Below, piece by piece: positions 1-64,000 of a stretch of 64,000 nt of DNA (within the stretch, counting starts at the first letter, position 1; each line of letters starts with the position of its first letter). The DNA is taken from positions 62,001-126,000 of the forward strand of contig NZ_ANOH01000095.1 of the NCBI RefSeq assembly GCF_000346505.1. Reading direction: 5' to 3'. The notes beneath the pieces are model-generated. The model searched no databases. It was not told where the DNA came from and saw only the letters and a program-made list of their open reading frames with translations. This DNA comes from Aporhodopirellula sallentina SM41 (GTDB lineage Bacteria > Planctomycetota > Planctomycetia > Pirellulales > Pirellulaceae). The position numbers and the translations under genes were made by a program.

Positions 1-634
1 ATCCGCCCCAGTTGCAGGAAACCAACCCGATCGGCACATCGAGTTCTTCGTACAATCGTGAACCGAAGAAGTAGCCTACCGCACTGAAGTTCAAAACCGA
101 TTCGGGAGTGCAAACGCTCCACGCATTTTTCACGTCGTCTTGGCCTTCCAACGCGATCGTCGCGGGAATTTCACAGAACCGGATTCGTGGACGGTCCGCT
201 TTCGCGACGTCTTCGGCAAAGTGATCGACGCCGAACCCACGCATCCGCCACTGCATGTTCGATTGACCAGAACAAATCCATACTTCGCCAACGTAAATGT
301 CATTCCACTCGATCCGATCCCCTGCCGAGGCGATCGTCAATTGGAACGGTCCACCTGCGGATGGCGTTTGCACGGACGCCCGCCAATTTCCGGCGGCATC
401 CGCAACGGTCGTCACGTCATCCTGCGACCAGGACACATCAATGGTCACGGTTTCGTTGGCAGCACTCTTCCCCCATATCGTGTTAGCAGTCTGCTGCTGC
501 AAAACCATGTGATCGCCAAAGATGCCGGCCACGCTCAGGGGCTGGGTATCGGCGGCGACCACACCGGTGATGTGGGTTAAACAAAAAAGCGCACAAGCCA
601 AGACGGCGTGCGTGACTCGGTAACGACAACGCAT
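1..634 (-). CDS. Sialate O-acetylesterase-like secreted esterase (3' end cut by window edge)
   Basis: The reading frame starts at the ATG at 634 and runs off the left edge, giving 211 residues. The N-terminus (MRCRYRVTHAVLACALFC, cleavage near VVAADTQ) is a signal peptide. It is followed by the family opening VAGIFGDHMVLQQ, then a beta-sandwich-like stretch, then WICSGQSNMQW, the GQSNM block carrying the nucleophilic serine of SGNH-type sialate O-acetylesterases. The protein probably deacetylates polysaccharides or sialic acids outside the cytoplasm; the substrate is inferred only from the family. Planctomycetes encode many such esterases. The catalytic Asp-x-x-His near the C-terminus would lie outside the window, so activity cannot be judged. 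Confidence 0.85.
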   Translation of the reverse strand, partial: MRCRYRVTHAVLACALFCLTHITGVVAADTQPLSVAGIFGDHMVLQQQTANTIWGKSAANETVTIDVSWSQDDVTTVADAAGNWRASVQTPSAGGPFQLTIASAGDRIEWNDIYVGEVWICSGQSNMQWRMRGFGVDHFAEDVAKADRPRIRFCEIPATIALEGQDDVKNAWSVCTPESVLNFSAVGYFFGSRLYEELDVPIGLVSCNWGG

Positions 635-1194
635 GAACGGTTTCCTCTGCGGTGTTTCGGACTGGGAATCGGAGCAAGGGGCATCGAAAGGCGGCGCCCT
701 CAGAGTCCCCTGGATTGAACCGGCCGGCTGCTGAATGAAACGGAACGTTCAACAAAATCGCTCCGAATTTCATCTAATCACAGCGGCCGATTCGAACGAG
801 GCTACTCTTTCGTATTCCGCCGGGCAAGTTTGTCAGCGTCAGCAAAAAGCGTCGGCAAAACCTCCCGATTCGAAACGACGCTCCCGTTTACGCCGATGGC
901 GTGCGCAGCGATTTGAAGGCAGAACCGGCACGGCACAATTGAGTCTTCTGGATCGCCACCACGGGCTATCAACAAGCAGCCAAAATACGGTCGAAATTCA
1001 AAACAATTTTTTCGACCGACCTCTTTTGACCGCAAATCAAACCCCACGATTGATCCCAAAACACACCGGTTCTCAGAAGCGAGCGAATATTCCAGATGCG
1101 CACAAACCTCGTTCCAGCGCAAAAGTCGATCAGCCGACACTGTCGAGGTCGAGCTCGTGTGGTGCGTCACGATCAAGAATGAGGATTCAGGGCC
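635..1194. other. Intergenic stretch, no supported gene
   Basis: Overlapping open frames exist on both strands (735-1253 plus, 802-1176 minus), but their products look like random Arg/Ser-rich translation, they contradict each other and they have no recognisable domain. No promoter or terminator is convincing. The region ends at the 321-bp repeat element. Confidence 0.5.
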
Positions 1195-1515
1195 GTAGCG
1201 AAAACCGCCAACGGTTTGTCGATTTCATCAAGAACCAACCTACTTTCGTTTAACCGGTAGCCGTAGGCGACGTGCAGTGGCAAGCAGGTCGCCTTTGGCT
1301 GCCCGTTAAACGCAATACCCTTCAATGAAGCACCGGGTTGTGGCGTTTTCGTTTAACCGGTAGCCGTAGGCGACGCTTGACGGAACACAACCTACCCTTC
1401 GGGCACGGGTTAAACGACAATTGAACGGTATTGCCGTTAAACGAAGAAATCAACAGCCCGCCAAGACTTTTGGTGATTCACCAGCCATCCCGATACTTTT
1501 GGCGAGTTTCGCTAC
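1195..1515. repeat. 321-bp MITE-like element, copy 1 (core in orientation A)
   Basis: The element starts GTAGCGAAA and ends TTTCGCTAC, an inverted terminal pair. Inside, the arm at 1312-1326 (one mismatch) and its inverted partner ATTGAACGGTATTGC at 1420-1434 bracket a 93-bp core (1327-1419). A 29-bp sequence at 1244-1272 is repeated perfectly and directly in the core at 1347-1375. The second copy at 29395-29715 has the same total length and the same lengths for every sub-part, but its core is inverted. The element ends 25 bp downstream of the mtnA stop codon. No reading frame is evident, so this is a non-autonomous repeat. Confidence 0.85.
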
Positions 1516-1540
1516 TCCTAACCGAAGTGTTCACGAATCA

Positions 1541-2644
1541 CTAAGTTGGATTCGTGATGGCCGCGAAATGTTGCTGTACCTTTTCTCGGGTCGGGCGCTC
1601 GATCACTCCTTGTTCGGTCACGATCGCTGCGACCAACTCCGCCGGGGTCACATCAAACGCGGGGTTGATCACCGACGCTTCTCGCGGGACCGCCATTCGG
1701 CCTTCCGCGTGGACAGCCGAATTCGCACCGAGCGTGTAACGCACTTCGTCTTCGCTGCGTTGCTCGATCGGAATCAGATCGCCCGACTGCAGTTCGAGAT
1801 CAAACGTGTTCGTTGGCGCCACAACGTAGAACGGCACGTTGTGATAGTGCGCGATCACCGCGAGCGGGTAAGTACCGATCTTGTTGGCGACGTCGCCGTT
1901 TTCCGCGATCCGATCGGAACCGACGATCACTGCGTCGACCAAACCACGCTGCATCAGACTGCCTGCCATCGAATCGGTGCACACCGTCACGGGGATGCCG
2001 GCCTGCGACAATTCCCATGCAGTCAGACGAGCCCCCTGCATTAACGGACGGGTTTCGTCCGCGTACACGTTCAACGTGTGACCGTTCTCGTGCAGGTAAT
2101 AAATCGGGGCGAGGGCAGTGCCATACTGCGCGGTTGCCAATCCGCCCGCGTTGCAGTGCGTCAACACGGTCTTGGCATCGCGGAGCAACGGGGCGGCGTT
2201 CCTTCCCATCGCCCGGCACATTTCGCGATCCTCTTCGTGTATCGCGCGAGCCTCCTCGATCAGACGCGGCGGCAATTCACCGATCGCCGCGTCTTCGGTC
2301 GATTCGACAATCCCTCGCATCCGGTTCAACGCCCAGAACAAGTTCACCGCCGTCGGCCGACTCGTGGCAAGATATTCGATCGCGTCGTAATAGCATTGCC
2401 GGATCGAATCGGGATTGCTCGCCGGGTCGATCGGAGCGAGGGTAACGCCGTAGGCGGCCGCGATACCGATCGCCGGAGCCCCACGCACGACGAGCCGCAC
2501 GATCGCGTCGTGCAACTGCGCCAAGTCCGTGCACTCGAGCCGTACCAACTCCGCCGGGATTCGCGTTTGGTCGAGAAGGTCAACCGCAGCAGGGCTCTCA
2601 CCCGCCGCGGCCCGGTAGCGAATCGTTTCGGCGTCAGTACTCAT
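1541..2644 (-). CDS. mtnA: S-methyl-5-thioribose-1-phosphate isomerase
   Basis: Isomerises 5-methylthioribose 1-phosphate to the ribulose form in the cytoplasmic methionine salvage pathway. At 367 residues it has the usual family length. Visible motifs are RGAPAIGIAAAYG (about 54-66), LTHCNAGGLAT with the probable catalytic Cys164, YADETRPLMQGARLTAWEL (about 194-212), and GSDRIAENGDVANKIGTY with the acid Asp244. The Cys/Asp pair matches the one known from the Bacillus enzyme. Related eIF2B-like regulatory subunits lack these residues, which supports the enzyme call. The start is the ATG at 2644. No other methionine salvage gene lies nearby, so the gene stands alone. Confidence 0.95.
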   Translation of the reverse strand: MSTDAETIRYRAAAGESPAAVDLLDQTRIPAELVRLECTDLAQLHDAIVRLVVRGAPAIGIAAAYGVTLAPIDPASNPDSIRQCYYDAIEYLATSRPTAVNLFWALNRMRGIVESTEDAAIGELPPRLIEEARAIHEEDREMCRAMGRNAAPLLRDAKTVLTHCNAGGLATAQYGTALAPIYYLHENGHTLNVYADETRPLMQGARLTAWELSQAGIPVTVCTDSMAGSLMQRGLVDAVIVGSDRIAENGDVANKIGTYPLAVIAHYHNVPFYVVAPTNTFDLELQSGDLIPIEQRSEDEVRYTLGANSAVHAEGRMAVPREASVINPAFDVTPAELVAAIVTEQGVIERPTREKVQQHFAAITNPT

Positions 2645-2657
2645 TGCTCGTCACTCA

Positions 2658-4205
2658 CTAGACATCTTCAGGCGATGGAACTTCGAACCCTTCACGGTAC
2701 TCACGCGTCAACATCGCGTTGGCCGCGTCGTTCCCGGTGTAACGTTCGGATTCGACATCGAAGGTCAACTGCGGGCCGAGCGACAACATGTCGGATTCCG
2801 GATCGACTCCGTTGTCACGCAAATGTTGAAGTGTTCGCTCGAGAGTCGCAGCATCGTCGTCACGAGACGCAAACTTCTCGACCGCCGCAGCGATCGTATC
2901 CGGCGACACACGGTTCTCTTCGCCGAGATAATAAGACGTGTTCCCATGGTGGGCAATCGCCGCCGAAAGGTGCCCGCACTTCGCATCCGCGACCAGAATC
3001 GATGCGTCGCGAGCAACAACGGCGTCGATAAAGTTGCTCATGTGAACGTTGTTGAGCGAACCGTTCTCACGTGAATTATGTGTGAAGGATCGGATCTCCC
3101 TCTTGTTCAGATCAAACGCGCGGCACGTTTCGTAACTCGGACCTTGGATGACGTACCCTTCGCTGCCGTAGAATACGACGCCGATTTTGTTGCCACGGTT
3201 CGATCCGAACAACTCGTTGATCTCTTTGTCGGCGGAGTCATTGACGCTCAATCCACGGGTTTCAAAGACGATCGTCTTGTCGCCATAGTCGTAGATCGAA
3301 ACCTGCGTGTTAGCGGTATCGCCGGCGTCTTGGTACGTCGGGTCTTTGCGTTCGGCCTGGTACCCCAGACGTCCGGCATAGGTCAAGATCGACTCGGGAT
3401 GCCGATCCAACCCGAGTCCCCATCGAGCGATGTCGGTTTGGTGCGGGCCTTGGTTCCCCGAGTCGCCGTTGCCGTAGTGTCGTTGCCAGTGCCAATCGTA
3501 GTGGAACCGCTGACGCGTCAGTTTTGGATCGGTGAAGGTCGCCGGACCGCTCCACATGTCGAAGTCGACGTTGTCGGGAATCGGATAGTTGCCGAGCGGG
3601 CCGATCGACTTACGCCGTTTGTAACACAACCCGCGAGCCAGGTTGACTTCGCCAATGTTCCCGTCGGCGATGAACTTCATCGCCTCGATGCACGCCAAAC
3701 TACTGCGGCACTGCGTACCGGTTTGAAACATTCGGCCATATTTCTGTGCGGCGGCGACGAGAGCCCGACCTTCATGAACGTTGTGGCTGATCGGTTTTTC
3801 GATGTAGACGTCTTTGCCCGCCTGCATCGCCCAAACGGCGATCATCGCGTGCCAGTGATTCGGCGTGGCACAGGTGACAATTTGTACGTCGTCGCTATCG
3901 AGAATTTCGCGAACGTCGCCGACCACGCGTGGACGAGTGCCCTGCATCTTCTCAACTTTGTCGGCCTGCTGTTCGCCGACCTTCGAGTCCACATCGACCA
4001 ACACGCGGATCACAGTGCGAGGATCGTGATGGAACCCACCGACGTGCGACATCCCACGACCGGCAACGCCACAAACCGCCACGCCGAGCGGATCGGAAGG
4101 GTCACCCGCCGTCGCAGCGGAAACACTGCTGTGTACCCCGAGGGCCAGCCCCGAAGTGATTGCGGCAGCGGAAGCAGAAAAAGCGCGTCGGTTTATACGA
4201 CTCAT
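2658..4205 (-). CDS. Gfo/Idh/MocA family oxidoreductase with Tat signal
   Basis: NAD(P)-dependent sugar or inositol dehydrogenase-like protein. I chose the ATG at 4205 because it opens directly onto a twin-arginine signal (MSRINRRAFSASAAA) and a hydrophobic stretch; the frame extends 17 residues further upstream without sense. A Rossmann-like motif GVAVCGVAGRGMSHV follows at about 41-55, then the conserved EKPISHN containing the family lysine. The block GNGDSGNQGPHQTDIARW is typical of the large planctomycete subgroup of these proteins. The product (515 residues) is probably folded with its cofactor and exported. Substrate is unknown. The phosphoglucose-isomerase homologue lies 68 bp upstream on the same strand, so co-transcription is possible. 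Confidence 0.85.
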   Translation of the reverse strand: MSRINRRAFSASAAAITSGLALGVHSSVSAATAGDPSDPLGVAVCGVAGRGMSHVGGFHHDPRTVIRVLVDVDSKVGEQQADKVEKMQGTRPRVVGDVREILDSDDVQIVTCATPNHWHAMIAVWAMQAGKDVYIEKPISHNVHEGRALVAAAQKYGRMFQTGTQCRSSLACIEAMKFIADGNIGEVNLARGLCYKRRKSIGPLGNYPIPDNVDFDMWSGPATFTDPKLTRQRFHYDWHWQRHYGNGDSGNQGPHQTDIARWGLGLDRHPESILTYAGRLGYQAERKDPTYQDAGDTANTQVSIYDYGDKTIVFETRGLSVNDSADKEINELFGSNRGNKIGVVFYGSEGYVIQGPSYETCRAFDLNKREIRSFTHNSRENGSLNNVHMSNFIDAVVARDASILVADAKCGHLSAAIAHHGNTSYYLGEENRVSPDTIAAAVEKFASRDDDAATLERTLQHLRDNGVDPESDMLSLGPQLTFDVESERYTGNDAANAMLTREYREGFEVPSPEDV

Positions 4206-4273
4206 CAGAACAAACTCGCGGAAGGGGGAAGAAGGTGGGCGGGGGCGCCGCGGCAAACCACGGAGGTGGGAAA

Positions 4274-5869
4274 CTAGACCGCTGTATTATGCACACTGGC
4301 CGCGCGAACGCCAGTGTCGCCTTCCCGCTCGACGGCGGAGCACAACCACCAAAACTGAAACAACTGCCCGAGCAAATGCGTGTTCACCTCCGGCAAAATC
4401 AACTCGATCGCCGGAACCCCTCCACTCCGCAGCGCCACCCGCGATCGACTGATTGCCGATTGCATCAAATCCGGAATCACAGGCACGCCAGGCCCCGGGG
4501 CTTTCTTTTTCTTCTTCGATGAGCCTGATTGCGTCGATTCGGTCGCCGACATCGGCGGGGCATGGTTGCCTGCCGATGCGTGGTCGCCTGGCGGTGTGAT
4601 CGCGAGTTCGCTCGAAGAGCTTATCTCCGCTCGCGTCATTTCGATCGGGTCCGTGCGAACGGATTCGACGATCAACTGCGTGATCACCAATTGGTTGACG
4701 GTTGATTGATTGTTGGCAGATTGGTTGCAAGCGACTTGGTTGCCGACGGTTTCCGCGGCCAAGCTCTCCGCCCAGGCGGCCCCATGTTGCAGCCGCGTCG
4801 ATGAGCGAACAGTCGGATCGAGAACCTGGGACATCCATTCCTGATGCCAACGGCTGACTCCGCCGAGCGATGGGTTCCAGTAGACCAGCATCCGATCGCG
4901 CAGGCCTCGCCGCGTCGCGAGCAACCGCTGCAAACCGACGTATTGCAGCACCATGTTTTCTTCCAACGGCGACTGGATGAAATGATCGTTCATCGCCGAC
5001 GCCCCCAGCAAAAACTGGATACAGTCGAGCCCTAAAAACGCAGCCGGCAGTAACGTCGCGGCGGAGTACACACCGAAGGGGCCACCCATCATTGCCGAGG
5101 TGTTTAGCTGGTCCGATCGCGACGCCCCGGCAGTCGACTCGCAAGGAGTCACGAATCGTTCCGAACAGTCGATCTCGCCGGCGATTTTCGACAGACCGCT
5201 GCGTTCATGCAAAACGGGGACAATCAACTTTGTCAGCCATCTCGCGTCTGCTTCACCGAGCGATCTGGCGACCTGGTCGACACCATGGCGCAGAAACACA
5301 TCCGTCGCCGCGGATCCGCTGCGGTCTCCCTCATACAGATCGATCGGGATGATCGCGTATCGATCTTCGGGACCGTGGTGATCCGATTCGTTTGCTGCGA
5401 ACTCCTGATTCAACCTTCGCAACAAACCTTCGACCGCGTCGTTGTCGATCCCGCTCGATGCAAAATACATCCTCGGCTTGCTGCCTCGCGCCGACCGGGA
5501 CAGTTCATTGTGATACGGTTCGCAACACGCTCGCATCAACGCGTCGGGGGCGAGCATGCACTCCGGGGTTCCGATCACTCCCACCGCATCGAGATGATCA
5601 TGCAATCGGTTCGCGACTCGAAAAACCCGTCCGAGTTCCGACCTTTCCCGCAACGCTTCATATTCGATCAGTAGACGTTCGGGGCGATCAAACCCGGCCC
5701 TCACCCGTTCGCCGCAGTGATTCGTCAATCGGTGGCGGACTGGATCGAGTTGCTCGATTTGAGCCCTCAAACACGACGGCGAAATCTCCCCCGATGCACC
5801 GTTGCCCGTCGCGTCACCATTTGGCACAGGCACCAACGCTCCCGCCGGGTCGAAACGCAGCAGGCTCAT
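4274..5869 (-). CDS. Divergent glucose-6-phosphate isomerase-like protein
   Basis: Related to phosphoglucose isomerase. Segments recalling the family are VGVIGTPECMLAPDALMRAC (about 96-115, where the usual GIGGS reads GIGTP), KPRMYFASSGIDNDA (about 131-145), and GGPFGVYSAATLLPAAFLGL (262-281) followed by LLGASAMNDHF. The C-terminal piece PAIELILPEVNTHLLGQLFQ matches the last beta-alpha unit of the family. The ESLGK signature is not intact; the nearest match is WAESLAAE (about 366-373). An Asn/Gln-rich insertion (about 376-400) and a Ser/Thr/Lys-rich linker (about 415-460, with five lysines in a row) separate the body from the C-terminal piece, and the usual terminal lysine is not evident. It could be a working divergent isomerase or a non-catalytic homologue. 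Confidence 0.7.
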   Translation of the reverse strand: MSLLRFDPAGALVPVPNGDATGNGASGEISPSCLRAQIEQLDPVRHRLTNHCGERVRAGFDRPERLLIEYEALRERSELGRVFRVANRLHDHLDAVGVIGTPECMLAPDALMRACCEPYHNELSRSARGSKPRMYFASSGIDNDAVEGLLRRLNQEFAANESDHHGPEDRYAIIPIDLYEGDRSGSAATDVFLRHGVDQVARSLGEADARWLTKLIVPVLHERSGLSKIAGEIDCSERFVTPCESTAGASRSDQLNTSAMMGGPFGVYSAATLLPAAFLGLDCIQFLLGASAMNDHFIQSPLEENMVLQYVGLQRLLATRRGLRDRMLVYWNPSLGGVSRWHQEWMSQVLDPTVRSSTRLQHGAAWAESLAAETVGNQVACNQSANNQSTVNQLVITQLIVESVRTDPIEMTRAEISSSSELAITPPGDHASAGNHAPPMSATESTQSGSSKKKKKAPGPGVPVIPDLMQSAISRSRVALRSGGVPAIELILPEVNTHLLGQLFQFWWLCSAVEREGDTGVRAASVHNTAV

Positions 5870-6145
5870 TCGTGATCTCTCTTGCGGTCAAAAGGTTGTT
5901 GGTCGAGAATCCACGCAACGCACAAACGGTTGACGCCGGATTTTTGATTCGTTTCGGAACGCATCGTGCGGGCAAAATCCGATGCGACCATGATTCGACC
6001 GCGGCGAGTAAAGTAAGCCGACGAGTTTATCGGCCACCGCTGGACTGCTGCCACCGAATCGACGACGCAGATGATGCCACGCCGGGCACTCGTTCGGAAG
6101 TGGCGTACCGCACCATATACCATTCCCCGGGCCAATCCGAGATTG

Positions 6146-6829
6146 ATGCTGGAACTCATATCTTCTTATTCGACGTTCGCGATTCTCGTTGCCGCCGCGG
6201 TTCATCTTTTCGCGTTCGCGGTCCTGGCGGGGTGGGCACGATCGGATCGCAAACGGATCGCCCAAACACTCGAACGGTTCACCGCCGGGTTGCCGCACCG
6301 CAGCCGCATGGACTTTCACGTTCACCTGTCCGATCAAATCGAAGCGTTCTTGGCCGACATCAGCGACGTGATGGCACAACCGCTCCGCAGCGCCGACCGG
6401 GCTCGACTCGCCGATCGCATTCGCATTCTCGACGAGCGACGCGAGTACCTTCACTCGCTGCGATTTGAAACCGCATGGAACGTCGCCCGCACGATGATCG
6501 AGGCCTACCCGCTCGCCGGAGTGTTGGGCACGATTTTGGCAATCGGGTCGGCGCTCGCGGCCGACGACCAAGCCTCGGTGAATGTGATCGTGACTCGGTT
6601 CGGCGACGCGATCTGGAGCACGTTTGCCGGTCTGTCAGCGGCGATCCTGTTGATGTTGGTCGGCAGCGTTGTCGAACCCGGCTTTGCCCGTTTATCTGAA
6701 AATCGGCTGGGCGTCCGCGAGATGGCGGCCAAGGTCAAACGGGAACTCTCTGTACTCGAACAATCCGGTGCCGAAGCCCCAACCGAGGCAAGCGACAAGG
6801 CAGCGACACCGGAGGACGGTACGGCGTGA
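6146..6829 (+). CDS. MotA/TolQ/ExbB-family inner-membrane protein
   Basis: A 227-residue protein with one N-terminal membrane segment (about 9-30), a cytoplasmic helical stretch, and two later membrane segments (about 122-138 and 156-177), the layout of ExbB/TolQ proton-channel subunits. GVLGTILAIGSAL and FGDAIWSTFAGLSAAILLML match the pore helices of the family. I chose the ATG at 6146 because the 25 residues upstream in the open frame are basic and precede the first membrane helix without logic. The stop overlaps the GTG start of the next gene (GTGA), so the two are translationally coupled. The channel probably uses the proton gradient to drive the partner protein. Confidence 0.8.
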   Translation: MLELISSYSTFAILVAAAVHLFAFAVLAGWARSDRKRIAQTLERFTAGLPHRSRMDFHVHLSDQIEAFLADISDVMAQPLRSADRARLADRIRILDERREYLHSLRFETAWNVARTMIEAYPLAGVLGTILAIGSALAADDQASVNVIVTRFGDAIWSTFAGLSAAILLMLVGSVVEPGFARLSENRLGVREMAAKVKRELSVLEQSGAEAPTEASDKAATPEDGTA

Positions 6830-7770
6830 GCGAGTTGAGTAACGAATCTCCGGCACCGCTCTCGCCACCACACGTCACACCGGATCGTTCGGCCGGCGAC
6901 GTTCGGTTGGCGAAAACATGGTGGTCGCGACGAACCCGTTTCCAGTTGACTCCGTTGATGGACCTGCTGCTGATCATCGTGTTCGCGCAGTTCCTCGATG
7001 TCCGCGAAGCGACTCAGCGGGAAACCGCGTCACTGGAATCCGAACGCGAGAAACTGGTCTACCAAATCCAACGCGAACGCAGCGAGTTGGCGGGCATTCG
7101 CGAAGCGTTGCAAAGCCAACACCGCGAACTCGAACGACAACGCGACCAAGCCCGCGCCGCACGCGACGAAGCGGTGTATCAGTCCGAGGCCCGGTTGGCG
7201 GAAATGAACGTCGCGATGAGCAAACTCAGCCGCTGGCTCTCGCTCGATGCCGAAACGGATGTCGATCCCGACTCGGGTTCCGCTGCAAACGAACCAACCG
7301 ACGAAACCATCCCTGGCCCTCTTTCGGAAGATTCCGAATCAGACGATCCCGTTGCGACCGCGATCCGGCAGGCCAGCCGTTTGGGCAAGGCCGATCCTGA
7401 CGCGGTGCTGCGGTTCCTGATCGGGCACGCCGAACTGCTCAAACGAGCCGAGATCTGGACCGTCCACGCGTCCGACAACGGTGGCATCGTGTTCATGGCA
7501 GACGACCAACGCGAGACATTTCGTTTGGAACGGCGATCGCAATCCGACCGGACCGATGAAGTCGCCGACCGACTCTTCGCCGCCTACAAACAATTGCCCC
7601 AGCCCAAAGGGTTGGTCGTTCTGTTAGTATCATATTCCCCGCAAAGCGTCGCCGGCGTGTATCAACCGCTCGTCGACGCGTTGCCTCGCGCACTCGAACG
7701 ACTCCGCGCCGACACGCCCGAAACACGTTTCGAATACACGGTCCTCGGCCCCACGCCCGAGCCCAACTGA
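6826..7770 (+). CDS. ExbD/MotB-like protein with coiled coil and unknown C-terminal domain
   Basis: The start is a GTG overlapping the stop of the ExbB-like gene. One membrane segment (about 43-58) carries TPLMDLLLIIVFAQF, the ExbD/TolR-type helix with its membrane aspartate (Asp46). It is followed by a charged coiled coil (about 61-135, rich in Glu, Arg and Gln), an acidic linker (about 145-175), and a C-terminal domain of about 130 residues that I do not recognise. At 314 residues it is roughly twice as long as a standard ExbD, and no OmpA-like peptidoglycan-binding motif is visible. With the neighbour it should form a proton-driven complex, but no TonB or Tol/Pal gene lies nearby. Confidence 0.7.
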   Translation: MSELSNESPAPLSPPHVTPDRSAGDVRLAKTWWSRRTRFQLTPLMDLLLIIVFAQFLDVREATQRETASLESEREKLVYQIQRERSELAGIREALQSQHRELERQRDQARAARDEAVYQSEARLAEMNVAMSKLSRWLSLDAETDVDPDSGSAANEPTDETIPGPLSEDSESDDPVATAIRQASRLGKADPDAVLRFLIGHAELLKRAEIWTVHASDNGGIVFMADDQRETFRLERRSQSDRTDEVADRLFAAYKQLPQPKGLVVLLVSYSPQSVAGVYQPLVDALPRALERLRADTPETRFEYTVLGPTPEPN

Positions 7771-7805
7771 CCGCCCCGACGTTCCTTTCACCCCCAACAC
7801 GAATC

Positions 7806-8348
7806 ATGCGTAAACGAGTCCCGGTTGTCATCGGCGGCGGTATCGCGTTGCTGATCGCGAGCCAATACTTCGACTTCGGTTTAGGGTTTACCGACGGCGA
7901 CGGTAACAACGATCCTCAAGGTCAAGTCTCGATGGATCCCGGTTCCTCATCACCGATCATGTCGATCGAAAGCCTCACGCCATCGGACGCCCCCACCGCG
8001 GGCGATACATCCGATGATTCTGACGAAGCGATGCGAGAGGCCGCGTCGGAACTCGAACTCACTCCCGTCATCCCAGTGCTGCCTTCGGTGGTCGATGTTT
8101 TGATCGACGGGAATCAGTACCTAGTGCAGACCGAAGCCGAACAGCCCGACCGCAAAGCGATATCGATCGAAGACATCATCGCTTTCGCCGGAACGGTGGA
8201 GGGCGAACCGAGCGGCATCCTCGTGCGAGTTGCCCGCACTCCCAACGCGGTCGCTGCCGCCGACGCGGCACTCATGAAACGTCTCCGCGAAGCTGGTTTG
8301 GATGACGACCAAATCGATGCCCGCCGGCAACTCGTCGAACTGCCGTAG
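7806..8348 (+). CDS. Small membrane-anchored hypothetical protein
   Basis: A 180-residue protein that I do not recognise. It has an N-terminal anchor (about 5-22, VPVVIGGGIALLIASQYF), an acidic low-complexity stretch (about 30-80) and a compact C-terminal part (about 85-180) with IEDIIAFAGTVEGEPSGILV. It follows the ExbD-like gene by 35 bp on the same strand, so it probably belongs to the same transcript and may be an accessory subunit of that membrane complex. This is inferred from position only. Confidence 0.6.
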   Translation: MRKRVPVVIGGGIALLIASQYFDFGLGFTDGDGNNDPQGQVSMDPGSSSPIMSIESLTPSDAPTAGDTSDDSDEAMREAASELELTPVIPVLPSVVDVLIDGNQYLVQTEAEQPDRKAISIEDIIAFAGTVEGEPSGILVRVARTPNAVAAADAALMKRLREAGLDDDQIDARRQLVELP

Positions 8349-8702
8349 GCGATGCCCCGCATCACTCTCTGACGGTATTCGGGCGAAACGCGACTCGCGG
8401 GGCGCCGCTCGTTGCCCGCGTATCGCCTCATCCCGCACTCCGACTCTGGTTATGCGCATCGGCTCAGGCAACGCGCGTCTCATTCCTGAGTCCGTCATAC
8501 AAAATGTCTCTGTAGTTCTCTTGCGCATCCACCGAGAGAATCACCCTGCGTTCATCGGAACGCGGCGACGCTGGCATACTCCCAAGCACACACCACGCCA
8601 GGTGATTTGATTACATTGGACGTGCGTGTCCGGTGGATGAAGCTTCAACCTACCGGCGACCTTCCTCACCCTCCCCTCCCTGCTCGACAAGCATTCACTC
8701 TC
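8349..8702. other. Intergenic stretch upstream of the ThuA gene
   Basis: The open frame of the next gene extends back to 8607, but that part lacks coding character. I see no convincing promoter, terminator or repeat here. Confidence 0.4.
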
Positions 8703-9788
8703 ATGAAATCAAAATTCTTGATGTCCACCAAGTTTCTTTCGGTCCAGGTATTTCGATTCGCAGCCATCGCCGCACTCCTTTGCGTGGCAACGACGAATAT
8801 CGCGTCCGCCGATGATCGTTTGGTCATCGAACCTGCCGAAGGCACCGCCAACGGGAAGCACATCGTCCTGATCTCGGGCGATGAAGAATACCGGTCCGAA
8901 GAATCGTGCCCGATGTTCGCAAAGATCCTCAGCCAACATCACGGATTCAAATGCACCGTACTGTTCGCGATCGACAGCAAAACGGGCGTCATCAACCCAT
9001 ACGACCAAGGCAACATTCCCGGCATGGACACGCTCGCCGATGCCGACCTGTGCGTGCTCACGACGCGTTTTCGTAAACTGCCCGACGATCAGATGAAACC
9101 GTTTCTCGACTATCTGAAAGCCGGCAAGCCTTTGGTCGCCTACCGAACCGCGACGCACGCTTTCAAAGGTGGCAATTACGGCGGGTTTGAATGGAAGAAC
9201 TTCGGTATCAAAGTCCTCGGCGAGAATTGGCACAGCCATCACGGCAAACACAAAGTCGAAGGGGCACGCGGCCTGATCGTTCGCGAGAACGCGGACCACC
9301 CGATCTTGCGTGGCGTCAAAGACATCTACACCCCGAGCGACGTGTACGGGGTCGTGCACCTCGACGAAGACGAAGCCACCGTGCTGCTGCGAGGCCAAGT
9401 ATTGAAACTTCTCGACCCTGCTGCCCCCCCTGTCACCGACGGACGCAACGATCCGATGATGCCCTACGCTTGGGTGAAACCTTACTCGGTACCATCAGGA
9501 GAAACCGGTCAAGCGTTCACGACCACCGCCGGCGGCGCGGTCGATTTCCGCTGTGAAGACCTCCGTCGCCTGATCGTCAACGCATGCTTGCACCTGAGCG
9601 GCGAAGAAGTCCCCGGGAAAGCTGACGTGAGCTTCGTTGATCCGTATCAACCATCATTCTTCGGCTTCCTCAACAGCGACTACTTCCAAGAACGAGGCCT
9701 CCACCCAGAAGACTTCCGCCTCGGCCACTCCGCCACCACCGCCGACCCTCCCCCAACCTACGCCCCCGAACCCGCAACGGCAGAGTAA
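8703..9788 (+). CDS. ThuA-domain secreted protein
   Basis: ThuA-like (trehalose utilisation) domain, a class I amidotransferase-like fold common in planctomycete secreted proteins and often linked to sugar or glycan use. I chose the ATG at 8703; an ATG at 8721 is also possible. Both lead into a signal peptide (FRFAAIAALLCVATTNIASA, cleavage before DDRLV). The mature domain shows HIVLISGDEEYRSEESCPMF, DADLCVLTTRFRKL and KPLVAYRTATHAF, in the order expected for ThuA, and ends with a Pro/Thr-rich tail. No catalytic cysteine of true amidotransferases is evident. Substrate unknown. Confidence 0.85.
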   Translation: MKSKFLMSTKFLSVQVFRFAAIAALLCVATTNIASADDRLVIEPAEGTANGKHIVLISGDEEYRSEESCPMFAKILSQHHGFKCTVLFAIDSKTGVINPYDQGNIPGMDTLADADLCVLTTRFRKLPDDQMKPFLDYLKAGKPLVAYRTATHAFKGGNYGGFEWKNFGIKVLGENWHSHHGKHKVEGARGLIVRENADHPILRGVKDIYTPSDVYGVVHLDEDEATVLLRGQVLKLLDPAAPPVTDGRNDPMMPYAWVKPYSVPSGETGQAFTTTAGGAVDFRCEDLRRLIVNACLHLSGEEVPGKADVSFVDPYQPSFFGFLNSDYFQERGLHPEDFRLGHSATTADPPPTYAPEPATAE

Positions 9789-9856
9789 CCCCCAGCAAGA
9801 TCAAAAGCATCCGCCCAGCCTAACCCCGGGCGGATAAATCGCCCCACCCCAAGCTT

Positions 9857-10107
9857 CCGTCCGGGCCTGCCCCGGCGGAAGAAACGCCCCACCCAAAGCT
9901 TCCGCCCGGGCTTGCCCCGGCGGAGCAAACAACTGACAGCTACCTCAACCCCACCACCATCCCCCCTCTCTCCGCCCGGGCTTGCCCCGGCGGCAAAAAC
10001 GCCCCACCCAAAGCTTCCGTCCGGGCCTGCCCCGGCGGAGCAAACAACTGACAGCTACCTCAACCCCACCACCATCCCCCTCTCTCCGTCCGGGCCTGCC
10101 CCGGCGG
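9857..10107. repeat. REP/BIME-like palindrome array, left of the RAYT-like gene
   Basis: Five copies of a 22-bp imperfect palindrome containing CCGGGCCTGCCCCGGCGG or its CTTG variant start at 9857, 9902, 9972, 10017 and 10086. Spacings alternate 45, 70, 45, 69 bp, so two kinds of spacer alternate as in BIMEs. The long spacer contains CAAACAACTGACAGCTACCT. The stem CCGGG/CCCGG closes a 5-nt loop. The array begins 69 bp after the ThuA stop and ends 25 bp before the RAYT-like start. Confidence 0.85.
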
Positions 10108-10132
10108 AAGAAACGCCCCGGAGCCTGATCGC

Positions 10133-10921
10133 ATGGAGTCGATCTACACAGAAGCCAACACCCGGGCGGCCTTCCAGCTCAATTGGTCAGTGTCCCTTTT
10201 CGGGAAAGAGCCACTCCCCTCCTCGGAACATTGGTACGATCGTCTCAAAACCGCGATCGATCCGGACGGCGTTCGCTTGCTATCGGCCGATCACCTCAAC
10301 GACAACACCTACCAGTTTCTCGTCAGCACCAAGCCCCACTGTTCTCCTTCGGCGATCGTCCGCAGCATCAAAGGGCGGTTGCAGTATTTGATTCGAGACG
10401 AGATCCCGAAAGCATTCCGACGCAACTACCACGTTCAAAGCCTCGGTGATGCCAAAGCCGCGACCCTCGATCGCTACGTTTCTCGGCAAACCGACAAACA
10501 CCCGATGGCAGATCCCGTCGTGCAACGCCGTCTAGACACGCTGCAATTCCACGACCCAACAATCGATTTGGCTCACCCCAACACGGGAACCTACGGCAGA
10601 TACCTGAATTCGCTTCAAATCGTGCTAGAGAATATCGATGGCTGGCGTGAGGTGCGAGAATCAATGCTGCGCCGAGTCCGGGGCGTCATTGTCAAATCCG
10701 CCATGAAGAAGCCCTGGCGATTGTCGAGAATCGGATTACTGAGCAATCACGTTCATATTCTTCTCGGAGGTTCGGTGACCGATTCACCGAGTTCGATTGC
10801 ACTATCGTTGATGAATAACATCGCATTCGTTTATGAGATGAAACCGATACTAAAATTCAGCTTCTACGCGGGGACGTTCGGAGGCTATGACCGCGGCGTG
10901 ACTCGGCGACCTCGGCTCTGA
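10133..10921 (+). CDS. IS200/RAYT-like (Y1 HUH) transposase-related protein
   Basis: A 262-residue protein that reads as two Y1-transposase-like halves. In the first, YQFLVSTKPHCSPSAIVRSI (about 60-79) sits where the HUH block and following helix belong, but the His-x-His is lost; SLGDAKAATLDRYVSRQTDKH (about 102-122) resembles the region of the catalytic tyrosine (Tyr114). In the second half, LLSNHVHILLGG (about 202-213) has an intact HUH pair, His206 and His208, and GTFGGYDRGV follows near the C-terminus. REP-associated tyrosine transposases act on single-stranded REP hairpins. This gene is flanked on both sides by REP-like arrays, as expected of a RAYT locus. No strong ribosome-binding site is visible. 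Confidence 0.75.
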   Translation: MESIYTEANTRAAFQLNWSVSLFGKEPLPSSEHWYDRLKTAIDPDGVRLLSADHLNDNTYQFLVSTKPHCSPSAIVRSIKGRLQYLIRDEIPKAFRRNYHVQSLGDAKAATLDRYVSRQTDKHPMADPVVQRRLDTLQFHDPTIDLAHPNTGTYGRYLNSLQIVLENIDGWREVRESMLRRVRGVIVKSAMKKPWRLSRIGLLSNHVHILLGGSVTDSPSSIALSLMNNIAFVYEMKPILKFSFYAGTFGGYDRGVTRRPRL

Positions 10922-11000
10922 TACGCTGGCTCCGCCGAGACAAGCTCGACGGAGGCCGGAGGGAGAGGGAGCCTCATTGGTAGCCACTCACTTGTGCCCC

Positions 11001-11136
11001 CGACCGGGACAAGCCCGGCGGAAGAAACGCCCAACCCCAAGCTTCCGTCCGGGCCTGCCCCGGCGGAGCAAACAACTGACAGCTACCTCAACCCCACCAC
11101 CATCCCCTCTCTCTCCGTCCGGGCTTGCCCCGGCGG
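11001..11136. repeat. REP/BIME-like palindrome array, right of the RAYT-like gene
   Basis: Three palindromes of the same type as the left array start at about 11001 (variant with GACAAG loop), 11045 and 11115, spaced 44 and 70 bp. The intervening spacers match those of the left array nearly base for base. The array ends 18 bp before the stop of the minus-strand gene at 11155. Confidence 0.85.
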
Positions 11137-11154
11137 AAGAAACGCCCAAAAGCC

Positions 11155-12915
11155 TCAATCCATTCTCTCGCCAAGAATCTCGAGCCAGATTGGCTGTTTG
11201 GCTGGCATCGGGATGGTGATTCGGACGCTTTGAATTGCGGGGCCGCCTGGAATTTTGGCGAAGGTTTCGGGGAACCCCTCGGTGGCTCGAAACTCCGCGG
11301 TGATTGCTCGCTCACCATCCGCTTCCACCTCAGGAAGCAGCCAGACCTGGCGATTCGGAATGCCCTCGTATTTCCACTGCGCGCCCAATCCAGGTGGATA
11401 AGTCAGCTCGTTGGCGTTCGGCACGTCTGTCACCAAGCAGAGACGCCTCATCGTTGCCTCTCCGCCGAACACCGATGCCAATGGCAGCGAGGAATCGTTG
11501 ATCATTCTCCACCCGAATCGGTCTTCGTAGCGATCCTCTTCGCCCGAGTCAGCGAAATCCACCTCCGGGTAAAACTTCGCCAATCCAACACGTTTAATCT
11601 TCTGCCCTTCGCTCTCCGGTGCATCGCCTGCCACCTCCACTTCCCGCCACAAGTACCGAGCATCTGAGAGCGTCACGAATTGGCACGCCTCCATCGCCAC
11701 ACTTCTCGGCCCGGCATGCGGCCGAAAGCCGATTCGGTTGGGGTGATCGGCATCAAAGAGAACTTCCACGATCGGACGCGCCCCCGAGTCGAACCGATCG
11801 TAATGTGCAAAGACGCTCATGGTCTTTCCGGCGTTGCCGACGGATGCTTCCGTCACAGAATCTTCGAGCGGCCGCGATCCTATGTCCGTGTTCACGTCCA
11901 ATGAATCACGCAGGACGTACGACGCGGGGCCCGGCAGCTCACCTTCGGCGGGCACGTCGAATCCTTCCTGCGCCGCGGATACCACCGGTTGCACCGAAAT
12001 ACGAAACGGCCGATACGGGTAGAAGTCGCGATTATCACCCAGAATCGAACTGAACGCCGGCAAGACATCGATCATTCCCGAGTCAGGAGTCTGTTTGAGA
12101 TGCAGCAGGCGTGTTCCTTGACGATTTCCGACACCTTCCCGCCAGTTGTCGTTTGCGAAATGAAAGACACCGGCGGGCGGAGGCCTTAAATCGGCCGGTG
12201 AAATCCACAAATAATTCCCTTTGCGGTCGTATTCATTGGGAATGTCAATCGACTGATATACCTTGAGTGGATGGCTTTCAGAATAAGTCAGCCGCTTCAA
12301 CACCAAAGGCTCCTCGAGCGCGTAGGAACTGGAGCGCTGCGACGCACCGCTGGTACTCGAACTCCCCTGCGAATCCATCCACGATTTCGGATGATGCTTC
12401 TGCAAAACGATCTCATCGTCGATGTAAACTTCCGTGTGAAAGCCATCCGCGTCACTCGTCCCTTTCAGGTGAATCGCGTGTTCTCCGGCTGGGAGAGGCA
12501 CCGCCTGATACTGCGCCGGAAAAGCAACGGAGTTGATTTCCTCCGTCGCCAATCTCAATTCGAGGTCAACGCCCGCAGGAACGAAGTACTTCCAACTGTC
12601 GACGCTGTTCCAAAACGTCGGCAAAGTGCGAATATTGAGTTTGCGTTCATCGGAAATCACGAGCTGAGTCGTTGCGTACCGCATGCTTTCGATTTCCGAC
12701 TCGAGAATCGGCAGTTGCCGACGCGCCAAGATCACCGGCAGCCAGGACGCAACGACGGCTGCGAGCAACAACAGTTCGAGCAAGCCGAACCGGACTCGTC
12801 TTCGTTTCTTGCCGCCGATCGGCTTTGAAACCACTTCCACACCATGATCCCTGCCCCCTTTTTCTGTGTCGGTCGGATCCTGGTCATTTCGACGACTTGC
12901 TGGCTGCTCGATCAC
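11155..12915 (-). CDS. Large membrane-anchored hypothetical protein, translationally coupled
   Basis: I place the start at the GTG at 12915 instead of the ATG at 12957. The GTG overlaps the stop of the upstream gene (GTGA) and is preceded by AAGGAG eight bases away, inside the end of that gene; the ATG would give a 46-bp overlap. The product (586 residues) has a basic cytoplasmic N-terminus (KKRRRVRF), one membrane helix (LLELLLLAAVVASWLPVI) and a large presumably periplasmic part without a domain I recognise. This anchor plus large unknown domain resembles a class of planctomycete proteins with pseudopilin-like N-termini. It probably works with the coupled upstream gene product. Confidence 0.7.
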   Translation of the reverse strand: MIEQPASRRNDQDPTDTEKGGRDHGVEVVSKPIGGKKRRRVRFGLLELLLLAAVVASWLPVILARRQLPILESEIESMRYATTQLVISDERKLNIRTLPTFWNSVDSWKYFVPAGVDLELRLATEEINSVAFPAQYQAVPLPAGEHAIHLKGTSDADGFHTEVYIDDEIVLQKHHPKSWMDSQGSSSTSGASQRSSSYALEEPLVLKRLTYSESHPLKVYQSIDIPNEYDRKGNYLWISPADLRPPPAGVFHFANDNWREGVGNRQGTRLLHLKQTPDSGMIDVLPAFSSILGDNRDFYPYRPFRISVQPVVSAAQEGFDVPAEGELPGPASYVLRDSLDVNTDIGSRPLEDSVTEASVGNAGKTMSVFAHYDRFDSGARPIVEVLFDADHPNRIGFRPHAGPRSVAMEACQFVTLSDARYLWREVEVAGDAPESEGQKIKRVGLAKFYPEVDFADSGEEDRYEDRFGWRMINDSSLPLASVFGGEATMRRLCLVTDVPNANELTYPPGLGAQWKYEGIPNRQVWLLPEVEADGERAITAEFRATEGFPETFAKIPGGPAIQSVRITIPMPAKQPIWLEILGERMD

Positions 12916-13649
12916 GGTTGAAACTCCTTCATCGAGTCGACTTTGCCATTCGCCCATGCCTCGAACGCATCACGATGCTTGGCACTGAAGAGATAGACGG
13001 CAAAGCCGCGATAGAGATTTTTCTTTGGCTCGCCGTTGCGTTTTTTCGCGAGTTCCTTTTCACGAAACCGGAGCAAACAGATCGCTTCGGCTTTGTCGAT
13101 CATACGCGCTTCATCGCCGATCGAAACAGGCGTCTCGATCACAAAGTCATCGAGACTGCCGATCACGAAATCTTTCCGAAGACTGGAGGTGCTCGAACTT
13201 CCGTCGGAAGATCGGCAGAACATCCATTTGTCGCCATGTTGAAACAACGCCATCGTCGACAACACTTCTTCGGGTTCCGAATTCCCCATCGACCAACTAC
13301 TGCCTGACCCGCCTTGCCCCCTCGGCGAGTCCGCCGAAACGAGCCCTCGCTGCATTTTGAAACACGGTCCGTAGTTTGCCGGGAGGTGGATCCGGTAACG
13401 CCACACATGTGCCTGATGCACGAACGGCGGAACCACCTCATCCGACGCGGGAATCTGCGCGACGACGACTTTCCCCGGATCATCGATCTTCAAATAGCCG
13501 ACCTGTTTGCGAAGCTCCACGTGTTCTTCGCGAGCGGCAGAGAGTTGTTGATTGGAGACGATCGAAAACCCACATCCTACCACCGCGACGATCACCAAAA
13601 GAATCCTCAGCGGTGAGAAGGAACGTGTTCCTAGAAAAGACAAACCCAT
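12912..13649 (-). CDS. Membrane-anchored hypothetical protein, partner of the downstream gene
   Basis: I use the ATG at 13649; the frame is open back to 13775 but that part runs through a palindromic repeat. The 245-residue product has a single N-terminal membrane segment (PLRILLVIVAVVGCGFSIV), a short coiled stretch (LSAAREEHVELRKQVGYL), and an outer domain I do not recognise, with a Gly/Ser-rich patch (GQGGSGSSWSMGNS). Its last codons carry the ribosome-binding site for the next gene and its stop overlaps that gene's GTG start, so the two products are probably made in fixed ratio and may form a complex. Confidence 0.65.
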   Translation of the reverse strand: MGLSFLGTRSFSPLRILLVIVAVVGCGFSIVSNQQLSAAREEHVELRKQVGYLKIDDPGKVVVAQIPASDEVVPPFVHQAHVWRYRIHLPANYGPCFKMQRGLVSADSPRGQGGSGSSWSMGNSEPEEVLSTMALFQHGDKWMFCRSSDGSSSTSSLRKDFVIGSLDDFVIETPVSIGDEARMIDKAEAICLLRFREKELAKKRNGEPKKNLYRGFAVYLFSAKHRDAFEAWANGKVDSMKEFQP

Positions 13650-13739
13650 CTCCCATGATTCCAACGTGACGCAAAACAGCCCAAGGATCAGGGCGGGATC
13701 GATATGATAACGGGGCGCAAGAATCTGCGTGCGGGGCAA

Positions 13740-13821
13740 CCACGTAGCCGCGTATCTCTGAGACGCGGATTCCAAACCCGCAGTACAGGCCCCTCAGCCT
13801 CGGAGAAACTGAGCTACGTGG
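13740..13821. repeat. Two-hairpin palindromic repeat, ends CCACGTAGC/GCTACGTGG (copy 1)
   Basis: Ends are perfect 9-bp inverted repeats. Inside are a first imperfect hairpin (CCGCGT ... ACGCGG) and a second (CTCAGCCTC, loop GGA, arm with two mismatches). It lies 39 bp downstream of the aconitase stop codon. Related copies are at 20150-20230 and 23416-23512. Confidence 0.8.
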
Positions 13822-13860
13822 TCAGCCGACAACCGCGTCCACATCAATCGTTCAAACGTC

Positions 13861-16620
13861 CTACCCGCGTAGGTTTCTCAGGACCGTGTGCAGGATTCCG
13901 CCGTTGCGGTAATACTGCAGTTCAACTGGGGTGTCGATACGGACTCGGCAGGGGAATTCCGTAACCTTTCCATTGGGATCGGTCGCGATGACGTTGATCA
14001 CCGAACGTGGTTCGAGCTCGTTCGACAGGCCGCTGATGTCGAACGATTCCTCGCCACTGAGACCGAGCGACTCCCACGTTGCTCCGTCGGCGAACTCGAG
14101 CGGCAAGACGCCCATGCCGACCAAATTACTGCGGTGGATCCGTTCGAAACTCGCTGCAATCACCGCCTTGACGCCCAACATCAACGTTCCCTTCGCCGCC
14201 CAGTCCCGACTGCTGCCCGTGCCGTATTCGGTTCCCGCGAGAACGATCAACGGCACCCCGTCGGCTTGGTATTTCATCGACGCGTCGTAGATGCTCATGA
14301 CCTCATCGGTTGGCAAGTATCGGGTCACCCCGCCTTCGGTTCCTGGAGCGAGTTGGTTGCGAATGCGGATGTTGGCAAACGTTCCCCGCACCATCACTCG
14401 GTCGTTACCTCGACGCGAACCGAACGAGTTGAACTCACGCACCGGAACTCCGTTTTCCTGCAGGTAGCGACCAGCAGGTCCATCCGTTGCGATCGCACCG
14501 GCGGGCGAAATATGGTCGGTCGTCACCGAGTCATTCAAAAGCGCGAGCACACGGGCGCCGTGAATCGGCTGGATATCGGGAACCGCCTCACCGGTGACTT
14601 CATCGAGGAACGGCGGATGGTGAATGTACGTGCTCGATTCGTCCCACGGGTACAACGCACCGCCGGAAACATCGATCGCGTTCCACAGTTCGTTGCCCTT
14701 GACCGCCGCCTCGTATTCTTCGGTGAACATCTCCGGCTGGATACACGCGGCGATCGTTTCGCGAATCTCGTCGGCCGATGGCCAGATTTCTTTCAGGTAA
14801 ACGTCGTTGCCCCCGTCATCCTTACCGATCGGCTCGTTGACCAAATCAATGTCGGTCGTGCCCGCCAACGCGTACGCGACCACTAACGGAGGACTGGCGA
14901 GATAGTTGGCCTTCGTCAACGGATTGACGCGGCCTTCGAAGTTCCGGTTTCCGCTGAGCACCGCCGACGCGACCAGATCGCCTTCCTTGATCGCGGCGGC
15001 AACCGGCTCGGGAAGCGGCCCGGAGTTACCGATGCACGTCGTGCAACCATAACCGACGGTATTGAAGCCGAGTTGATCGAGAGCTTCGGTGAGTCCGGCG
15101 CGATTGAGGTAGTCCGTTACGACGCGTGACCCCGGAGCGAGCGAAGTCTTCACGTACGAGGGAACCGTCAACCCACGCTCGGCGGCTCGTTTCGCGAGCA
15201 ATCCGGCACCGACCATGACCGACGGGTTCGACGTGTTCGTGCACGATGTGATGGCGGCGATCACGACGGCCCCGTGCGTGATCTCGACACCGTCTCCGTC
15301 GTCCGACACAGTCCCGATACGCGTCAGAGCCTCCGGCGGCAAACCGAAACCGGACTTGCCGACCGGCGCGGTCAACGACTTGTTGAACTCGCCCTTCATA
15401 TCTACCAGCGCGATCCGGTCTTGCGGGCGTTTCGGTCCTGCGAGACTCGGTTCGACCGTCGACAGATCGAGCGAAAGCGTTTTGGTGTACTCGAGCGTCG
15501 GGCCATCGTCGCGTCGGAAGATCCCTTGCTCTTTGCAGTACCGCTCGACCAGTTCCACGTTCTCCTTCGTCCGTCCGGTTTGCCGGAGGTACTGCAGCGT
15601 CACATCGTCGACGGGGAAGAATCCCATCGTCGCCCCGTACTCGGGAGCCATGTTGGCGATCGTCGCACGATCCGCGACGCTCATCGCATTCATTCCGGTA
15701 CCGAAGAACTCGACGAATTTGCCGACCACGCCTTCTTGGCGAAGGATTTCGACCACCCGCAACACCATGTCGGTCGCGGTCGCACCGGGTGGGATCTCGC
15801 CCGTCAATTCGAAACCGATCACCTCGGGCATCAGCATGTACAGCGGCTGGCCGAGCATGTTGGCTTCCGCCTCGATCCCGCCAACGCCCCAACCCAAGAC
15901 GCCCAAACCGTTGATCATTGTCGTGTGGGAGTCGGTTCCGACGAGAGTATCGGGAACCGCCACCGTTCCGCTTTCGTCTTGCTTCAACGCGACCACGCGA
16001 GCGAGATATTCCAAGTTGACTTGGTGGACGATACCAACGTTGGGCGGAACAACGCTGAAGTTGTCAAATGCTTGCTGTCCCCATCTGAGAAATTCGTATC
16101 GTTCCTTGTTGCGTTGAAACTCCATCTCGACATTTCGTACCAACGCCCCGTCGCTGCCGAAGAAGTCGACTTGGACCGAGTGATCGATCACCAAATCGAC
16201 GGGAATCAACGGGTTGATCTTTTTCGGGTCGCCCCCGATTCGCTGCATCGCCGAGCGCATCGCGGCCAAATCGACGACCGCCGGCACTCCGGTAAAATCC
16301 TGCAGCACGACGCGGTAGGGTTTGAACGGAACTTCGTGCGGCGCGACTTCCTTGGCCTGCCACCCGGCGAGGTTTTTCACGTCGTCTTGAGAAATCTGAA
16401 AATCGTCACAATTCCTCAACACCGCTTCCAGCAAAACGCGTATCGAAAAAGGCAACCGGTCGATCTGTCCGAGACCTTGCTTCTGCAACGTCTCGAGGCG
16501 ATACAAGTCCGCCTTGCCTGAACCGGTTTCGAATGACTCTCGTGCACCGAATAAATTCGCAGTCACTGGTTGGTTTCCTTCGTCGAAGTGCAATGATGGC
16601 GTCGGCGACATTGCCGGCAC
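13861..16620 (-). CDS. acnA: Aconitate hydratase
   Basis: Interconverts citrate and isocitrate in the TCA cycle with a [4Fe-4S] cluster. The 919 residues fit the AcnA/IRP1 family. The three cluster cysteines are present: Cys460 in [14 protein letters not shown], and Cys526 and Cys529 in [13 protein letters not shown]. Other family blocks are [20 protein letters not shown] (about 103-122), [20 protein letters not shown] (about 228-247) and, near the end, [13 protein letters not shown] of the swivel domain. The ATG at 16620 or the one at 16611 may be the start. It is divergent from the dehydrogenase gene across a 101-bp gap. The SufU/SufS pair elsewhere in the window would supply its cluster. 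Confidence 0.97.
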
Positions 16621-16721
16621 GTGTGTCCGCCGTGGTACAACAAAAGTTTAGCAATTGTCACCATGAAATGTCTTCGAACGGGCACGTTCGCGGCAACGAT
16701 CTTCACAATCGAAAGGTAAAC

Positions 16722-18296
16722 ATGATCGAACGTCCACAACATCACGATGACATTTGCCATTCTCCGTCGAAAACATTTTGCGTGCACAACCCTGCAACTG
16801 GCGAACCAATCCAACCGGATTTTTTGGAATCGACACCGGCGCAAATCAACGCTGCTGCGAACCAGGCCGCCCGAGCCGCCGATTGGATGTCCGAATCATC
16901 GCCGGACCAACGTGCCCAACTGCTCGAGGCAGTCGCGGACGGGATGGATGCCCGTCGCGACGACATCGTGCGGCGATGTATTTTAGAAACCGGCTACCTC
17001 CCCGAACGGGTCATGGGCGAATTCCGGAGAGCGACCGGACAACTCCGCACGTTCGCCGGTCTCACCCGCGAGCGTTACTGGGACGAGCGTCAGGTTGCCG
17101 AGGGTGATCCCCATCGCGAAATCGCTCCTGGTGTGATCATGCCGCGGCCGGAGATGCGGCGACGGTTGGTACCGGTGGGCCCGGTTGCCGTCTTCGGTGC
17201 GTGCAACTTCCCGTTGGCCATTTCGGTGGTCGGCAATGACTTTGTCTCCGCCATCGCGGTCGGTTGCCCGGTGATCGTGAAGTCGCACCCGTCGCACGCC
17301 GGCACGTGTGACCTCCTCGGCAACGTCGCACGCGATGCAGTCGAGGCGATGCAGTTTCCCGAAGGAACCTTTTCGCTGCTGCATGGCAATCGTCCGGAAA
17401 CCTCCGTCGCACTGGTCCAGCATCCGGCGGTCGCGGCGGTCGGATTCACCGGCAGCCCACAAGGTGGACGGGCCCTCGCGCAAGCAATCTTGGCTCGCGA
17501 ACGACCGATTCCGATCTTTGCCGAACTCGGCTCGACCAACCCCGTCTTCCTCACCGAGTCGGCGTTGAACGACCGTCTCGACGAAATCGCGATAGGCTTC
17601 GCCGAGTCGCTGCGATTCGGGAACGGCCACATGTGCACAAAACCGGGCATCGTCGTCGTCCCGGAAAAGATGCTTGCCCCTTTTTCAGACGCCGTCGTCA
17701 AAGTCATGAAACAACAACCGCCGTTGCCGCTGCTCAGCGGGTCGGTGGCCGACGCCTTCGATCGTGGTGTTGCGCAATTTCGCTCCAATGAGAAAATCGA
17801 CAGCATCCACGAAGGAGAATACGAAGGCGAAGGGCCCTCTTCCCACGGGCCATGGCACCGCGGGCCTCATCTGTTCACTGTCGACGGGGCGACCGCAATG
17901 TTGCCCGGCGATGACTCATCCTCACCAAACAGCGGCTTACTGCACGGTGAAACGTTCGGGCCCGTGTCGCTGGTCGTTCGCTACCGCGATGAAGACGAGA
18001 TGCTCGCGATCGCCAATCAATTCGAAGGCTCATTGACCACCACGATTCATCGGGGACCGGATGACGAATCGCTCGTCCAACGTTGGCTGAGGATCGCGGA
18101 GCGTTTCGCGGGACGGATCGTCTACAACGGATGGCCGACAGGAATGGAGATCGGCCCCGCGACGCAGCATGGCGGTCCGTACCCCGCCAGTCTCGACGGC
18201 AACAGCACCTCGGTGGGCTTCGCGAGCCTCCGCCGCTTCGTCCGCCCGGTCTGCTACCAGAATTGGCCGGTGGACGAACTGCCCGTTTGGGAATGA
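16722..18296 (+). CDS. Aldehyde dehydrogenase, probably alpha-ketoglutarate semialdehyde type
   Basis: NAD(P)-dependent aldehyde dehydrogenase, 524 residues. The ATG at 16722 is preceded by GAAAGG at good distance; the frame extends 63 codons upstream into the aconitase gene and was rejected. Key residues are the active-site Cys305 in FGNGHMCTKPG, the general base Glu268 in FAELGSTNPVF, and the cofactor segment VPVGPVAVFGACNFPLAIS (about 150-168). The combination fits 2,5-dioxovalerate (alpha-ketoglutarate semialdehyde) dehydrogenases, which end the non-phosphorylated pathways for pentoses, hexuronates or hydroxyproline. The substrate is inferred from the family; no other gene of such a pathway is next to it. 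Confidence 0.85.
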   Translation: MIERPQHHDDICHSPSKTFCVHNPATGEPIQPDFLESTPAQINAAANQAARAADWMSESSPDQRAQLLEAVADGMDARRDDIVRRCILETGYLPERVMGEFRRATGQLRTFAGLTRERYWDERQVAEGDPHREIAPGVIMPRPEMRRRLVPVGPVAVFGACNFPLAISVVGNDFVSAIAVGCPVIVKSHPSHAGTCDLLGNVARDAVEAMQFPEGTFSLLHGNRPETSVALVQHPAVAAVGFTGSPQGGRALAQAILARERPIPIFAELGSTNPVFLTESALNDRLDEIAIGFAESLRFGNGHMCTKPGIVVVPEKMLAPFSDAVVKVMKQQPPLPLLSGSVADAFDRGVAQFRSNEKIDSIHEGEYEGEGPSSHGPWHRGPHLFTVDGATAMLPGDDSSSPNSGLLHGETFGPVSLVVRYRDEDEMLAIANQFEGSLTTTIHRGPDDESLVQRWLRIAERFAGRIVYNGWPTGMEIGPATQHGGPYPASLDGNSTSVGFASLRRFVRPVCYQNWPVDELPVWE

Positions 18297-18427
18297 AGGC
18301 ACCGGAGGCGAACGAAGGAGTCTGCGAACTGACATCCGGGGGGTTCTCGACTAGAATTGCGACGGGGCCGGAGTTCCTTCTTACCTCCTTCCGCCCGTTC
18401 AATACCACTGTCGATCGAGCCCAACCG

Positions 18428-20137
18428 ATGCCTGTTCGCTTCCTGTTGCCATTGATCCTGCTCGGACTGCTGCCGGTATGCCGGTTCGCTTTTGCGGACG
18501 AGAAGTCCGAATTGCGAATGATCGGCGACACGCTTCGATCGGCCGATCCCGAGGAAATGCTGTCGTTCGCCGAACGCTTTGACGGCTCGGCGGAGCTGCC
18601 TGACGTTGCCACAGGCCTCGCGGTGTCGGCGATGGTTCACGCGTACGCGTCCGGTGATCCACAACGGATCGACCGCATTATCGGCGAACTGCCGTCGTCG
18701 GTTCGCAAACAACTCGGGGACACAGATGCCTTTCGCGTTCTGGCACCGCGCCAGTTGACACTTTCGGCGGAGGACTTTTCCAGTTCCGTGCCAATGATGG
18801 TCAACGTCTTTCGCGATCGCGTGATCTCGGCGACGGCGATTGGCAACACAGAACGAGTTCATTTGCAAAAGGAACGGATCGAAAACGCCGAACTGAGCCC
18901 AACGCTCCGAGCGGAATTGATTCAGTTCGCGACCGATGCGGAAAAACTAACAACTCGCATCCCGTCGTCGCCATTGAAAACCGCCATCGATCTATCGCGT
19001 GCGGCAGAAATCGGTGACGTGGCGGAGTCGGACCGGGCGTACGAGAAATACGTCACGTATCTGCAATCCGGTCTGCGTCGTCGCAAATTCATGACGCGCA
19101 CCCGAGGCGGGATCGGGACGAACCAATTCGATCACCTCGTCGCGATGGCCGAAAACCAAGCCGATGTGATTACGGCCATCTCGACCATCCATCAAAACTA
19201 CTGGGCCGGTGAAATCGAACGCGGTAAAGCGATCGAGCAAATTCAACAAACGCTCTCCAACGAGATGGACCTGAAGAAGAAACGGGCCGCGTTGTACTGG
19301 GCGTTGAAAGCACTCAAAGAGGAACAGACATCGAAGGAGAATGAAGAGTCGAAGGCACGAAACCGAGAACGCACCGAAGCCCTACGCCGACGCCGGTCCG
19401 AAGATATTTCAGCGGTCTGGCCGACGGTATTCCAACACCGGGATCTTCGTCGCGATGCTGCCGGACTGCGTCAACAGATCGCCCAGTACTCGGAGGAAAA
19501 CTCGGGTGCCCTCTCGATGTGCTACGCCAAATGTTCGCTGTACCTGCGTCGTTTGCATCGAACACTGCGAACGGAACTGGATGGTTTGACGATGAACCAA
19601 CAAACCATGTTGCGGACGTATCTTCGGGAAATCGAAGAGGAACTGCAGGAGTCGTTTGATCGCAACAGCAATCTGTACGCTCTCGCCCAACGACGCGAAC
19701 CCCCGTCGCAACCGTCGGGCAATGACGAGAGTGCTTCCTCGGAGTTAGCAAGCATGCTCGCGAGCGTGAAGATGCCGATGAGCAACAACCATCGTGAACT
19801 GGCGAGCTTTGCATTGTTTCAATCAATGGTCGGCTCGATGGCGTCGGCCGGAAAGGAGGGCAACCGAAACGAACTCGCCGTGCTCGCGAAGATGATCAAC
19901 GAATCGTCGTTGTTGATCGACGAGCACAAACAGGCATTGAAATCACTCGGTTCGCAGATCTATCAGGGCAAGATCAGTGCCGCTCGATTGCAAACGATCG
20001 ATGACCCGATCAGCGTTCTATCGCAACTGGCCGGCATCATCGAAAGCGAACCGTTCCGCCAATCAGACGTCCCTGAGGAAGTCAGCGAAGAGGCGTTCAA
20101 CGTTCTGATCGCGCAGACCTTGGACGCGTCGCGGTAG
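18428..20137 (+). CDS. Secreted hypothetical protein, helix-rich
   Basis: A 569-residue protein that I do not recognise. The ATG at 18428 opens onto a signal peptide (MPVRFLLPLILLGLLPVCRF, cleavage near AFADEK); the long upstream extension of the frame overlaps the dehydrogenase gene and was rejected. The mature protein is almost entirely polar and helix-prone, with charged stretches such as KEEQTSKENEESKARNRE (about 302-319) and no cysteine clusters or transmembrane helix. It lies 131 bp after the dehydrogenase gene and converges on the kinase gene. Confidence 0.6.
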   Translation: MPVRFLLPLILLGLLPVCRFAFADEKSELRMIGDTLRSADPEEMLSFAERFDGSAELPDVATGLAVSAMVHAYASGDPQRIDRIIGELPSSVRKQLGDTDAFRVLAPRQLTLSAEDFSSSVPMMVNVFRDRVISATAIGNTERVHLQKERIENAELSPTLRAELIQFATDAEKLTTRIPSSPLKTAIDLSRAAEIGDVAESDRAYEKYVTYLQSGLRRRKFMTRTRGGIGTNQFDHLVAMAENQADVITAISTIHQNYWAGEIERGKAIEQIQQTLSNEMDLKKKRAALYWALKALKEEQTSKENEESKARNRERTEALRRRRSEDISAVWPTVFQHRDLRRDAAGLRQQIAQYSEENSGALSMCYAKCSLYLRRLHRTLRTELDGLTMNQQTMLRTYLREIEEELQESFDRNSNLYALAQRREPPSQPSGNDESASSELASMLASVKMPMSNNHRELASFALFQSMVGSMASAGKEGNRNELAVLAKMINESSLLIDEHKQALKSLGSQIYQGKISAARLQTIDDPISVLSQLAGIIESEPFRQSDVPEEVSEEAFNVLIAQTLDASR

Positions 20138-20149
20138 CGCCATTGGCAA

Positions 20150-20230
20150 CACGTAGCCGCGTCTCTCCGAGACGCGGAATCGACACCCGCGGTCCAGGCC
20201 TCTCAGCCTCGGAGAGGCTGAGCTACGTGG
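20150..20230. repeat. Two-hairpin palindromic repeat (copy 2), convergent 3' region
   Basis: Starts CACGTAGC and ends GCTACGTG(G). Both internal hairpins are perfect: CCGCGTCTC/GAGACGCGG with a TCC loop (20157-20177) and CTCAGCCTC/GAGGCTGAG with a GGA loop (20202-20222). It sits between two convergent stop codons (20137 and 20249) and could act as a bidirectional terminator or RNA-stabilising structure. Confidence 0.8.
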
Positions 20231-20248
20231 ACACCAACGCATCGCGAC

Positions 20249-22648
20249 TCAGCCTTCGAACGGCTCGCCGATCACATCGTCCCACTTCAACCTTTGTTCG
20301 GGCGTCAGAATCTTCAGGATCTCATTGACCGTGTTCTGCGCGGCGATGGACTTCGTCCGTTCGAACTCCAACACGGTGCGATACCGTTCGGGATCTCCAT
20401 TGGGCTCACCCGGTTCGTTCCAATTCCCAGGGCCGCCGCCTCGCGAACGTTCGCCCACTTCCTGATCTCTTCGCGATTCGCCACGCCCGCCGCCTCCTCT
20501 GGTCGACCCGCCAAAGCTGAATCCGTTCATACCGGGGCCTCCGAACCGTGGTGGCCCTCCTCGGCCTGGCCCTTCCCGCCCGTTGCCGCGGCGGGGGCGA
20601 GTGTTTTCAATGATCCGGTTAATCGCGTCTCGCTGTTCGCTGCTGAGTTCGAGTTCCCGCTCCACGTACGCCGACTTGAACGTGATCGGCAACATTTGCT
20701 GAGCCATGATTTGACGCAGTCGTTTCATCTGCTGCGGCGTTATCCGTTCGTTCACGTAGTCATTGAAATCGCGAGCCAATTTCGACGTCTCATCGTTCGC
20801 GTCGCCCGACTCGTTGATCGTGTCGCCGCCCATCGCTTGACGTTGCAGATGGAACTGCTCGACCGCCAATTCGATCTCATCCGCGACCGTGGGCTCTATC
20901 CCGATTTCGCGGCGGACACGGTAATCCCCCAACGCCCGCAGCGGCCCGATTCGTTCGAGAGTCTGCAATTCTTCGAGCATCTTAGAGACCCGCGCCGAGG
21001 TTGCCTCGAGTTCCGGTGCGAGCGTCGGATCGTCGGCCCGATCGTCCAAAAAGTCTTGGTAAAACGCCAGCGACGTTTCCAGAAAACTCCGCCTCAGGTC
21101 CTGCAGATCCGGGCGATACGCCAGCTCGCTTTCGCTGAGATTGCTAAACGTATCGACCGCGTTTCGTGCCTGTTGGAAACTGCGTTGAGCCTGCTCGCGT
21201 TGATGCATTTCTCGCTGCAACGCGTTGGCCGTGTGCCGTTGCTCGCGCCAAATCATCAACGTCGTGATCAACAAACCGAGCGACGCGAACAACAACAGAC
21301 CTCCGGCGACAGCAACGAGTCCGCTGTTGCGACGACGCCACTTTGCCAACCGCTCGATCACCGTCGGAGGCTTTGCCGTGATCGGCTTATCGTCCAACCA
21401 AGCCTGCAGGTCGTCGGCGAAATCACCCGCGCTGGCATAGCGTTCCGAGGGGAGCTTCGCCATCGCCTTTCGCACGATCGTGTCCAGCTCGATTGGCAAC
21501 GCAGGATCGATCGAACGAGGTGCGGGCGGTTCATGCAACGCGACGTTATTGAGCATCTCGCGATACCCATCGCCTTGGATCGCCGGTCGCAACGTTAACA
21601 GTTCATACAGCGTGACGCCGAGCGAATAGATGTCCGTTCGGTGATCGAGTTCATCCCGCTGCCCGGCCGCTTGCTCGGGGCTCATGTAGCGGAGCGTCCC
21701 CATCGGGTCGCCCGTCCGTGTCAAATGAGAAGCCTCCGTTTGGACTTGAGCGAGCCCGAAGTCCGTCACCCAAATCTTGCCCGCCGAATCGATCAACAAG
21801 TTTGCCGGTTTGATGTCGCGGTGCACCACACCGTACTGGTGCGCGTGATGGATTGCCGAAGCCGCTTGGTGCGCCATCCTCACCACGGTTCGATAGTATT
21901 TCGAACGAGCCGACGCGTTGCTGTTGAAGACAGTCGTGTGTCGCGAGATTGTGTCCTTGGCCATCGCCGACATCGGGCTTGCGGACATCGGACTCGTAGA
22001 CACGGGACTCGCGGATGGATCGCTCGGCCGCCGCATGCTCGTGATCGACGGACTTTTTTTGTACCGAGGTTGGACCGTGGAATCGACCGGGGTCGTGTCG
22101 TCGATAGTCGCAGACGCATTGCTCTCGCGCATGCTTTCGATCAACTCAGCCAACGTGCTGCCGTCGATCATCTGCATCGCGTAGTAGTGAATGCCTCGGT
22201 CGCTGCCAACGGCGTAGACGGGAACGATGTTGGTGTGATGGATCGCCGCAGCGGCGTGGGCTTCGTTTCGGAAACGTTGCAAACGCACCTCATCCAAACC
22301 GCTGGCAAACGGCAGGACCTTCAACGCCACGTGACGACCGAGGGATAACTGAATCGCTTCGTACACCACGCCCATGCCGCCTCGGCCGAGTTCACCGACG
22401 ATCTGGAAATCACCGATCGGTTTGGCAGTGAACTCCGCATCCGGGGCCACGACCGTGGCGGGCGCCGGTTCAGCGACACGATGCACCATGGCAAGGCCTT
22501 CGAGCGACGGGCGCAGTTCACCGGCGATGTCCGCGTGCTGTTGCAGAAACTCATCGGTCGTCGGTGCGTTTCCCGCATCGAGCATCCGCATGTAATCTTT
22601 CACCGCCGCGACAACGCGACCGTCATCGGTTTCGTCGAGTTCGCTCAT
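20249..22648 (-). CDS. Membrane-spanning Hanks-type Ser/Thr protein kinase with Gly/Arg-rich outer domain
   Basis: A 799-residue kinase. The cytoplasmic catalytic domain has GRGGMG (88-93), Lys110 in VALKV, HRDIKPANLL (276-285), DFG (297-299) and the APE-equivalent MSPEQAAG. A Ser/Thr/Met-rich insertion (about 175-245) interrupts the N- to C-lobe region. One membrane helix (about 442-467) leads to an outer part with coiled coil, a Gly/Arg/Pro-rich linker, and two short motifs, LSSEQRDAINRI and ILTPEQRLKWDDVIGEPF, that recall the LTxxQ helices of CpxP/Spy-like stress sensors. The ATG at 22648 overlaps the stop of the ECF sigma gene (ATGA), so sensor kinase and sigma factor are one cassette. 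Confidence 0.9.
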   Translation of the reverse strand: MSELDETDDGRVVAAVKDYMRMLDAGNAPTTDEFLQQHADIAGELRPSLEGLAMVHRVAEPAPATVVAPDAEFTAKPIGDFQIVGELGRGGMGVVYEAIQLSLGRHVALKVLPFASGLDEVRLQRFRNEAHAAAAIHHTNIVPVYAVGSDRGIHYYAMQMIDGSTLAELIESMRESNASATIDDTTPVDSTVQPRYKKSPSITSMRRPSDPSASPVSTSPMSASPMSAMAKDTISRHTTVFNSNASARSKYYRTVVRMAHQAASAIHHAHQYGVVHRDIKPANLLIDSAGKIWVTDFGLAQVQTEASHLTRTGDPMGTLRYMSPEQAAGQRDELDHRTDIYSLGVTLYELLTLRPAIQGDGYREMLNNVALHEPPAPRSIDPALPIELDTIVRKAMAKLPSERYASAGDFADDLQAWLDDKPITAKPPTVIERLAKWRRRNSGLVAVAGGLLLFASLGLLITTLMIWREQRHTANALQREMHQREQAQRSFQQARNAVDTFSNLSESELAYRPDLQDLRRSFLETSLAFYQDFLDDRADDPTLAPELEATSARVSKMLEELQTLERIGPLRALGDYRVRREIGIEPTVADEIELAVEQFHLQRQAMGGDTINESGDANDETSKLARDFNDYVNERITPQQMKRLRQIMAQQMLPITFKSAYVERELELSSEQRDAINRIIENTRPRRGNGREGPGRGGPPRFGGPGMNGFSFGGSTRGGGGRGESRRDQEVGERSRGGGPGNWNEPGEPNGDPERYRTVLEFERTKSIAAQNTVNEILKILTPEQRLKWDDVIGEPFEG

Positions 22649-23235
22649 TCGTCACTCATGGTTGATTTCAGCTTCGCTAACCCACGCACCCACAATTTCT
22701 CGACACTGTCAACGCTCCGTCCCATCTCGCGAGCCACCTCGGCGAACGGCAACCCTTCGACGTGCCGCAAAACGATCACGCGTCGATAGTCTTCCGGCAA
22801 ACCTTCGAGGGCACCGGCGAGTTGCAAGAACGCTTCGTTGCGAGCAAAGTTTTGACTCGGCGACGTTTCGTTGCCGGCGAGTTGCGATTGCAGGAACCCG
22901 GTCGCACTGGCGACGCTCTGGTTGAGTCGTTGTTCCAACCGAGGATCGCGTTTGGCCGTGCCGAGGTACTTGCGAACGTGCATCGCCATCGTGTTGGTCA
23001 GAATCCCTCGCAGCCAACCGGCGAACTCTTCCGCCGACTCGCCACGGAACTCCGCGATGTTCCCGTGCGCCGCCATGCAGACTTCCTGAGCAATATCGGA
23101 CGGATCCGCTTTGCCCTGCATGTGGTGGTGCAGTCCGGTTCGAGCGAGAAACACGAGGTACTTTCGATAGTTGTTGAGCAGTTCTCCCAACGCGTCAGCG
23201 TCACCGGACCGCGCAGCATCAATCAGACGCTCCAT
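22645..23235 (-). CDS. ECF-type RNA polymerase sigma factor
   Basis: Sigma-70 family regulator of the ECF class. I use the first ATG at 23235 (196 residues, MERLIDAARSGDADALGELL); the open frame reaches a TTG at 23334 and a longer form cannot be excluded. Region 2 is seen in YRKYLVFLARTGL ... ADPSDIAQEVCMAAHGNI, and region 4 as a helix-turn-helix: LPEDYRRVIVLRHVEGLPFA followed by EVAREMGRSVDSVEKLWVRG. The stop overlaps the start of the kinase gene, a link seen in several planctomycete ECF groups, so kinase-dependent control of the sigma factor is likely. No anti-sigma factor is visible. Confidence 0.9.
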   Translation of the reverse strand: MERLIDAARSGDADALGELLNNYRKYLVFLARTGLHHHMQGKADPSDIAQEVCMAAHGNIAEFRGESAEEFAGWLRGILTNTMAMHVRKYLGTAKRDPRLEQRLNQSVASATGFLQSQLAGNETSPSQNFARNEAFLQLAGALEGLPEDYRRVIVLRHVEGLPFAEVAREMGRSVDSVEKLWVRGLAKLKSTMSDE

Positions 23236-23415
23236 ACGCGACGGAGGCTGCGAATGCTGAGATTGAGATAAATTTTCCAAAGCGAGCGGTGCCGAAGAAA
23301 CGGGAGCGTAAGAAACTGGTTGCGGCCAAACCAAAAAACCGCCACAGATTTTTCAAAAGTTCTGTGGGAGTATCTTACAACGCAGAGAGCGTTTGTGATG
23401 AGGAGGCGGAACGCC

Positions 23416-23512
23416 GCCCACGTAGCCGAGTTTTTCAAAAACTCGCGCACCCACCGCTCAGCATCCCACCAAGCTCTGATACTCGGTCTTGGAAAGACCG
23501 AGCTACGTGGGC
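23416..23512. repeat. Two-hairpin palindromic repeat (copy 3), different stems
   Basis: Ends are a perfect 11-bp inverted repeat, GCCCACGTAGC and GCTACGTGGGC. The first hairpin CGAGTTTTT/AAAAACTCG (23427-23445) is perfect, and the second CTCGGTCTT/AAGACCGAG (23482-23502) has a GGA loop as in copy 2. Stem sequences differ from copies 1 and 2, yet base pairing is complete. Confidence 0.8.
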
Positions 23513-23565
23513 AGATCGCTGCTTCTCCATTTCGACCTGATGGTCCGTCAAAGCTCAACCCTTGA

Positions 23566-23632
23566 GTAACGAAACTCCCAAGAGTTTCGGCTGCGGCCAA
23601 GAACCACCGAAAGTCTTGGCGACTTTCGCTAC
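23566..23632. repeat. Short derivative of the 321-bp element
   Basis: Starts GTAACGAAACTC and ends GACTTTCGCTAC. Its right part matches 29659-29715 of the full element closely (AAGAGTTTCGGCTG and ACCGAAAGTC ... GGCGACTTTCGCTAC). It lacks the 93-bp core and lies 36 bp downstream of the DUF11-protein stop. Confidence 0.7.
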
Positions 23633-23667
23633 GGCCGGGAACCCTCATTCTCGATGGTGACTCGCTA

Positions 23668-26463
23668 CTAGCGATCCGCGTAGACCATCGTGCTTTCTTC
23701 CTTTGTGACAGGCACTCGGGATTGGTCGCTCGTGACGACCGCTTTGATCACGTGGGTGTCCGGTTGGACGCCGCGGACTTTGACGCGGTAAACCAGCTCC
23801 TCGCCAGCGGGCAAGTTGCCGTGTGGTGCGAACATCACACCGCCGCGTCCGTCGGTTCCCGCATCGGCATCGCTGCCGAGCATTTCGATTCCCGGTGGCA
23901 GCAACATTTGAACTTGAACGTTCGTGTCGTTGCGTGATCCCGAGTTACGAACCTTGATCTCGTAAGTCGTTTCGCTGCCCAATTCGATCGGGTCAGCCGT
24001 GTCGGCGATCGAGAACGTCAACTCAGCTTGCGATTCCACCGAAACGGTGTTTTCCACTTCGCTGCGTGCGTTCAAGTCCGCACTCGCTTCCAATCGGATG
24101 ACTTGGTCGCCAGCTTCGACTGGCAACAACGTGACCGGAACCGTGGCGACGTCACCGGCAGGCAAGTCGACAATCGACCACAGCACGGCGTGGCGATTCG
24201 GATCGTAATGTCCGTTGTTCTCCGTTCCGACGAAGGTGAACCCGCGATCGAGTCGCGCGACGATCTCAACGTTGGTCGCCGGAGCGGTGCCGCGGTTTTC
24301 GATGTTAACCATGTAGGTCGCTTGACGTTCGAGGAAGCGACGCGAAGGTCCCGTCAGAGCCACGTTGATATTCGGCGCGACGACTTCCACCGATACCGAA
24401 TGCGAAACCGCTTCGGCGTCTTCGGCGACTAGGTGTACGACGTTTTCGACCATGCCCGGTTCGGCCGCACGCATCCGCAAAACTTCACGGCGGACTTCGC
24501 CAGGACGGAGCGATCCGAGAGCGTTGTCGAGTTGGCGACCGCGCGGATGGTCGAGGCCCGGTGGCACGTCAGCCTGCAGGATCACGCCCGTTGCCTCTCC
24601 CGTGCCGACGTTGGCGACTTCGAGTTCGATTTCGAGTTGTTGTCCGATCAAGACTTTTGCGGGGGCACGTTGGGTCACCTTCAATTCCGGACGCGTGCTG
24701 CGTGTTCGGACGGAAGCGGCGGCTTCGAAGGTCACGCGAGCCACGCTGCCGAGTTCGCCTTCTTCCTGTGGAATCAATTGCATCGTGATCGACCGTTCGT
24801 CACCGGCAGGCATCGCACCGAGTTGCCAAACGAGCAGGTCACCTTGCATGACCGGTTGTGGCGTGGCGTCAACGAGCTTCATACCGGCAGGAACGCGGTC
24901 GTGCACGAGCACGCCGAGAGCCTCGGCGGTTCCGACGTTGCGAACTTGAATCACGAAAGTTGCCGGTCGCCCGACTTTGACCTCGGCGGGAGCCCGTTTG
25001 TGAATCACAACGCTCGGCGTTTGCACGCCCTCGAGACGACGGTCGCCCGGTTGGCTGATCGCGATCGGGTCACCACCGCCGGCGAGATACGGTTCAGGAG
25101 CATAGCCCCCTGCGTTTCCCTGGTTCGGGTTCATGTTGTTCGGAAGTCCCATCGCCGAACGTCCGTCGCGTTGGTGACCGGCAAACTGAGCAGGTGTTTG
25201 GTTGTTCGGTTGAGTTTGACCATAAGGCTCTTGCTGGCCGTACACCGATGGTGCCTGGCCTGCCGAATCGCGAACCATGCTCGGTTCGGGCAACGACGGC
25301 AACGCGGGCTGGCGCAAATCGCCACGGGGTGCACCGGAGCGAAGTTGGTTCTCGCCACCTGCGGGCTGGCGCAGTGAGTTGTTTCCGAACGTTTGTGCTG
25401 GCGGCTGGCCGAAATCACCGACCAAACCTTGAGCGGCGGGGGCGGGATGAACCGGTCCGCCCATGTCCATCGGCGCGTCGCCTTGGACGGGCATGTCGCC
25501 GCCCATCGGACCGGCACCATACATCGACGGTCCAGCATCCATGGCAGGCCCAGAATTCATGGCAGGTCCGGAATTCATGGCGGGCTCGGAATCCATGGCC
25601 GGTCCGGCATGCGAACCGTCCCCGTGTGCTTCGGCAGGTTGCTGCATCCGCAGGTCGTTCATCGGTCCGGCGGCAAAGCCTGGGCCAGCGTTCATATCAG
25701 GTCCGGCATTCATCTGTTGCCCTGCGTTTCCATCAGGACCGCCACCCATCGCGGGGCCCATTCCCGGTCCCATGCTGGGTCCCATTCCGGGACCTTCTTC
25801 GAATTGGATTTCCTGCATCCCCGGTTGGCTCATCGCCGCGGATGGTTGTTCGGTGGGAGCCTCCGATCCGGGCTGAGGCATTGCCATCGCGGGCATTCCC
25901 ATTCCTGCGGGGCTGGGCAGCTCCGAACGCGGCAACTCCGGTTCACTCATTGGTTCTTCACCAGGACCGCCGGCTTGTTCGGGCAGTCCCATCATCGGCA
26001 TCGCCATCGCGGGTGCGTCAGCCGGTTCGCTGTAGTCTGGCTCGGCAGGCATGCCCATCATGCCGGCGGGGTTGAAACCGCCGGGAGCCGGCATGGCCAT
26101 CGGGCCGTCGTTGCCGGGCGCCGCACCGTTGTCGACGGGTTCTTCGTGGCTGACTTGCGAGACGAGGACAGGAGACATCGCATCGGACTCTGCCGACGCC
26201 GATCCCCAACCGTCTCCGTCACTCGGATCGGTCGATGGCATGTTTGCGGCAAAGGCGGCAGGCATCACACCGGTGGATTCCTCCGGGCCGGCTCCGATCG
26301 GCATCGGCAACGATTCAGCCCACGCGGGCGCCTCGAGCGATGGCACCTCCTCGGCAGTGTTAATGTCCTGACGTTGAGCCTGGGCCGCGGCGAGTGCTCC
26401 CAACGCGATGGCTGCGACACCACCGGAGAGACGCCATGAGAGTCGTTTTCCGAATTCCATCAT
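23668..26463 (-). CDS. Large exported DUF11-repeat protein with Met/Pro/Gly-rich region
   Basis: A 931-residue envelope protein. It starts with a signal-like segment (LSGGVAAIALGALAAAQAQ); AAAGGAA precedes the ATG at 26463 by a good distance. Residues about 50-450 are low-complexity and very rich in Met, Pro, Gly, Ala and Gln, with short repeats such as AMNSGPAMNSGPAMDAGPS. From about 480 to the end four DUF11/immunoglobulin-like repeats follow, marked by recurring phrases like VGRPATFVIQVRNVGTAEA, GQQLEIELEVANVGTGEATG, ERQATYMVNIENRGTAPATN and GSETTYEIKVRNSGSRNDTN. DUF11 proteins are often cell-surface or S-layer-like; a structural envelope role is inferred. No anchor or sorting signal is visible at the C-terminus. 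Confidence 0.85.
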   Translation of the reverse strand: MMEFGKRLSWRLSGGVAAIALGALAAAQAQRQDINTAEEVPSLEAPAWAESLPMPIGAGPEESTGVMPAAFAANMPSTDPSDGDGWGSASAESDAMSPVLVSQVSHEEPVDNGAAPGNDGPMAMPAPGGFNPAGMMGMPAEPDYSEPADAPAMAMPMMGLPEQAGGPGEEPMSEPELPRSELPSPAGMGMPAMAMPQPGSEAPTEQPSAAMSQPGMQEIQFEEGPGMGPSMGPGMGPAMGGGPDGNAGQQMNAGPDMNAGPGFAAGPMNDLRMQQPAEAHGDGSHAGPAMDSEPAMNSGPAMNSGPAMDAGPSMYGAGPMGGDMPVQGDAPMDMGGPVHPAPAAQGLVGDFGQPPAQTFGNNSLRQPAGGENQLRSGAPRGDLRQPALPSLPEPSMVRDSAGQAPSVYGQQEPYGQTQPNNQTPAQFAGHQRDGRSAMGLPNNMNPNQGNAGGYAPEPYLAGGGDPIAISQPGDRRLEGVQTPSVVIHKRAPAEVKVGRPATFVIQVRNVGTAEALGVLVHDRVPAGMKLVDATPQPVMQGDLLVWQLGAMPAGDERSITMQLIPQEEGELGSVARVTFEAAASVRTRSTRPELKVTQRAPAKVLIGQQLEIELEVANVGTGEATGVILQADVPPGLDHPRGRQLDNALGSLRPGEVRREVLRMRAAEPGMVENVVHLVAEDAEAVSHSVSVEVVAPNINVALTGPSRRFLERQATYMVNIENRGTAPATNVEIVARLDRGFTFVGTENNGHYDPNRHAVLWSIVDLPAGDVATVPVTLLPVEAGDQVIRLEASADLNARSEVENTVSVESQAELTFSIADTADPIELGSETTYEIKVRNSGSRNDTNVQVQMLLPPGIEMLGSDADAGTDGRGGVMFAPHGNLPAGEELVYRVKVRGVQPDTHVIKAVVTSDQSRVPVTKEESTMVYADR

Positions 26464-26812
26464 CGTTCGCGTTCCTTTCGCGTGTCCTCGAGTCCCGTGT
26501 CGCGGTGATCCGTTTGAAGTGAACCCTTCATCGGTGATCTGCCGTCGCGGTGACCCGTTGTGCCAATCCGTGGCGTCGAGGTGGACGATTTAGTTTGTTG
26601 TTCGAATGGATTTGTATTTCGAGGCCCGATCGTCCATCCGTCCAGATCGCCGATCAGCTCACGTTAGCGTCTATCAAATCGCCCCCTCCGGTGCCAAGAG
26701 GAAATTGCGTCCGTTTTTCGGTCTTTCGTTCAAGTCGTCTGATTCGCTAGGTTCTGCAGAAATGGACGTCACGTCCTGTCCACCCCGACTCGATGCGTCA
26801 AGGATGATGCGA
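26464..26812. other. Divergent promoter region between the DUF11 and TIGR03009 genes
   Basis: Both flanking genes are transcribed outward, so promoters must lie here. A short direct repeat TCGCGGTGAtCCGTT/TCGCGGTGAcCCGTT is at about 26500 and 26545, a possible operator, but no -10/-35 pair is convincing. The frame of the downstream gene is open back to 26606 without coding character. Confidence 0.4.
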
Positions 26813-27874
26813 ATGAACCTCTGCTGCCCCCACACCGACTCCGCCAGGTCGGCCGGAAGTCAAAACCCGCACCCGATCACCTCTCGATCCGCGAAAGAAC
26901 AATGGGGGAGAGTCGTTGCGACCGGCATCGTCGCTGCATGCACGATCGTCGCGAGCTTGGCAACGTTGACAGAGTCCTTCGCTCAGGCCCCCGCCGGCCA
27001 ATCCTATCAAGCCAACCCGGCCGGCCAACGTGCGGCCGATGGCGGCCCGGCGGTCGATCCGAACCAAGCCCCGTTTCCACCACTCGACGCCAAATCGCAA
27101 GCTCAACTCAACGCGATGTTGAAAGCGTGGGAGAAACAAAGCAAAGGCACCAAAACACTCGAGTGCCAATTCCAACGTTGGCACTACGACCTGTTCGCCG
27201 CACCGGCGGGAGTTCACGCGACCAAGAGCACCGGCGTGATCAAATACGCCTCGCCGGACCGTGGTCTCTTCAAAGTCGACAAGATGGTTTCCTTCGACGG
27301 CATGAAAGAAGGCAACCCGCAGTACAGCGAAAAGCAAAACCAGTTCGGTGAACATTGGGTGTGCAACGGCGAAGAACTGCTCGAGTTTGATCACAGCAAA
27401 AAGGAGTGCCGCGTCCAACAACTCCCACCGGAGATGCGTGGCAAACAAATTTTCGAAAGCCCACTGCCGTTCGTCTTTAACCTCGACGCCACCCAAATCG
27501 TCCAACGTTACTGGGTTCGTCAGGTCCAAGCTCCTAAACCGGGCATGATCCTGATCGAAGCTTACCCGAAACGCCAAGACGACCGGGCTCAATACAAACT
27601 CGTGCAAATCGCACTCAACGAAAAAACGTTCCTACCCGAAGCGTTGTTGATGTACGCCCCGAACTTCAACATCAAGACGGCTCCGAAATGGGACCACTAT
27701 GAATTCGTCAACGTCGAACGCAACTCGATCTCGGCCGGCCTCTTCGATCGGTTCATGAAAAACTTCATTGACGAAAAACCACCTGCCGATTGGAAGGTGT
27801 TCCACAACACCTACCGCCAACCAGGACCGCCGCAAATGGCAACGCCGGGCAACGCCCCGAACGAACGTCGATAG
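26813..27874 (+). CDS. TIGR03009-like secreted planctomycete protein
   Basis: A 353-residue secreted protein. I use the ATG at 26813, which has AAGG nine bases upstream; ATGs at 26762, 26804 and 26807 are alternatives. A signal segment (VVATGIVAACTIVASLATL, cleavage near SFAQA) precedes a Pro/Gln-rich linker, then a domain with LNAMLKAWEKQSKGTKTLEC, ESPLPFVFNLDATQIVQRYW and IEAYPKRQDDRAQY. This pattern matches my memory of TIGR03009, a family confined to planctomycetes with no known role; the fold may be a LolA/LppX-like lipoprotein-carrier half-barrel (inference). It is divergent from the DUF11 gene. Confidence 0.75.
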   Translation: MNLCCPHTDSARSAGSQNPHPITSRSAKEQWGRVVATGIVAACTIVASLATLTESFAQAPAGQSYQANPAGQRAADGGPAVDPNQAPFPPLDAKSQAQLNAMLKAWEKQSKGTKTLECQFQRWHYDLFAAPAGVHATKSTGVIKYASPDRGLFKVDKMVSFDGMKEGNPQYSEKQNQFGEHWVCNGEELLEFDHSKKECRVQQLPPEMRGKQIFESPLPFVFNLDATQIVQRYWVRQVQAPKPGMILIEAYPKRQDDRAQYKLVQIALNEKTFLPEALLMYAPNFNIKTAPKWDHYEFVNVERNSISAGLFDRFMKNFIDEKPPADWKVFHNTYRQPGPPQMATPGNAPNERR

Positions 27875-27878
27875 AGCA

Positions 27879-28016
27879 AACGACGTAGCCGAAGTCGCCA
27901 AGACTTCGTTCGTGCCAACGCCGGCTACGATTCTCGGATCGTGACAGATCTGACTTCTTGGCGAATCCAGCTACAGGGATTGAGAGCGTTGAATTTCAAA
28001 ACGCTCTCGTCCGTGG
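27879..28016. repeat. GTAGC...GCTAC palindromic repeat between convergent genes
   Basis: Starts ACGTAGCCGAAGTCGCC and contains the hairpin CGAAGT/ACTTCG; the far end is CCAGCTAC near 27973. It fills the gap between convergent stops at 27874 and 28017. The second half is degenerate. It resembles the copy at 48533-48628. Confidence 0.55.
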
Positions 28017-29009
28017 CTACTCTTCCTCGAGCGATAACTTCCCGTGGAGCCCACGTTCGGGTGCTTCGCCACCGAGAGAACGGGCGATGAGGGTGATGTT
28101 GTGATCGACCATTCCTTCGTAGGTTCCTTCATAGGTCCCGCCCGGACCGGCCGCGTCGGAATACAGCATGCCACCGACCTTCACGGTCACCCCGCGTGAT
28201 GCGGCGCCTTCGATCAACGCTTCGATGCTCTTTTGAGAAACGCTGCTCTCAATAAAAACGGCGGGCAACTTTTTCTCGACCAACAAATCAACCAACTCGT
28301 TCACACGGCGCAGGCCTGCTTCGGAATCAGTCGAGATGCCTTGCACTCCCATCACGCGGAGCCCGTAAGCACGGCCGAGGTAACCGAACGCGTCGTGTGA
28401 TGTGATCAGGATCCGTTGGTCTTCCGGGATCGACGCGAGCCGTTCTTTAGCGTATTCGGTAATCGGTTTGAGCCCTTCTTGATACGCCTTCGCAGCCGCT
28501 TGAAACTCGGCGGCGTGCTCGGGCAACCGCTCACCGAGAACGTCGGCAACGACCGACGCGGTGGAACTCCACATCGAAACGTCGAACCAAACGTGTGGGT
28601 CGGGGTGAGCCCCTTGGCCCTCCGGTGAAAGCAGTTGTTCTTCGGTGAAACGTTCAGTCAACGCGTGGACCGGAATGCTCTTGCCGATCTGCGCGAGCGT
28701 GTCGGTCATCTTTCCTTCGAGCAACAGCCCTGAATAGAAAACCACGTCCGCGTTCATCAATAACGCGGTGTCGTCACGGGACGTTTTGTGCAGGTGCGGG
28801 TCAACGCCGGGCCCCAGCATCACGGTGACATTCACGTGCTCTCCGCCCACACCACGCACGACGTCGCCAACCATCGCGGTCGTGCAAACGACGTTCAAGG
28901 CACCGTTGTCTTCGCCGTCATCCGATGCAGAGGGCTTTGCCGAGGGACGGCAACCTGTCGCAATGATCAGGCATACGATTAGCGTGGCGAGAAAGCGGCA
29001 GCGATCCAT
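28017..29009 (-). CDS. Metal ABC transporter substrate-binding lipoprotein (TroA/ZnuA family)
   Basis: Solute-binding protein for Zn2+ or Mn2+. The N-terminus ends in a lipobox (LIVCLIIATGC, lipidated Cys20). Metal ligands expected for the family are present: His72 in GPGVDPHLH, His139 in HPDPHVWFD, His205 in LITSHDAFGYLGRAYGL, and an Asp in MLYSDAAGPGGTYEG near the C-terminus. A His third ligand and the TYEGMVDHN end fit the TroA-like subgroup. No ATPase or permease gene is adjacent in the window, so its transporter is elsewhere or it works alone. The gene is preceded by a GA-rich minisatellite, which may separate it from its promoter. Confidence 0.9.
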   Translation of the reverse strand: MDRCRFLATLIVCLIIATGCRPSAKPSASDDGEDNGALNVVCTTAMVGDVVRGVGGEHVNVTVMLGPGVDPHLHKTSRDDTALLMNADVVFYSGLLLEGKMTDTLAQIGKSIPVHALTERFTEEQLLSPEGQGAHPDPHVWFDVSMWSSTASVVADVLGERLPEHAAEFQAAAKAYQEGLKPITEYAKERLASIPEDQRILITSHDAFGYLGRAYGLRVMGVQGISTDSEAGLRRVNELVDLLVEKKLPAVFIESSVSQKSIEALIEGAASRGVTVKVGGMLYSDAAGPGGTYEGTYEGMVDHNITLIARSLGGEAPERGLHGKLSLEEE

Positions 29010-29394
29010 AATCCGATAACATCCAAAAAACGACAGAGGACTGAAGAGGATGTTCTACCCGATCGCGACGCTTGCTCGAAGCGGGCGGAGGAGATTGGGC
29101 GGGCGGAGGAGATTGGGCGGGAGGAGGAGATTGGGCGGGCGGAGAGATTGGGCGGGCGGAGAGATTGGCGGCGGAGGAGAGCGGGGGCGGAGGAGAGTTA
29201 TTGGGTAAAGAGATTTACAGGATGGTCTCGGTCTCGGAGAGCCCGAACTCCGTGAGGGAAGTCCGAGGGATCCAGCTCGACATGCGCGATCGTGGTAGCT
29301 GGACTGGCCCGAATATCAGTCGCCTCAAGTCTGGCGAAATCGGCTACCGCATTCTCAACAACTCGCAAGTGGCGCGTCAAAGCTTCATTTTCGG
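29010..29394. other. Intergenic region with GGAGATTGGGCGGGC-type minisatellite
   Basis: Upstream of the metal-binding lipoprotein gene. The only structure is the tandem array at 29081-29196. The open frame 29072-29398 is made by the array and is rejected. Confidence 0.5.
29081..29196. repeat. Tandem minisatellite, 17-18 bp unit
   Basis: About six imperfect units of GCGGGCGGAGGAGATTGG, strongly purine-rich on the plus strand. It lies 72 bp upstream of the start of the minus-strand lipoprotein gene. Copy number may vary by slippage. Confidence 0.8.
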
Positions 29395-29715
29395 GTAGCG
29401 AAACTCGCCGACGGTTTGTCGATTTGATCGAGAGTCAACCTGTTTTCGTTTAACCGGTAGCCGTAGGCGACGCGCTGTGGCAAGTAGGTCGCCTTTGGCT
29501 GACCGTTAAACGCAATACCGTTCAATTTTCGTTTAACCCGTGCCCGAAGGGTAGGTTGTGTTCCGTCAAGCGTCGCCTACGGCTACCGGTTAAACGAAAA
29601 CGCCACAACCCGGTGCTTCATTGAACGGTATTGCCGTTAAACGAATAAATCAACAGCCCGCCAAGAGTTTCGGCTGTGATCGTGATTCACCGAAAGTCTC
29701 GGCGACTTTCGCTAC
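29395..29715. repeat. 321-bp MITE-like element, copy 2 (core in orientation B)
   Basis: Same ends (GTAGCGAAACTCGCC ... GGCGACTTTCGCTAC) and same part lengths as copy 1: left 117 bp, arms at 29512-29526 and 29620-29634 (perfect inverted 15-mers), core 29527-29619 of 93 bp, right 81 bp. Flanks match copy 1 in the same orientation, while the core matches as reverse complement at 92 of 93 positions. The 29-bp sequence at 29444-29472 recurs inverted at 29571-29599. It lies 48 bp downstream of the BON-protein stop. Confidence 0.85.
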
Positions 29716-29763
29716 GGCCCGGAATCCCCATTCCTGATCGAGACGCATCGCCTGCCAGGCTAC

Positions 29764-30462
29764 TCACGGAGCGACGCTGATTCGGTTTTGGACGCTGGAA
29801 ACGCCGGGTTCGAGTCGCATCAACAATTCGCTCATGCGGCGATCTTTTTCGCTGGCAACGCTGCCCTGCAGGACCGCGGTGCCGCTTTCCAACTGGACAT
29901 TCACACCGGAGTAAGGATTCCCCGCGTAGCCACCGGCCACTCCGGCCAAGCCTTGTCCCCGGGGCTGCAGCGTTCCGGCACTTTGGAATCGGCTCTGTGC
30001 AGACACCTGACGCGACACACGATTGGCCATCGTGCCGGCCGGAATCTGCACTCCGCTTCGCAACCGGGTTCGAATCGGCGGCGTCGAACTACTGCTACTG
30101 TTGGCGTTGTTATTGAACAGGTTTCCGAACGCGGCCCCCATGCCACCGCCGAAACCGCCACCGAACGTGCTTCGTCCTCCCGTCCCGCCGGCGCCCGCCG
30201 AATTGGCGGTGGACGCGGCACTGGCTCCGACCGGGGCGGCGGTGGACTGACCAACGACGCCGGTCCGCTCGATCCCGCCAGAAAACGCTTCCTCAGGCGT
30301 CAGCGTTCCGCCGGCTTCCTGCTGGTTACCTTGGTCGGTGGTCTGTTGCTGGGCGAAAGCGGGCGTCGTGCTGGCAGCGACGGCGAGCACTGCGGCCGCG
30401 AGCACTGCGGCCGCGAGGATTGCGAGCGATGGACGACCGGTGGTTGAAATTGGATATATCAT
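29764..30462 (-). CDS. Secreted BON-domain protein
   Basis: I use the ATG at 30462 (232 residues), which opens on a signal peptide (LAILAAAVLAAAVLAVAAST, cleavage near AFAQQQ); the frame extends 43 residues further without sense. The middle is Gly/Ala/Ser-rich (GGGFGGGMGAAFGNLFNNN). The last 50 residues form a BON domain: YSGVNVQLESGTAVLQGSVA ... LEPGVSSVQNRISV, with the conserved glycine and final VxN. BON domains bind membranes or phospholipids, so a periplasmic envelope role is likely. Confidence 0.8.
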   Translation of the reverse strand: MIYPISTTGRPSLAILAAAVLAAAVLAVAASTTPAFAQQQTTDQGNQQEAGGTLTPEEAFSGGIERTGVVGQSTAAPVGASAASTANSAGAGGTGGRSTFGGGFGGGMGAAFGNLFNNNANSSSSSTPPIRTRLRSGVQIPAGTMANRVSRQVSAQSRFQSAGTLQPRGQGLAGVAGGYAGNPYSGVNVQLESGTAVLQGSVASEKDRRMSELLMRLEPGVSSVQNRISVAP

Positions 30463-30697
30463 CTGTTCTTTTGCTCGGTTAGGTTCGCTTTTTGCCAAGA
30501 TCCAAACGGCCGCTTCGAATGCATTTCGATCGGCGGCTCGAGTTTCGGCGGAAGTGGAGGCGGACGTTGGCGATAGCACTGTTTCCAACATCGTTATTAA
30601 AACACCGCCCTCTCGGCCAAGTTTCTGTGCCTATCGGTTGGCTCATCATTCTAATCTCCCCACCGACAGTTTGACCTCTGTTTGGATTGAAAATCAC

Positions 30698-32722
30698 ATG
30701 CACATGCGTTCTATTCCCTGCCGGTCGCGATGGTTATCCGTATCGTTCGCCGGCATGATCGCCCTAACCGTTTCGATCACTTCTTCCCCAACCTGGGCAC
30801 AAACTGGTCTCGCCAGTCGCGATGCCCGGGACCAGCGAGGGGGACAGGAACTCGAATTTGAATCCGCCGTGCCGCCCGCGTCGCGGTTGCTGCCGTCGGA
30901 CACGTACGCGTACGTTCGCATCCGCAATGTAGCGGATTTGAAAGTAGGTTTCGCACGCTCGTCGCTCGGCCAGATGCTCGACGATCCCGCGATGCAGCCG
31001 TTCGTTTCGGACACGTACCAAACCCTCAGCGCCACGCTCGAGGAATTCGCATCGCAGATCGGTTTGTCTCTGGATGAACTGCTGTCGATCCCGCAAGGCC
31101 AAGTCGCAATCGCGTTGGTCCCCGGAGCACCGCCGGAGGCCGAACCCGCAAAACCGTCACGCGGACCAGAAGAGGAACCGGAAACTGACGAAGAAATCGC
31201 TCGCCGGTTGCAACGCCAACGTCGCCAACAAAACCGGTTCGCGGTCGTGTTGATGGTCGAAACAGGCAAAGACAACACGTCATCGGCGCGGATGAATGAA
31301 CTTCTCGAACAAATCGGCGAACTCTCGCAACGCAATCAATTTGTGAGCGACACCGAAAAAATCGGCGACCATTCGCTGACGACTTGGCGGCGTGCCCGCG
31401 GTGGCCAACAAACCGAGTGGTTCCAACGCGACGGTATGTTCGTGATCGGACTCGGCCGACGTGCCGCAGCCGATGTTCTCGAACGGTGGAACGATTCCGA
31501 CGCACCACGCAATCGCAAGGAAGCCGCCGAGGAAGCGAAAGACACCGACAGCAAACTTGTCGAGATCAGTGGCAACTTGTCGAGCAATCCCGACTTCGGT
31601 TCCGTCATGACGCGTTCGATCGGGGCGGAAGCAGAAACGCCTCAGATCACATTTTTCGTTCACCCCTACGCGATCGCGGAAAAGATCATCAGCCGTTCGG
31701 GCTCTGCGTTCTTCATCATGCCAATCGTCGAGACGCTCGGTGCGGACAAGATCCGTGGGATCGGCGGCAGCATTTTCCGAGGCGGCGAGGTTATCGAAGG
31801 AATCATCCACGCGCACATTGTCATCAATCCGCCGCGAGACGGTTTCTTTGGGGTGATCCGGCCCGAGGAAGTCGACCCGACGCCGCCGGAATGGGTTCCC
31901 GCCGACGCAACCAGCTACATGACCGCGCAATGGGACATTGCGACCGCGACGGACAACCTGACTCAAATCGTCGACCGCTTCGCCGGCGAAGGCAGTTTTG
32001 ACCGGTTCGCCGAAGACCGCATCCAAGCGAGGCTCGACATCAGTCTCAAAGAAGAGGTGATCCCCAACCTCACCGGCCGGTACGTCGGTGTGCAACGCTA
32101 TCAGTTGCCCGCCGCTTGGAACGCGGTCGCGAGGCTCGATGCGTTGCAGGTTCGCGATGTGGAGAAGGCTCGCGAATTGCTCCAACGCGCCAAAACCAAA
32201 CTGCCGGCATCCGACATGCGTGCGGAAAACGTCGGCGGCGCCGAGGTCTACTTCCTGGCGAATCGCCGGAAACTGCCCAACACCCTGAGGACGCCCGAAC
32301 GCAGCGTCTTCCTGATCGACGACTATCTTGTGTTGGCCGACAGCCGCGAGCTGGTCGAACAGGTCCTCCGTGCTCGCTCGGGGAAGACACCGCGACTGAT
32401 CGACGACACCGACTACGAACTGTTGCTCTCCGAACTCGGGGCGAAGCTCGGTGGGGAGAAGCCGTTCGTACTTAACTTCGCACGGGACGCTGACAGCTAT
32501 CGGGTGCTCTACAACATGGCCGGGTCCGACGAGTTCGCCGGCACGCTGAGCCGTCGGGGCGAGAACAATCCCGTCATCGCGAAATTCGCCGATCTGCTCA
32601 ACCGACAGAAGCTGCCGCCGTTCGATGAGCTGCGGAAATATTTCAACGTCAGCGGTGGATTCGGCTATGACGAGCCCGGAGGACTCCATTTTGGCCTCAT
32701 GACGCTGCGTCCACTCGAGTAG
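30698..32722 (+). CDS. Large secreted hypothetical protein of a planctomycete-type family
   Basis: A 674-residue exported protein. The frame is open from 30338, but the N-terminal part opposes the BON gene; ATGs at 30698 and 30704 lead into a signal peptide (WLSVSFAGMIALTVSITSSP, cleavage near TWAQ). The mature N-terminus SRLLPSDTYAYVRIRNVADL and LKVGFARSSLGQMLDDPAMQ resembles planctomycete secreted proteins related to DUF3352, whose role is unknown. A charged linker (PSRGPEEEPETDEEIARRLQ) and a late repeat of the same fold follow (VFLIDDYLVLADSRELVEQV). No enzyme motif is visible. Confidence 0.65.
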   Translation: MHMRSIPCRSRWLSVSFAGMIALTVSITSSPTWAQTGLASRDARDQRGGQELEFESAVPPASRLLPSDTYAYVRIRNVADLKVGFARSSLGQMLDDPAMQPFVSDTYQTLSATLEEFASQIGLSLDELLSIPQGQVAIALVPGAPPEAEPAKPSRGPEEEPETDEEIARRLQRQRRQQNRFAVVLMVETGKDNTSSARMNELLEQIGELSQRNQFVSDTEKIGDHSLTTWRRARGGQQTEWFQRDGMFVIGLGRRAAADVLERWNDSDAPRNRKEAAEEAKDTDSKLVEISGNLSSNPDFGSVMTRSIGAEAETPQITFFVHPYAIAEKIISRSGSAFFIMPIVETLGADKIRGIGGSIFRGGEVIEGIIHAHIVINPPRDGFFGVIRPEEVDPTPPEWVPADATSYMTAQWDIATATDNLTQIVDRFAGEGSFDRFAEDRIQARLDISLKEEVIPNLTGRYVGVQRYQLPAAWNAVARLDALQVRDVEKARELLQRAKTKLPASDMRAENVGGAEVYFLANRRKLPNTLRTPERSVFLIDDYLVLADSRELVEQVLRARSGKTPRLIDDTDYELLLSELGAKLGGEKPFVLNFARDADSYRVLYNMAGSDEFAGTLSRRGENNPVIAKFADLLNRQKLPPFDELRKYFNVSGGFGYDEPGGLHFGLMTLRPLE

Positions 32723-33234
32723 ACACACTGGCAACTGAGGGCGTCCTTCCTACGGGTTTTCGCGGAGAAAGCAGATTTCTCGGCCGAGACCTGCGCGGGT
32801 CCGTTTCCCCTGAAAGCCTGCCAAGGGGCCACATGTTCACATTGCGGCGGAACCAGGGCCAGGAACCCCTCGTTAGCGAGAGTTAGCTTTTGGAAATGTC
32901 CTGTCCGCCGTCGAAACATCGGCAAAATTTCTTCGGCGAGAAGTTAGCATTTTCGGCACAACCGTTGCGTTGACGGGATCGCGGTGCAGATTTGCCAGCT
33001 TTTTAGGCTTGAAACTCCTCCTCGACGTCTAATCTTGCTTCGGCGAGACCTCCATTGCCTGCCATTGAGGCAAATGAGCTGCCGGTGAAGAACCCATGAT
33101 TTTCGGATTCGGCTGCACCAATATCGGTTCCCGCGGAGCGAACTCTGATACGTTCTCGAGCGTCTGATCAGTTACCGCGGGGCAGAATTTGCGGTTCACC
33201 CCGGACGTCACCCGTCTGTTTGAAAGGTTTTCCT
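32723..33234. other. Intergenic stretch upstream of the DksA-like gene
   Basis: About 500 bases with no credible frame. A region AGAGTTAGCTTTTGG (about 32878) and GAAGTTAGCATTTTCGG (about 32940) share a short motif. No RNA gene, promoter or terminator is supported. Confidence 0.4.
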
Positions 33235-33651
33235 ATGACTAGAAAAGAATCTCTCCAAAAAATGCGTGTCACGTTGGTCCGCCGTCGTGATGCACTGCGG
33301 AAGGCATTGGCGGGAGACCTCAGTTTGCTGCGTGAGTTGCACCAACAGAAGACTGGCGACCCACTCGACGCGGCTGCCGACACCGTCCAAGACGAACTGA
33401 ACAGCCAATTGGTGGAAGTCGAAAGCCGCGAATTGACGGCGATCGAAGAGGCGATCGAGAAGTTCGACGCAGGAACCTACGGCAACTGTGAAGACTGCGG
33501 CAAACCGATTCCCCTGAACCGCCTTCGCGCAATCCCCTACGCGAGTGACTGCATCGATTGCCGCCGAGCAGCCGAACGTGGCACCGACAGCTCGTCCGCC
33601 GCCGTACCATGGAATCGCATCTTCGACATGAGCGAAGCCGACACGGTCTGA
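33235..33651 (+). CDS. TraR/DksA-type C4 zinc finger protein
   Basis: A 138-residue protein. The ATG at 33235 has AAAGG nine bases upstream; the frame can be read from a TTG at 33220 but that seems unlikely. The N-terminal half is a helical hairpin (RVTLVRRRDALRKALAGDLS ... LNSQLVEVESRELTAIEEAI), followed by the finger CEDCGKPIPLNRLRAIPYAS with DCIDC, that is C-x2-C-x17-C-x2-C. DksA proteins bind the secondary channel of RNA polymerase and work with ppGpp; the acidic tip of the hairpin is not the canonical DxxDxA, so a DksA-like role is possible but not certain. Confidence 0.85.
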   Translation: MTRKESLQKMRVTLVRRRDALRKALAGDLSLLRELHQQKTGDPLDAAADTVQDELNSQLVEVESRELTAIEEAIEKFDAGTYGNCEDCGKPIPLNRLRAIPYASDCIDCRRAAERGTDSSSAAVPWNRIFDMSEADTV

Positions 33652-33755
33652 TCGTGTTTTCACACGCCGTTTGAAGGCGATTGACGGATAATCGGCCCAG
33701 GCCAACGACCTCAACAATTTAGCCAGCCCAGCCAGAAGGCTGGGTCGGTCTCTCC

Positions 33756-33828
33756 GGGCCAACGGCCCAGCACTTTGTCTAGCCCAGCCTGAAGGGCTGG
33801 GTCGGTCGGCGGACCGAATGAACGCGAG
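33756..33828. repeat. 73-bp intergenic repeat, copy 1
   Basis: Begins GGGCCAACGGCCC, contains the hairpin AGCCCAGCCTGAAGGGCTGG, and ends ACCGAATGAACGCGAG. The second copy at 33927-33999 differs at only a few positions. Both copies follow the DksA-like stop. Confidence 0.8.
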
Positions 33829-33926
33829 ACGAACCGTTGGCCCTCCGGTTACGCGGCGACGCCAACCAACCAGGGCGTTGCCCTGGGCTAAGCAAACGGA
33901 CGGGGAGTTGCCCCTGAGAGCTCCCC

Positions 33927-33999
33927 GGGCCAACGGCCCAACAGTTTGTCTAGCCCAGCCTGAAGGGCTGGGTCGATCGGCGGACCGAATGAACGCGAG
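33927..33999. repeat. 73-bp intergenic repeat, copy 2
   Basis: Same layout as the copy 171 bp upstream, including the hairpin and the ACCGAATGAACGCGAG end. Between the copies is another palindrome, CAGGGCGTTGCCCTGG (about 33871). Confidence 0.8.
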
Positions 34000-34186
34000 G
34001 GCTGAAGGCCCGGCCGTTTGTCAAAACACGCCCCCGACAAACTCCCACGTTCGTGAAATCGCGGAGAAGGTTGCTCCCTCCGCCATCTACAATCGTGGCA
34101 ACCCGCTCGATTCGGAGCGGTTGTATCGTTATCGTTTTGGGGTCGGAATTCTTCTCCATTGCCTCACTCCGAGAAAGACAATTGCC

Positions 34187-34762
34187 ATGACGGACCTACG
34201 GTCATACGTTCGCGACATTCCGGATTACCCCAAACCGGGAATTCTTTTCCGCGATATCACTCCGCTGCTCGCCGATCCCCAGGCCCTCACCGCGGCCGTA
34301 GACGCGATGGCGGAACCCTTTTTGGATTCGGACATCGATGTCGTTGCCGCCGCTGAGGCTCGCGGATTCATCTTCGGCACACCGTTGGCCATGCGACTCA
34401 ACGCCGGATTCGTTCCGATCCGCAAACCAGGCAAACTTCCCTTTGACCTGCATTCGTTCGCCTACCAACTCGAATACGGTACCGACGAACTGCAAATCCA
34501 TGTCGACGGAATCAAACCGGGCCAACGCGTCCTGATTGTCGACGATCTGCTCGCCACCGGCGGCACGGTGGAAGCCTGTTTGCGACTGCTAGAAAAATGC
34601 GAAGCCAAAATTGTTGGCTGCTCCTTTTTAATCCACCTGGAAGCGCTCGGCGGCGAAGCTCGCATGGAACCTTACGACGTCCACAGCGTGCTGAAGTACG
34701 GCGGCGACGACAAGGAACAGGAACTCAGCATCCAAAACGAGATGCCTGGGCCGAGCGTTTAG
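34187..34762 (+). CDS. apt: Adenine phosphoribosyltransferase
   Basis: Makes AMP from adenine and PRPP in purine salvage, in the cytoplasm. The ATG at 34187 gives 191 residues, slightly longer than most Apt proteins. Family motifs are [20 protein letters not shown] (about 6-25), [14 protein letters not shown] (about 56-69), RKPGKLP, and the PRPP-binding loop [16 protein letters not shown] (about 116-131). The C-terminal helix adds about 10 residues. The gene stands alone; the methionine salvage gene mtnA in the same window feeds from the same by-product (methylthioadenosine yields adenine), but the two are far apart. Confidence 0.95.
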
Positions 34763-34923
34763 CAAACCCGTTTGGTTCCCGCCGGGGGCATCCCCGGCGG
34801 TTCACGCAGAGATGCCACGCACGCCAAACCGGATGGAATCACCTCCACAGCGTGTCAGCACTCTGTATTCAAGAACACTCTGTATTCAAGAAACCCTGTG
34901 CCTCCAGAGACTCTCGAAGACGT

Positions 34924-36111
34924 CTACAACAGGTCGTCTTCGAGGAGGTGGCAGTATGCGTCATAGCGACGGGCGTCGATTCGTCCGTCAGCGACGGCGT
35001 CTTTGACCGCACAATCGTCTTCGTGCAGGTGCAAACAGTTCGGATACCGACAACCGCTCACGTAGGGACGCAGGTCCGGCATCAATCCGGCAACCTCGGT
35101 GGCTTGGATGTCCCACAGTTGAAATTGCCGAATGCCGGGCGTGTCGAAAACCGCGCCACCCTCTTCGAGCGGGATTAATTTCGCCGCCGTGGTCGTGTGC
35201 CGCCCCTTGCTGTTCTCCGTACTGACCGAGGAGACCGCGAGGGCCAAACCAGGCTCGATCGCGTTGAGCAGGCTGCTCTTTCCCACACCGCTCTGTCCTG
35301 CCAACGCGGTTTGTCGGTTGCTCAGGAAGGCTTTGAGATATTCGATGTTTTGCCCGGTCGTCGCCGACGTCGGCAACACGCGGTATCCCAACGACGCGTA
35401 GACACCAACGAGCGATTGCAGATGCACCGGGTCGACCAAATCGATTTTGTTGATCACGACAACCGGTTCGATCTCACACTGCGCGGCGGTCAACAACATT
35501 CGGTCGATCAATACAGGCTTGATCCCCGGTTCGGCGGCACTCGCGATGATCAGCATCGCGTCCACATTTGCAACAATAACATGTTGCTTCCCGCGACTGG
35601 TCCGGCAAATGATCCCGTGACGAGGTTCGATCCGTTCGATCATCCCGTCGGCCGTCACGACCTCATCGGCACGGCGGGCTGTTTGACCGCCGTCCCCGTC
35701 GCGGGCTTCGGTTCGAAACCAAACGCGATCGCCTGCGACGACCACGCCGCGTTGATCGGTCGCCAACGACTTGAGCACCTGACGAACGGCGCAGGCGTAC
35801 AACCGTCCGTCGTCGGCAAGGACTTTACTCTGCAGCCCATGAACGCTGAGGACACGACCATGGGTGAGTTGCGATTCGTCGACACGCACATTGACCTGCA
35901 ACGCGTCTGAACCGGCGGAGGCGTTGTCCGCACCGGCGATCGTTCGCCGTCGGGTCAATTCGCCTTTGCCGGAAAGGCGTTCGCCCTGTTCGACATCGTC
36001 GATCCGTGACGACACATCATCACGGAACTCCCGAGTCAGGTCGCGTTTGCGGACCCGGCCTTGATGCTTCTTTCGAAACTCCGCCCGCAGCTTGCCTTTT
36101 TTCTTAGCCAA
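34924..36111 (-). CDS. rsgA: Ribosome small subunit-dependent GTPase A
   Basis: Circularly permuted GTPase that assists late 30S ribosome maturation. The start is a TTG at 36111, five bases after the ftsH stop; no ATG precedes the conserved parts, and the opening [19 protein letters not shown] is the usual basic N-terminus of the family. An OB-fold (about 82-175) precedes G4 NKID (221-224), G1 GQSGVGKS (272-279) and G3 DTPG (323-326), the order typical of the permuted domain. The zinc site is [14 protein letters not shown] (354-367). Co-transcription with ftsH is likely. Confidence 0.95.
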
Positions 36112-36116
36112 GGAAA

Positions 36117-38135
36117 CTAGTCTTCACTAGGCACCGGGGCGTTTGAACTCCGCTCGGCCACACCTTCCGGAGCCATGATCTGTTCGATCTTGCCGTCGCG
36201 GTCGCCTTTGCGTTTGTGGATCGACGGCCCGATCAATTCGGTCAACTCGCTTTCACTGAGCTCCTCACGTTCGAGCAGACCGCGTGTGATCTTCTCGAGT
36301 TCATCGCGATGCTCTCTCAGCAACTGCTCCGCCTTCTGATCGGCTTCGAGCAAGATGCGAGCCACCTCTTCGTCAATCAGTTCTTGAGTGTGTTCACTGA
36401 ATTGACGTTGTTGGTGAATCTCGCGACCGAGGAACGGATCCTCATCGCTGGTCTTGTAACTGACCGGACCGATCTTCGGGCTCATGCCCCAATGCGTGAC
36501 CATCCGGCGGGCGATGCTCGTTGCCCGTTCGAGGTCATTTTCGGCACCGACGCAGGTTTCGTTGTAGATGATTTTCTCTGCGGCACGGCCGCCCAGAAGC
36601 ACGATCAATTGATGATCGAGCTCCTTTTTGCTCATACTCAACCGGTCTTCGTTGGGCACGTACTGCGTCACACCGAGGGCACGTCCACGAGGAATAATCG
36701 TAACCTTGTGAACAATGTGTGACCCCTCGAGATGCCACGCCGTGAGCGTGTGCCCGGCTTCGTGATAAGCAGTCTTTTCCTTTTCGTCTTCCTGCAGAAC
36801 TTCCTCGCGTTTGGCCCCCATCAGGATCTTGTCGCGGGCGAAGTCGAAGTCGACCATCTCGACCACTTTCTTGTCTTGACGGGCCGCCCAAAGAGCGGCC
36901 TCGTTGACCATGTTTCGGATGTCCGCACCGGTCAAACCGACCGTCCCGGCCGCCAAACGTTTCAGGTCGACATCGTCGGCCAATGGCACATCACGGACGT
37001 GGACTTTGAAGATCTCCTCGCGACCCTTCATCGTCGGACGGCCCACGGTGATGTGACGGTCGAAACGCCCCGGACGAAGAAGCGCCGGGTCGAGAACGTC
37101 AGGTCGGTTCGTCGCCGCGATCACAATCACCGCGTGCGAACCGGAGAAACCGTCCATTTCGCCGAGAATTTGGTTCAGGGTTTGTTCGCGTTCGTCGTGC
37201 CCACCGCCGAGACCGGCACCGCGTTGGCGACCGACCGCATCGATTTCGTCGATGAAGATGATCGACGGGGAATGCTCTTTCGCGGTTTTGAACAAGTCAC
37301 GCACGCGGCTCGCACCGACGCCGACGAACATTTGAATGAATTCACTACCGTTGACGCTGTAGAACGGCACGTCCGCCTCACCGGCGACGGCTCTCGCGAG
37401 CAACGTTTTCCCGGTACCCGGAGGTCCGTTGAGCAAAACGCCCTTGGGAACTTGCCCGCCCAAACGCGAGAATTTGTCTGGCGTTTTGAGGTAATCAACG
37501 ATCTCTTCGAGGTCAGCCTTCACGCCCTGCAGGCCCGCGACGTCGTCGAATGTGATGATCTTGTCAGTCGCTTCGAATCTTTTCGCAGGACTCTTGCTGA
37601 ATCCCGAAAGGAATCCCCCGCCCCCCATCATTTCGTTGCGGCTGCGGCGAATCAACGTGAAGATCAAAAACAGAATCCCCAGCGGCAGAACCAGCATCAA
37701 CAGGATCTGCAGAATTGCCGCGGTCGAGTCAGGCTTTTTGAACTCGTAGTCCTCGACGCCCATTTCCTTGAGGCGTTTTTCCAGAGCACTCGCGTACTCG
37801 TTGCCGGCCGGGCGGGTGAAGACGAACTCTTTCGAATAAAGTTCTTTCTTCGTGTCCTCGTCGACGTTTTTCTCTTTCGGGAACGGTTTTTCGGGCCGAA
37901 TGCGGAATTTCCCTGAAACTTCCAAATCGCCGATCTCGACCGACTCAACGTTCTTCTTTTCCAGTTGCTCCTGGAAAAAACTCGCGGAAATCGTTGAACG
38001 ATCGTCGGGCCGATTGGCAAAGAGAATCGCGGCGAGTGCGGCAATCACGAGGGCAATCATGATCGGATTGCCACCGCGTCGACCACCATCCTGATCAGTC
38101 GGTTGTTTCGAGGGGGACTCGGAGTCCTTGGCCAT
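36117..38135 (-). CDS. ftsH: ATP-dependent zinc metalloprotease FtsH
   Basis: Membrane-bound AAA protease that degrades unassembled membrane proteins and regulators. The 672 residues show two membrane helices (about 25-42 and 139-162) enclosing a periplasmic segment, Walker A GPPGTGKT (237-244), Walker B IIFIDEID (292-299), the second region of homology [20 protein letters not shown] (341-360), and the zinc site HEAGH (458-462). AGGA lies eight bases before the ATG. The stop is five bases before rsgA. The Gly-rich patch [17 protein letters not shown] after the second helix is usual for planctomycete and some other FtsH. Confidence 0.97.
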
Positions 38136-38249
38136 ATTGTGTTCCTATCGTGTCTTAGGCTCTTCTATGAACGAGCCGTTTTGGCATTCGCTGCGTGAGT
38201 GTAGCAAGGAGTGTACCGGGAATTCGAAAATACGGCCAACCGAGTCTTT

Positions 38250-39662
38250 TTAGTTCCCGATGATGTACAGAAAGTTTTTCGTCCGCAGCCCTAAACGGTC
38301 GCCCAAATCGACGGGGCTGGCGACGGTATAGTCTTCGTCATCCGCGACTTCATTGGTTGCCAAAACGGGCGGTGCGGCCGAATCGTCGGCCCCCCCGAGA
38401 GGCCCGATCACGGAGGTATGCCCGTTTTCGCCAGTGACGTACAGGTGATCGCCCGAAATCAGTGGCGAACTGCTGTAACTGCGGCGGCTGCGGGGCAATC
38501 GAAGGCTCCACAGGGTCTCGCCCGATTTTGCTGCGAGAGCATAGACGGTTCCTTTGTCGTGCTTGGCGTCGGAGACCACATACAATACGCCGTCACGGAC
38601 CGCAGGGGTCGGTACGTCGCTGCCGATGTCGTCGCGGAACCAAACGATCGCGTCTTTGCCTTCGCCGGCGACCAGTTTCTCAATATCGACCGCGGTCAGG
38701 GTTGCCCCGCGAGAGTAAGGGCAAAAAACCAGATTCCCCTCGGCGACCGGCGACGCGATCGAGCGAAAGAACTTTTGACCTTCGGGGTTGAACCCACCGA
38801 GCCGTCCGATTTCTTTTCCGTCGGTGGCGTCGTTGATGGTCAAGTGGTCGGCCCCCATGACCGCGACAGCCGGACGTCCGTTGACTTCGATCGCGACCGG
38901 GGTCGTGTAGCTCTGGGCGGCTTCTTCAGGTGCATCGGTCATGCGGTCGGTTTTCCATTTCATCTCGCCGGTACTGATATCGAACGCAACCAGATAGCTC
39001 GGCCCGGTTTGCATGACTGGAATCACCACCATCGACTCCACCAACAAAGGCGAGGAGCCAAGGTCCCACCACAGCGAATCTTCGCCGAACTCATCCTGCA
39101 GGTTGTGGGTCCAAAGGACTTCACCGGACAGGTTCACGCACGACAAATCTCCGCTGCGGAAATATGCAACCACGTGCTCTCCGTCGGTAACCGGCGACGG
39201 GTTGCTGCCGCTGCCTTTACGGTGTTTGTTTCCACGGTCCGTTCCCATCGGAACCTGCCAAACGATGCGGGGTTCATTGACGTCAATCGCAAAGAGCACG
39301 TTCTTGCCTTCGACACCGCTGGTCAGGAACGCCGTGTCGCCGACGACCACAGGTGTGCTGCCGCCGGATCCAGGAATTTCAACTCGCGAGGACGACTCTT
39401 CGTTCCATTTCTTCGGCAACGTTCCTTCGGGCGAGACACCTTGCTGCGAAGGCCCACGCCACTGTGGCCAAACGGTCGATTCGTCCTGCCCGGTTGCGTT
39501 CTGCGGTGCACCGGAGGCCGCCACGGTGGTTGCGTCGCTAGCGTCACAGACCGCGGTCGCAAACGCCGAGCAAAGCACCAAACTCCCCGTCGCGATTTTT
39601 GCCGAAATCGAACGGGACGGATTCAAACGAGCGATCATCTTTTGGGCAGAAGTCATGAACAT
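38250..39662 (-). CDS. Secreted PQQ-type beta-propeller protein (WPQWRGP family)
   Basis: A 470-residue exported protein with a signal segment (IATGSLVLCSAFATAVCDAS). The ATG at 39662 is preceded by AGAGGA six bases away. Mature sequence opens with TVWPQWRGPSQQGVSPEG, the hallmark of a large planctomycete family, followed by six or seven propeller blades with recurring phrases (GDTAFLTSGVEGKNVLFAID, GEVLWTHNLQ, GEMKWKTDRM, GTVYALAAKSGETLWSLRLP). These propellers resemble BamB and PQQ dehydrogenases, but no catalytic or PQQ ligand set is evident, so a binding or scaffold role is more likely than an enzyme. A paralogue lies at 44689-46029. Confidence 0.85.
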   Translation of the reverse strand: MFMTSAQKMIARLNPSRSISAKIATGSLVLCSAFATAVCDASDATTVAASGAPQNATGQDESTVWPQWRGPSQQGVSPEGTLPKKWNEESSSRVEIPGSGGSTPVVVGDTAFLTSGVEGKNVLFAIDVNEPRIVWQVPMGTDRGNKHRKGSGSNPSPVTDGEHVVAYFRSGDLSCVNLSGEVLWTHNLQDEFGEDSLWWDLGSSPLLVESMVVIPVMQTGPSYLVAFDISTGEMKWKTDRMTDAPEEAAQSYTTPVAIEVNGRPAVAVMGADHLTINDATDGKEIGRLGGFNPEGQKFFRSIASPVAEGNLVFCPYSRGATLTAVDIEKLVAGEGKDAIVWFRDDIGSDVPTPAVRDGVLYVVSDAKHDKGTVYALAAKSGETLWSLRLPRSRRSYSSSPLISGDHLYVTGENGHTSVIGPLGGADDSAAPPVLATNEVADDEDYTVASPVDLGDRLGLRTKNFLYIIGN

Positions 39663-40272
39663 TCTCGATCCTCTTTTATCTTTGGGGCGGAAGGCAGGCA
39701 GGAGATGGCTGGGCAGGAGATGGCTGGGCAGGAGATGGCTGGGCGGGATATGGATGAGCGGGAGATCGAAGGGAGGGAAATGGAAGGATTGAACAGTAGG
39801 TGCGACGGACGATCCGGTGAACAGCCTTTCGAAGAACTCACCCTGTCGAAGAACTCAGCATCCACTCATCGTTATCCGCTCATCGTTATCCGCTCATTGT
39901 TGCTCGCGTCTATCAGGCGGGGGCAAAGTGGGCGGGAAACCGATCGCGGATGAAAGCCGACACAACGAGAAGCGGTGAATCGATCCACTGCGATATCGGA
40001 TAGGTCAGCGTGTCGGGCTGGTTTGGTGTTCGGATAGGCCGGGTCATTCGGACGGGTTCGACGCATAGCCGCTTATTGTGAAGCAATGACGGAACGCGTA
40101 CCAGTAGCGGGCGTTTGTGGTTCCCCAATGAATCCGATTTTTGTTGGCGTCCGCCTGCCTGATTGCTACATCCGTTGCCGAAAGTCACAACGCCAGAATA
40201 CTTTTGCCAAAGTCCGCCGAAGAATGCGGCACGACTCGATCGAGTAATCGGTTCGGCTCACATCTGCCGTGT
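39663..40272. other. Intergenic region with a short tandem array
   Basis: About 600 bases between minus-strand genes. It holds the 15-bp tandem array at 39693-39755 and a doubled CGTTATCCGCTCAT (about 39870-39895). The 91-residue minus-strand frame at 39913-40188 has no recognisable feature and is not called. Confidence 0.45.
39693..39755. repeat. Tandem minisatellite, 15-bp unit
   Basis: Three full units of GCAGGAGATGGCTGG plus degenerate flanks, purine-rich like the array at 29081. It lies 31 bp upstream of the start of the beta-propeller gene. Confidence 0.75.
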
Positions 40273-41307
40273 TCACGCGTCAACGGGTTCCATCTGGCCT
40301 CCCGATCGCGGTCGTCGCCGGGCGAGCACCATCAAACCCGTCATCGTCAGCGAGATTCCGATCACCAACGTCGCCGTGATCGGCTCGGTAAACAAAACAA
40401 CGCCCGCGATCGCCGCCATCGCCACCTGGGACGCGTTGAGCAAGTGAACCGCAACGATCGGCAACGCCTTCATCGCCGTGGTAATCGCGATGAACGCCAA
40501 GAAATTGAACAACCCGGCAGCAAACATTGACCACCAAAGCGACGCGGGAATCTGCGTCATTTCCGTCACCCCGCCGCGAGCCGCCACGAGGGCGAACAAC
40601 GCGGTCGCGCCCACCACGCCGCTGATCCACATCGCGGTGACCGCCTGCATGCCCCGCTGCATATTGAAACGCATGATCGACGTGAACACTGCGAAACACA
40701 AACCTGAAAAAACAGCGAACCCCGCACCAATCCATCGCTGCATCGCCACACCGGCCTCGGACTGATCGCCACCCCAATTCGCCGCTTCCGGATCGGGATG
40801 CCCGGACTGCGACAGCATCACGACGGCGACCATCAATACTGCCATCGCGATTGCGGTCCGGCGGTTGACCGTTTCGCCCAACAAAAACCGGCCAACGATC
40901 GCGCTGCCGATCAACAAGGCTCCCAACGTGATCGGCACCGCGGTAGCGAGCCCGACCATCCCGAGTGCGACTTGGAACGACGCATTGCCGCCGACCTGGC
41001 CGAGCAAACTGGTCACGACAAATTGCGGGATCAACCACTTGCCACCGCCGACCGCTTGGCCACGTATCTTCAACGCGATCAAAAAAGGGGTCAAACACAC
41101 GACCGTGGGAATCGCCTTCACCGCCGCGACCAAGAACGCGTCGACCGAAACAACCTGCCGCAGCGAAATGTTTGCCAACGTGTAAAGCACCGCCGACAGA
41201 AATCCACACGTGACGCCGAACACGATCCCCGGACGAATGACGTGACCGCAGAACCGCTCGCCCCAATTCGCGATCGGTTCTGCGTTGGCCTGTGTCGCCT
41301 CACTCAT
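40273..41307 (-). CDS. EamA/DMT-superfamily membrane transporter
   Basis: A 344-residue protein with about ten membrane helices in two repeated halves, the layout of drug/metabolite exporters (EamA). Hydrophobic segments include GVTCGFLSAVLYTLANISLR, AVPITLGALLIGSAIVGRFL and VAMAAIAGVVLFTEPITATL, the last holding the conserved LFTEPIT of EamA proteins. Substrate cannot be deduced. Its ATG overlaps the stop of xseA (ATGA), so it is the last gene of the sufU-sufS-xseA run. Confidence 0.85.
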   Translation of the reverse strand: MSEATQANAEPIANWGERFCGHVIRPGIVFGVTCGFLSAVLYTLANISLRQVVSVDAFLVAAVKAIPTVVCLTPFLIALKIRGQAVGGGKWLIPQFVVTSLLGQVGGNASFQVALGMVGLATAVPITLGALLIGSAIVGRFLLGETVNRRTAIAMAVLMVAVVMLSQSGHPDPEAANWGGDQSEAGVAMQRWIGAGFAVFSGLCFAVFTSIMRFNMQRGMQAVTAMWISGVVGATALFALVAARGGVTEMTQIPASLWWSMFAAGLFNFLAFIAITTAMKALPIVAVHLLNASQVAMAAIAGVVLFTEPITATLVIGISLTMTGLMVLARRRPRSGGQMEPVDA

Positions 41308-42671
41308 TTGACTGTCGACTCGATCACGCCATCGGCGACGCGGCTGCGAATCGTTTGACCGGTTTGAACATCGTCGGCCGCGCGAACGACGCGGCCGTCT
41401 TCGGTTTGCGTCACGCTGTACCCACGCGACAGCACGCTCAGCGGAGACAACGCCGAGACGGATGCGGCGAGTTGCCCGAGCCGACTGCGGTTCTGTTCGA
41501 GACGTCGCCGCATCACCGAACGCGCCCGCTCATCGAGTTCATCGACCACGCGACTGCGGTTGAGAACGATTTCGTACGGGTTTCTGAAGAGCGGCCGCGA
41601 CTCGATCCAACTCAGACGCTGGCGCGAGGATTCGATCCTGCGATACAGCGACCGCCGCATCACCCCGTCGAGCGCGTCGAGAACATCGACCAACACCTCA
41701 CGATCGGGCAACACCCGGGTCGCCGCATCGGTCGGTGTCAACGCACGCACGTCGGCGACGAGGTCGGACAACGTGACGTCGATCTCGTGGCCCACCGCCG
41801 ACACGGTCGGAATTCGCGAACGCGAAAGCGCCCGCACGAATTTTTCCTCGTTGAACGACCAAAGATCTTCGAGTGAACCGCCACCACGTGACACGATCAA
41901 AACGTCCGGCAGCGGGTCGAGACGATGCGCCGCGGCGATCCCTTCGACCAACATGTCAACGCTGCCGGGGCCCTGCACGCTGGCGGGAATCAAGACAATT
42001 TCCACGCCCGCATGTCGCGACGCGGCGGCTTGTAGGAAATCGCGGATCGCCGCGCCGGTCGGGCTCGAAACGATCGCGATCTTTCGCGGCACACGCGGCA
42101 ACGGCCGTTTCCGTTCGACAGCGAACAAACCTTCCGACTCGAGCTTCGCCTGCAACTGAGCAAAGGCGAGCTGCAAGGCGCCCATGCCTTGCGGTTGGCA
42201 TTTTTTCACCACCATCTGCACCGAACCACGCGCCGCGTAGACTTCGATGTCGCCGTAACACAGCAGGCTCTGCCCGTCGTCGAGATCGAACGGCAACCGC
42301 TCAGCGACGCTCCGCCACATCACACCGCGGAGTTGCGAACGGTCGTCTTTGAGCGTGAAGTACAAATGGCCGCTGCGAGGTCTCGCGATGTCGGTGATCT
42401 CGCCGGCGACCCACAGGCTCGACAACGACGATTCGACGACCCGTTTGATCCGCTGCGTGACGTCGCTGATGCTGAGCGCTTCTTCGGCCGTGGCGGCTTC
42501 CTTCTTTTTTGCAACCAACGGTTTGTTGACCGCGGTACCGGAGGACTTCGCAGCGGTCACACGCTTCTTGCGAGCGGCTTTTTTCACAGGAGCGCGATCG
42601 GGACCGCTCTCTGCCGGTTCGCCATCGTCGCCGCCAAAGTCAAACGGCAGTTGCTGCGGGTCGGCGGTCAT
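41304..42671 (-). CDS. xseA: Exodeoxyribonuclease VII large subunit
   Basis: Large subunit of the exonuclease that degrades single-stranded DNA. The 455 residues include a Lys/Ala-rich N-terminal extension (about 1-62), then the OB-fold ISDVTQRIKRVVESSLSSLW ... VAGEITDIARPRSGHLYFTL, the catalytic domain with IVSSPTGAAIRDFLQAAASR, VSRGGGSLEDLWSFNEEKFV and TVSAVGHEIDVTLSDLVAD, and a coiled-coil C-terminus. The extension is unusual in length and basic; it may bind DNA (inference). The start overlaps the stop of sufS (ATGA). No xseB small subunit is seen within the window. Confidence 0.96.
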   Translation of the reverse strand: MTADPQQLPFDFGGDDGEPAESGPDRAPVKKAARKKRVTAAKSSGTAVNKPLVAKKKEAATAEEALSISDVTQRIKRVVESSLSSLWVAGEITDIARPRSGHLYFTLKDDRSQLRGVMWRSVAERLPFDLDDGQSLLCYGDIEVYAARGSVQMVVKKCQPQGMGALQLAFAQLQAKLESEGLFAVERKRPLPRVPRKIAIVSSPTGAAIRDFLQAAASRHAGVEIVLIPASVQGPGSVDMLVEGIAAAHRLDPLPDVLIVSRGGGSLEDLWSFNEEKFVRALSRSRIPTVSAVGHEIDVTLSDLVADVRALTPTDAATRVLPDREVLVDVLDALDGVMRRSLYRRIESSRQRLSWIESRPLFRNPYEIVLNRSRVVDELDERARSVMRRRLEQNRSRLGQLAASVSALSPLSVLSRGYSVTQTEDGRVVRAADDVQTGQTIRSRVADGVIESTVK

Positions 42672-43948
42672 GCGTTCGATTCAACCGATCGACGCGAGCG
42701 ACGACGCCGGCCCGTCCGCGCGAATTTTGCTCGCACGTCGGCTACCGCGGCGATCAGCTCATCGACCTCTTCGACCGTGTTGTAGAGGTAGCAACTCGCC
42801 CGGGACGTCGCCGTCACACCGAGAGCTTGATGTAGTGGCATGGTGCAGTGATGGCCGGCTCGCACGGCAACGCCGCGTCCGTCAAGGAACGCCGACACGT
42901 CATGAGCATGCACGCCTTCGATCACAAAACTATTGATGCCCCCTTTTTTCTCGGGTCCGGGCCCGATCACGCGAACGCCGTCGATCGCTCGCAACCCGGC
43001 GTCGGCACGCGCACCGAGGATGCGTTCGTGGGCATGGATGTTTTCCATCCCGATCGACTTGAGATACTTCAACGCCGCCGCCAAACCGATCGCTTCGACA
43101 ATCGGAGGCGTCCCGGCTTCAAACTTCTCGGGCAAATCCTGCGTCGTGAATCCGTCGGTCGTGACGTTCATGATCATCCCGCCACCGCCGAGGAACGGAG
43201 GCATCGCGTTCAAGATCGTTTCTTTTCCGTACAGGACACCGATCCCGGTCGGGCCGCAAACTTTGTGTCCGCTGAAGACGACAAACTCCGCGTCCCAATC
43301 GCGAACATCGATCTCTTGGTGAGGTGCCGCCTGAGCCGCGTCGATCAGAACCGTCGCGTCATGCTCGTGAGCCATCGCCGTCCATTTTTTGACGGGATAT
43401 TCACTGCCCAGCGTATTGCTCGCGGCGGCGAAGGCGAACATCTTCGGCCGCAGGCGATCGAGGTACTCGGCCACAGTCTCGTCACTGATTTCGAACTGGT
43501 CATCGACAGGGATGAACTCGACCCGGCAACCGGTTCGCTCGGCGAGTTGATGCCAGGGCACGATGTTCGCGTGATGCTCGCTGATCAACAGCAAAATCAC
43601 ATCACCAGACGAGACGTTCGCGTCGCCCCACGAACGTGCCACCGTGTTGATCGCGGCCGTCGTCCCCGCGGTGAAGATGACTTCGCCGATGGACGAGGCC
43701 GACAAAAAGTCACGTGTCGTTTCGCGAGCCGATTCGAACGCCTTTGTCGATTCCTCACTGAGCGTGTGAATGCCACGATGGACGTTGGAATAATACTGCA
43801 GATAGCATTCGTCCATCGCGTCGATGACCGCCCTGGGACGCTGCGTCGACGCCGCGTTGTCGAGGTAGATCAACGGCTTGCCGCCGGCGACGTCCCGCTC
43901 GAGCACGGGGAAGTCACGGCGAAGCAAATCAGTATCGAGCAATCCCAT
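42668..43948 (-). CDS. sufS: Cysteine desulfurase SufS
   Basis: PLP enzyme that takes sulfur from cysteine for Fe-S cluster assembly. The 426 residues show FPVLERDVAGGKPLIYLDNA (13-32), the PLP lysine Lys229 in FSGHKVCGP, and the catalytic Cys368 in RAGHHCTMP, the group II (SufS) arrangement. The C-terminus has about 15 extra basic residues (ARTGRRRRSRRSVE). The sufU stop TAA overlaps the sufS ATG (TAATG), and the sufS stop overlaps the xseA start. SufU acts as sulfur acceptor or zinc-dependent partner in such pairs. Confidence 0.96.
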   Translation of the reverse strand: MGLLDTDLLRRDFPVLERDVAGGKPLIYLDNAASTQRPRAVIDAMDECYLQYYSNVHRGIHTLSEESTKAFESARETTRDFLSASSIGEVIFTAGTTAAINTVARSWGDANVSSGDVILLLISEHHANIVPWHQLAERTGCRVEFIPVDDQFEISDETVAEYLDRLRPKMFAFAAASNTLGSEYPVKKWTAMAHEHDATVLIDAAQAAPHQEIDVRDWDAEFVVFSGHKVCGPTGIGVLYGKETILNAMPPFLGGGGMIMNVTTDGFTTQDLPEKFEAGTPPIVEAIGLAAALKYLKSIGMENIHAHERILGARADAGLRAIDGVRVIGPGPEKKGGINSFVIEGVHAHDVSAFLDGRGVAVRAGHHCTMPLHQALGVTATSRASCYLYNTVEEVDELIAAVADVRAKFARTGRRRRSRRSVESNA

Positions 43949-44433
43949 TACTGTTCCTCTCCGAGCGACGGACCGCCGAACGATGTCTGCGATTCCGTCT
44001 CATCCTCTTCGGTGTTGCTGGGGTCCGCTTCCGTTCCGACCGGACGATGCAGTGCCCCCTTCAAAACTTTCCAACTCAACAGGCAGCACTTTTGCCGGTT
44101 GGGGGTTAACTGCGGGCCGAACAGTTTCAACATTTCCTCGGCCGAGAACTTCTCAACCTCTTCGATCGTTTTCCCTTCGATCTCCTCGAGCAGCATCGAC
44201 GCGGACGCCTGACTGATCACGCAACCGTCGCCCTCGAACCACGCTTCAGCAACGCGTCCGTTTTCGTCCAACCTCAGATCAACGTGAATCTTGTCCCCAC
44301 AGAGCGGATTTTTTCCGTCGTGGGCGTGGGTCGCCCCAGCCAACGGGCCCCGGTTGTACGGGTCTTCGTAGTGATCCAGGACGTGCTCTTGATAAATGTC
44401 CTGATCGTTCGGATCGTCCTGCGGGATGGGCAT
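43948..44433 (-). CDS. sufU: SufU-type Fe-S assembly/sulfur-acceptor protein
   Basis: A 161-residue IscU-like protein of the SufU class. The metal/sulfur ligands Cys45 and Asp47 in NPLCGD, Cys71 in GDGCVIS, and Cys116 (with Cys117) in RQKCCLLSW are all present, and the opening DIYQEHVLDHYEDPYNRGPL is characteristic. The last 30 residues form an acidic tail (TEADPSNTEEDETESQTS) not seen in Bacillus SufU. It heads the sufU-sufS-xseA-DMT transcription unit; the remaining suf genes (sufBCD) are not in the window. Confidence 0.93.
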   Translation of the reverse strand: MPIPQDDPNDQDIYQEHVLDHYEDPYNRGPLAGATHAHDGKNPLCGDKIHVDLRLDENGRVAEAWFEGDGCVISQASASMLLEEIEGKTIEEVEKFSAEEMLKLFGPQLTPNRQKCCLLSWKVLKGALHRPVGTEADPSNTEEDETESQTSFGGPSLGEEQ

Positions 44434-44688
44434 CGGATTCTGAAGTTATCGATTGAAGGATGATGGACGGGAAGGAAACCGAACGACGAGACGAATGCGG
44501 GCGGGAAAGCCGCGATCGATCCATTGATTGAGACGTCAGAATCGAAATTCGGTTCGGGAGGAGCACGCGGCTGCGAGAAAACAAACGCTGACGGGGTTCT
44601 GCCCTCCCTGTTACTCTACGCGAGTTGGCAAAAAAAGGAACGCCCACCGAGCCGGCGGCTCGCCCGGCCGCCGGTTCACCTGCGATGT

Positions 44689-46029
44689 CTAACCTGCGAT
44701 ATCGAACGCAAAAATCAAATCCTGGTCGCGGAGAAACAGCGTCTGGTCGGCGATTACCGGATGAGCCCAAATCGCCCCACGATCTCGCGGGATCTCGGTT
44801 TCTCGCGGCAGACGGATCTGGCCGAGCGGTTTCCATTCCTGCCGGCTCGGTTCGACCAAAATCACGCTGCCGTCGCCGTCGTTGTAGCAATACAGCCGGC
44901 CGTCGGCGTAGGCGATCGAACCGCTCTTGTTGCCGCGAATTTTTTCTTGCCACAACGTTTCGCCCGACATCAAATCTTGGGCCATCCACATGCCACCGTT
45001 GGCACGCGTGAAACCATAAATCGTTCCGTCCACCAGCACGACGCCGCCGTGATGGTTTTCCATCGATTTACGACTCTCGTGATAAACGGCGTCCGCGAGA
45101 ATCTTCCCGTCCGAACGCGACAACTGCAGCAGAGCGTTCCCCGCTCCATACGCGCTCGTGTGATAGATCCGGTCGTCTCCGATCAACAGCGGAGTGGGAA
45201 TCGTCGCGGTTCCGTTTCCGGTCACCGTGTTTTCAAACAACTCCTCGCCGGTTTCGCAATCAAACCCCACCACGCCGACCCCCGCCGCGGTGACGTAGTA
45301 GTCGGTTCCGTCGAACGAACCTTTCATCGTCGATGCGTAGTGCGCGTTCGCGTCCACGCCTTCGGAGTTCCAAACGAGCTCTCCGGTCTCGCGATCCAAC
45401 GCCAACATGAACTTTTCGCCGCCGGCGGTCACGACCACGCGTTGGCCATCGATCAACACCGATTCGCTGTATCCCCACTTCGGAATACTACCGCCGTGGT
45501 CGGCAACCAGATCGACTTTCCACTGCAGTTCACCGTTCTCGCGATTGAGCGCCGCGACGACACCAACGTCCGATAGAACGAACGCCTGATTGCCATCGAT
45601 CGTCGGGGTGCTCCTCGGGCCGAGGCCCCATCCGCGACTGTAGTCCGAACCGGTCCCCGCACGCGCGACCCGCGTTTTCCAAATCAGCTTGCCGTTTCGC
45701 GAGTCAAAACAGATCGCGTAGCAATGCTGTTCATCGGCCCCCATCGTATACAGTCTGCCGTCGACGACCGACATGCTGCTGTAACCAACGCCGGCGTTGG
45801 CGGCTTCCCACTTCAACCCAGGCGAGCGTTTCTCCCACGATGGTGCCAAGGATTGGTCCGCCGCATGACCATCGCGCAGCGGACCACGCCACTGCGGCCA
45901 ATCAGCCGCCATCACGTCAAAGGTCAGGGCAGAAGTCGTCAAAGCAAAAAACAGGGCCACACACCACAGTGCTGCATTGCGTTGCGGGTTCGCGGGGTCT
46001 GAATCGTAAAGACGCAGCGTCGAGTTCAT
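44689..46029 (-). CDS. Secreted PQQ-type beta-propeller protein (paralogue)
   Basis: A 446-residue exported propeller with signal segment (NAALWCVALFFALTTSALTF, cleavage near VMAADW) and the family opening ADWPQWRGPLRDGHAADQ. Blade-like phrases recur: GKLIWKTRVA, GELQWKVDLV, GELVWNSEGV, GETLWQEKIR. It resembles the protein at 38250-39662 in start motif and length but is only distantly similar. No PQQ-ligand or dehydrogenase motif is seen. It lies 255 bases downstream of sufU's start region on the same strand and 33 bases after hisB, so it may be co-transcribed with hisB. Confidence 0.85.
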   Translation of the reverse strand: MNSTLRLYDSDPANPQRNAALWCVALFFALTTSALTFDVMAADWPQWRGPLRDGHAADQSLAPSWEKRSPGLKWEAANAGVGYSSMSVVDGRLYTMGADEQHCYAICFDSRNGKLIWKTRVARAGTGSDYSRGWGLGPRSTPTIDGNQAFVLSDVGVVAALNRENGELQWKVDLVADHGGSIPKWGYSESVLIDGQRVVVTAGGEKFMLALDRETGELVWNSEGVDANAHYASTMKGSFDGTDYYVTAAGVGVVGFDCETGEELFENTVTGNGTATIPTPLLIGDDRIYHTSAYGAGNALLQLSRSDGKILADAVYHESRKSMENHHGGVVLVDGTIYGFTRANGGMWMAQDLMSGETLWQEKIRGNKSGSIAYADGRLYCYNDGDGSVILVEPSRQEWKPLGQIRLPRETEIPRDRGAIWAHPVIADQTLFLRDQDLIFAFDIAG

Positions 46030-46062
46030 AAACAGTTTTTACAGATAGCGGATCAGACGGGT

Positions 46063-46650
46063 TTACAGAACGCCTTTCGTGCTCGGAATCGCATCGCTGC
46101 GTGGATCGCTTTGGATTGCCATCCGAATCGCACGCGCGGTTGATTTAAAAACGCATTCGGAAATGTGGTGAGCGTTACGGCCGTGATGGAGCACCACGTG
46201 CAAATTGCAGTTCGCGTTGGCAGCAAACGATTGCCAAAAGTGTTCGACCAATTCACTGTCGAACGTGCCAATCTTATGAGCGGCGATCGGGGCATGGTAT
46301 TCGAACGCATAGCGTCCCCCCATGTCGACCGCGGACGTGACCAAACATTCATCCATCGGCAAAGTGAAGTGCCCGTAACGACAAACACCCGCACGATCGC
46401 CGAGTGCCTGATCCACGGCGGTGCCCAACGCGATCCCGATGTCTTCGGTCGTGTGGTGATCATCAACATGCAAATCGCCCGTCGCGGTCACGTCGAGATT
46501 GATCAACGAGTGCTTGGCGAACAAATCCAACATGTGATCGAGGAAGCCAACACCGCTGCTGCGTTTGCCTTCCCCGGTTCCATCGAGGTTGACGGATAGT
46601 TTGATGGTCGTTTCGCCGGTTTGACGGTCAACGGTGGCTGTTCGAGACAT
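46063..46650 (-). CDS. hisB: Imidazoleglycerol-phosphate dehydratase
   Basis: Sixth step of histidine synthesis. At 195 residues it is the monofunctional enzyme without the phosphatase half. The paired metal-binding motifs are GFLDHMLDLFAKHS (about 36-49), DDHHTTEDIGIALG (about 63-76), SFAANANCNLHVVLHHGRNA and HHISECVFKSTARAIR (about 161-176). The ATG at 46650 has no clear ribosome-binding site. No other his gene is next to it in the window, so the pathway is dispersed in this genome. Confidence 0.96.
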   Translation of the reverse strand: MSRTATVDRQTGETTIKLSVNLDGTGEGKRSSGVGFLDHMLDLFAKHSLINLDVTATGDLHVDDHHTTEDIGIALGTAVDQALGDRAGVCRYGHFTLPMDECLVTSAVDMGGRYAFEYHAPIAAHKIGTFDSELVEHFWQSFAANANCNLHVVLHHGRNAHHISECVFKSTARAIRMAIQSDPRSDAIPSTKGVL

Positions 46651-47194
46651 GGCGGTTCGAGACTTGGGATAAGGTCGATTGGGAAGTAGGAACGTCGCCT
46701 GAATGATGGAAACGTCATTTTATAAGAGCATCGAGAGATCACGGCCCGGCAAACGTCGGTCGTCCACGGGGCTTCGACAGCCTCTCTGAGTCTCCGGCAA
46801 CCACGCTGGTTCACCGACAGGCTGACCAGTTCATCAACAGGCTCGCCGGTTCACCAACAAGCTCGCCGGTTACCGACAAGCTCGCCAGATTACCAACACG
46901 CACGCTGGGCCCCCGACAGACTCGCGAACGAGGAGCGGGGCGGCATTCTAACGGCGCAATCAACTCGTAGCCGAGCCCCCACCTCCCTCATTGGCACATC
47001 GCCCCAACGTCCCGGCGGCGGGCCAGCCGCAAGGACGGTGGCCGAATCTACCTTCGCAAAACCTTCGCGAACGCGAATTCCGCGCGTCATCTATACAGTT
47101 GACACACGTGTTTTCACAGGACGACTACAATTAACAATCCCCTCAAAGCCATTCTAGGGCTGCTCGCCCGCCATTATTCACGATTCCTTTTCGA
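46651..47194. other. Divergent intergenic region between hisB and the DUF1559 gene
   Basis: Contains the tandem array at 46808-46925. A TTGACA at 47099-47104 and TACAAT at 47126-47131 are spaced 21 bp, too far for a standard promoter, so neither promoter can be assigned. Confidence 0.4.
46808..46925. repeat. Tandem array, 19-20 bp unit
   Basis: About six imperfect units related to GGTTCACCAACAAGCTCGCC, contiguous without spacers, so not a CRISPR array. It is 160 bp upstream of the hisB start and 270 bp upstream of the DUF1559 gene. Confidence 0.75.
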
Positions 47195-48439
47195 ATGAGA
47201 TCTTCTATGGCCACTCCTTTACGACCGACAAATTCCCGGCTGCCCAGCCGCAGACGCGGCTTCACGCTGGTCGAACTCCTCGTGGTGATCGCAATCATCG
47301 GCGTCCTCGTCGGACTGCTGCTGCCCGCCGTCCAGGCCGCTCGGGAAGCAGCACGCCGGATGAGCTGCAGCAACAACTTCAAACAGATCGGATTGGCACT
47401 TCACAACTACCACTCCGCCTACAACCGCTGCCCGACTTCCCAAGGAGGCACGAGCCACCCGAACCGTTCCGACGCGGAATCACAAGCGATCAACACCGGG
47501 TTCAACCGTCTCGACTTGAACTGGCTCGTCGGCCTGACACCGTTCATGGAACAACAGGCTGTCTGGGAACAGATCAGCAACCCGATGGCAGTCGGCGGTG
47601 GCACGTTTCAGGCAATGGGTCCGAACCCGAAACGGTCGCAGAGCAACTACGGCAGCACGCCTTATCTACCTTGGTTGACCGAACTTCAAACGCTTCGTTG
47701 CCCGAGCGACCCCGGTGTCGGCCTCCCGTCGGACGGACGCACCAACTACGCGTACTGCGCCGGTGATTCGGTGCACATGGGTGACTGGGGATCACTCGAC
47801 AACAACGAACGCAACAACAGCACGCGGGCGATCGCGGTCCGGCATTCCCAACGTGGATTCTTTGTCCCACGTACCCACATGGCGTTCCGGGACGTCCTCG
47901 ACGGCCTTTCGAACACAATCGCCGCGGGCGAAATTGTCACCGACCTCGGCGACCGAGACAAACGGACGCTCTGGGGAGCGTCGGGAGGCACCAACGACGA
48001 CGGCAGCGATATGGTGATCGCCGGCGGCGCACTGTTGTGCAACGGAACTGATCCCACGCGGCCTCAGTTCTGGGGCACTCAAACAACGGTCAACGAATCT
48101 GAATCCGATCGACGCCGTGGATACAAATGGGCGTTCGGCCGTCTCGCCTACTCCGGCATGAACACGATCCTGCCACCCAACCGCGAAGTCTGCTTGTCGG
48201 GCGACCACAGCTCCGCCGGCGTCTGCCCACCGAGCAGCCGGCACCAAGGCGGATGTCATGTCTTGATGGGCGACGGTGCGGTCAAGTTCGTGACCGACTC
48301 GATCGAAGCCGGCAACAGCAACAGCGCTCAAGTTTCCAACGCAGCGGGTGGCCTCGCCGCCGGCCGAGCATCCCCGTTCGGCCTATGGGGTGCGTTGGGC
48401 ACACGGGCATCGAAAGAAGTCATCGATCAAGCGTTCTGA
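47195..48439 (+). CDS. DUF1559 pseudopilin-like protein
   Basis: A 414-residue member of the DUF1559 (SBP_bac_10) family, heavily expanded in planctomycetes. The N-terminus carries the type IV pilin methylation motif and helix: RRGFTLVELLVVIAIIGVLV, then GLLLPAVQAAREAARRMSCS and NNFKQIGLALHNYHS. The C-terminal family end is HQGGCHVLMGDGAVKFVTDS. It is probably processed by a prepilin peptidase and exported by a type II secretion-like system; its actual role is unknown. The ATG at 47195 and one at 47207 are both usable. A strong terminator follows. Confidence 0.95.
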   Translation: MRSSMATPLRPTNSRLPSRRRGFTLVELLVVIAIIGVLVGLLLPAVQAAREAARRMSCSNNFKQIGLALHNYHSAYNRCPTSQGGTSHPNRSDAESQAINTGFNRLDLNWLVGLTPFMEQQAVWEQISNPMAVGGGTFQAMGPNPKRSQSNYGSTPYLPWLTELQTLRCPSDPGVGLPSDGRTNYAYCAGDSVHMGDWGSLDNNERNNSTRAIAVRHSQRGFFVPRTHMAFRDVLDGLSNTIAAGEIVTDLGDRDKRTLWGASGGTNDDGSDMVIAGGALLCNGTDPTRPQFWGTQTTVNESESDRRRGYKWAFGRLAYSGMNTILPPNREVCLSGDHSSAGVCPPSSRHQGGCHVLMGDGAVKFVTDSIEAGNSNSAQVSNAAGGLAAGRASPFGLWGALGTRASKEVIDQAF

Positions 48440-48473
48440 AACCGAATCTCTCGCGACGTGCGAGAGAAATGCA

Positions 48474-48512
48474 AAACGGGATCGAGTCCACAGGGCTCGG
48501 TCCCGTTTTTTT
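48474..48512 (+). terminator. Rho-independent terminator of the DUF1559 gene
   Basis: Stem AAACGGGATCGAG pairs with CTCGGTCCCGTTT (one G-U pair) around a 9-nt loop and is followed by seven T residues at 48506-48512. It is 34 bp after the stop codon. This is the clearest intrinsic terminator in the window. Confidence 0.9.
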
Positions 48513-48532
48513 GTATAAACGCCAAACACAAC

Positions 48533-48628
48533 CGTAGCCGGAGTCGCCAGACTTCCGACAGCGTCAAACAAGCCAATCAGGTCACCCTCGCGTGCGCCCA
48601 CTGAACTCTTGGCGAGTCCAGCTACGCC
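48533..48628. repeat. GTAGC...GCTAC palindromic repeat between convergent genes
   Basis: Starts CGTAGCCGGAGTCGCC and ends GAGTCCAGCTACG. First hairpin GGAGTC/GACTTCC, second GAACTC/GAGTCC. It resembles the repeat at 27879 and likewise sits between two convergent stops. Confidence 0.65.
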
Positions 48629-48670
48629 GAGACAGACCGTCGTTCGACTTCCGTTGGCAGCCTCTTCGTC

Positions 48671-49138
48671 TTAGCGAGTTTGCTGCTGCCATGGAGGTGG
48701 CATTTCCGTCCAGCGTGGTTGCTGATTCGGTGCAGGTTGCTGCGAGCCATCGGGCACCGGGTACGCCGGATTGTATCCGGCTGGGGCCGATTGGTTCGGG
48801 TAAGGCTGCTGAGCGTTGTAGCCGTTCTGGTTGCCGTACTGATTCTGAGGCGGATAGCCGGCGTACCCAGCATCTTGGATCGGTGCGGCTTGCGGCGGCC
48901 AGGCTCCCTGGTTGTTGGGGTAACCCATTTGCTGCTGTTGCTGTTGCTCGCGAGCCAAACGTTCTTGCTCACGTTTTTCGAGCATATCACGACCTTTGTC
49001 GATCGCTTGGCGAGTGTCTTGGCGGATTTCGTTCTTGTTGATCTCGATCCGGGTTTTGTCACCGTCTCGTTCGATCGTAAACCAACCGGCCATGAAAGCA
49101 CCGCCGACGGCTAGTCCGAGTAAAAGCAGAGTCCGCAT
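48671..49138 (-). CDS. Small anchored protein, Gln/Pro/Tyr-rich
   Basis: A 155-residue protein without a domain I know. It has an N-terminal membrane segment (LLLLGLAVGGAFMAGWF), a short charged helix (KTRIEINKNEIRQDTRQAID ... EKREQERLAREQ), then a low-complexity tail of Gln, Pro, Tyr and Asn (GYPNNQGAWPPQAAPIQDAG). Such tails suggest a disordered envelope protein. It converges on the DUF1559 gene. Confidence 0.6.
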   Translation of the reverse strand: MRTLLLLGLAVGGAFMAGWFTIERDGDKTRIEINKNEIRQDTRQAIDKGRDMLEKREQERLAREQQQQQQMGYPNNQGAWPPQAAPIQDAGYAGYPPQNQYGNQNGYNAQQPYPNQSAPAGYNPAYPVPDGSQQPAPNQQPRWTEMPPPWQQQTR

Positions 49139-49318
49139 GGCCCATCCTTGAGTACGCGATCATAGAAAAAAACGAAACGAGCCCCAACTTGGCCCGATCC
49201 GGCGAACTGATCATAGAAAAAATGCCCAACGGCGAAAGATCAATTCTTTCACTCTTATCGGCACAACCCGCCCCCAAGATAACGCACATTTTTACATCAC
49301 CCGAATGAAGCCCCACGT

Positions 49319-49359
49319 AGCTCGGTTTTTCCAAAACCGAGACCAGGCGTCGGTTCGAT
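49319..49359. repeat. 41-bp perfect direct repeat, copy 1
   Basis: Identical to 49578-49618. It includes the hairpin CTCGGTTTTTCCAAAACCGAG and then ACCAGGCGTCGGTTCGAT. Confidence 0.85.
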
Positions 49360-49379
49360 TGGTGAATCAGTCTCGCCCC

Positions 49380-49474
49380 GTGAGCCGAAGTGCGTGAGCA
49401 CTCGGGTTTTGGGCGGGTTCGGCCTCAACATCGCTCGACGTTCCCACCCGAGGCCTTACGGCCATTCGGCTCAC
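49380..49474. repeat. 95-bp palindromic element, ends GTGAGCCGAA/TTCGGCTCAC
   Basis: Perfect 10-bp terminal inverted repeats enclose GTGCGTGAGCAC and GGCCTTACGGCC, two small hairpins, and a CGGGTTTTGGGCGGG stretch. A third unrelated repeat family in a single gap. It also lies downstream of a stop codon (fliK). Confidence 0.75.
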
Positions 49475-49577
49475 CCACATGGCCCGAAACCCACTGGTGA
49501 TCCGTGACGTTGGCCTGGGCTAGGCAATCGGTTAGCCCTTTGAGCCGTCGTTCGTTGAACGGTTGAGGGAAACACGC

Positions 49578-49618
49578 AGCTCGGTTTTTCCAAAACCGAG
49601 ACCAGGCGTCGGTTCGAT
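49578..49618. repeat. 41-bp perfect direct repeat, copy 2
   Basis: Identical to 49319-49359, 259 bp away. The flanks differ, so the hairpin unit was copied without the rest of its element. Confidence 0.85.
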
Positions 49619-49705
49619 CGACGAATCGATGCCCATTTATTGCATCGCGAAATCGCCCCTCATTGGCGGACAAACGTGGGGCAATACCGAAACTCCTCCA
49701 ACAGC

Positions 49706-51442
49706 CTACACCTGCAAATCGACTCGGCCTGGGGTGGTGGTTGCGACTCTTGCGAGGGCGGGTGGTTTGGGTGTGTTCTTTTCCGACGGCGTGTTTCTTG
49801 GCGTGGCTGTCACGTCGGACCAACCGCTCCGATGGCGGCCTCCGGCGAAGGCCTGGCCGTCAGTGAATTGTTGGCTGCCCTGACCGCTCGGTTGATCGCC
49901 CGTCTGTCCATCGGCTTCACGTTTCATCGCGTCGGCAGACGAATCGGTTTCGATATCGATTCGCTGCAACTTGATCCCCTGGTTCTCCAACGCCGCACGC
50001 AAATCGGGCAACTGTTCACGCAGCATCTGCGCGGCCGCGTCGGACTGCGTCACCATCGTGCCGCTGAGTTCGCCGTTTTGAACCTTCATCTGCAACTGCA
50101 CCGAACCGAGATGCTCCGGAGCGAGCTTCATCCGGATCTGACCGCCGCTGCTTCCGAGATGTTGGAACCCGCGACTGACCCGCTGCACCAACTTCGCACG
50201 CTGCACCGCTGAACTGGTATCGTGCCCTGTGTTGCCCTTCGCCGCAGCAGCGGACGAACCTTCGCGACCGCTTCGCTGCGACGCATCATTCGCCCCGGAG
50301 GTCGGTGCCGATCCATCGGCGGACGCAGAACCATCTCCTGCACCGGAGCTCGCCCCTGTGACCGATTGGATCGACGAAGCCCCGCCCGCCGCACGTCCGG
50401 CGCTAGCCGCCCCGGCTCCAGACGTGACAGCACTCACGGCCGCTGCCGCGGCAGCCCCCGCAGGTGCGGCGCCACCGGATGCGGTGGGCGTCATGCCGGA
50501 AATATCAATGCCGCCGCTCCGCGATCCCGCTCCCGTCCGAGATGTCTGCGACGATGCATCACGCTTTGCGGGGTCACCTGCCACCATTGACGGTTCCTCG
50601 GCCCCGGTTTCCTGCTGCGAGTCTTGGTTGGTCGGTTGTTCGGACCGTTTCGTATACCGACGCCGCTCGACTTTCGATTCGCCCGGTTCGCCGTGATCAA
50701 CCGCCGACTCGGTATCACCATCGGGTTCCGCGTCTGCGGATTCAGTCTCCCGCGTCGACTTCGCGGCGACTTGCTCCAACTCATCGGAGGCGACCGCTTC
50801 ACTCTCGATCTCGATATCTTCAGCGGTGTTGGCGTCCGACCTTCGTCGAGACTGATCGTCGGTCGATGCGGCGGCCCACTCCGAGTCGACAACGGCTTCG
50901 GCTTCGTCGCTTTGCGTTTCCGCTACGACCACGGGAGCTTCCGATTCGCTCTCTTCCCCGTCCTGCGAGAGATCGACTTGCTGGCTCGCTTCGGTCTCGC
51001 CTTCGGCATCTCCGAGGGCTTCGTCGATGGTTTCCGATTCCACGAGAGCGACCGCTTCGGATTCTTCGGCCTCGGGGTTTTCCGCGCCGTCGACCAGCAA
51101 CGCATCGTTCGCCGCGACGATGCTTTGCGCCTCATCAGTTCGCTGTGCATCGTCGTCGGAGTGATCTTCCGACTCGTTTTGCGTCTCGACGGTTGACTCG
51201 TCCGTTTCCTGCGAATCGACCGTTTGAGTCGGCTCGGGAACCGGCGTTTCGGCGGCCGCGATGGATGCAAAGATCTCGGCGAACGGGTCACCCAATCCCG
51301 CCGCGGATTTATCCTCGCCCAAGTTCGCCGCGGAAAAGCGGCGGCGCAGGCTATTGATTGCCGAGTCGTTTCTTGTCGGCGCTAGTGTGCCCGACGTGCG
51401 CGAGGCCGATTGGCTCACGCTCGATGTTTGATTCGATGTCAT
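49706..51442 (-). CDS. fliK: Flagellar hook-length control protein FliK
   Basis: A 578-residue FliK. Most of the protein is acidic and disordered (Glu/Asp/Ser/Ala-rich, about 60-430), which fits its role as a secreted molecular ruler. The C-terminal switch domain (about 430-530) shows LGSSGGQIRMKLAPEHLGSV followed by QLQMKVQNGELSGTMVTQSD and LREQLPDLRAALENQGIKLQ, the Flg_hook pattern. It is the last gene of the flagellar run fliG-fliH-fliI-fliJ-motE-like, after a 227-base gap that may contain its own promoter. Confidence 0.85.
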   Translation of the reverse strand: MTSNQTSSVSQSASRTSGTLAPTRNDSAINSLRRRFSAANLGEDKSAAGLGDPFAEIFASIAAAETPVPEPTQTVDSQETDESTVETQNESEDHSDDDAQRTDEAQSIVAANDALLVDGAENPEAEESEAVALVESETIDEALGDAEGETEASQQVDLSQDGEESESEAPVVVAETQSDEAEAVVDSEWAAASTDDQSRRRSDANTAEDIEIESEAVASDELEQVAAKSTRETESADAEPDGDTESAVDHGEPGESKVERRRYTKRSEQPTNQDSQQETGAEEPSMVAGDPAKRDASSQTSRTGAGSRSGGIDISGMTPTASGGAAPAGAAAAAAVSAVTSGAGAASAGRAAGGASSIQSVTGASSGAGDGSASADGSAPTSGANDASQRSGREGSSAAAAKGNTGHDTSSAVQRAKLVQRVSRGFQHLGSSGGQIRMKLAPEHLGSVQLQMKVQNGELSGTMVTQSDAAAQMLREQLPDLRAALENQGIKLQRIDIETDSSADAMKREADGQTGDQPSGQGSQQFTDGQAFAGGRHRSGWSDVTATPRNTPSEKNTPKPPALARVATTTPGRVDLQV

Positions 51443-51669
51443 CAGCGGCCCCCCAGCCGTGATCAGAGTCCCTCATCGGGCCCTTGATCGAATGAGTGGC
51501 AAGGCGCTGGCCGCCGGTATCGACGCCACCAACGGGCGACTTGCGCCTTGCCGCTCACTCTAAATTTCGTCAAACCGATTAAATCAGCTGCCCCTCGTCG
51601 GGCTCCCTATCGGATGTCCTGGTTGGGATGCCGGCGGGCGAGGGCGAATTCGAGTCTCGCCGCTGCGGG

Positions 51670-52320
51670 TTATCTCCCCTGGGCTTCGTCGATCACCGTC
51701 GTCGTGGGCATTCCGTCACCGATGCGGCGTAGGATCTCGTGAAGTTTGTCCTGTTCTTCAACTGATACGAACTCCGCTAAGATATCTTTTCGTTTATCGA
51801 TTGGCATAGCTTGAATGATATTAACGACATCATCAATTCTTTTATCGTCAAACATTCTCAGCAGTAGCTCTTTTGACTGTTCCGCTTCGAGCGCCTGAAG
51901 CGTTCGTTGCACCTCGCGGAGCCCTTCTTCCTGGGCACCTTGGCGGATTTCCTCAAGTCGGCGGTCGAACGATTCACGTCGTTCGTCGAATCGTTCGCGT
52001 TCGGATCGCAGACTCGCCAACATCACCGACAATTCGTCTTTGAATTCGCGTTGGCTTCGCAGCCGCATGTCGATATCGAGGCTTTGACGCTGCCGTGCTT
52101 CGAGAATTTCGTCAAAGTCGGGCTGCTCGCGGTCTTCGCCTTCGCGCATGATTTGGCGCAGCCGGTTCCCCGAAATATCGATTCCGTTGACCAACGCGAG
52201 CACCTTGGTCGCCGAGGTAGCGTCGAGCGTCCCCTGCACAACAAAATAGCCAAGCAGGATCAATTGGGTCAGACAGGTCGCGACGCATACCATTGCGATC
52301 GTTCGCATCAAGAATCTCAT
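51670..52320 (-). CDS. MotE/MgtE_N-like flagellar accessory protein
   Basis: A 216-residue protein with an N-terminal anchor (MRTIAMVCVATCLTQLILLGYFVV region), a long coiled coil (about 70-150, rich in Arg, Glu and Gln) and a C-terminal MgtE_N/FliG-middle-like domain (LLLRMFDDKRIDDVVNIIQA ... MPIDKRKDILAEFVS). This order is that of MotE-type proteins, which chaperone MotC/MotB. Position between fliJ and fliK supports a flagellar role. The ATG at 52320 or that at 52308 may be the start. The product is periplasmic in MotE relatives; here topology is inferred. Confidence 0.7.
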   Translation of the reverse strand: MRFLMRTIAMVCVATCLTQLILLGYFVVQGTLDATSATKVLALVNGIDISGNRLRQIMREGEDREQPDFDEILEARQRQSLDIDMRLRSQREFKDELSVMLASLRSERERFDERRESFDRRLEEIRQGAQEEGLREVQRTLQALEAEQSKELLLRMFDDKRIDDVVNIIQAMPIDKRKDILAEFVSVEEQDKLHEILRRIGDGMPTTTVIDEAQGR

Positions 52321-52368
52321 CTCTCACCGTCCTCCTTCTTTTTAAACGCGTTTCGTGGCGTCGTTTTG

Positions 52369-52860
52369 CTAGCGTTGGTTCTTTTTAAGTGCTCGACGTT
52401 GGGCGATCACCATCCGCGCGGTGGTCAGATCATCGGCTTCGGCCTGTTCGACTTGCAACTGCAATTGTCGATGCTCGGCCATTTGAGTTTCACGCAAACG
52501 TTCGAGCTGTTTCACCTCCGCTTCCGCTTCGACGAGCAGACCGCGACGGCGATTTAATTCCACCTCGAGCTTCGCACGTGTGTCACGAAGGGCAGCCTGC
52601 TCGGCCGAGAGCTGCATGTCGTATCTCCCTTCTTGAATCACGCGATCGACGGCCACGTGAGTCGCACCGTTGGCACCTGAGTTTGCCAGACGCGCCGCAG
52701 CATCGTTGCGTACCCCATCACGCTGCGTCTGCAACGATTCAATTTGTTCATCCACACGCTCAATCGCCTCGGTCGCCTTACCAACCTCCGCACCGACCTC
52801 GTCACGCCGACGTTGACGCAGGGCAAGCAAAGAATCAAAACGAAATCGGAAAGGTGCCAT
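52369..52860 (-). CDS. fliJ: Flagellar export protein FliJ
   Basis: A 163-residue, all-helical coiled-coil protein that couples the FliI ATPase to the export gate. The start FRFRFDSLLALRQRRRDEVG matches FliJ family openings, and heptads continue to the end (ELNRRRGLLVEAEAEVKQLE). GGAGGA lies nine bases before the ATG, inside the end of fliI, six bases beyond whose stop the gene begins. Sequence similarity among FliJ proteins is low, so the call rests on coiled coil, length and position. Confidence 0.8.
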   Translation of the reverse strand: MAPFRFRFDSLLALRQRRRDEVGAEVGKATEAIERVDEQIESLQTQRDGVRNDAAARLANSGANGATHVAVDRVIQEGRYDMQLSAEQAALRDTRAKLEVELNRRRGLLVEAEAEVKQLERLRETQMAEHRQLQLQVEQAEADDLTTARMVIAQRRALKKNQR

Positions 52861-52866
52861 CGACGA

Positions 52867-54342
52867 TTATCCTCCGGCGGCTTGCTTCGCGGCAGCCTGC
52901 TGTGCGGCGGCTTGTTGGGCTGCTTGTTGGGCCGCGGCCTGCTGCGCGGCGGGATTGTTGGCGACGTTCGCGGGCTGGCCGCCCGGAACCGCCTGTCCGG
53001 TTTGCGCCGCGGCCAGTTTCATCACCATCTGATGAGACATCTCCATCGGCGTTTGATCGTCGCTGTGTTGACGCAGCAGAATATTGATCGGATCTCGCAT
53101 CGCGATCGCCGCGTCGATCCTCGGATCACTGCCCTGGCGATAGGCTCCGATCGAGATCAAATCCTCACTGTTGTCATACTGGACCATATGCTCGCGGATC
53201 TTCAGCACCGCGGCGCCGATCTCCGGTGTAACGAGATGGTTCTGCAGACGGCTGACGCTCTCGGGTATGTCGATCGGCGGGAAGTGTCCCCGGTGTGCGA
53301 GTTTTCGGTTCAACACAATGTGACCGTCGAGCAAACCACGGACGGTGTCGGCGATCGGTTCGTTGTTGTCGTCGCCTTCGACCAACACGGTATAGAACGC
53401 CGTGATTGATCCCTTTTCGGTTCGACCTGCACGTTCGACGAGTTGCGGCAGGAGGTTGAACACGCTCGGCGGATACCCGCGTGTTGTCGGTGGTTCACCG
53501 GCGGCGAGACCGAGTTCGCGTTGGGCCATCGCGAACCGCGTGACGCTGTCGACCAACAGCAAAACGTTGTGCCCTTCGTCGCGGAACTGTTCGGCGATAC
53601 TGGTCGCGGTGTAGGCAGCCGACAATCGCTGGGCAGCCGGTTTGTCACTCGTTGCGACGACGACGACACTTTTTTTCAAGCCTTCTTCACCGAGCGTTCG
53701 CTGGATGAACTCGCCGACTTCGCGGCCCCGCTCGCCAACCATCGCGATCACAACACGGTCCGCGTTCGTGCCGCGGGTGATCATCCCCAGCAGGGTACTC
53801 TTACCGACCCCGGAACCTGCAAAAATACCGAGTCGTTGTCCGACGCCGCAGGTCAACATCGCGTCGATGGCACGCACGCCCGTTTGCAGCGGCTGATCGA
53901 TCGGTGGACGGGCGAGCGAATCGGGAGCCGAGTGCGATACATCGACTCGCATGAGATCTTCGCTCAGCGGTCGACCGTCGATCGGCCGTCCGAACGCGTC
54001 GACAATCCGGCCACACAACGATTGGCCTACCCGGAGCGTCAACGCATGGGAGAGCAACCGCACACGATCGCCCGCCGCCAAGCGAGTGATCGGTTCCATC
54101 GGTGCGAGAATCGGCCGGGTATCGTCGAACCCGATCACCCGTGCGAGAGTCGCCGGTGCATCGGGTGGTAACAGTTCGCAGATCGCACCGAGCGGCGCGG
54201 TCATGCCTTGCACGGTCACGGCATCACCGGTCAACGACGCGACACGCCCGCGGACTTGGAACAAAACCGTCTTCCGCAGCGACGATGCCGTGGCCGCGGG
54301 ATCGGGCAAACGGGGCGGATCGAGAGTGGGAACGCCGCTCAT
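52867..54342 (-). CDS. fliI: Flagellum-specific ATP synthase FliI
   Basis: Export ATPase of the flagellar type III system. Walker A is GSGVGKS (176-182), Walker B is LLLVDSVTRFAMAQRELGLA (from about 261), and GEPPTTRGYPPSVFNLLPQL is the usual type III signature. The last 45 residues form an Ala/Gln tail (PAAQQAAAQQAAQQAAAQQA) absent from most FliI. GAGGAA lies five bases before the ATG. The start overlaps the stop of fliH (ATGA). Total length 491 residues. Confidence 0.96.
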   Translation of the reverse strand: MSGVPTLDPPRLPDPAATASSLRKTVLFQVRGRVASLTGDAVTVQGMTAPLGAICELLPPDAPATLARVIGFDDTRPILAPMEPITRLAAGDRVRLLSHALTLRVGQSLCGRIVDAFGRPIDGRPLSEDLMRVDVSHSAPDSLARPPIDQPLQTGVRAIDAMLTCGVGQRLGIFAGSGVGKSTLLGMITRGTNADRVVIAMVGERGREVGEFIQRTLGEEGLKKSVVVVATSDKPAAQRLSAAYTATSIAEQFRDEGHNVLLLVDSVTRFAMAQRELGLAAGEPPTTRGYPPSVFNLLPQLVERAGRTEKGSITAFYTVLVEGDDNNEPIADTVRGLLDGHIVLNRKLAHRGHFPPIDIPESVSRLQNHLVTPEIGAAVLKIREHMVQYDNSEDLISIGAYRQGSDPRIDAAIAMRDPINILLRQHSDDQTPMEMSHQMVMKLAAAQTGQAVPGGQPANVANNPAAQQAAAQQAAQQAAAQQAAAKQAAGG

Positions 54343-55337
54343 AGGAGTTCCTCACGCAAGCGATCGAGTTGAGCGTCAATGCCAGCGGAAATCTCGCCGC
54401 CGTCTTGCCGGACGACGACATCGCCGACCTTCAGCGATTCGTCCGGAATCACTACCGACTGCTCGGGCAAATCGGGATGAGCGAGCAACTCGTCGAGTGC
54501 CTTGCCTAGCTGCGCGAGCGTGTCCGGGTGCACCGCGAGCGTCAGACGCGATGCCGAACGGGTGCTGTGCAACGCCTCGCGAGCCCAACGCACGAGCAGG
54601 TGTTCGGCGGGCTCTGCGTCCTCTCGGCCGGAGGCGATATCTCGTCCGGACGTATTCGCCGGCGACGGATCAACAACCGCGTAACCGTCTTCGGCGTTCG
54701 GCAGAACCAATTGCGATCGCGTCAAACGTTCGGCAGCCGCGATCGCGGTCGTGGTTAGAACCTCCGCGTACTGCCGCATCCACGCGTCGTACTGCTGCTT
54801 CATCTGCTCAACGGCTTGATGCAGCGACTTAACCTGATTGCGTGCTTTCGATTCGGCTTCACGGTTGACGCGTTGGTCGATCTCCTTGATCGCCGCCTGA
54901 GTTCCCTCGCTGTGTCCTTGCGTCCGGGCCTGCTGCCGCAACTGTTCGGCCTGCTTGGTCGCTTCGGCCAACATCGCATCGACTTGTTGTTGGCACCGTT
55001 TGATCTGCTCCTGTCCCTCGGCGGCCAAATCCGACAGATTGAACTCGGCGAGCCCGGTTTTCCCTTTCGCGTGCTCACCAACTGTTGCACCGGAGATCCT
55101 CCCTGACGTTCCTGGGGGACGTACCGGAGCGAGCGGTGTCTCGTCAACTTTCGCTCCGCCGTCATCCTTCGCGACCGAAACCGTTTTGATCACCCGGCCG
55201 GTTCGGCCGGCGGGAACCGACACCGCTCCCGAACCATTGCCCGCGCCGTTCGGGTCGGCAGGATTCGGCGGATCAGCGGGGTTGGCCGAGGCTGCCGTTT
55301 TCGCGGTAGCGTCCCCTGGTTTGACAATCGTAGCCAT
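54339..55337 (-). CDS. fliH: Flagellar assembly protein FliH
   Basis: Negative regulator and dock of FliI. The 332 residues start with a Pro/Ala/Asn linker (about 1-95), then a coiled coil with GQEQIKRCQQQVDAMLAEAT and KQAEQLRQQARTQGHSEGTQ, and a C-terminal domain (TRSASRLTLAVHPDTLAQLG ... VVIPDESLKVGDVVVRQDGG, ending IDAQLDRLREELL). The sequence and the overlap with fliI identify it, though the N-terminal linker is longer than usual. Confidence 0.88.
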   Translation of the reverse strand: MATIVKPGDATAKTAASANPADPPNPADPNGAGNGSGAVSVPAGRTGRVIKTVSVAKDDGGAKVDETPLAPVRPPGTSGRISGATVGEHAKGKTGLAEFNLSDLAAEGQEQIKRCQQQVDAMLAEATKQAEQLRQQARTQGHSEGTQAAIKEIDQRVNREAESKARNQVKSLHQAVEQMKQQYDAWMRQYAEVLTTTAIAAAERLTRSQLVLPNAEDGYAVVDPSPANTSGRDIASGREDAEPAEHLLVRWAREALHSTRSASRLTLAVHPDTLAQLGKALDELLAHPDLPEQSVVIPDESLKVGDVVVRQDGGEISAGIDAQLDRLREELL

Positions 55338-55412
55338 GAAGGAAATCTAAAAAGGGAACAGGAACAATAAACGCTCTGACGCAAACTCACCACGCCCGCT
55401 CGCCCGTGACGG

Positions 55413-56750
55413 CTACATCGCGACCGCAACGCGTTGCGACGGGGCGGCGTTTGGAGTTGAGGACGGTGTGCTGATTTGGCCGCCGATGCGAAGTGCGCCG
55501 GCAACGGCCTCCTTCGCCCGGTCGATGTCACGAATTTCGAGCGACCCGACCGACAGCAGCCGCTGACGAACCTGGTTTGCCTGAGCCCTCGGCAAGCACG
55601 CGATCGCTGCGTCGGCGGTTTTGTTGGGCAACCCGCACAACGCCAGGATCGCCGTTCGTGTGTCGACCCGGCCGAGTGCCTCGCACAATTTCCGAGCGGG
55701 CAGTTTGACGAGTTCTCGGTGGACATCGTCGGTCGACATTCCGAGCGAGGCGGACTCCGCTCGCGAGGCCGCGTTTGGTTGGCGATCGTTGTCCGATGCC
55801 ACGGGTTCTTCGCGAGTGATTCGCCGAAGCCGTTCGGCTGCGGTCTTTTCGTTCTCGATGCTCGCGGCATCGTGTCCCGACACGGCCGAGCGAACCGGCT
55901 GGTGCGACGAGGGGGAGTTCGTTTGCGGTTGAGCGGCATTCGCGGAGGCCGGCATTTCCGCGAGGATCGCTTGCAATCGCGGCGATACGGCGGCGGCTGA
56001 GGCGGGAACATGAGCGGCCGCGGTAGCAGGATCGGCCGGCTGGCCACCCCCGTACGCGTCAATCAGGCTTTGCAAAGGATTGGCGGTCTTCGATTCGAGA
56101 ATCCGATCTACCCGGCTGCGGAAACTGTCGGCGAGTTCGGACAACATCTCTTCGGGCAACGTGTGCAATCGACCGATCCGAGTCAATAAATCTTGACGTT
56201 GGGCACCACCGAGTCGTGGCAACAGGGCGGCGGCCCGCGCCGGTTCGATCTGCGCCAGCACGACGGCTTTCGTTTGCGGGTGTTCGTCTTTGAGCAGGTT
56301 CAGCAAATCATCATCACCGACTTGGCTGAGAAACGCGAGCGAGTCAGGCGACGATGACTCGGGGGCTTGGCTCGGCGACGGCGAGTGGGCACTGGACGGA
56401 TTGGCCGGCGATGACATTCCTGCGGCGTGCGGCCGGTTCACGGGAGCCGAATGAGCAGCGTGTGAAAACGTGACTTCGTCGGTTGTGTTGAGGTTGCCTT
56501 GGTCGGTTTGGCGGGCTGCACCGCGACGCATCGATCCGGTGAACGATTCCAAAGCCCGGCGTCGCTCCATTGGGTCGACATCGACGAGGCTCGCGAGTTC
56601 CTGGCGAACCCGCTGACGTGCATCCGGAGACAAATCAGCGAGCAAACGTTTGGCCACCGCCTGCGGCAAATCCTGCAACACGATCGCGATCCGCCGCAGC
56701 GACGCGGCACGTCGAGCTTCGTTTTCGGCGGTGGATGCGGTGGAGTTCAC
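55413..56750 (-). CDS. fliG: Flagellar motor switch protein FliG (divergent)
   Basis: Rotor protein that transmits torque. The N-terminal domain has RRIAIVLQDLPQAVAKRLLA, the middle domain LLNLLKDEHPQTKAVVLAQI (about 146-165) with the EHPQ motif, and the C-terminal domain LVKLPARKLCEALGRVDTRT followed by AILALCGLPNKTADAAIACL and the final RDIDRAKEAVAGALRIGGQI. A disordered Ala/Pro/Ser linker of about 110 residues separates the middle and C-terminal domains, which normally are close together. The 445 residues exceed the usual ~335. It is the first gene of the operon, and no fliF precedes it. Confidence 0.82.
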   Translation of the reverse strand: MNSTASTAENEARRAASLRRIAIVLQDLPQAVAKRLLADLSPDARQRVRQELASLVDVDPMERRRALESFTGSMRRGAARQTDQGNLNTTDEVTFSHAAHSAPVNRPHAAGMSSPANPSSAHSPSPSQAPESSSPDSLAFLSQVGDDDLLNLLKDEHPQTKAVVLAQIEPARAAALLPRLGGAQRQDLLTRIGRLHTLPEEMLSELADSFRSRVDRILESKTANPLQSLIDAYGGGQPADPATAAAHVPASAAAVSPRLQAILAEMPASANAAQPQTNSPSSHQPVRSAVSGHDAASIENEKTAAERLRRITREEPVASDNDRQPNAASRAESASLGMSTDDVHRELVKLPARKLCEALGRVDTRTAILALCGLPNKTADAAIACLPRAQANQVRQRLLSVGSLEIRDIDRAKEAVAGALRIGGQISTPSSTPNAAPSQRVAVAM

Positions 56751-57102
56751 TGGTATCGAGTTTTACAGGGGAAGCAAACCAATCGAGTCCAATCGGCCGA
56801 GCGATTGGCGAACGCAAGCGGTTTCGGGTGACGAACCGATCCGACGCCCGCGGCAACTTTTTTCGATTCTTTTTTGACTTCTACTAAAGTTCGCGGTCCG
56901 GCGCGAAGGCTGAAATGCGTTCACCTCATTCTTGCCGAGTTGCCCGCCATATTCTTGCCGCGTTACCCGCCATTGCCGCCGATCTTTTGTCTCGCGATGT
57001 GCCCCCCGTCACCACCGAATCGCCGTTGCGACCACGTCGACCACGTTGCTACATAAGAAGATGTATTTGACCCAAAAGATCGTTTGACAGGAGTTACGAT
57101 CC
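56751..57102. other. Divergent region between fliG and lpxD
   Basis: Both flanking genes point outward, so promoters for the flagellar operon and lpxD must lie here. A doubled TTGCC...CGCCAT motif (about 56930 and 56955) is visible; no -10/-35 pair is convincing on either strand. Confidence 0.4.
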
Positions 57103-58290
57103 ATGACCACCGTGATTCACTCCGCCGACAGCGACACGCCCGCACCGCTTTCACTCGCCCAAATCGTTGAAATGACGGGCGGAAAACTGATGCCGCTCGC
57201 CATCGCACCATCCCAAGCCGACGAATCTCGCGAGACGTTGAGGTTGGCCGGAGCTGCGCCTCCACAGGAGGCACAAAAGGGCGAAATCACCATGGTCGAC
57301 CAGGCTCAAAACGCCGCCGCGATCCGGGGCTGCGACGCCGACGTGTTGATCACCCCCGCCGCCCTCACTGCCGAAACGCTCAGCGGAACCGGCAACAACC
57401 CAAACAGCGGCACCGACCAAGACGCTCCTGCATGGCAGATCATTGTCGATGACGTGCACGCGGCGTTCACGCAAATCATCCTGCACTTCCGCCCTCCCTT
57501 CGGTGATGAAGTTCCGGGAACCGGCGTTCATTCGACCGCAAACGTTCACCCCTCGTCGCAAATCAGTGCATCGGCATCGATCGGAGCCGGCGTCACGATC
57601 GGGCCGGATTGCAAGATTCACGCCGGCGTCAGCATCGCAGCCGGATGCACAGTCGGAGCCAGTTGCGTTCTGTATCCGAACGTCACGTTGTATTCGTACA
57701 GCAGGCTCGGCGACCGCGTCGTGATCCACGCCGGATCGGTTCTCGGTGCCCACGGGTTCGGCTACCGAAACGTCGACGGCAAGCACATCCCGACCGGTCA
57801 ACTCGGTTACGTCCAAATCGACAACGACGTCGAACTCGGCGCTTCGGTCACGATCGACCGTGGAACTTACGGGGCGACTCGAATCGGCGAAGGTACCAAG
57901 ATCGACAACCAAGTCATGATCGGTCACAACTGCCGCATCGGTAAACACAATCTGCTGTGCAGCCAAGTGGGCATCGCCGGCAGTTGCTCGACCGGCGACT
58001 ACGTCGTGCTCGCCGGACAAGTCGGACTGCGTGACCACATTCATCTCGACGACCACGTTATCGTCGGCGCGCAAGCCGGCGTGATGGATAACCTGACCAA
58101 GGGCGTTTATTTGGGTTCACCGGCGACGCCACAAAAGGATCAACTACGAATGTTGGCGGTCCAGCGAAAACTGCCGGAACTGCGTCGCGACATTAAAGAC
58201 GTCCAAACCCAAGTCACTGCGTTGACACGGCAAGACGACACACCCGCGACCCAACCGCCCATGAACGATTCATCGTCCAAAGCCGCCTAA
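57103..58290 (+). CDS. lpxD: UDP-3-O-acylglucosamine N-acyltransferase
   Basis: Third step of lipid A synthesis: transfers the second acyl chain onto UDP-3-O-acyl-glucosamine. AGGAG lies nine bases before the ATG. The N-terminal substrate domain (about 15-130) is followed by a left-handed beta helix of hexapeptide repeats (VHSTANVHPSSQISASASIG onwards), the block HGFGYRNVDGKHIPTGQLGY and the catalytic His in NQVMIGHNCRIGKHNLLC. A C-terminal coiled tail with Thr/Gln/Pro follows. At 395 residues it is about 50 longer than E. coli LpxD, mainly in the N-terminal domain. lpxI follows, 63 bp downstream. Confidence 0.95.
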   Translation: MTTVIHSADSDTPAPLSLAQIVEMTGGKLMPLAIAPSQADESRETLRLAGAAPPQEAQKGEITMVDQAQNAAAIRGCDADVLITPAALTAETLSGTGNNPNSGTDQDAPAWQIIVDDVHAAFTQIILHFRPPFGDEVPGTGVHSTANVHPSSQISASASIGAGVTIGPDCKIHAGVSIAAGCTVGASCVLYPNVTLYSYSRLGDRVVIHAGSVLGAHGFGYRNVDGKHIPTGQLGYVQIDNDVELGASVTIDRGTYGATRIGEGTKIDNQVMIGHNCRIGKHNLLCSQVGIAGSCSTGDYVVLAGQVGLRDHIHLDDHVIVGAQAGVMDNLTKGVYLGSPATPQKDQLRMLAVQRKLPELRRDIKDVQTQVTALTRQDDTPATQPPMNDSSSKAA

Positions 58291-58353
58291 GGCCCTGGTC
58301 TTCCGTAGGCCCTAGTCTTCCGTAGGCCCTGATCTCGTTAAAGCACGATATCG

Positions 58354-59325
58354 ATGTCAAACGTTTTGCAATCGCACGCGGCGTGTTCCCTCAACGCGGC
58401 AGGCCCTCCTGTCGCTAAAGACGTTGTCAGTAACGACATCGACGTCAGGCTCTCGCCCGGCGAACCGGTCGGCCTGGTGGCGGGATGGGGACGTTTTCCG
58501 ATCTCGGTAGCCAACCGAATCCGCGAGGCCGGCAACCCGGTCGTTTGCGTCGCGATCAGCGGACACGCGGGACCGGAAATCGAAGACGCCTGTGACGAAG
58601 TGCTTTGGTCCGGAGTGGGACGTTTCGGTCGACATCTGCGTTTCTTCAAAAAGCAAAACGTCACCAAAGTCACCATGGCGGGCAAGCTGTTCAAGTCGGA
58701 CCTGCTCTACGGCGGATCGTTGTGGCTGCGACACATGCCCGACCTGACGTGCCTGCGAACGTTCGGCCCGCTGTTGCTCGGGAGAGGACGCGACGCACGA
58801 GACGATCGTTTGCTGACCGCCGTCATCGACACATACCATCGCCACCGCATCGACATCTGTTCGGCCACACGACTCGCCCCGGAGCTACTGGTGAAAGAAG
58901 GACTACTGACACGCAAATCGCTCTCCACGTCGGCGAAGCGTGACGCCGAATTCGGTTGGTCGATCGCCAAGACCATGGGCGGACTGGACATCGGTCAGGC
59001 CGTCGCGATTAAAGACGCCACGGTGATCGCGGTCGAAGCGATCGAAGGAACCGACGCGTGCATCCGACGCAGCGGCGAGTTGTGTCGTCGCGGCGGTTGG
59101 ACGTTGGTCAAGGTCAGCAAACCGAACCAAGACATGCGTTTCGACGTGCCCACCATCGGTGCTCAAACGGTCCAAAACGTGGCCGATGCCGGCGGGGTCG
59201 CGATCGCCATCGAAGCCGACCGAACCATCTTGCTCGACCAAGAAGAAACGGTCGCGTTGGCTGATCGCTTGGGTGTTTCCATCATCGCGTTCCGAGGCGT
59301 CGAATCCGCCGTCGCCGCTGCTTGA
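58354..59325 (+). CDS. lpxI: UDP-2,3-diacylglucosamine pyrophosphatase LpxI
   Basis: Hydrolyses UDP-2,3-diacylglucosamine to lipid X in lipid A synthesis, the type found where LpxH is absent. The 323 residues carry the N-terminal domain (VGLVAGWGRFPISVANRIRE, about 39-58; VTKVTMAGKLFKSDLLYGG, about 107-125), and the C-terminal DUF1009 domain with AVAIKDATVIAVEAIEGTDA, TLVKVSKPNQDMRFDVPTIG and AQTVQNVADAGGVAIAIEAD. This order is that of LpxI. It follows lpxD in the same direction; between them are two short direct repeats of GTCTTCCGTAGGCCCT (about 58300-58325). Confidence 0.92.
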   Translation: MSNVLQSHAACSLNAAGPPVAKDVVSNDIDVRLSPGEPVGLVAGWGRFPISVANRIREAGNPVVCVAISGHAGPEIEDACDEVLWSGVGRFGRHLRFFKKQNVTKVTMAGKLFKSDLLYGGSLWLRHMPDLTCLRTFGPLLLGRGRDARDDRLLTAVIDTYHRHRIDICSATRLAPELLVKEGLLTRKSLSTSAKRDAEFGWSIAKTMGGLDIGQAVAIKDATVIAVEAIEGTDACIRRSGELCRRGGWTLVKVSKPNQDMRFDVPTIGAQTVQNVADAGGVAIAIEADRTILLDQEETVALADRLGVSIIAFRGVESAVAAA

Positions 59326-59565
59326 GCTGGACTCGGTAGCGAGTCGCACGCGAGGCTTACGGCAGGAACACGGAAGGCGGTGTTGCCTGCGCCGGAACTT
59401 CGCTGCGCTTGGTCCGGCCTACACAAGCTGGTCCGACCTACACAAGTGGTCCGGCCGACACGAGAAACATGCCGTTTCCCGATGGTTCATTGCCAACGAT
59501 GCCATATCGCGTAAATTTCTTAGCCCCGGACGCCTTCTGACACTCACCTCGATGGGAACGCCGCC
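59326..59565. other. Gap between lpxI and ispE
   Basis: Contains a repeat-like TCCGGCCTACAC/TCCGACCTACAC/TCCGGCCGACAC series (about 59410-59460). A TAG at 59521 closes the ispE frame upstream. The ATG at 59552 is in another frame (21 codons). Confidence 0.45.
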
Positions 59566-60729
59566 ATTTCCACCTCCGCTGAACCGTTTGTTTGCACGTC
59601 GCCGCCGGCGAAACTGAATCTGTTCTTGGAAATTCTCGGCCGGCGTGAAGACGGATTCCATGAACTCGACACCGTCATGGTCGCAATCGACTGGCGGGAC
59701 GATTTGAAACTGCGTCTTCGACCGACGCCGGGAATCGAACTCGACGTGCGATGGTTGCCCGACCGCAAAGCCGTCGCTGATCAACTCGCCGTATCCACCG
59801 ACGACGCGTTGCTGGACGTGCCGACAGACCGCAGCAACCTTGTCTATCGCGCACTCGAATTGGTCAACGAGGCAACCGGATATCGCGGCGGATGGCAAGT
59901 CGAACTCGGTAAACGCATCCCGAGTGGCGCCGGGATGGGCGGCGCCAGCAGCGATGCGGCGGCGACATTGCGGCTCGCCAAAGCCGCTTTGCATCGGTCC
60001 GATCCTGCCATGACCGAATCCTTAACGGACGAGAAAATGGCGTCGATGGCAGCAACGTTGGGCAGCGACGTGCCTTTTTTCCTGGGAAAGATGAGCATTC
60101 ACCAACCCAGCACTCTCGACGTGCCCGCCCCGACATCGGATTCGGTTTCCGAACCCGGTACGCTCGCCCGAGCCCTCGGTCGCGGCGAAAAGTTAACATT
60201 TTACGACTTGCCCGATCCACACCGTTTTGTCGTGATTTATCCCCCCACCGCGCTCTCAACCGCTGCGGTTTATTCTCGAGCGAAGGTCTCCGACGCACCG
60301 AAAAGCGGACTCGAAACGATTAAAACATTTATTCGTCGCAGCCCCATCGGCGGCGCGGAGATTCTCTATAATGCGTTGGCGGCCCCGGCTAGCGGGCTAT
60401 CACCTCACGTCAATGAGGCGCTAGAATGCTTGCGGAAGTCGACAACACAGTACATTGCACCGAGACGGCAGGCTGCACCGAACGGTGATTGCGGCCGGGC
60501 TGATTTATATTGCCAGATGACGGGCAGCGGTTCGGCGTGTTTTGCTTGGTTGACTCCCGGTTTCGCGTCCGCCGAATCGACATCCGGTTCCGCAGCGGAA
60601 GTGACGGGCGAGGCGGACGTCGTGAAGTCGAATGAGTTGGCCGCGTTTGTTCGCGAGTCGTTGGCAGGAGGCGCGTTAGTGAATGTCGTCGCGACCTGTT
60701 CAGCTGCACCGGAGATCCATATCGCATAG
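59566..60729 (+). CDS. ispE: 4-diphosphocytidyl-2-C-methyl-D-erythritol kinase, non-canonical start
   Basis: Fourth step of the MEP isoprenoid pathway, a GHMP kinase. The frame upstream of the conserved opening PPAKLNLFLEILGRREDGFH has no ATG, GTG or TTG before the in-frame TAG at 59521. The only start-like codon upstream of the motif is ATT at 59566; the first TTG at 59626 would remove the catalytic lysine region PAKLNLFL. I therefore mark ATT as tentative. Other family motifs are GKRIPSGAGMGGASSDAA (ATP loop) and GSDVPFFLG. The 3' part is longer than usual, with TGSGSACFAWLTPGFAS. The stop is four bases before spoVG. Confidence 0.85.
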   Translation: MSTSAEPFVCTSPPAKLNLFLEILGRREDGFHELDTVMVAIDWRDDLKLRLRPTPGIELDVRWLPDRKAVADQLAVSTDDALLDVPTDRSNLVYRALELVNEATGYRGGWQVELGKRIPSGAGMGGASSDAAATLRLAKAALHRSDPAMTESLTDEKMASMAATLGSDVPFFLGKMSIHQPSTLDVPAPTSDSVSEPGTLARALGRGEKLTFYDLPDPHRFVVIYPPTALSTAAVYSRAKVSDAPKSGLETIKTFIRRSPIGGAEILYNALAAPASGLSPHVNEALECLRKSTTQYIAPRRQAAPNGDCGRADLYCQMTGSGSACFAWLTPGFASAESTSGSAAEVTGEADVVKSNELAAFVRESLAGGALVNVVATCSAAPEIHIA

Positions 60730-60732
60730 GGG

Positions 60733-61797
60733 ATGGTGGTGGAAATTACCGAGATTCGCATCAAATTGATGGAAGGTTCGGAAGACCGTTTGAGAGCGTT
60801 CTGCTCGATCACGATTGACCAGAGTTTTGTCGTTCGAGACCTGAAGATCATTGACGGCAGTCACGGTCCCTTCGTTGCCATGCCGTCTCGAAAACTCACC
60901 GGACATTGCAACCGGTGCGGCAGCAAAAATCATTTGCGTGCGTCGTTCTGCAACCAATGCGGTGCGAAACTGTTTAGCAGTTCGATCGATTCTCCGCAAA
61001 AGCTCTACGCGGATGTCGCCCACCCGATCAACAGCGAATGCCGCGAGATGATCCAAAACGCGGTCATCGAAGAATTCAACGCTGAACTGCAACGTTCCGC
61101 TCAACCGAACTACCGCAGCCGATACGACGACGACTTCGACGCCGGCGACTACGACGAAGCGGACTATGTCGAGTCGGACGGGGCCGGACGATCCACCGCA
61201 GCAACCTCAACGCCATCCGCCAAATCGACACCCCAGCCCGCAAAGAAGAACTCCTCCAACGGGCTCGCCTCCACAGCCTCGCAGTCCGAACCGGAACCGC
61301 CGATCAACGACGCGTTCGGAGCCGGCTTGTTCGACGACGCTCCTAACAGCCTGCCATCAACGACCGACTCGCCGGCAGCTGACTCGCCAACAACCGATTC
61401 ATCCGCGAGCGAAACACCGTCGGCCGAGCAACCCGCCGACAACTCATCGAGTTCAGAAGACGTTGCCGAATCGACCACCGCCCGCATCGATCCACAACAA
61501 GAACTGCCGGCGCCGCACACTCCCGCCGAACCCATCGCATCCGATGAACCGGCGGAGCAAACCCAATCAGGTAGTGAACCTGCCACCGGCGAGCCGAAGA
61601 TGATGCGGGCCGAAAACGGTGCCCGCAACACGATCCCGCGCCCACATTTCCATGATCGTCCCGGCGGTGGCAAACGCGAATCCGTCACCAACCTGCCGCC
61701 TTCATCGAGCAGCGGTGCGACTGACTCGGCGGGTGATACGACCGATACCGATGACAACGTGAACCCGGGTTTCGGTGCCGGCATCCTCGATGACTGA
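60733..61797 (+). CDS. spoVG: SpoVG-like regulator with inserted zinc ribbon and long acidic tail
   Basis: The N-terminal 50 residues ([20 protein letters not shown] ... [15 protein letters not shown]) and the later [20 protein letters not shown] form the SpoVG fold, an RNA/DNA-binding regulator known from Firmicutes. Between them sits an insertion with CNRCGSKNH and FCNQCGAK, a C-x2-C-x10-C-x2-C zinc ribbon (Cys59, 62, 73, 76). A low-complexity Ser/Pro/Asp tail (about 130-350) follows. The start is the ATG at 60733 or the GTG at 60739. It begins four bases after ispE, a neighbour also found near ispE in Bacillus. Its stop overlaps the next gene's ATG. Confidence 0.85.
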
Positions 61798-62188
61798 TCG
61801 TTCCGGTTCGCAACAGTTCTCTTCGGCGTTGTCGAATCCCGCACCGACAACATCAACGCAGTCGCACGCCCCGTCTGCAACGCCGACGCAGCCCACCGAC
61901 GCCGACGGCTCGCGGCAATCGAAACATCACCCGGTTCAAATCGGCATCGCCCCCATGTTAATCTTGGTCGTCGTCGCGGCGGTCATTTCCGCGGGCCTGG
62001 TTTACGCCGCGAAAATCCCCGAGATCCAAGAAGAGCTTTCGGTCCTGTTCGGCACTCCCGTCACCGCCGACCGTTCGCGTCGCGGCCCGCAAATTCTGTT
62101 CATCCTTTTCACCGTGACATCGCCGCTGCTGCTCGCCGGGATGCTTTCGCTTGGCACGTTGATCTGGGGAAAACTGACCAACCGCTAA
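61790..62188 (+). CDS. Small two-helix membrane protein
   Basis: A 132-residue protein starting at the ATG at 61790, inside the last codons of the spoVG-like gene. After a Ser/Thr/Pro-rich soluble part it has two membrane helices ([20 protein letters not shown] and [20 protein letters not shown]) joined by a short loop with an ArgArgGly turn. I do not recognise it. The overlap indicates co-translation with the SpoVG-like protein. Confidence 0.6.
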
Positions 62189-62201
62189 GCACGAAGAAAA
62201 C

Positions 62202-63815
62202 TTGAGCACCAAAAAACGCAAGTCGAAGTCCAACTCCAAACGTCCCCCCAAACACAATCCAAAACGCTCTTCGCAACGCGCAAGCATCAGCCGCGAAGCA
62301 GTCGCCGTGGCATTGACGACGGAACGAGACGGCGAGATCCCGATGCCGCCGGACGAACTCGAACAGCTCTGCGTCGCGATCACCGAGCGGAACGACAACG
62401 TGCTTCGCATGCGATCCGAGGCACTGCAGTCAGCCGAACGTTTGGCATCGAACGAACTGCGAACTTGGTTGCGAGAGAAACGCGACGCTCGGGCGGTCGA
62501 TTGGTACCCGACCGCGATCGAAGCCCCCGACGACCTCGCCCGCCCTTCGCGAACGATCGACTACGCCGCCGGTGAGTTCTACCTGCAGGATTCCGGATCG
62601 CTGCTCGCCCTCGCGGCCGCCCAAGCCGACACGTTTCAACTGCGAGGCAAACTGATTTGCGACCTGTGCGCGGCACCGGGCGGCAAAGCCAGCGGACTGC
62701 TCGAGGCGATCGACGAACCCTATCACGTCGACCAATCGCAACCACGCGGTTTTTTGCTCGCCAACGAACCGATCCTAACTCGCATCGCGCCCTTGTCGTA
62801 CAACCTCGCGCGGACCGGATCGGATCAATACGCGATCTCGAACGAAGATCCCGAATCGCTCGCGGAGAAACTACCCGGACTGTTCGACCTCGTGCTCGTC
62901 GACGCCCCCTGCAGTGGGCAGGCGTTGGTCGCCAAAGGCAAACAATCACCGACCGCGTTACAATTCACCCACATCGAACTCAACAGAGCTCGGCAAAACC
63001 GCATCCTCGCGGCGGCCGAAAAACTGCTTCGTCCCGGTGGCACGCTGATCTACAGCACCTGTACGTTTGCGGTGAAGGAAAACGAAGCCCAAGTGCAGTT
63101 CATGATCGACCATCTCGGACTGACGCCCGCTCCGGTGCAGCGACTGGCAAAATACCAGACCGATCTTTTGAATCCGCCTAACGAAGACGTTCTCCGGTGC
63201 AGCTACCGGTTGTGGCCGCACCGAACGGCATGTGCGGGCAGTTTCGCAGCGAGCCTGGCCAAACCTCTCGGCGACGAACCGCCCGACTACGATCGCGATC
63301 GCAAAGAAGCATCGTGGCGACGCAGCACCACGTCGCGATCACGCGACCAATCGATGGTCCCCCGCGAAGCGATCGATCAACTGCCGTTTCTAGTGCGTCC
63401 CGATGACCCGCGTCATCACCTACAACTGCGTGATTGGATCATCGACGCCACCGCCCCCGATGCTCCCGATTGGGTCCAGGAAGAATCTTTCCGTGGCCCA
63501 GAGATCGCTCACCGCGCCGGTTCTACCTGGAAACCTTCCCACGCCTCCGCCATCCGGCACACAGCCGCGATAGAAGGATTGCCGTCCATCGAAGTCGACG
63601 ACGAAACGGCGCTAAAATACCTCACCGGCGAAACCATCCCGATCGATAACCCAAACTCGCCCTCCGCAGACGGCGCTTCAGACGGCGCTTCAGACGACGC
63701 CCCCAACCAAACCGGTTGGCAGATCGTGCGTCACCGCGGCCGCCCCCTCGGCTGGATCAAAAGCAACGGTCGCATCGGCAAAAATCACCTCGCCCGACAC
63801 GCGAGAATGCAGTAG
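62202..63815 (+). CDS. rsmF: RsmF-type rRNA cytosine-C5 methyltransferase
   Basis: SAM-dependent methyltransferase of the NOL1/NOP2/Sun family. The 537 residues start at a TTG (62202), 13 bases after the previous stop; no in-frame ATG comes before the conserved region. After a Lys-rich N-terminus come the SAM motif DLCAAPGGKA (154-163), the release cysteine Cys237 in DAPCSG, and the nucleophilic Cys287 in STCTF. The C-terminal domain ends with TGWQIVRHRGRPLGWIKSNG and KNHLARHARM, which matches the extra C-terminal domain of RsmF (m5C1407 of 16S rRNA) and not of RsmB. A repeated ASDGASDGASDD linker precedes it. Confidence 0.85.
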   Translation: MSTKKRKSKSNSKRPPKHNPKRSSQRASISREAVAVALTTERDGEIPMPPDELEQLCVAITERNDNVLRMRSEALQSAERLASNELRTWLREKRDARAVDWYPTAIEAPDDLARPSRTIDYAAGEFYLQDSGSLLALAAAQADTFQLRGKLICDLCAAPGGKASGLLEAIDEPYHVDQSQPRGFLLANEPILTRIAPLSYNLARTGSDQYAISNEDPESLAEKLPGLFDLVLVDAPCSGQALVAKGKQSPTALQFTHIELNRARQNRILAAAEKLLRPGGTLIYSTCTFAVKENEAQVQFMIDHLGLTPAPVQRLAKYQTDLLNPPNEDVLRCSYRLWPHRTACAGSFAASLAKPLGDEPPDYDRDRKEASWRRSTTSRSRDQSMVPREAIDQLPFLVRPDDPRHHLQLRDWIIDATAPDAPDWVQEESFRGPEIAHRAGSTWKPSHASAIRHTAAIEGLPSIEVDDETALKYLTGETIPIDNPNSPSADGASDGASDDAPNQTGWQIVRHRGRPLGWIKSNGRIGKNHLARHARMQ

Positions 63816-63961
63816 CCGCACGCGTGTGCCGTGCTGTTCTCTACACGCGTTTTCCGCAATCGATGGCGCCAGACTTCGCTGCCCTGAATTCCGACATATT
63901 CAGCAACATGAAACGTGCAGGCCAAGTTTCCAGATACTCTCGTCTTCCGGGTCGCCCGTAG

Positions 63962-63980
63962 TGGATCTTGTGAAAGATCC
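63962..63980 (+). terminator. Hairpin near the window end, possible terminator or repeat
   Basis: GGATCTT and AAGATCC form a 7-bp stem; no T-run follows. It is preceded by CCCGTAGT, so it may be the start of a GTAGC-type palindromic repeat cut by the window edge. It lies about 145 bp after the rsmF stop. Confidence 0.4.
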
Positions 63981-64000
63981 TGCTGCATGAGGAGCTTTCA

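Follow-up and report, generated by a model that had tools for sequence, protein, structure and literature searches.

A tandem Y1 transposase gene and its flanking REP-like palindromes in Aporhodopirellula sallentina: a probable composite active site within one chain

The gene and its palindromes

The window, i.e., the whole 64,000-nucleotide stretch of Aporhodopirellula sallentina SM41 that was analysed (contig NZ_ANOH01000095.1, positions 62,001 to 126,000), carries a transposase-like gene with palindromes on both sides (Table 1). The 262-aa protein matches the Pfam family Y1_Tnp (43.4 bits against a cut-off of 23, E 4.5e-11), so the two-part Y1-transposase-like gene with one intact HUH motif that the first-pass annotation had read from the letters is well founded. 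Its sole HUH is NHVH (H206/H208) in the C-terminal half, and the equivalent N-terminal position reads TYQFLV. The genome holds one copy of the gene. RAYT-type enzymes are thought to spread small DNA hairpins through bacterial genomes, and the protein looks like an unusual one-piece relative of them.

Table 1. Features of the locus (positions in the window; modules in protein residues)
Feature	Position	Strand	Remarks
Hybrid palindrome	9856..9879	+	type A context on left, type B on right
Palindrome type A	9901..9924	+	CTAC = GTAG on minus strand at 9940-9943
Palindrome type B	9971..9994	+	
Palindrome type A, outer left end of core element	10016..10039	+	GTAG on minus strand at 10055-10058
Palindrome type B, adjoins start codon	10085..10108	+	
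Tandem-Y1 transposase gene	10133..10921	+	262 aa, ATG to TGA; Pfam, alignment, AlphaFold
N-module	residues ~1-126		Y115 and Q119 present, HUH absent
C-module	residues ~147-262		H206, H208; short terminal stub without Tyr
Degenerate palindrome type B, inverted, directly 3' of stop codon	10930..10954	-	
GTAG foot of inverted right-hand A hairpin	10980..10983	+	
Palindrome type A, inverted, outer right end of core element	11000..11021	-	
Palindrome type A of extra direct A-B unit	11044..11067	+	GTAG on minus strand at 11083-11086
Palindrome type B of extra direct A-B unit	11114..11137	+	

Eight flanking palindromes had been reported, five on the left and three on the right. The five on the left stand, but the right side has four, giving nine in total, and we take the one overlooked to be that at 10930, directly after the stop codon. 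The reported alternation of about 45 and 70 bp holds on the left, where the starts (9856, 9901, 9971, 10016, 10085) are 45, 70, 45 and 69 bp apart. In a search that allowed three mismatches, the pattern TCCGYCCGGGCYTGCCCCGGCGGA fitted seven of the nine palindromes with no more than one mismatch; in 100 shuffled versions of the window it matched 0 times. Four sites folded as single-stranded DNA (9856, 10085, 10930 and 11000) form hairpins with z values of -2.7 to -3.5; three of them have a one-base bulge in the stem and a five-base loop, while 10930 has a mismatch and no bulge.

The two types differ in their flanks: among the matches listed, the right flank on the plus strand is a block that ends with CTACC for type A (GGTAG on the minus strand) and one that ends with AACGCC for type B. 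An A and a B lying 67-70 bp apart make up an A-B unit. The inner core can be written A'(10016)-B'(10085)-gene-B(10930)-A(11000), i.e., with inverted ends, and further A-B units, in direct order, flank it on either side. The left array shares its direction with the outer right pair, and only the two inner right hairpins (10930 and 11000) are inverted. The gap between GTAG and hairpin is 15 nt in three direct A copies and 16 nt in the inverted A. The description of the arrays as BIME-type does not survive this layout, because mainly direct A-B units plus one hybrid are present rather than units of alternating orientation; a classical BIME is ruled out by the co-directional left array and outer right pair and by the direct A-B units.

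Inverted right-hand A hairpins, seen in the window (11000-11021) and at three other loci (L035, L072, L077), have a reversed loop (RCAAG) while their bulged base remains 5'; simple inversion of the left copies would not produce this.

Two modules with a predicted Y1-like fold

Compared with a profile built from eight single-module Y1 proteins, the N-terminal half scores 98.7% (E 1.7e-16) and the C-terminal half 98.2% (E 4.4e-14), and a profile alignment of the two halves with each other scores 74% (E 2.8e-5). An AlphaFold model made with alignment A2 (see below) has a pLDDT of 94.8 and a pTM of 0.91 and consists of two Y1-like modules. The predicted order in the N-module is strand-helix-strand-strand-helix-strand-helix; the C-module has the same predicted order, but its last helix is a four-residue stub where confidence falls. 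An earlier model from seven rows (pLDDT 79.0) has a similar order of elements and the same kind of structural matches. The structure prediction that the first-pass annotation had put forward as a check thus yields two Y1-like modules, each half being homologous to a Y1 domain.

The best solved structure for the C-module is the ISDra2 transposase TnpA (2xo6_D; Z 10.1, rmsd 1.9, 115 residues aligned). IS200/IS605-type transposases head the ranking of solved structures and TnpA_REP (4er8_A) stands lower, at Z 5.5, a position compatible with kinship to TnpA_REP. The Y1 fold is assigned to the C-module by this structure match and to the N-module by profile only.

Two other readings of the fold were set aside. 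Where a structure match extended over both modules, as with seryl-tRNA synthetase, HMG-CoA reductase, elongation factors and others, we attributed it to a widespread ferredoxin-like arrangement. A circularly permuted single Y1 domain was a candidate, since single-module Y1 proteins match the tandem profile as two pieces in swapped order; however, each half aligns alone with the Y1 domain, and the model has two modules.

Catalytic residues across homologues

Alignment A2 comprises 59 tandem proteins of full length drawn from 41 genomes, of which the window's is one: 39 from the family, plus G324 and G377 from a sample of the phylum. Inclusion required an open reading frame spanning profile positions ≤10 to ≥225 with more than 60 bits. 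This left out broken or partial copies (e.g., L041/L042, L082, L127, L134, L143 and L146-L148); L039 was kept though its C-terminal end is cut short, and the distant proteins L139-L142 and L099 were handled apart as set A4.

Six columns are invariant in 59/59 homologues: S65, G105, Y115, Q119, H206 and H208. The tyrosine motif is accordingly YxxxQ throughout and never YxxxNP, with the Y115-Q119 spacing of the YxxxQ of IS200 enzymes; according to PMC6006769, the H. pylori enzyme needs its Gln131 to transpose in vivo. The window protein reads Y---Q--KH, and 37/59 homologues have the second H of Y---Q--HH. At the positions that would form an HUH in the N-module, the first His is variable and the second is replaced by Gln in 50, Arg in 4 and Leu in 2 proteins, His being found in 3. 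The C-module shows the opposite loss, as YxxxQ follows its core in 0/59 homologues and any Tyr lies beyond the core in 2/59 (L131 and L137; L039 ends earlier). It had been proposed that the N-terminal HUH decayed while the C-terminal one stayed intact. The loss and the retention are both real, but the N-module has not merely decayed, since it gives the invariant Tyr and Gln.

Because Tyr and Gln of module one and HUH of module two are kept, and HUH of module one and YxxxQ of module two are lost, the losses affect one of the two possible composite sites and leave the second intact. Were each module to rely on its own residues, neither site would work and the four invariant residues would be left unexplained, which argues for a composite site. 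Set A4 lends further support: in all five of its proteins, the C-module helix still has the Tyr with Gln replaced by Trp, the N-module keeps Y---Q--HH, the C-module keeps HUH, and no HUH stands in line in the N-module.

IS200/IS605 transposases are described as homodimers with two hybrid sites that combine the Tyr of one unit with the HUH of the other (PMC2817692). From sequence, we consider it probable that the window protein is a single-chain Y1 (HUH-tyrosine) transposase with one composite active site, acting on the flanking hairpins, and that Tyr115 and the HUH would meet in that site within one chain. Identical residue conservation would be expected if the split site worked between two molecules, with tandem chains pairing as an obligate dimer of pseudo-dimers, and IS200/IS605 TnpA proteins do share their sites between chains (PMC2817692). 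However, one chain already supplies both halves and a second is unneeded, so we regard pairing of this kind as quite unlikely.

Selection bears on a further alternative. dN/dS is 0.10-0.26 in 8 of 9 homologue pairs tried; the ninth, which holds the window protein, is saturated at synonymous sites and gave no value. Purifying selection acts in the eight pairs, as it would on a domesticated protein that binds hairpins and has lost DNA cutting, and the loss of one of two active sites fits such a protein as well. Binding alone nevertheless leaves unexplained why 59/59 homologues retain, without variation, the four residues that make up the composite catalytic site, and domestication of this kind seems to us very improbable.

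Distribution of the gene family

The NCBIfam IS200 model matches 59/59 members at E 0.01 and the NCBIfam RAYT model (NF047646, REP_Tyr_transpos) matches 19/59. The window protein itself scores 36 bits with the IS200 model, under its cut-off of 55, and is unmatched by the RAYT model up to E 1.

Profile searches gave matches in at least 58/241 genomes of the family and at least 14/392 drawn from the phylum. They scored the best 10 (family) or best 6 (phylum) candidates per genome, so genes may be missed, a limit relevant to G188, and these tallies, like those of 80/392 and 108/241, include single-module Y1 genes and are not counts of the tandem gene. A first protein scan of genome contigs, before alignment A3, found no relatives; with A3, a closer alignment, the scan of genome contigs gave 17 loci, including ones in Rhodopirellula solitaria CA85 and Rubripirellula obstinata CECT 8602. 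A scan of plasmid sequences for relatives gave no match.

Two individual cases are worth recording. A homologue of 46% identity (L214) lies in a metagenome bin labelled Acidobacteria; if correct, this label would make it a non-planctomycete member. In G065 (L134, L196, L202), a second tandem-Y1 copy is split over two open reading frames (270 and 186 aa), with palindromes on both sides.

Hairpins around homologues

We called hairpins repeated when at least two alike lay within 600 nt of a gene. By this definition, 39/59 tandem genes have repeated hairpins, alike on both sides in 33. Controls gave far fewer: 1/97 segments of the window (0 on both sides), 0/34 segments from ten other loci in the genus and 0/59 shuffled flanks. 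The same scan of single-module Y1 genes, excluding the tandem L227, the long frame L244 and six short loci, found them in 9/29, on both sides in 8. Flanking hairpins are therefore a habit of the wider group that is stronger in the tandem form and not peculiar to it.

Stems vary between subfamilies, with 30 distinct five-pair tops; a stem was counted only if its five pairs all matched, so the pairing is there by construction. Loops are more uniform: RCRAG accounts for 178 of 480 five-base-loop detections and the same loop read backwards for 0, with detections that overlap and are not independent. In the flanks (excluding the last 60 nt of each gene), there are 234 detections of RCRAG hairpins, near 39/59 genes, versus 1 in 85 window segments (700 nt, the finding itself excluded); the other 20/59 genes have no RCRAG-loop hairpin within 700 nt. 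Outward orientation from the gene is seen in 160/234. TAGC occurs within 32 nt on the 5' side of 125 and on the 3' side of 33 of these 234 hairpins (per gene, on the 5' side in 25 and the 3' side in 16), and in homologues it mostly starts 14-21 nt 5' of the hairpin, most commonly 18-20 nt.

The genome also contains a single-module Y1 gene (L001, contig C121) of 161 aa with the motif YIRDQMEHH. Within 1 kb on both sides of it are five copies of another palindrome, of the type CCCAGGGC(AAC or GTT)GCCCTGGG, and a further copy of this CCCAGGGCGTTGCCCTGGG palindrome, with one mismatch, is at 33869 in the window.

The palindrome across genomes

With up to three mismatches, the pattern has 31 matches in the genome (8.19 Mb), and the reversed pattern has 0. 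Besides the window's seven, 24 matches lie on 13 other contigs, so the genome-wide count suggested in the first-pass annotation does find the palindrome elsewhere. The assembly consists of 491 contigs and several matches are at contig ends; the count is therefore probably a lower bound. A slightly wider pattern with at most one mismatch has 26 matches in the same genome. A-B units without a gene are scattered through it, for example on contigs C318, C236 and C46.

When two mismatches are allowed in a wider pattern, 12/60 genomes match, A. sallentina included, but the reversed pattern occurs once in each of 6/60, so single two-mismatch matches may be chance. With at most one mismatch, the palindrome is present in 11/241 genomes of the family, with 0 for the reversed pattern among the matches listed. 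A homologue at least 60% identical to the window protein is present in 9/241 (A. sallentina included), spread over seven genera. Eight of these nine genomes have the palindrome, versus 3/232 others (Fisher p 5.8e-12, in a test that assumes independent genomes, an assumption only partly true here, and for a palindrome defined from one of the nine). The repeat thus tracks the gene across genera, with 2-7 copies (at most one mismatch) in the other seven genomes that have both, versus 26 in A. sallentina. The association has exceptions in both directions. One genome (G143) has a 65% homologue without the palindrome, and three (G188, G008, G011) have the palindrome with the gene undetected, so the idea that the palindrome occurs only in genomes with the gene does not hold.

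In G011, which is rated 7% contaminated, two palindrome sites (L050) are nearly identical to sites in a genome of another genus (L187, G219), among the matches listed. Recent transfer or assembly contamination is possible there.

The same place in relatives

In two relatives (G009 and G003), matches to the two neighbour genes are ~245 and 141 bp apart, versus ~1.4 kb here. By eye, each gap holds a degenerate palindrome-like hairpin that the automatic scan called in neither; in the G009 gap, it called another hairpin. The alignment, too diverged to give exact ends, is consistent with either a gain of the gene/palindrome island here or its loss in G009 and G003.

This absence, like the inverted A-B ends, would suit an ordinary small autonomous insertion sequence of IS200/IS605 type with a fused transposase, whose ends are the palindromes. 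The YxxxQ motif, the IS200 model's matches to 59/59 members and the IS200/IS605-like fold point the same way. Such an element is hard to reconcile with a single gene copy here, with gene-free A-B units scattered in the genome, and with the divergence between copies elsewhere: 22 of 24 same-genome pairs are only 23-63% identical, the other two being 98.5 and 88.7%. Known IS200/IS605 members are, moreover, described in PMC2817692 as having no terminal inverted repeats. We judge an ordinary insertion sequence to be unlikely.

A separate multi-copy element was seen in G006 (L164-L178). It is ~303 bp long and bears terminal inverted repeats (AATGGCGTGGACTTAAGC); its boundaries could be placed in 14 of 15 copies, and most copies read have GAGCTCGGCTC on both sides. 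Inside are four hairpins and no gene, in the order A'-B'-B-A, as if the ends of a tandem-Y1 element had been joined. It does not enter our argument as a mobile form of those ends, because the terminal inverted repeats and the 11-base flank on both sides suggest another mobilising enzyme.

Proposed mechanism and its meaning

The single-chain transposase with a composite site, our preferred reading, could have arisen and could work as follows. An IS200-type Y1 transposase gene would have been duplicated and fused, making the protein a built-in dimer whose surviving hybrid site would join Tyr115 and Gln119 of module one with His206 and His208 of module two. The substrate would be a single-stranded hairpin, recognised by its CTTGY loop (complement RCAAG) and by a GTAG-containing foot ~15 nt 5' of the outer hairpin, and the protein would bind where the hairpin is exposed as single-stranded DNA, for instance at replication. 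With a metal held by His206, His208 and Gln119, Tyr115 would attack the strand near the GTAG foot or the hairpin base, and rejoining would proceed via a phosphotyrosine link. One site would allow one cut at a time, perhaps as in E. coli TnpA_REP, which appears monomeric (PMC6006769).

Through rounds of cutting and joining, A-B units would be duplicated next to the gene and some would end up at other places. We infer the DNA cutting, the position of the cut and the protein's part in spreading the units; the layout of the locus, the residue conservation and the co-occurrence of gene and repeat are observed. Tandem arrays can also grow by replication slippage, and no insertion event with exact ends was seen.

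Complementary loss in a fused dimer would be natural evidence, read from sequence, that Tyr and HUH work across the module boundary, and a one-chain system makes the cis/trans question of Y1 sites testable. If true, the proposal would point to more than one origin of REP-like hairpin systems from IS200-type enzymes, a matter of interest for the domestication of REPs and their transposases.

Comparison with known systems

Repeats with GTAG, and tyrosine transposase genes with flanking repeats, are already known from R. baltica (PMC3733652), and Quentin class 3, whose genes have atypical flanking hairpins in a REPtron-like arrangement, comes principally from Planctomycetes, Acidobacteria and Proteobacteria (PMC6006769). 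The arrangement of repeats plus gene is therefore not new in itself. No tandem Y1 family whose catalytic residues are split between modules turned up in the open PMC papers searched. It is an even call, in our view, whether these proteins are an undescribed single-chain family, i.e., a fused trans-acting Y1 dimer that decayed in a complementary manner to one composite site and, independently of the proteobacterial RAYTs, acquired its own REP-like hairpins, whose GTAG foot lies at a distance.

TIRYTs and their TIRtrons resemble the locus in that inverted repeats, which may be self-complementary and may recur elsewhere, enclose a tyrosine transposase gene; in the alignment described, RAYTs and TIRYTs all keep the catalytic Tyr and HUH (PMC3733652). 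Class 3 differs in motif (Y----Q there, Y---Q here), in length (~178 aa there, 262 aa here) and in its CnGA foot (PMC6006769). Quentin subclass 1.2 enzymes are ~148 aa long, generally without terminal hairpins, and were reported mostly from Cyanobacteria and Bacteroidetes (PMC6006769). Their Y---Q--HH type of motif is shared, and the genome's own single-module gene L001 has it too, but the window protein has Y---Q--KH and two modules.

The IS200/IS605 TnpA enzymes (Quentin class 1, e.g., IS608 and ISDra2) share YxxxQ, HUH (here in different modules) and the fold. They are homodimers of small ~150-aa chains with two sites, whereas here a 262-aa chain has, by residue content, one. Other differences are the inverted hairpin ends and the low and divergent copy number here, and instead of near-identical multiple whole copies there is one copy.

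The likeness to RAYT/TnpA_REP systems (Quentin class 2, REPtrons) is broad: a Y1 gene flanked by inverted palindromes, arrays beside the gene, scattered gene-free units, a GTAG tetranucleotide, a bulged stem, and pairing of gene with palindrome type. The differences are equally clear. The window protein is two fused modules with catalytic residues split between them; the motif is YxxxNP there (PMC6006769) and YxxxQ here in 59/59; GT[AG]G is directly 5' of the hairpin there and GTAG 15-16 nt away here; palindromes number >100 copies there and tens or fewer here; and mainly direct A-B units are present here. The first-pass annotation's view of a RAYT/REP locus is thus right about a Y1-like gene bracketed by REP-like palindromes and fails for a canonical RAYT, given YxxxQ, the unmatched RAYT model and IS200/IS605 structures that rank first. 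The locus appears to work like a RAYT/REP system, yet it is not a canonical RAYT, and by its motif and predicted fold it stands nearer to IS200/IS605 TnpA.
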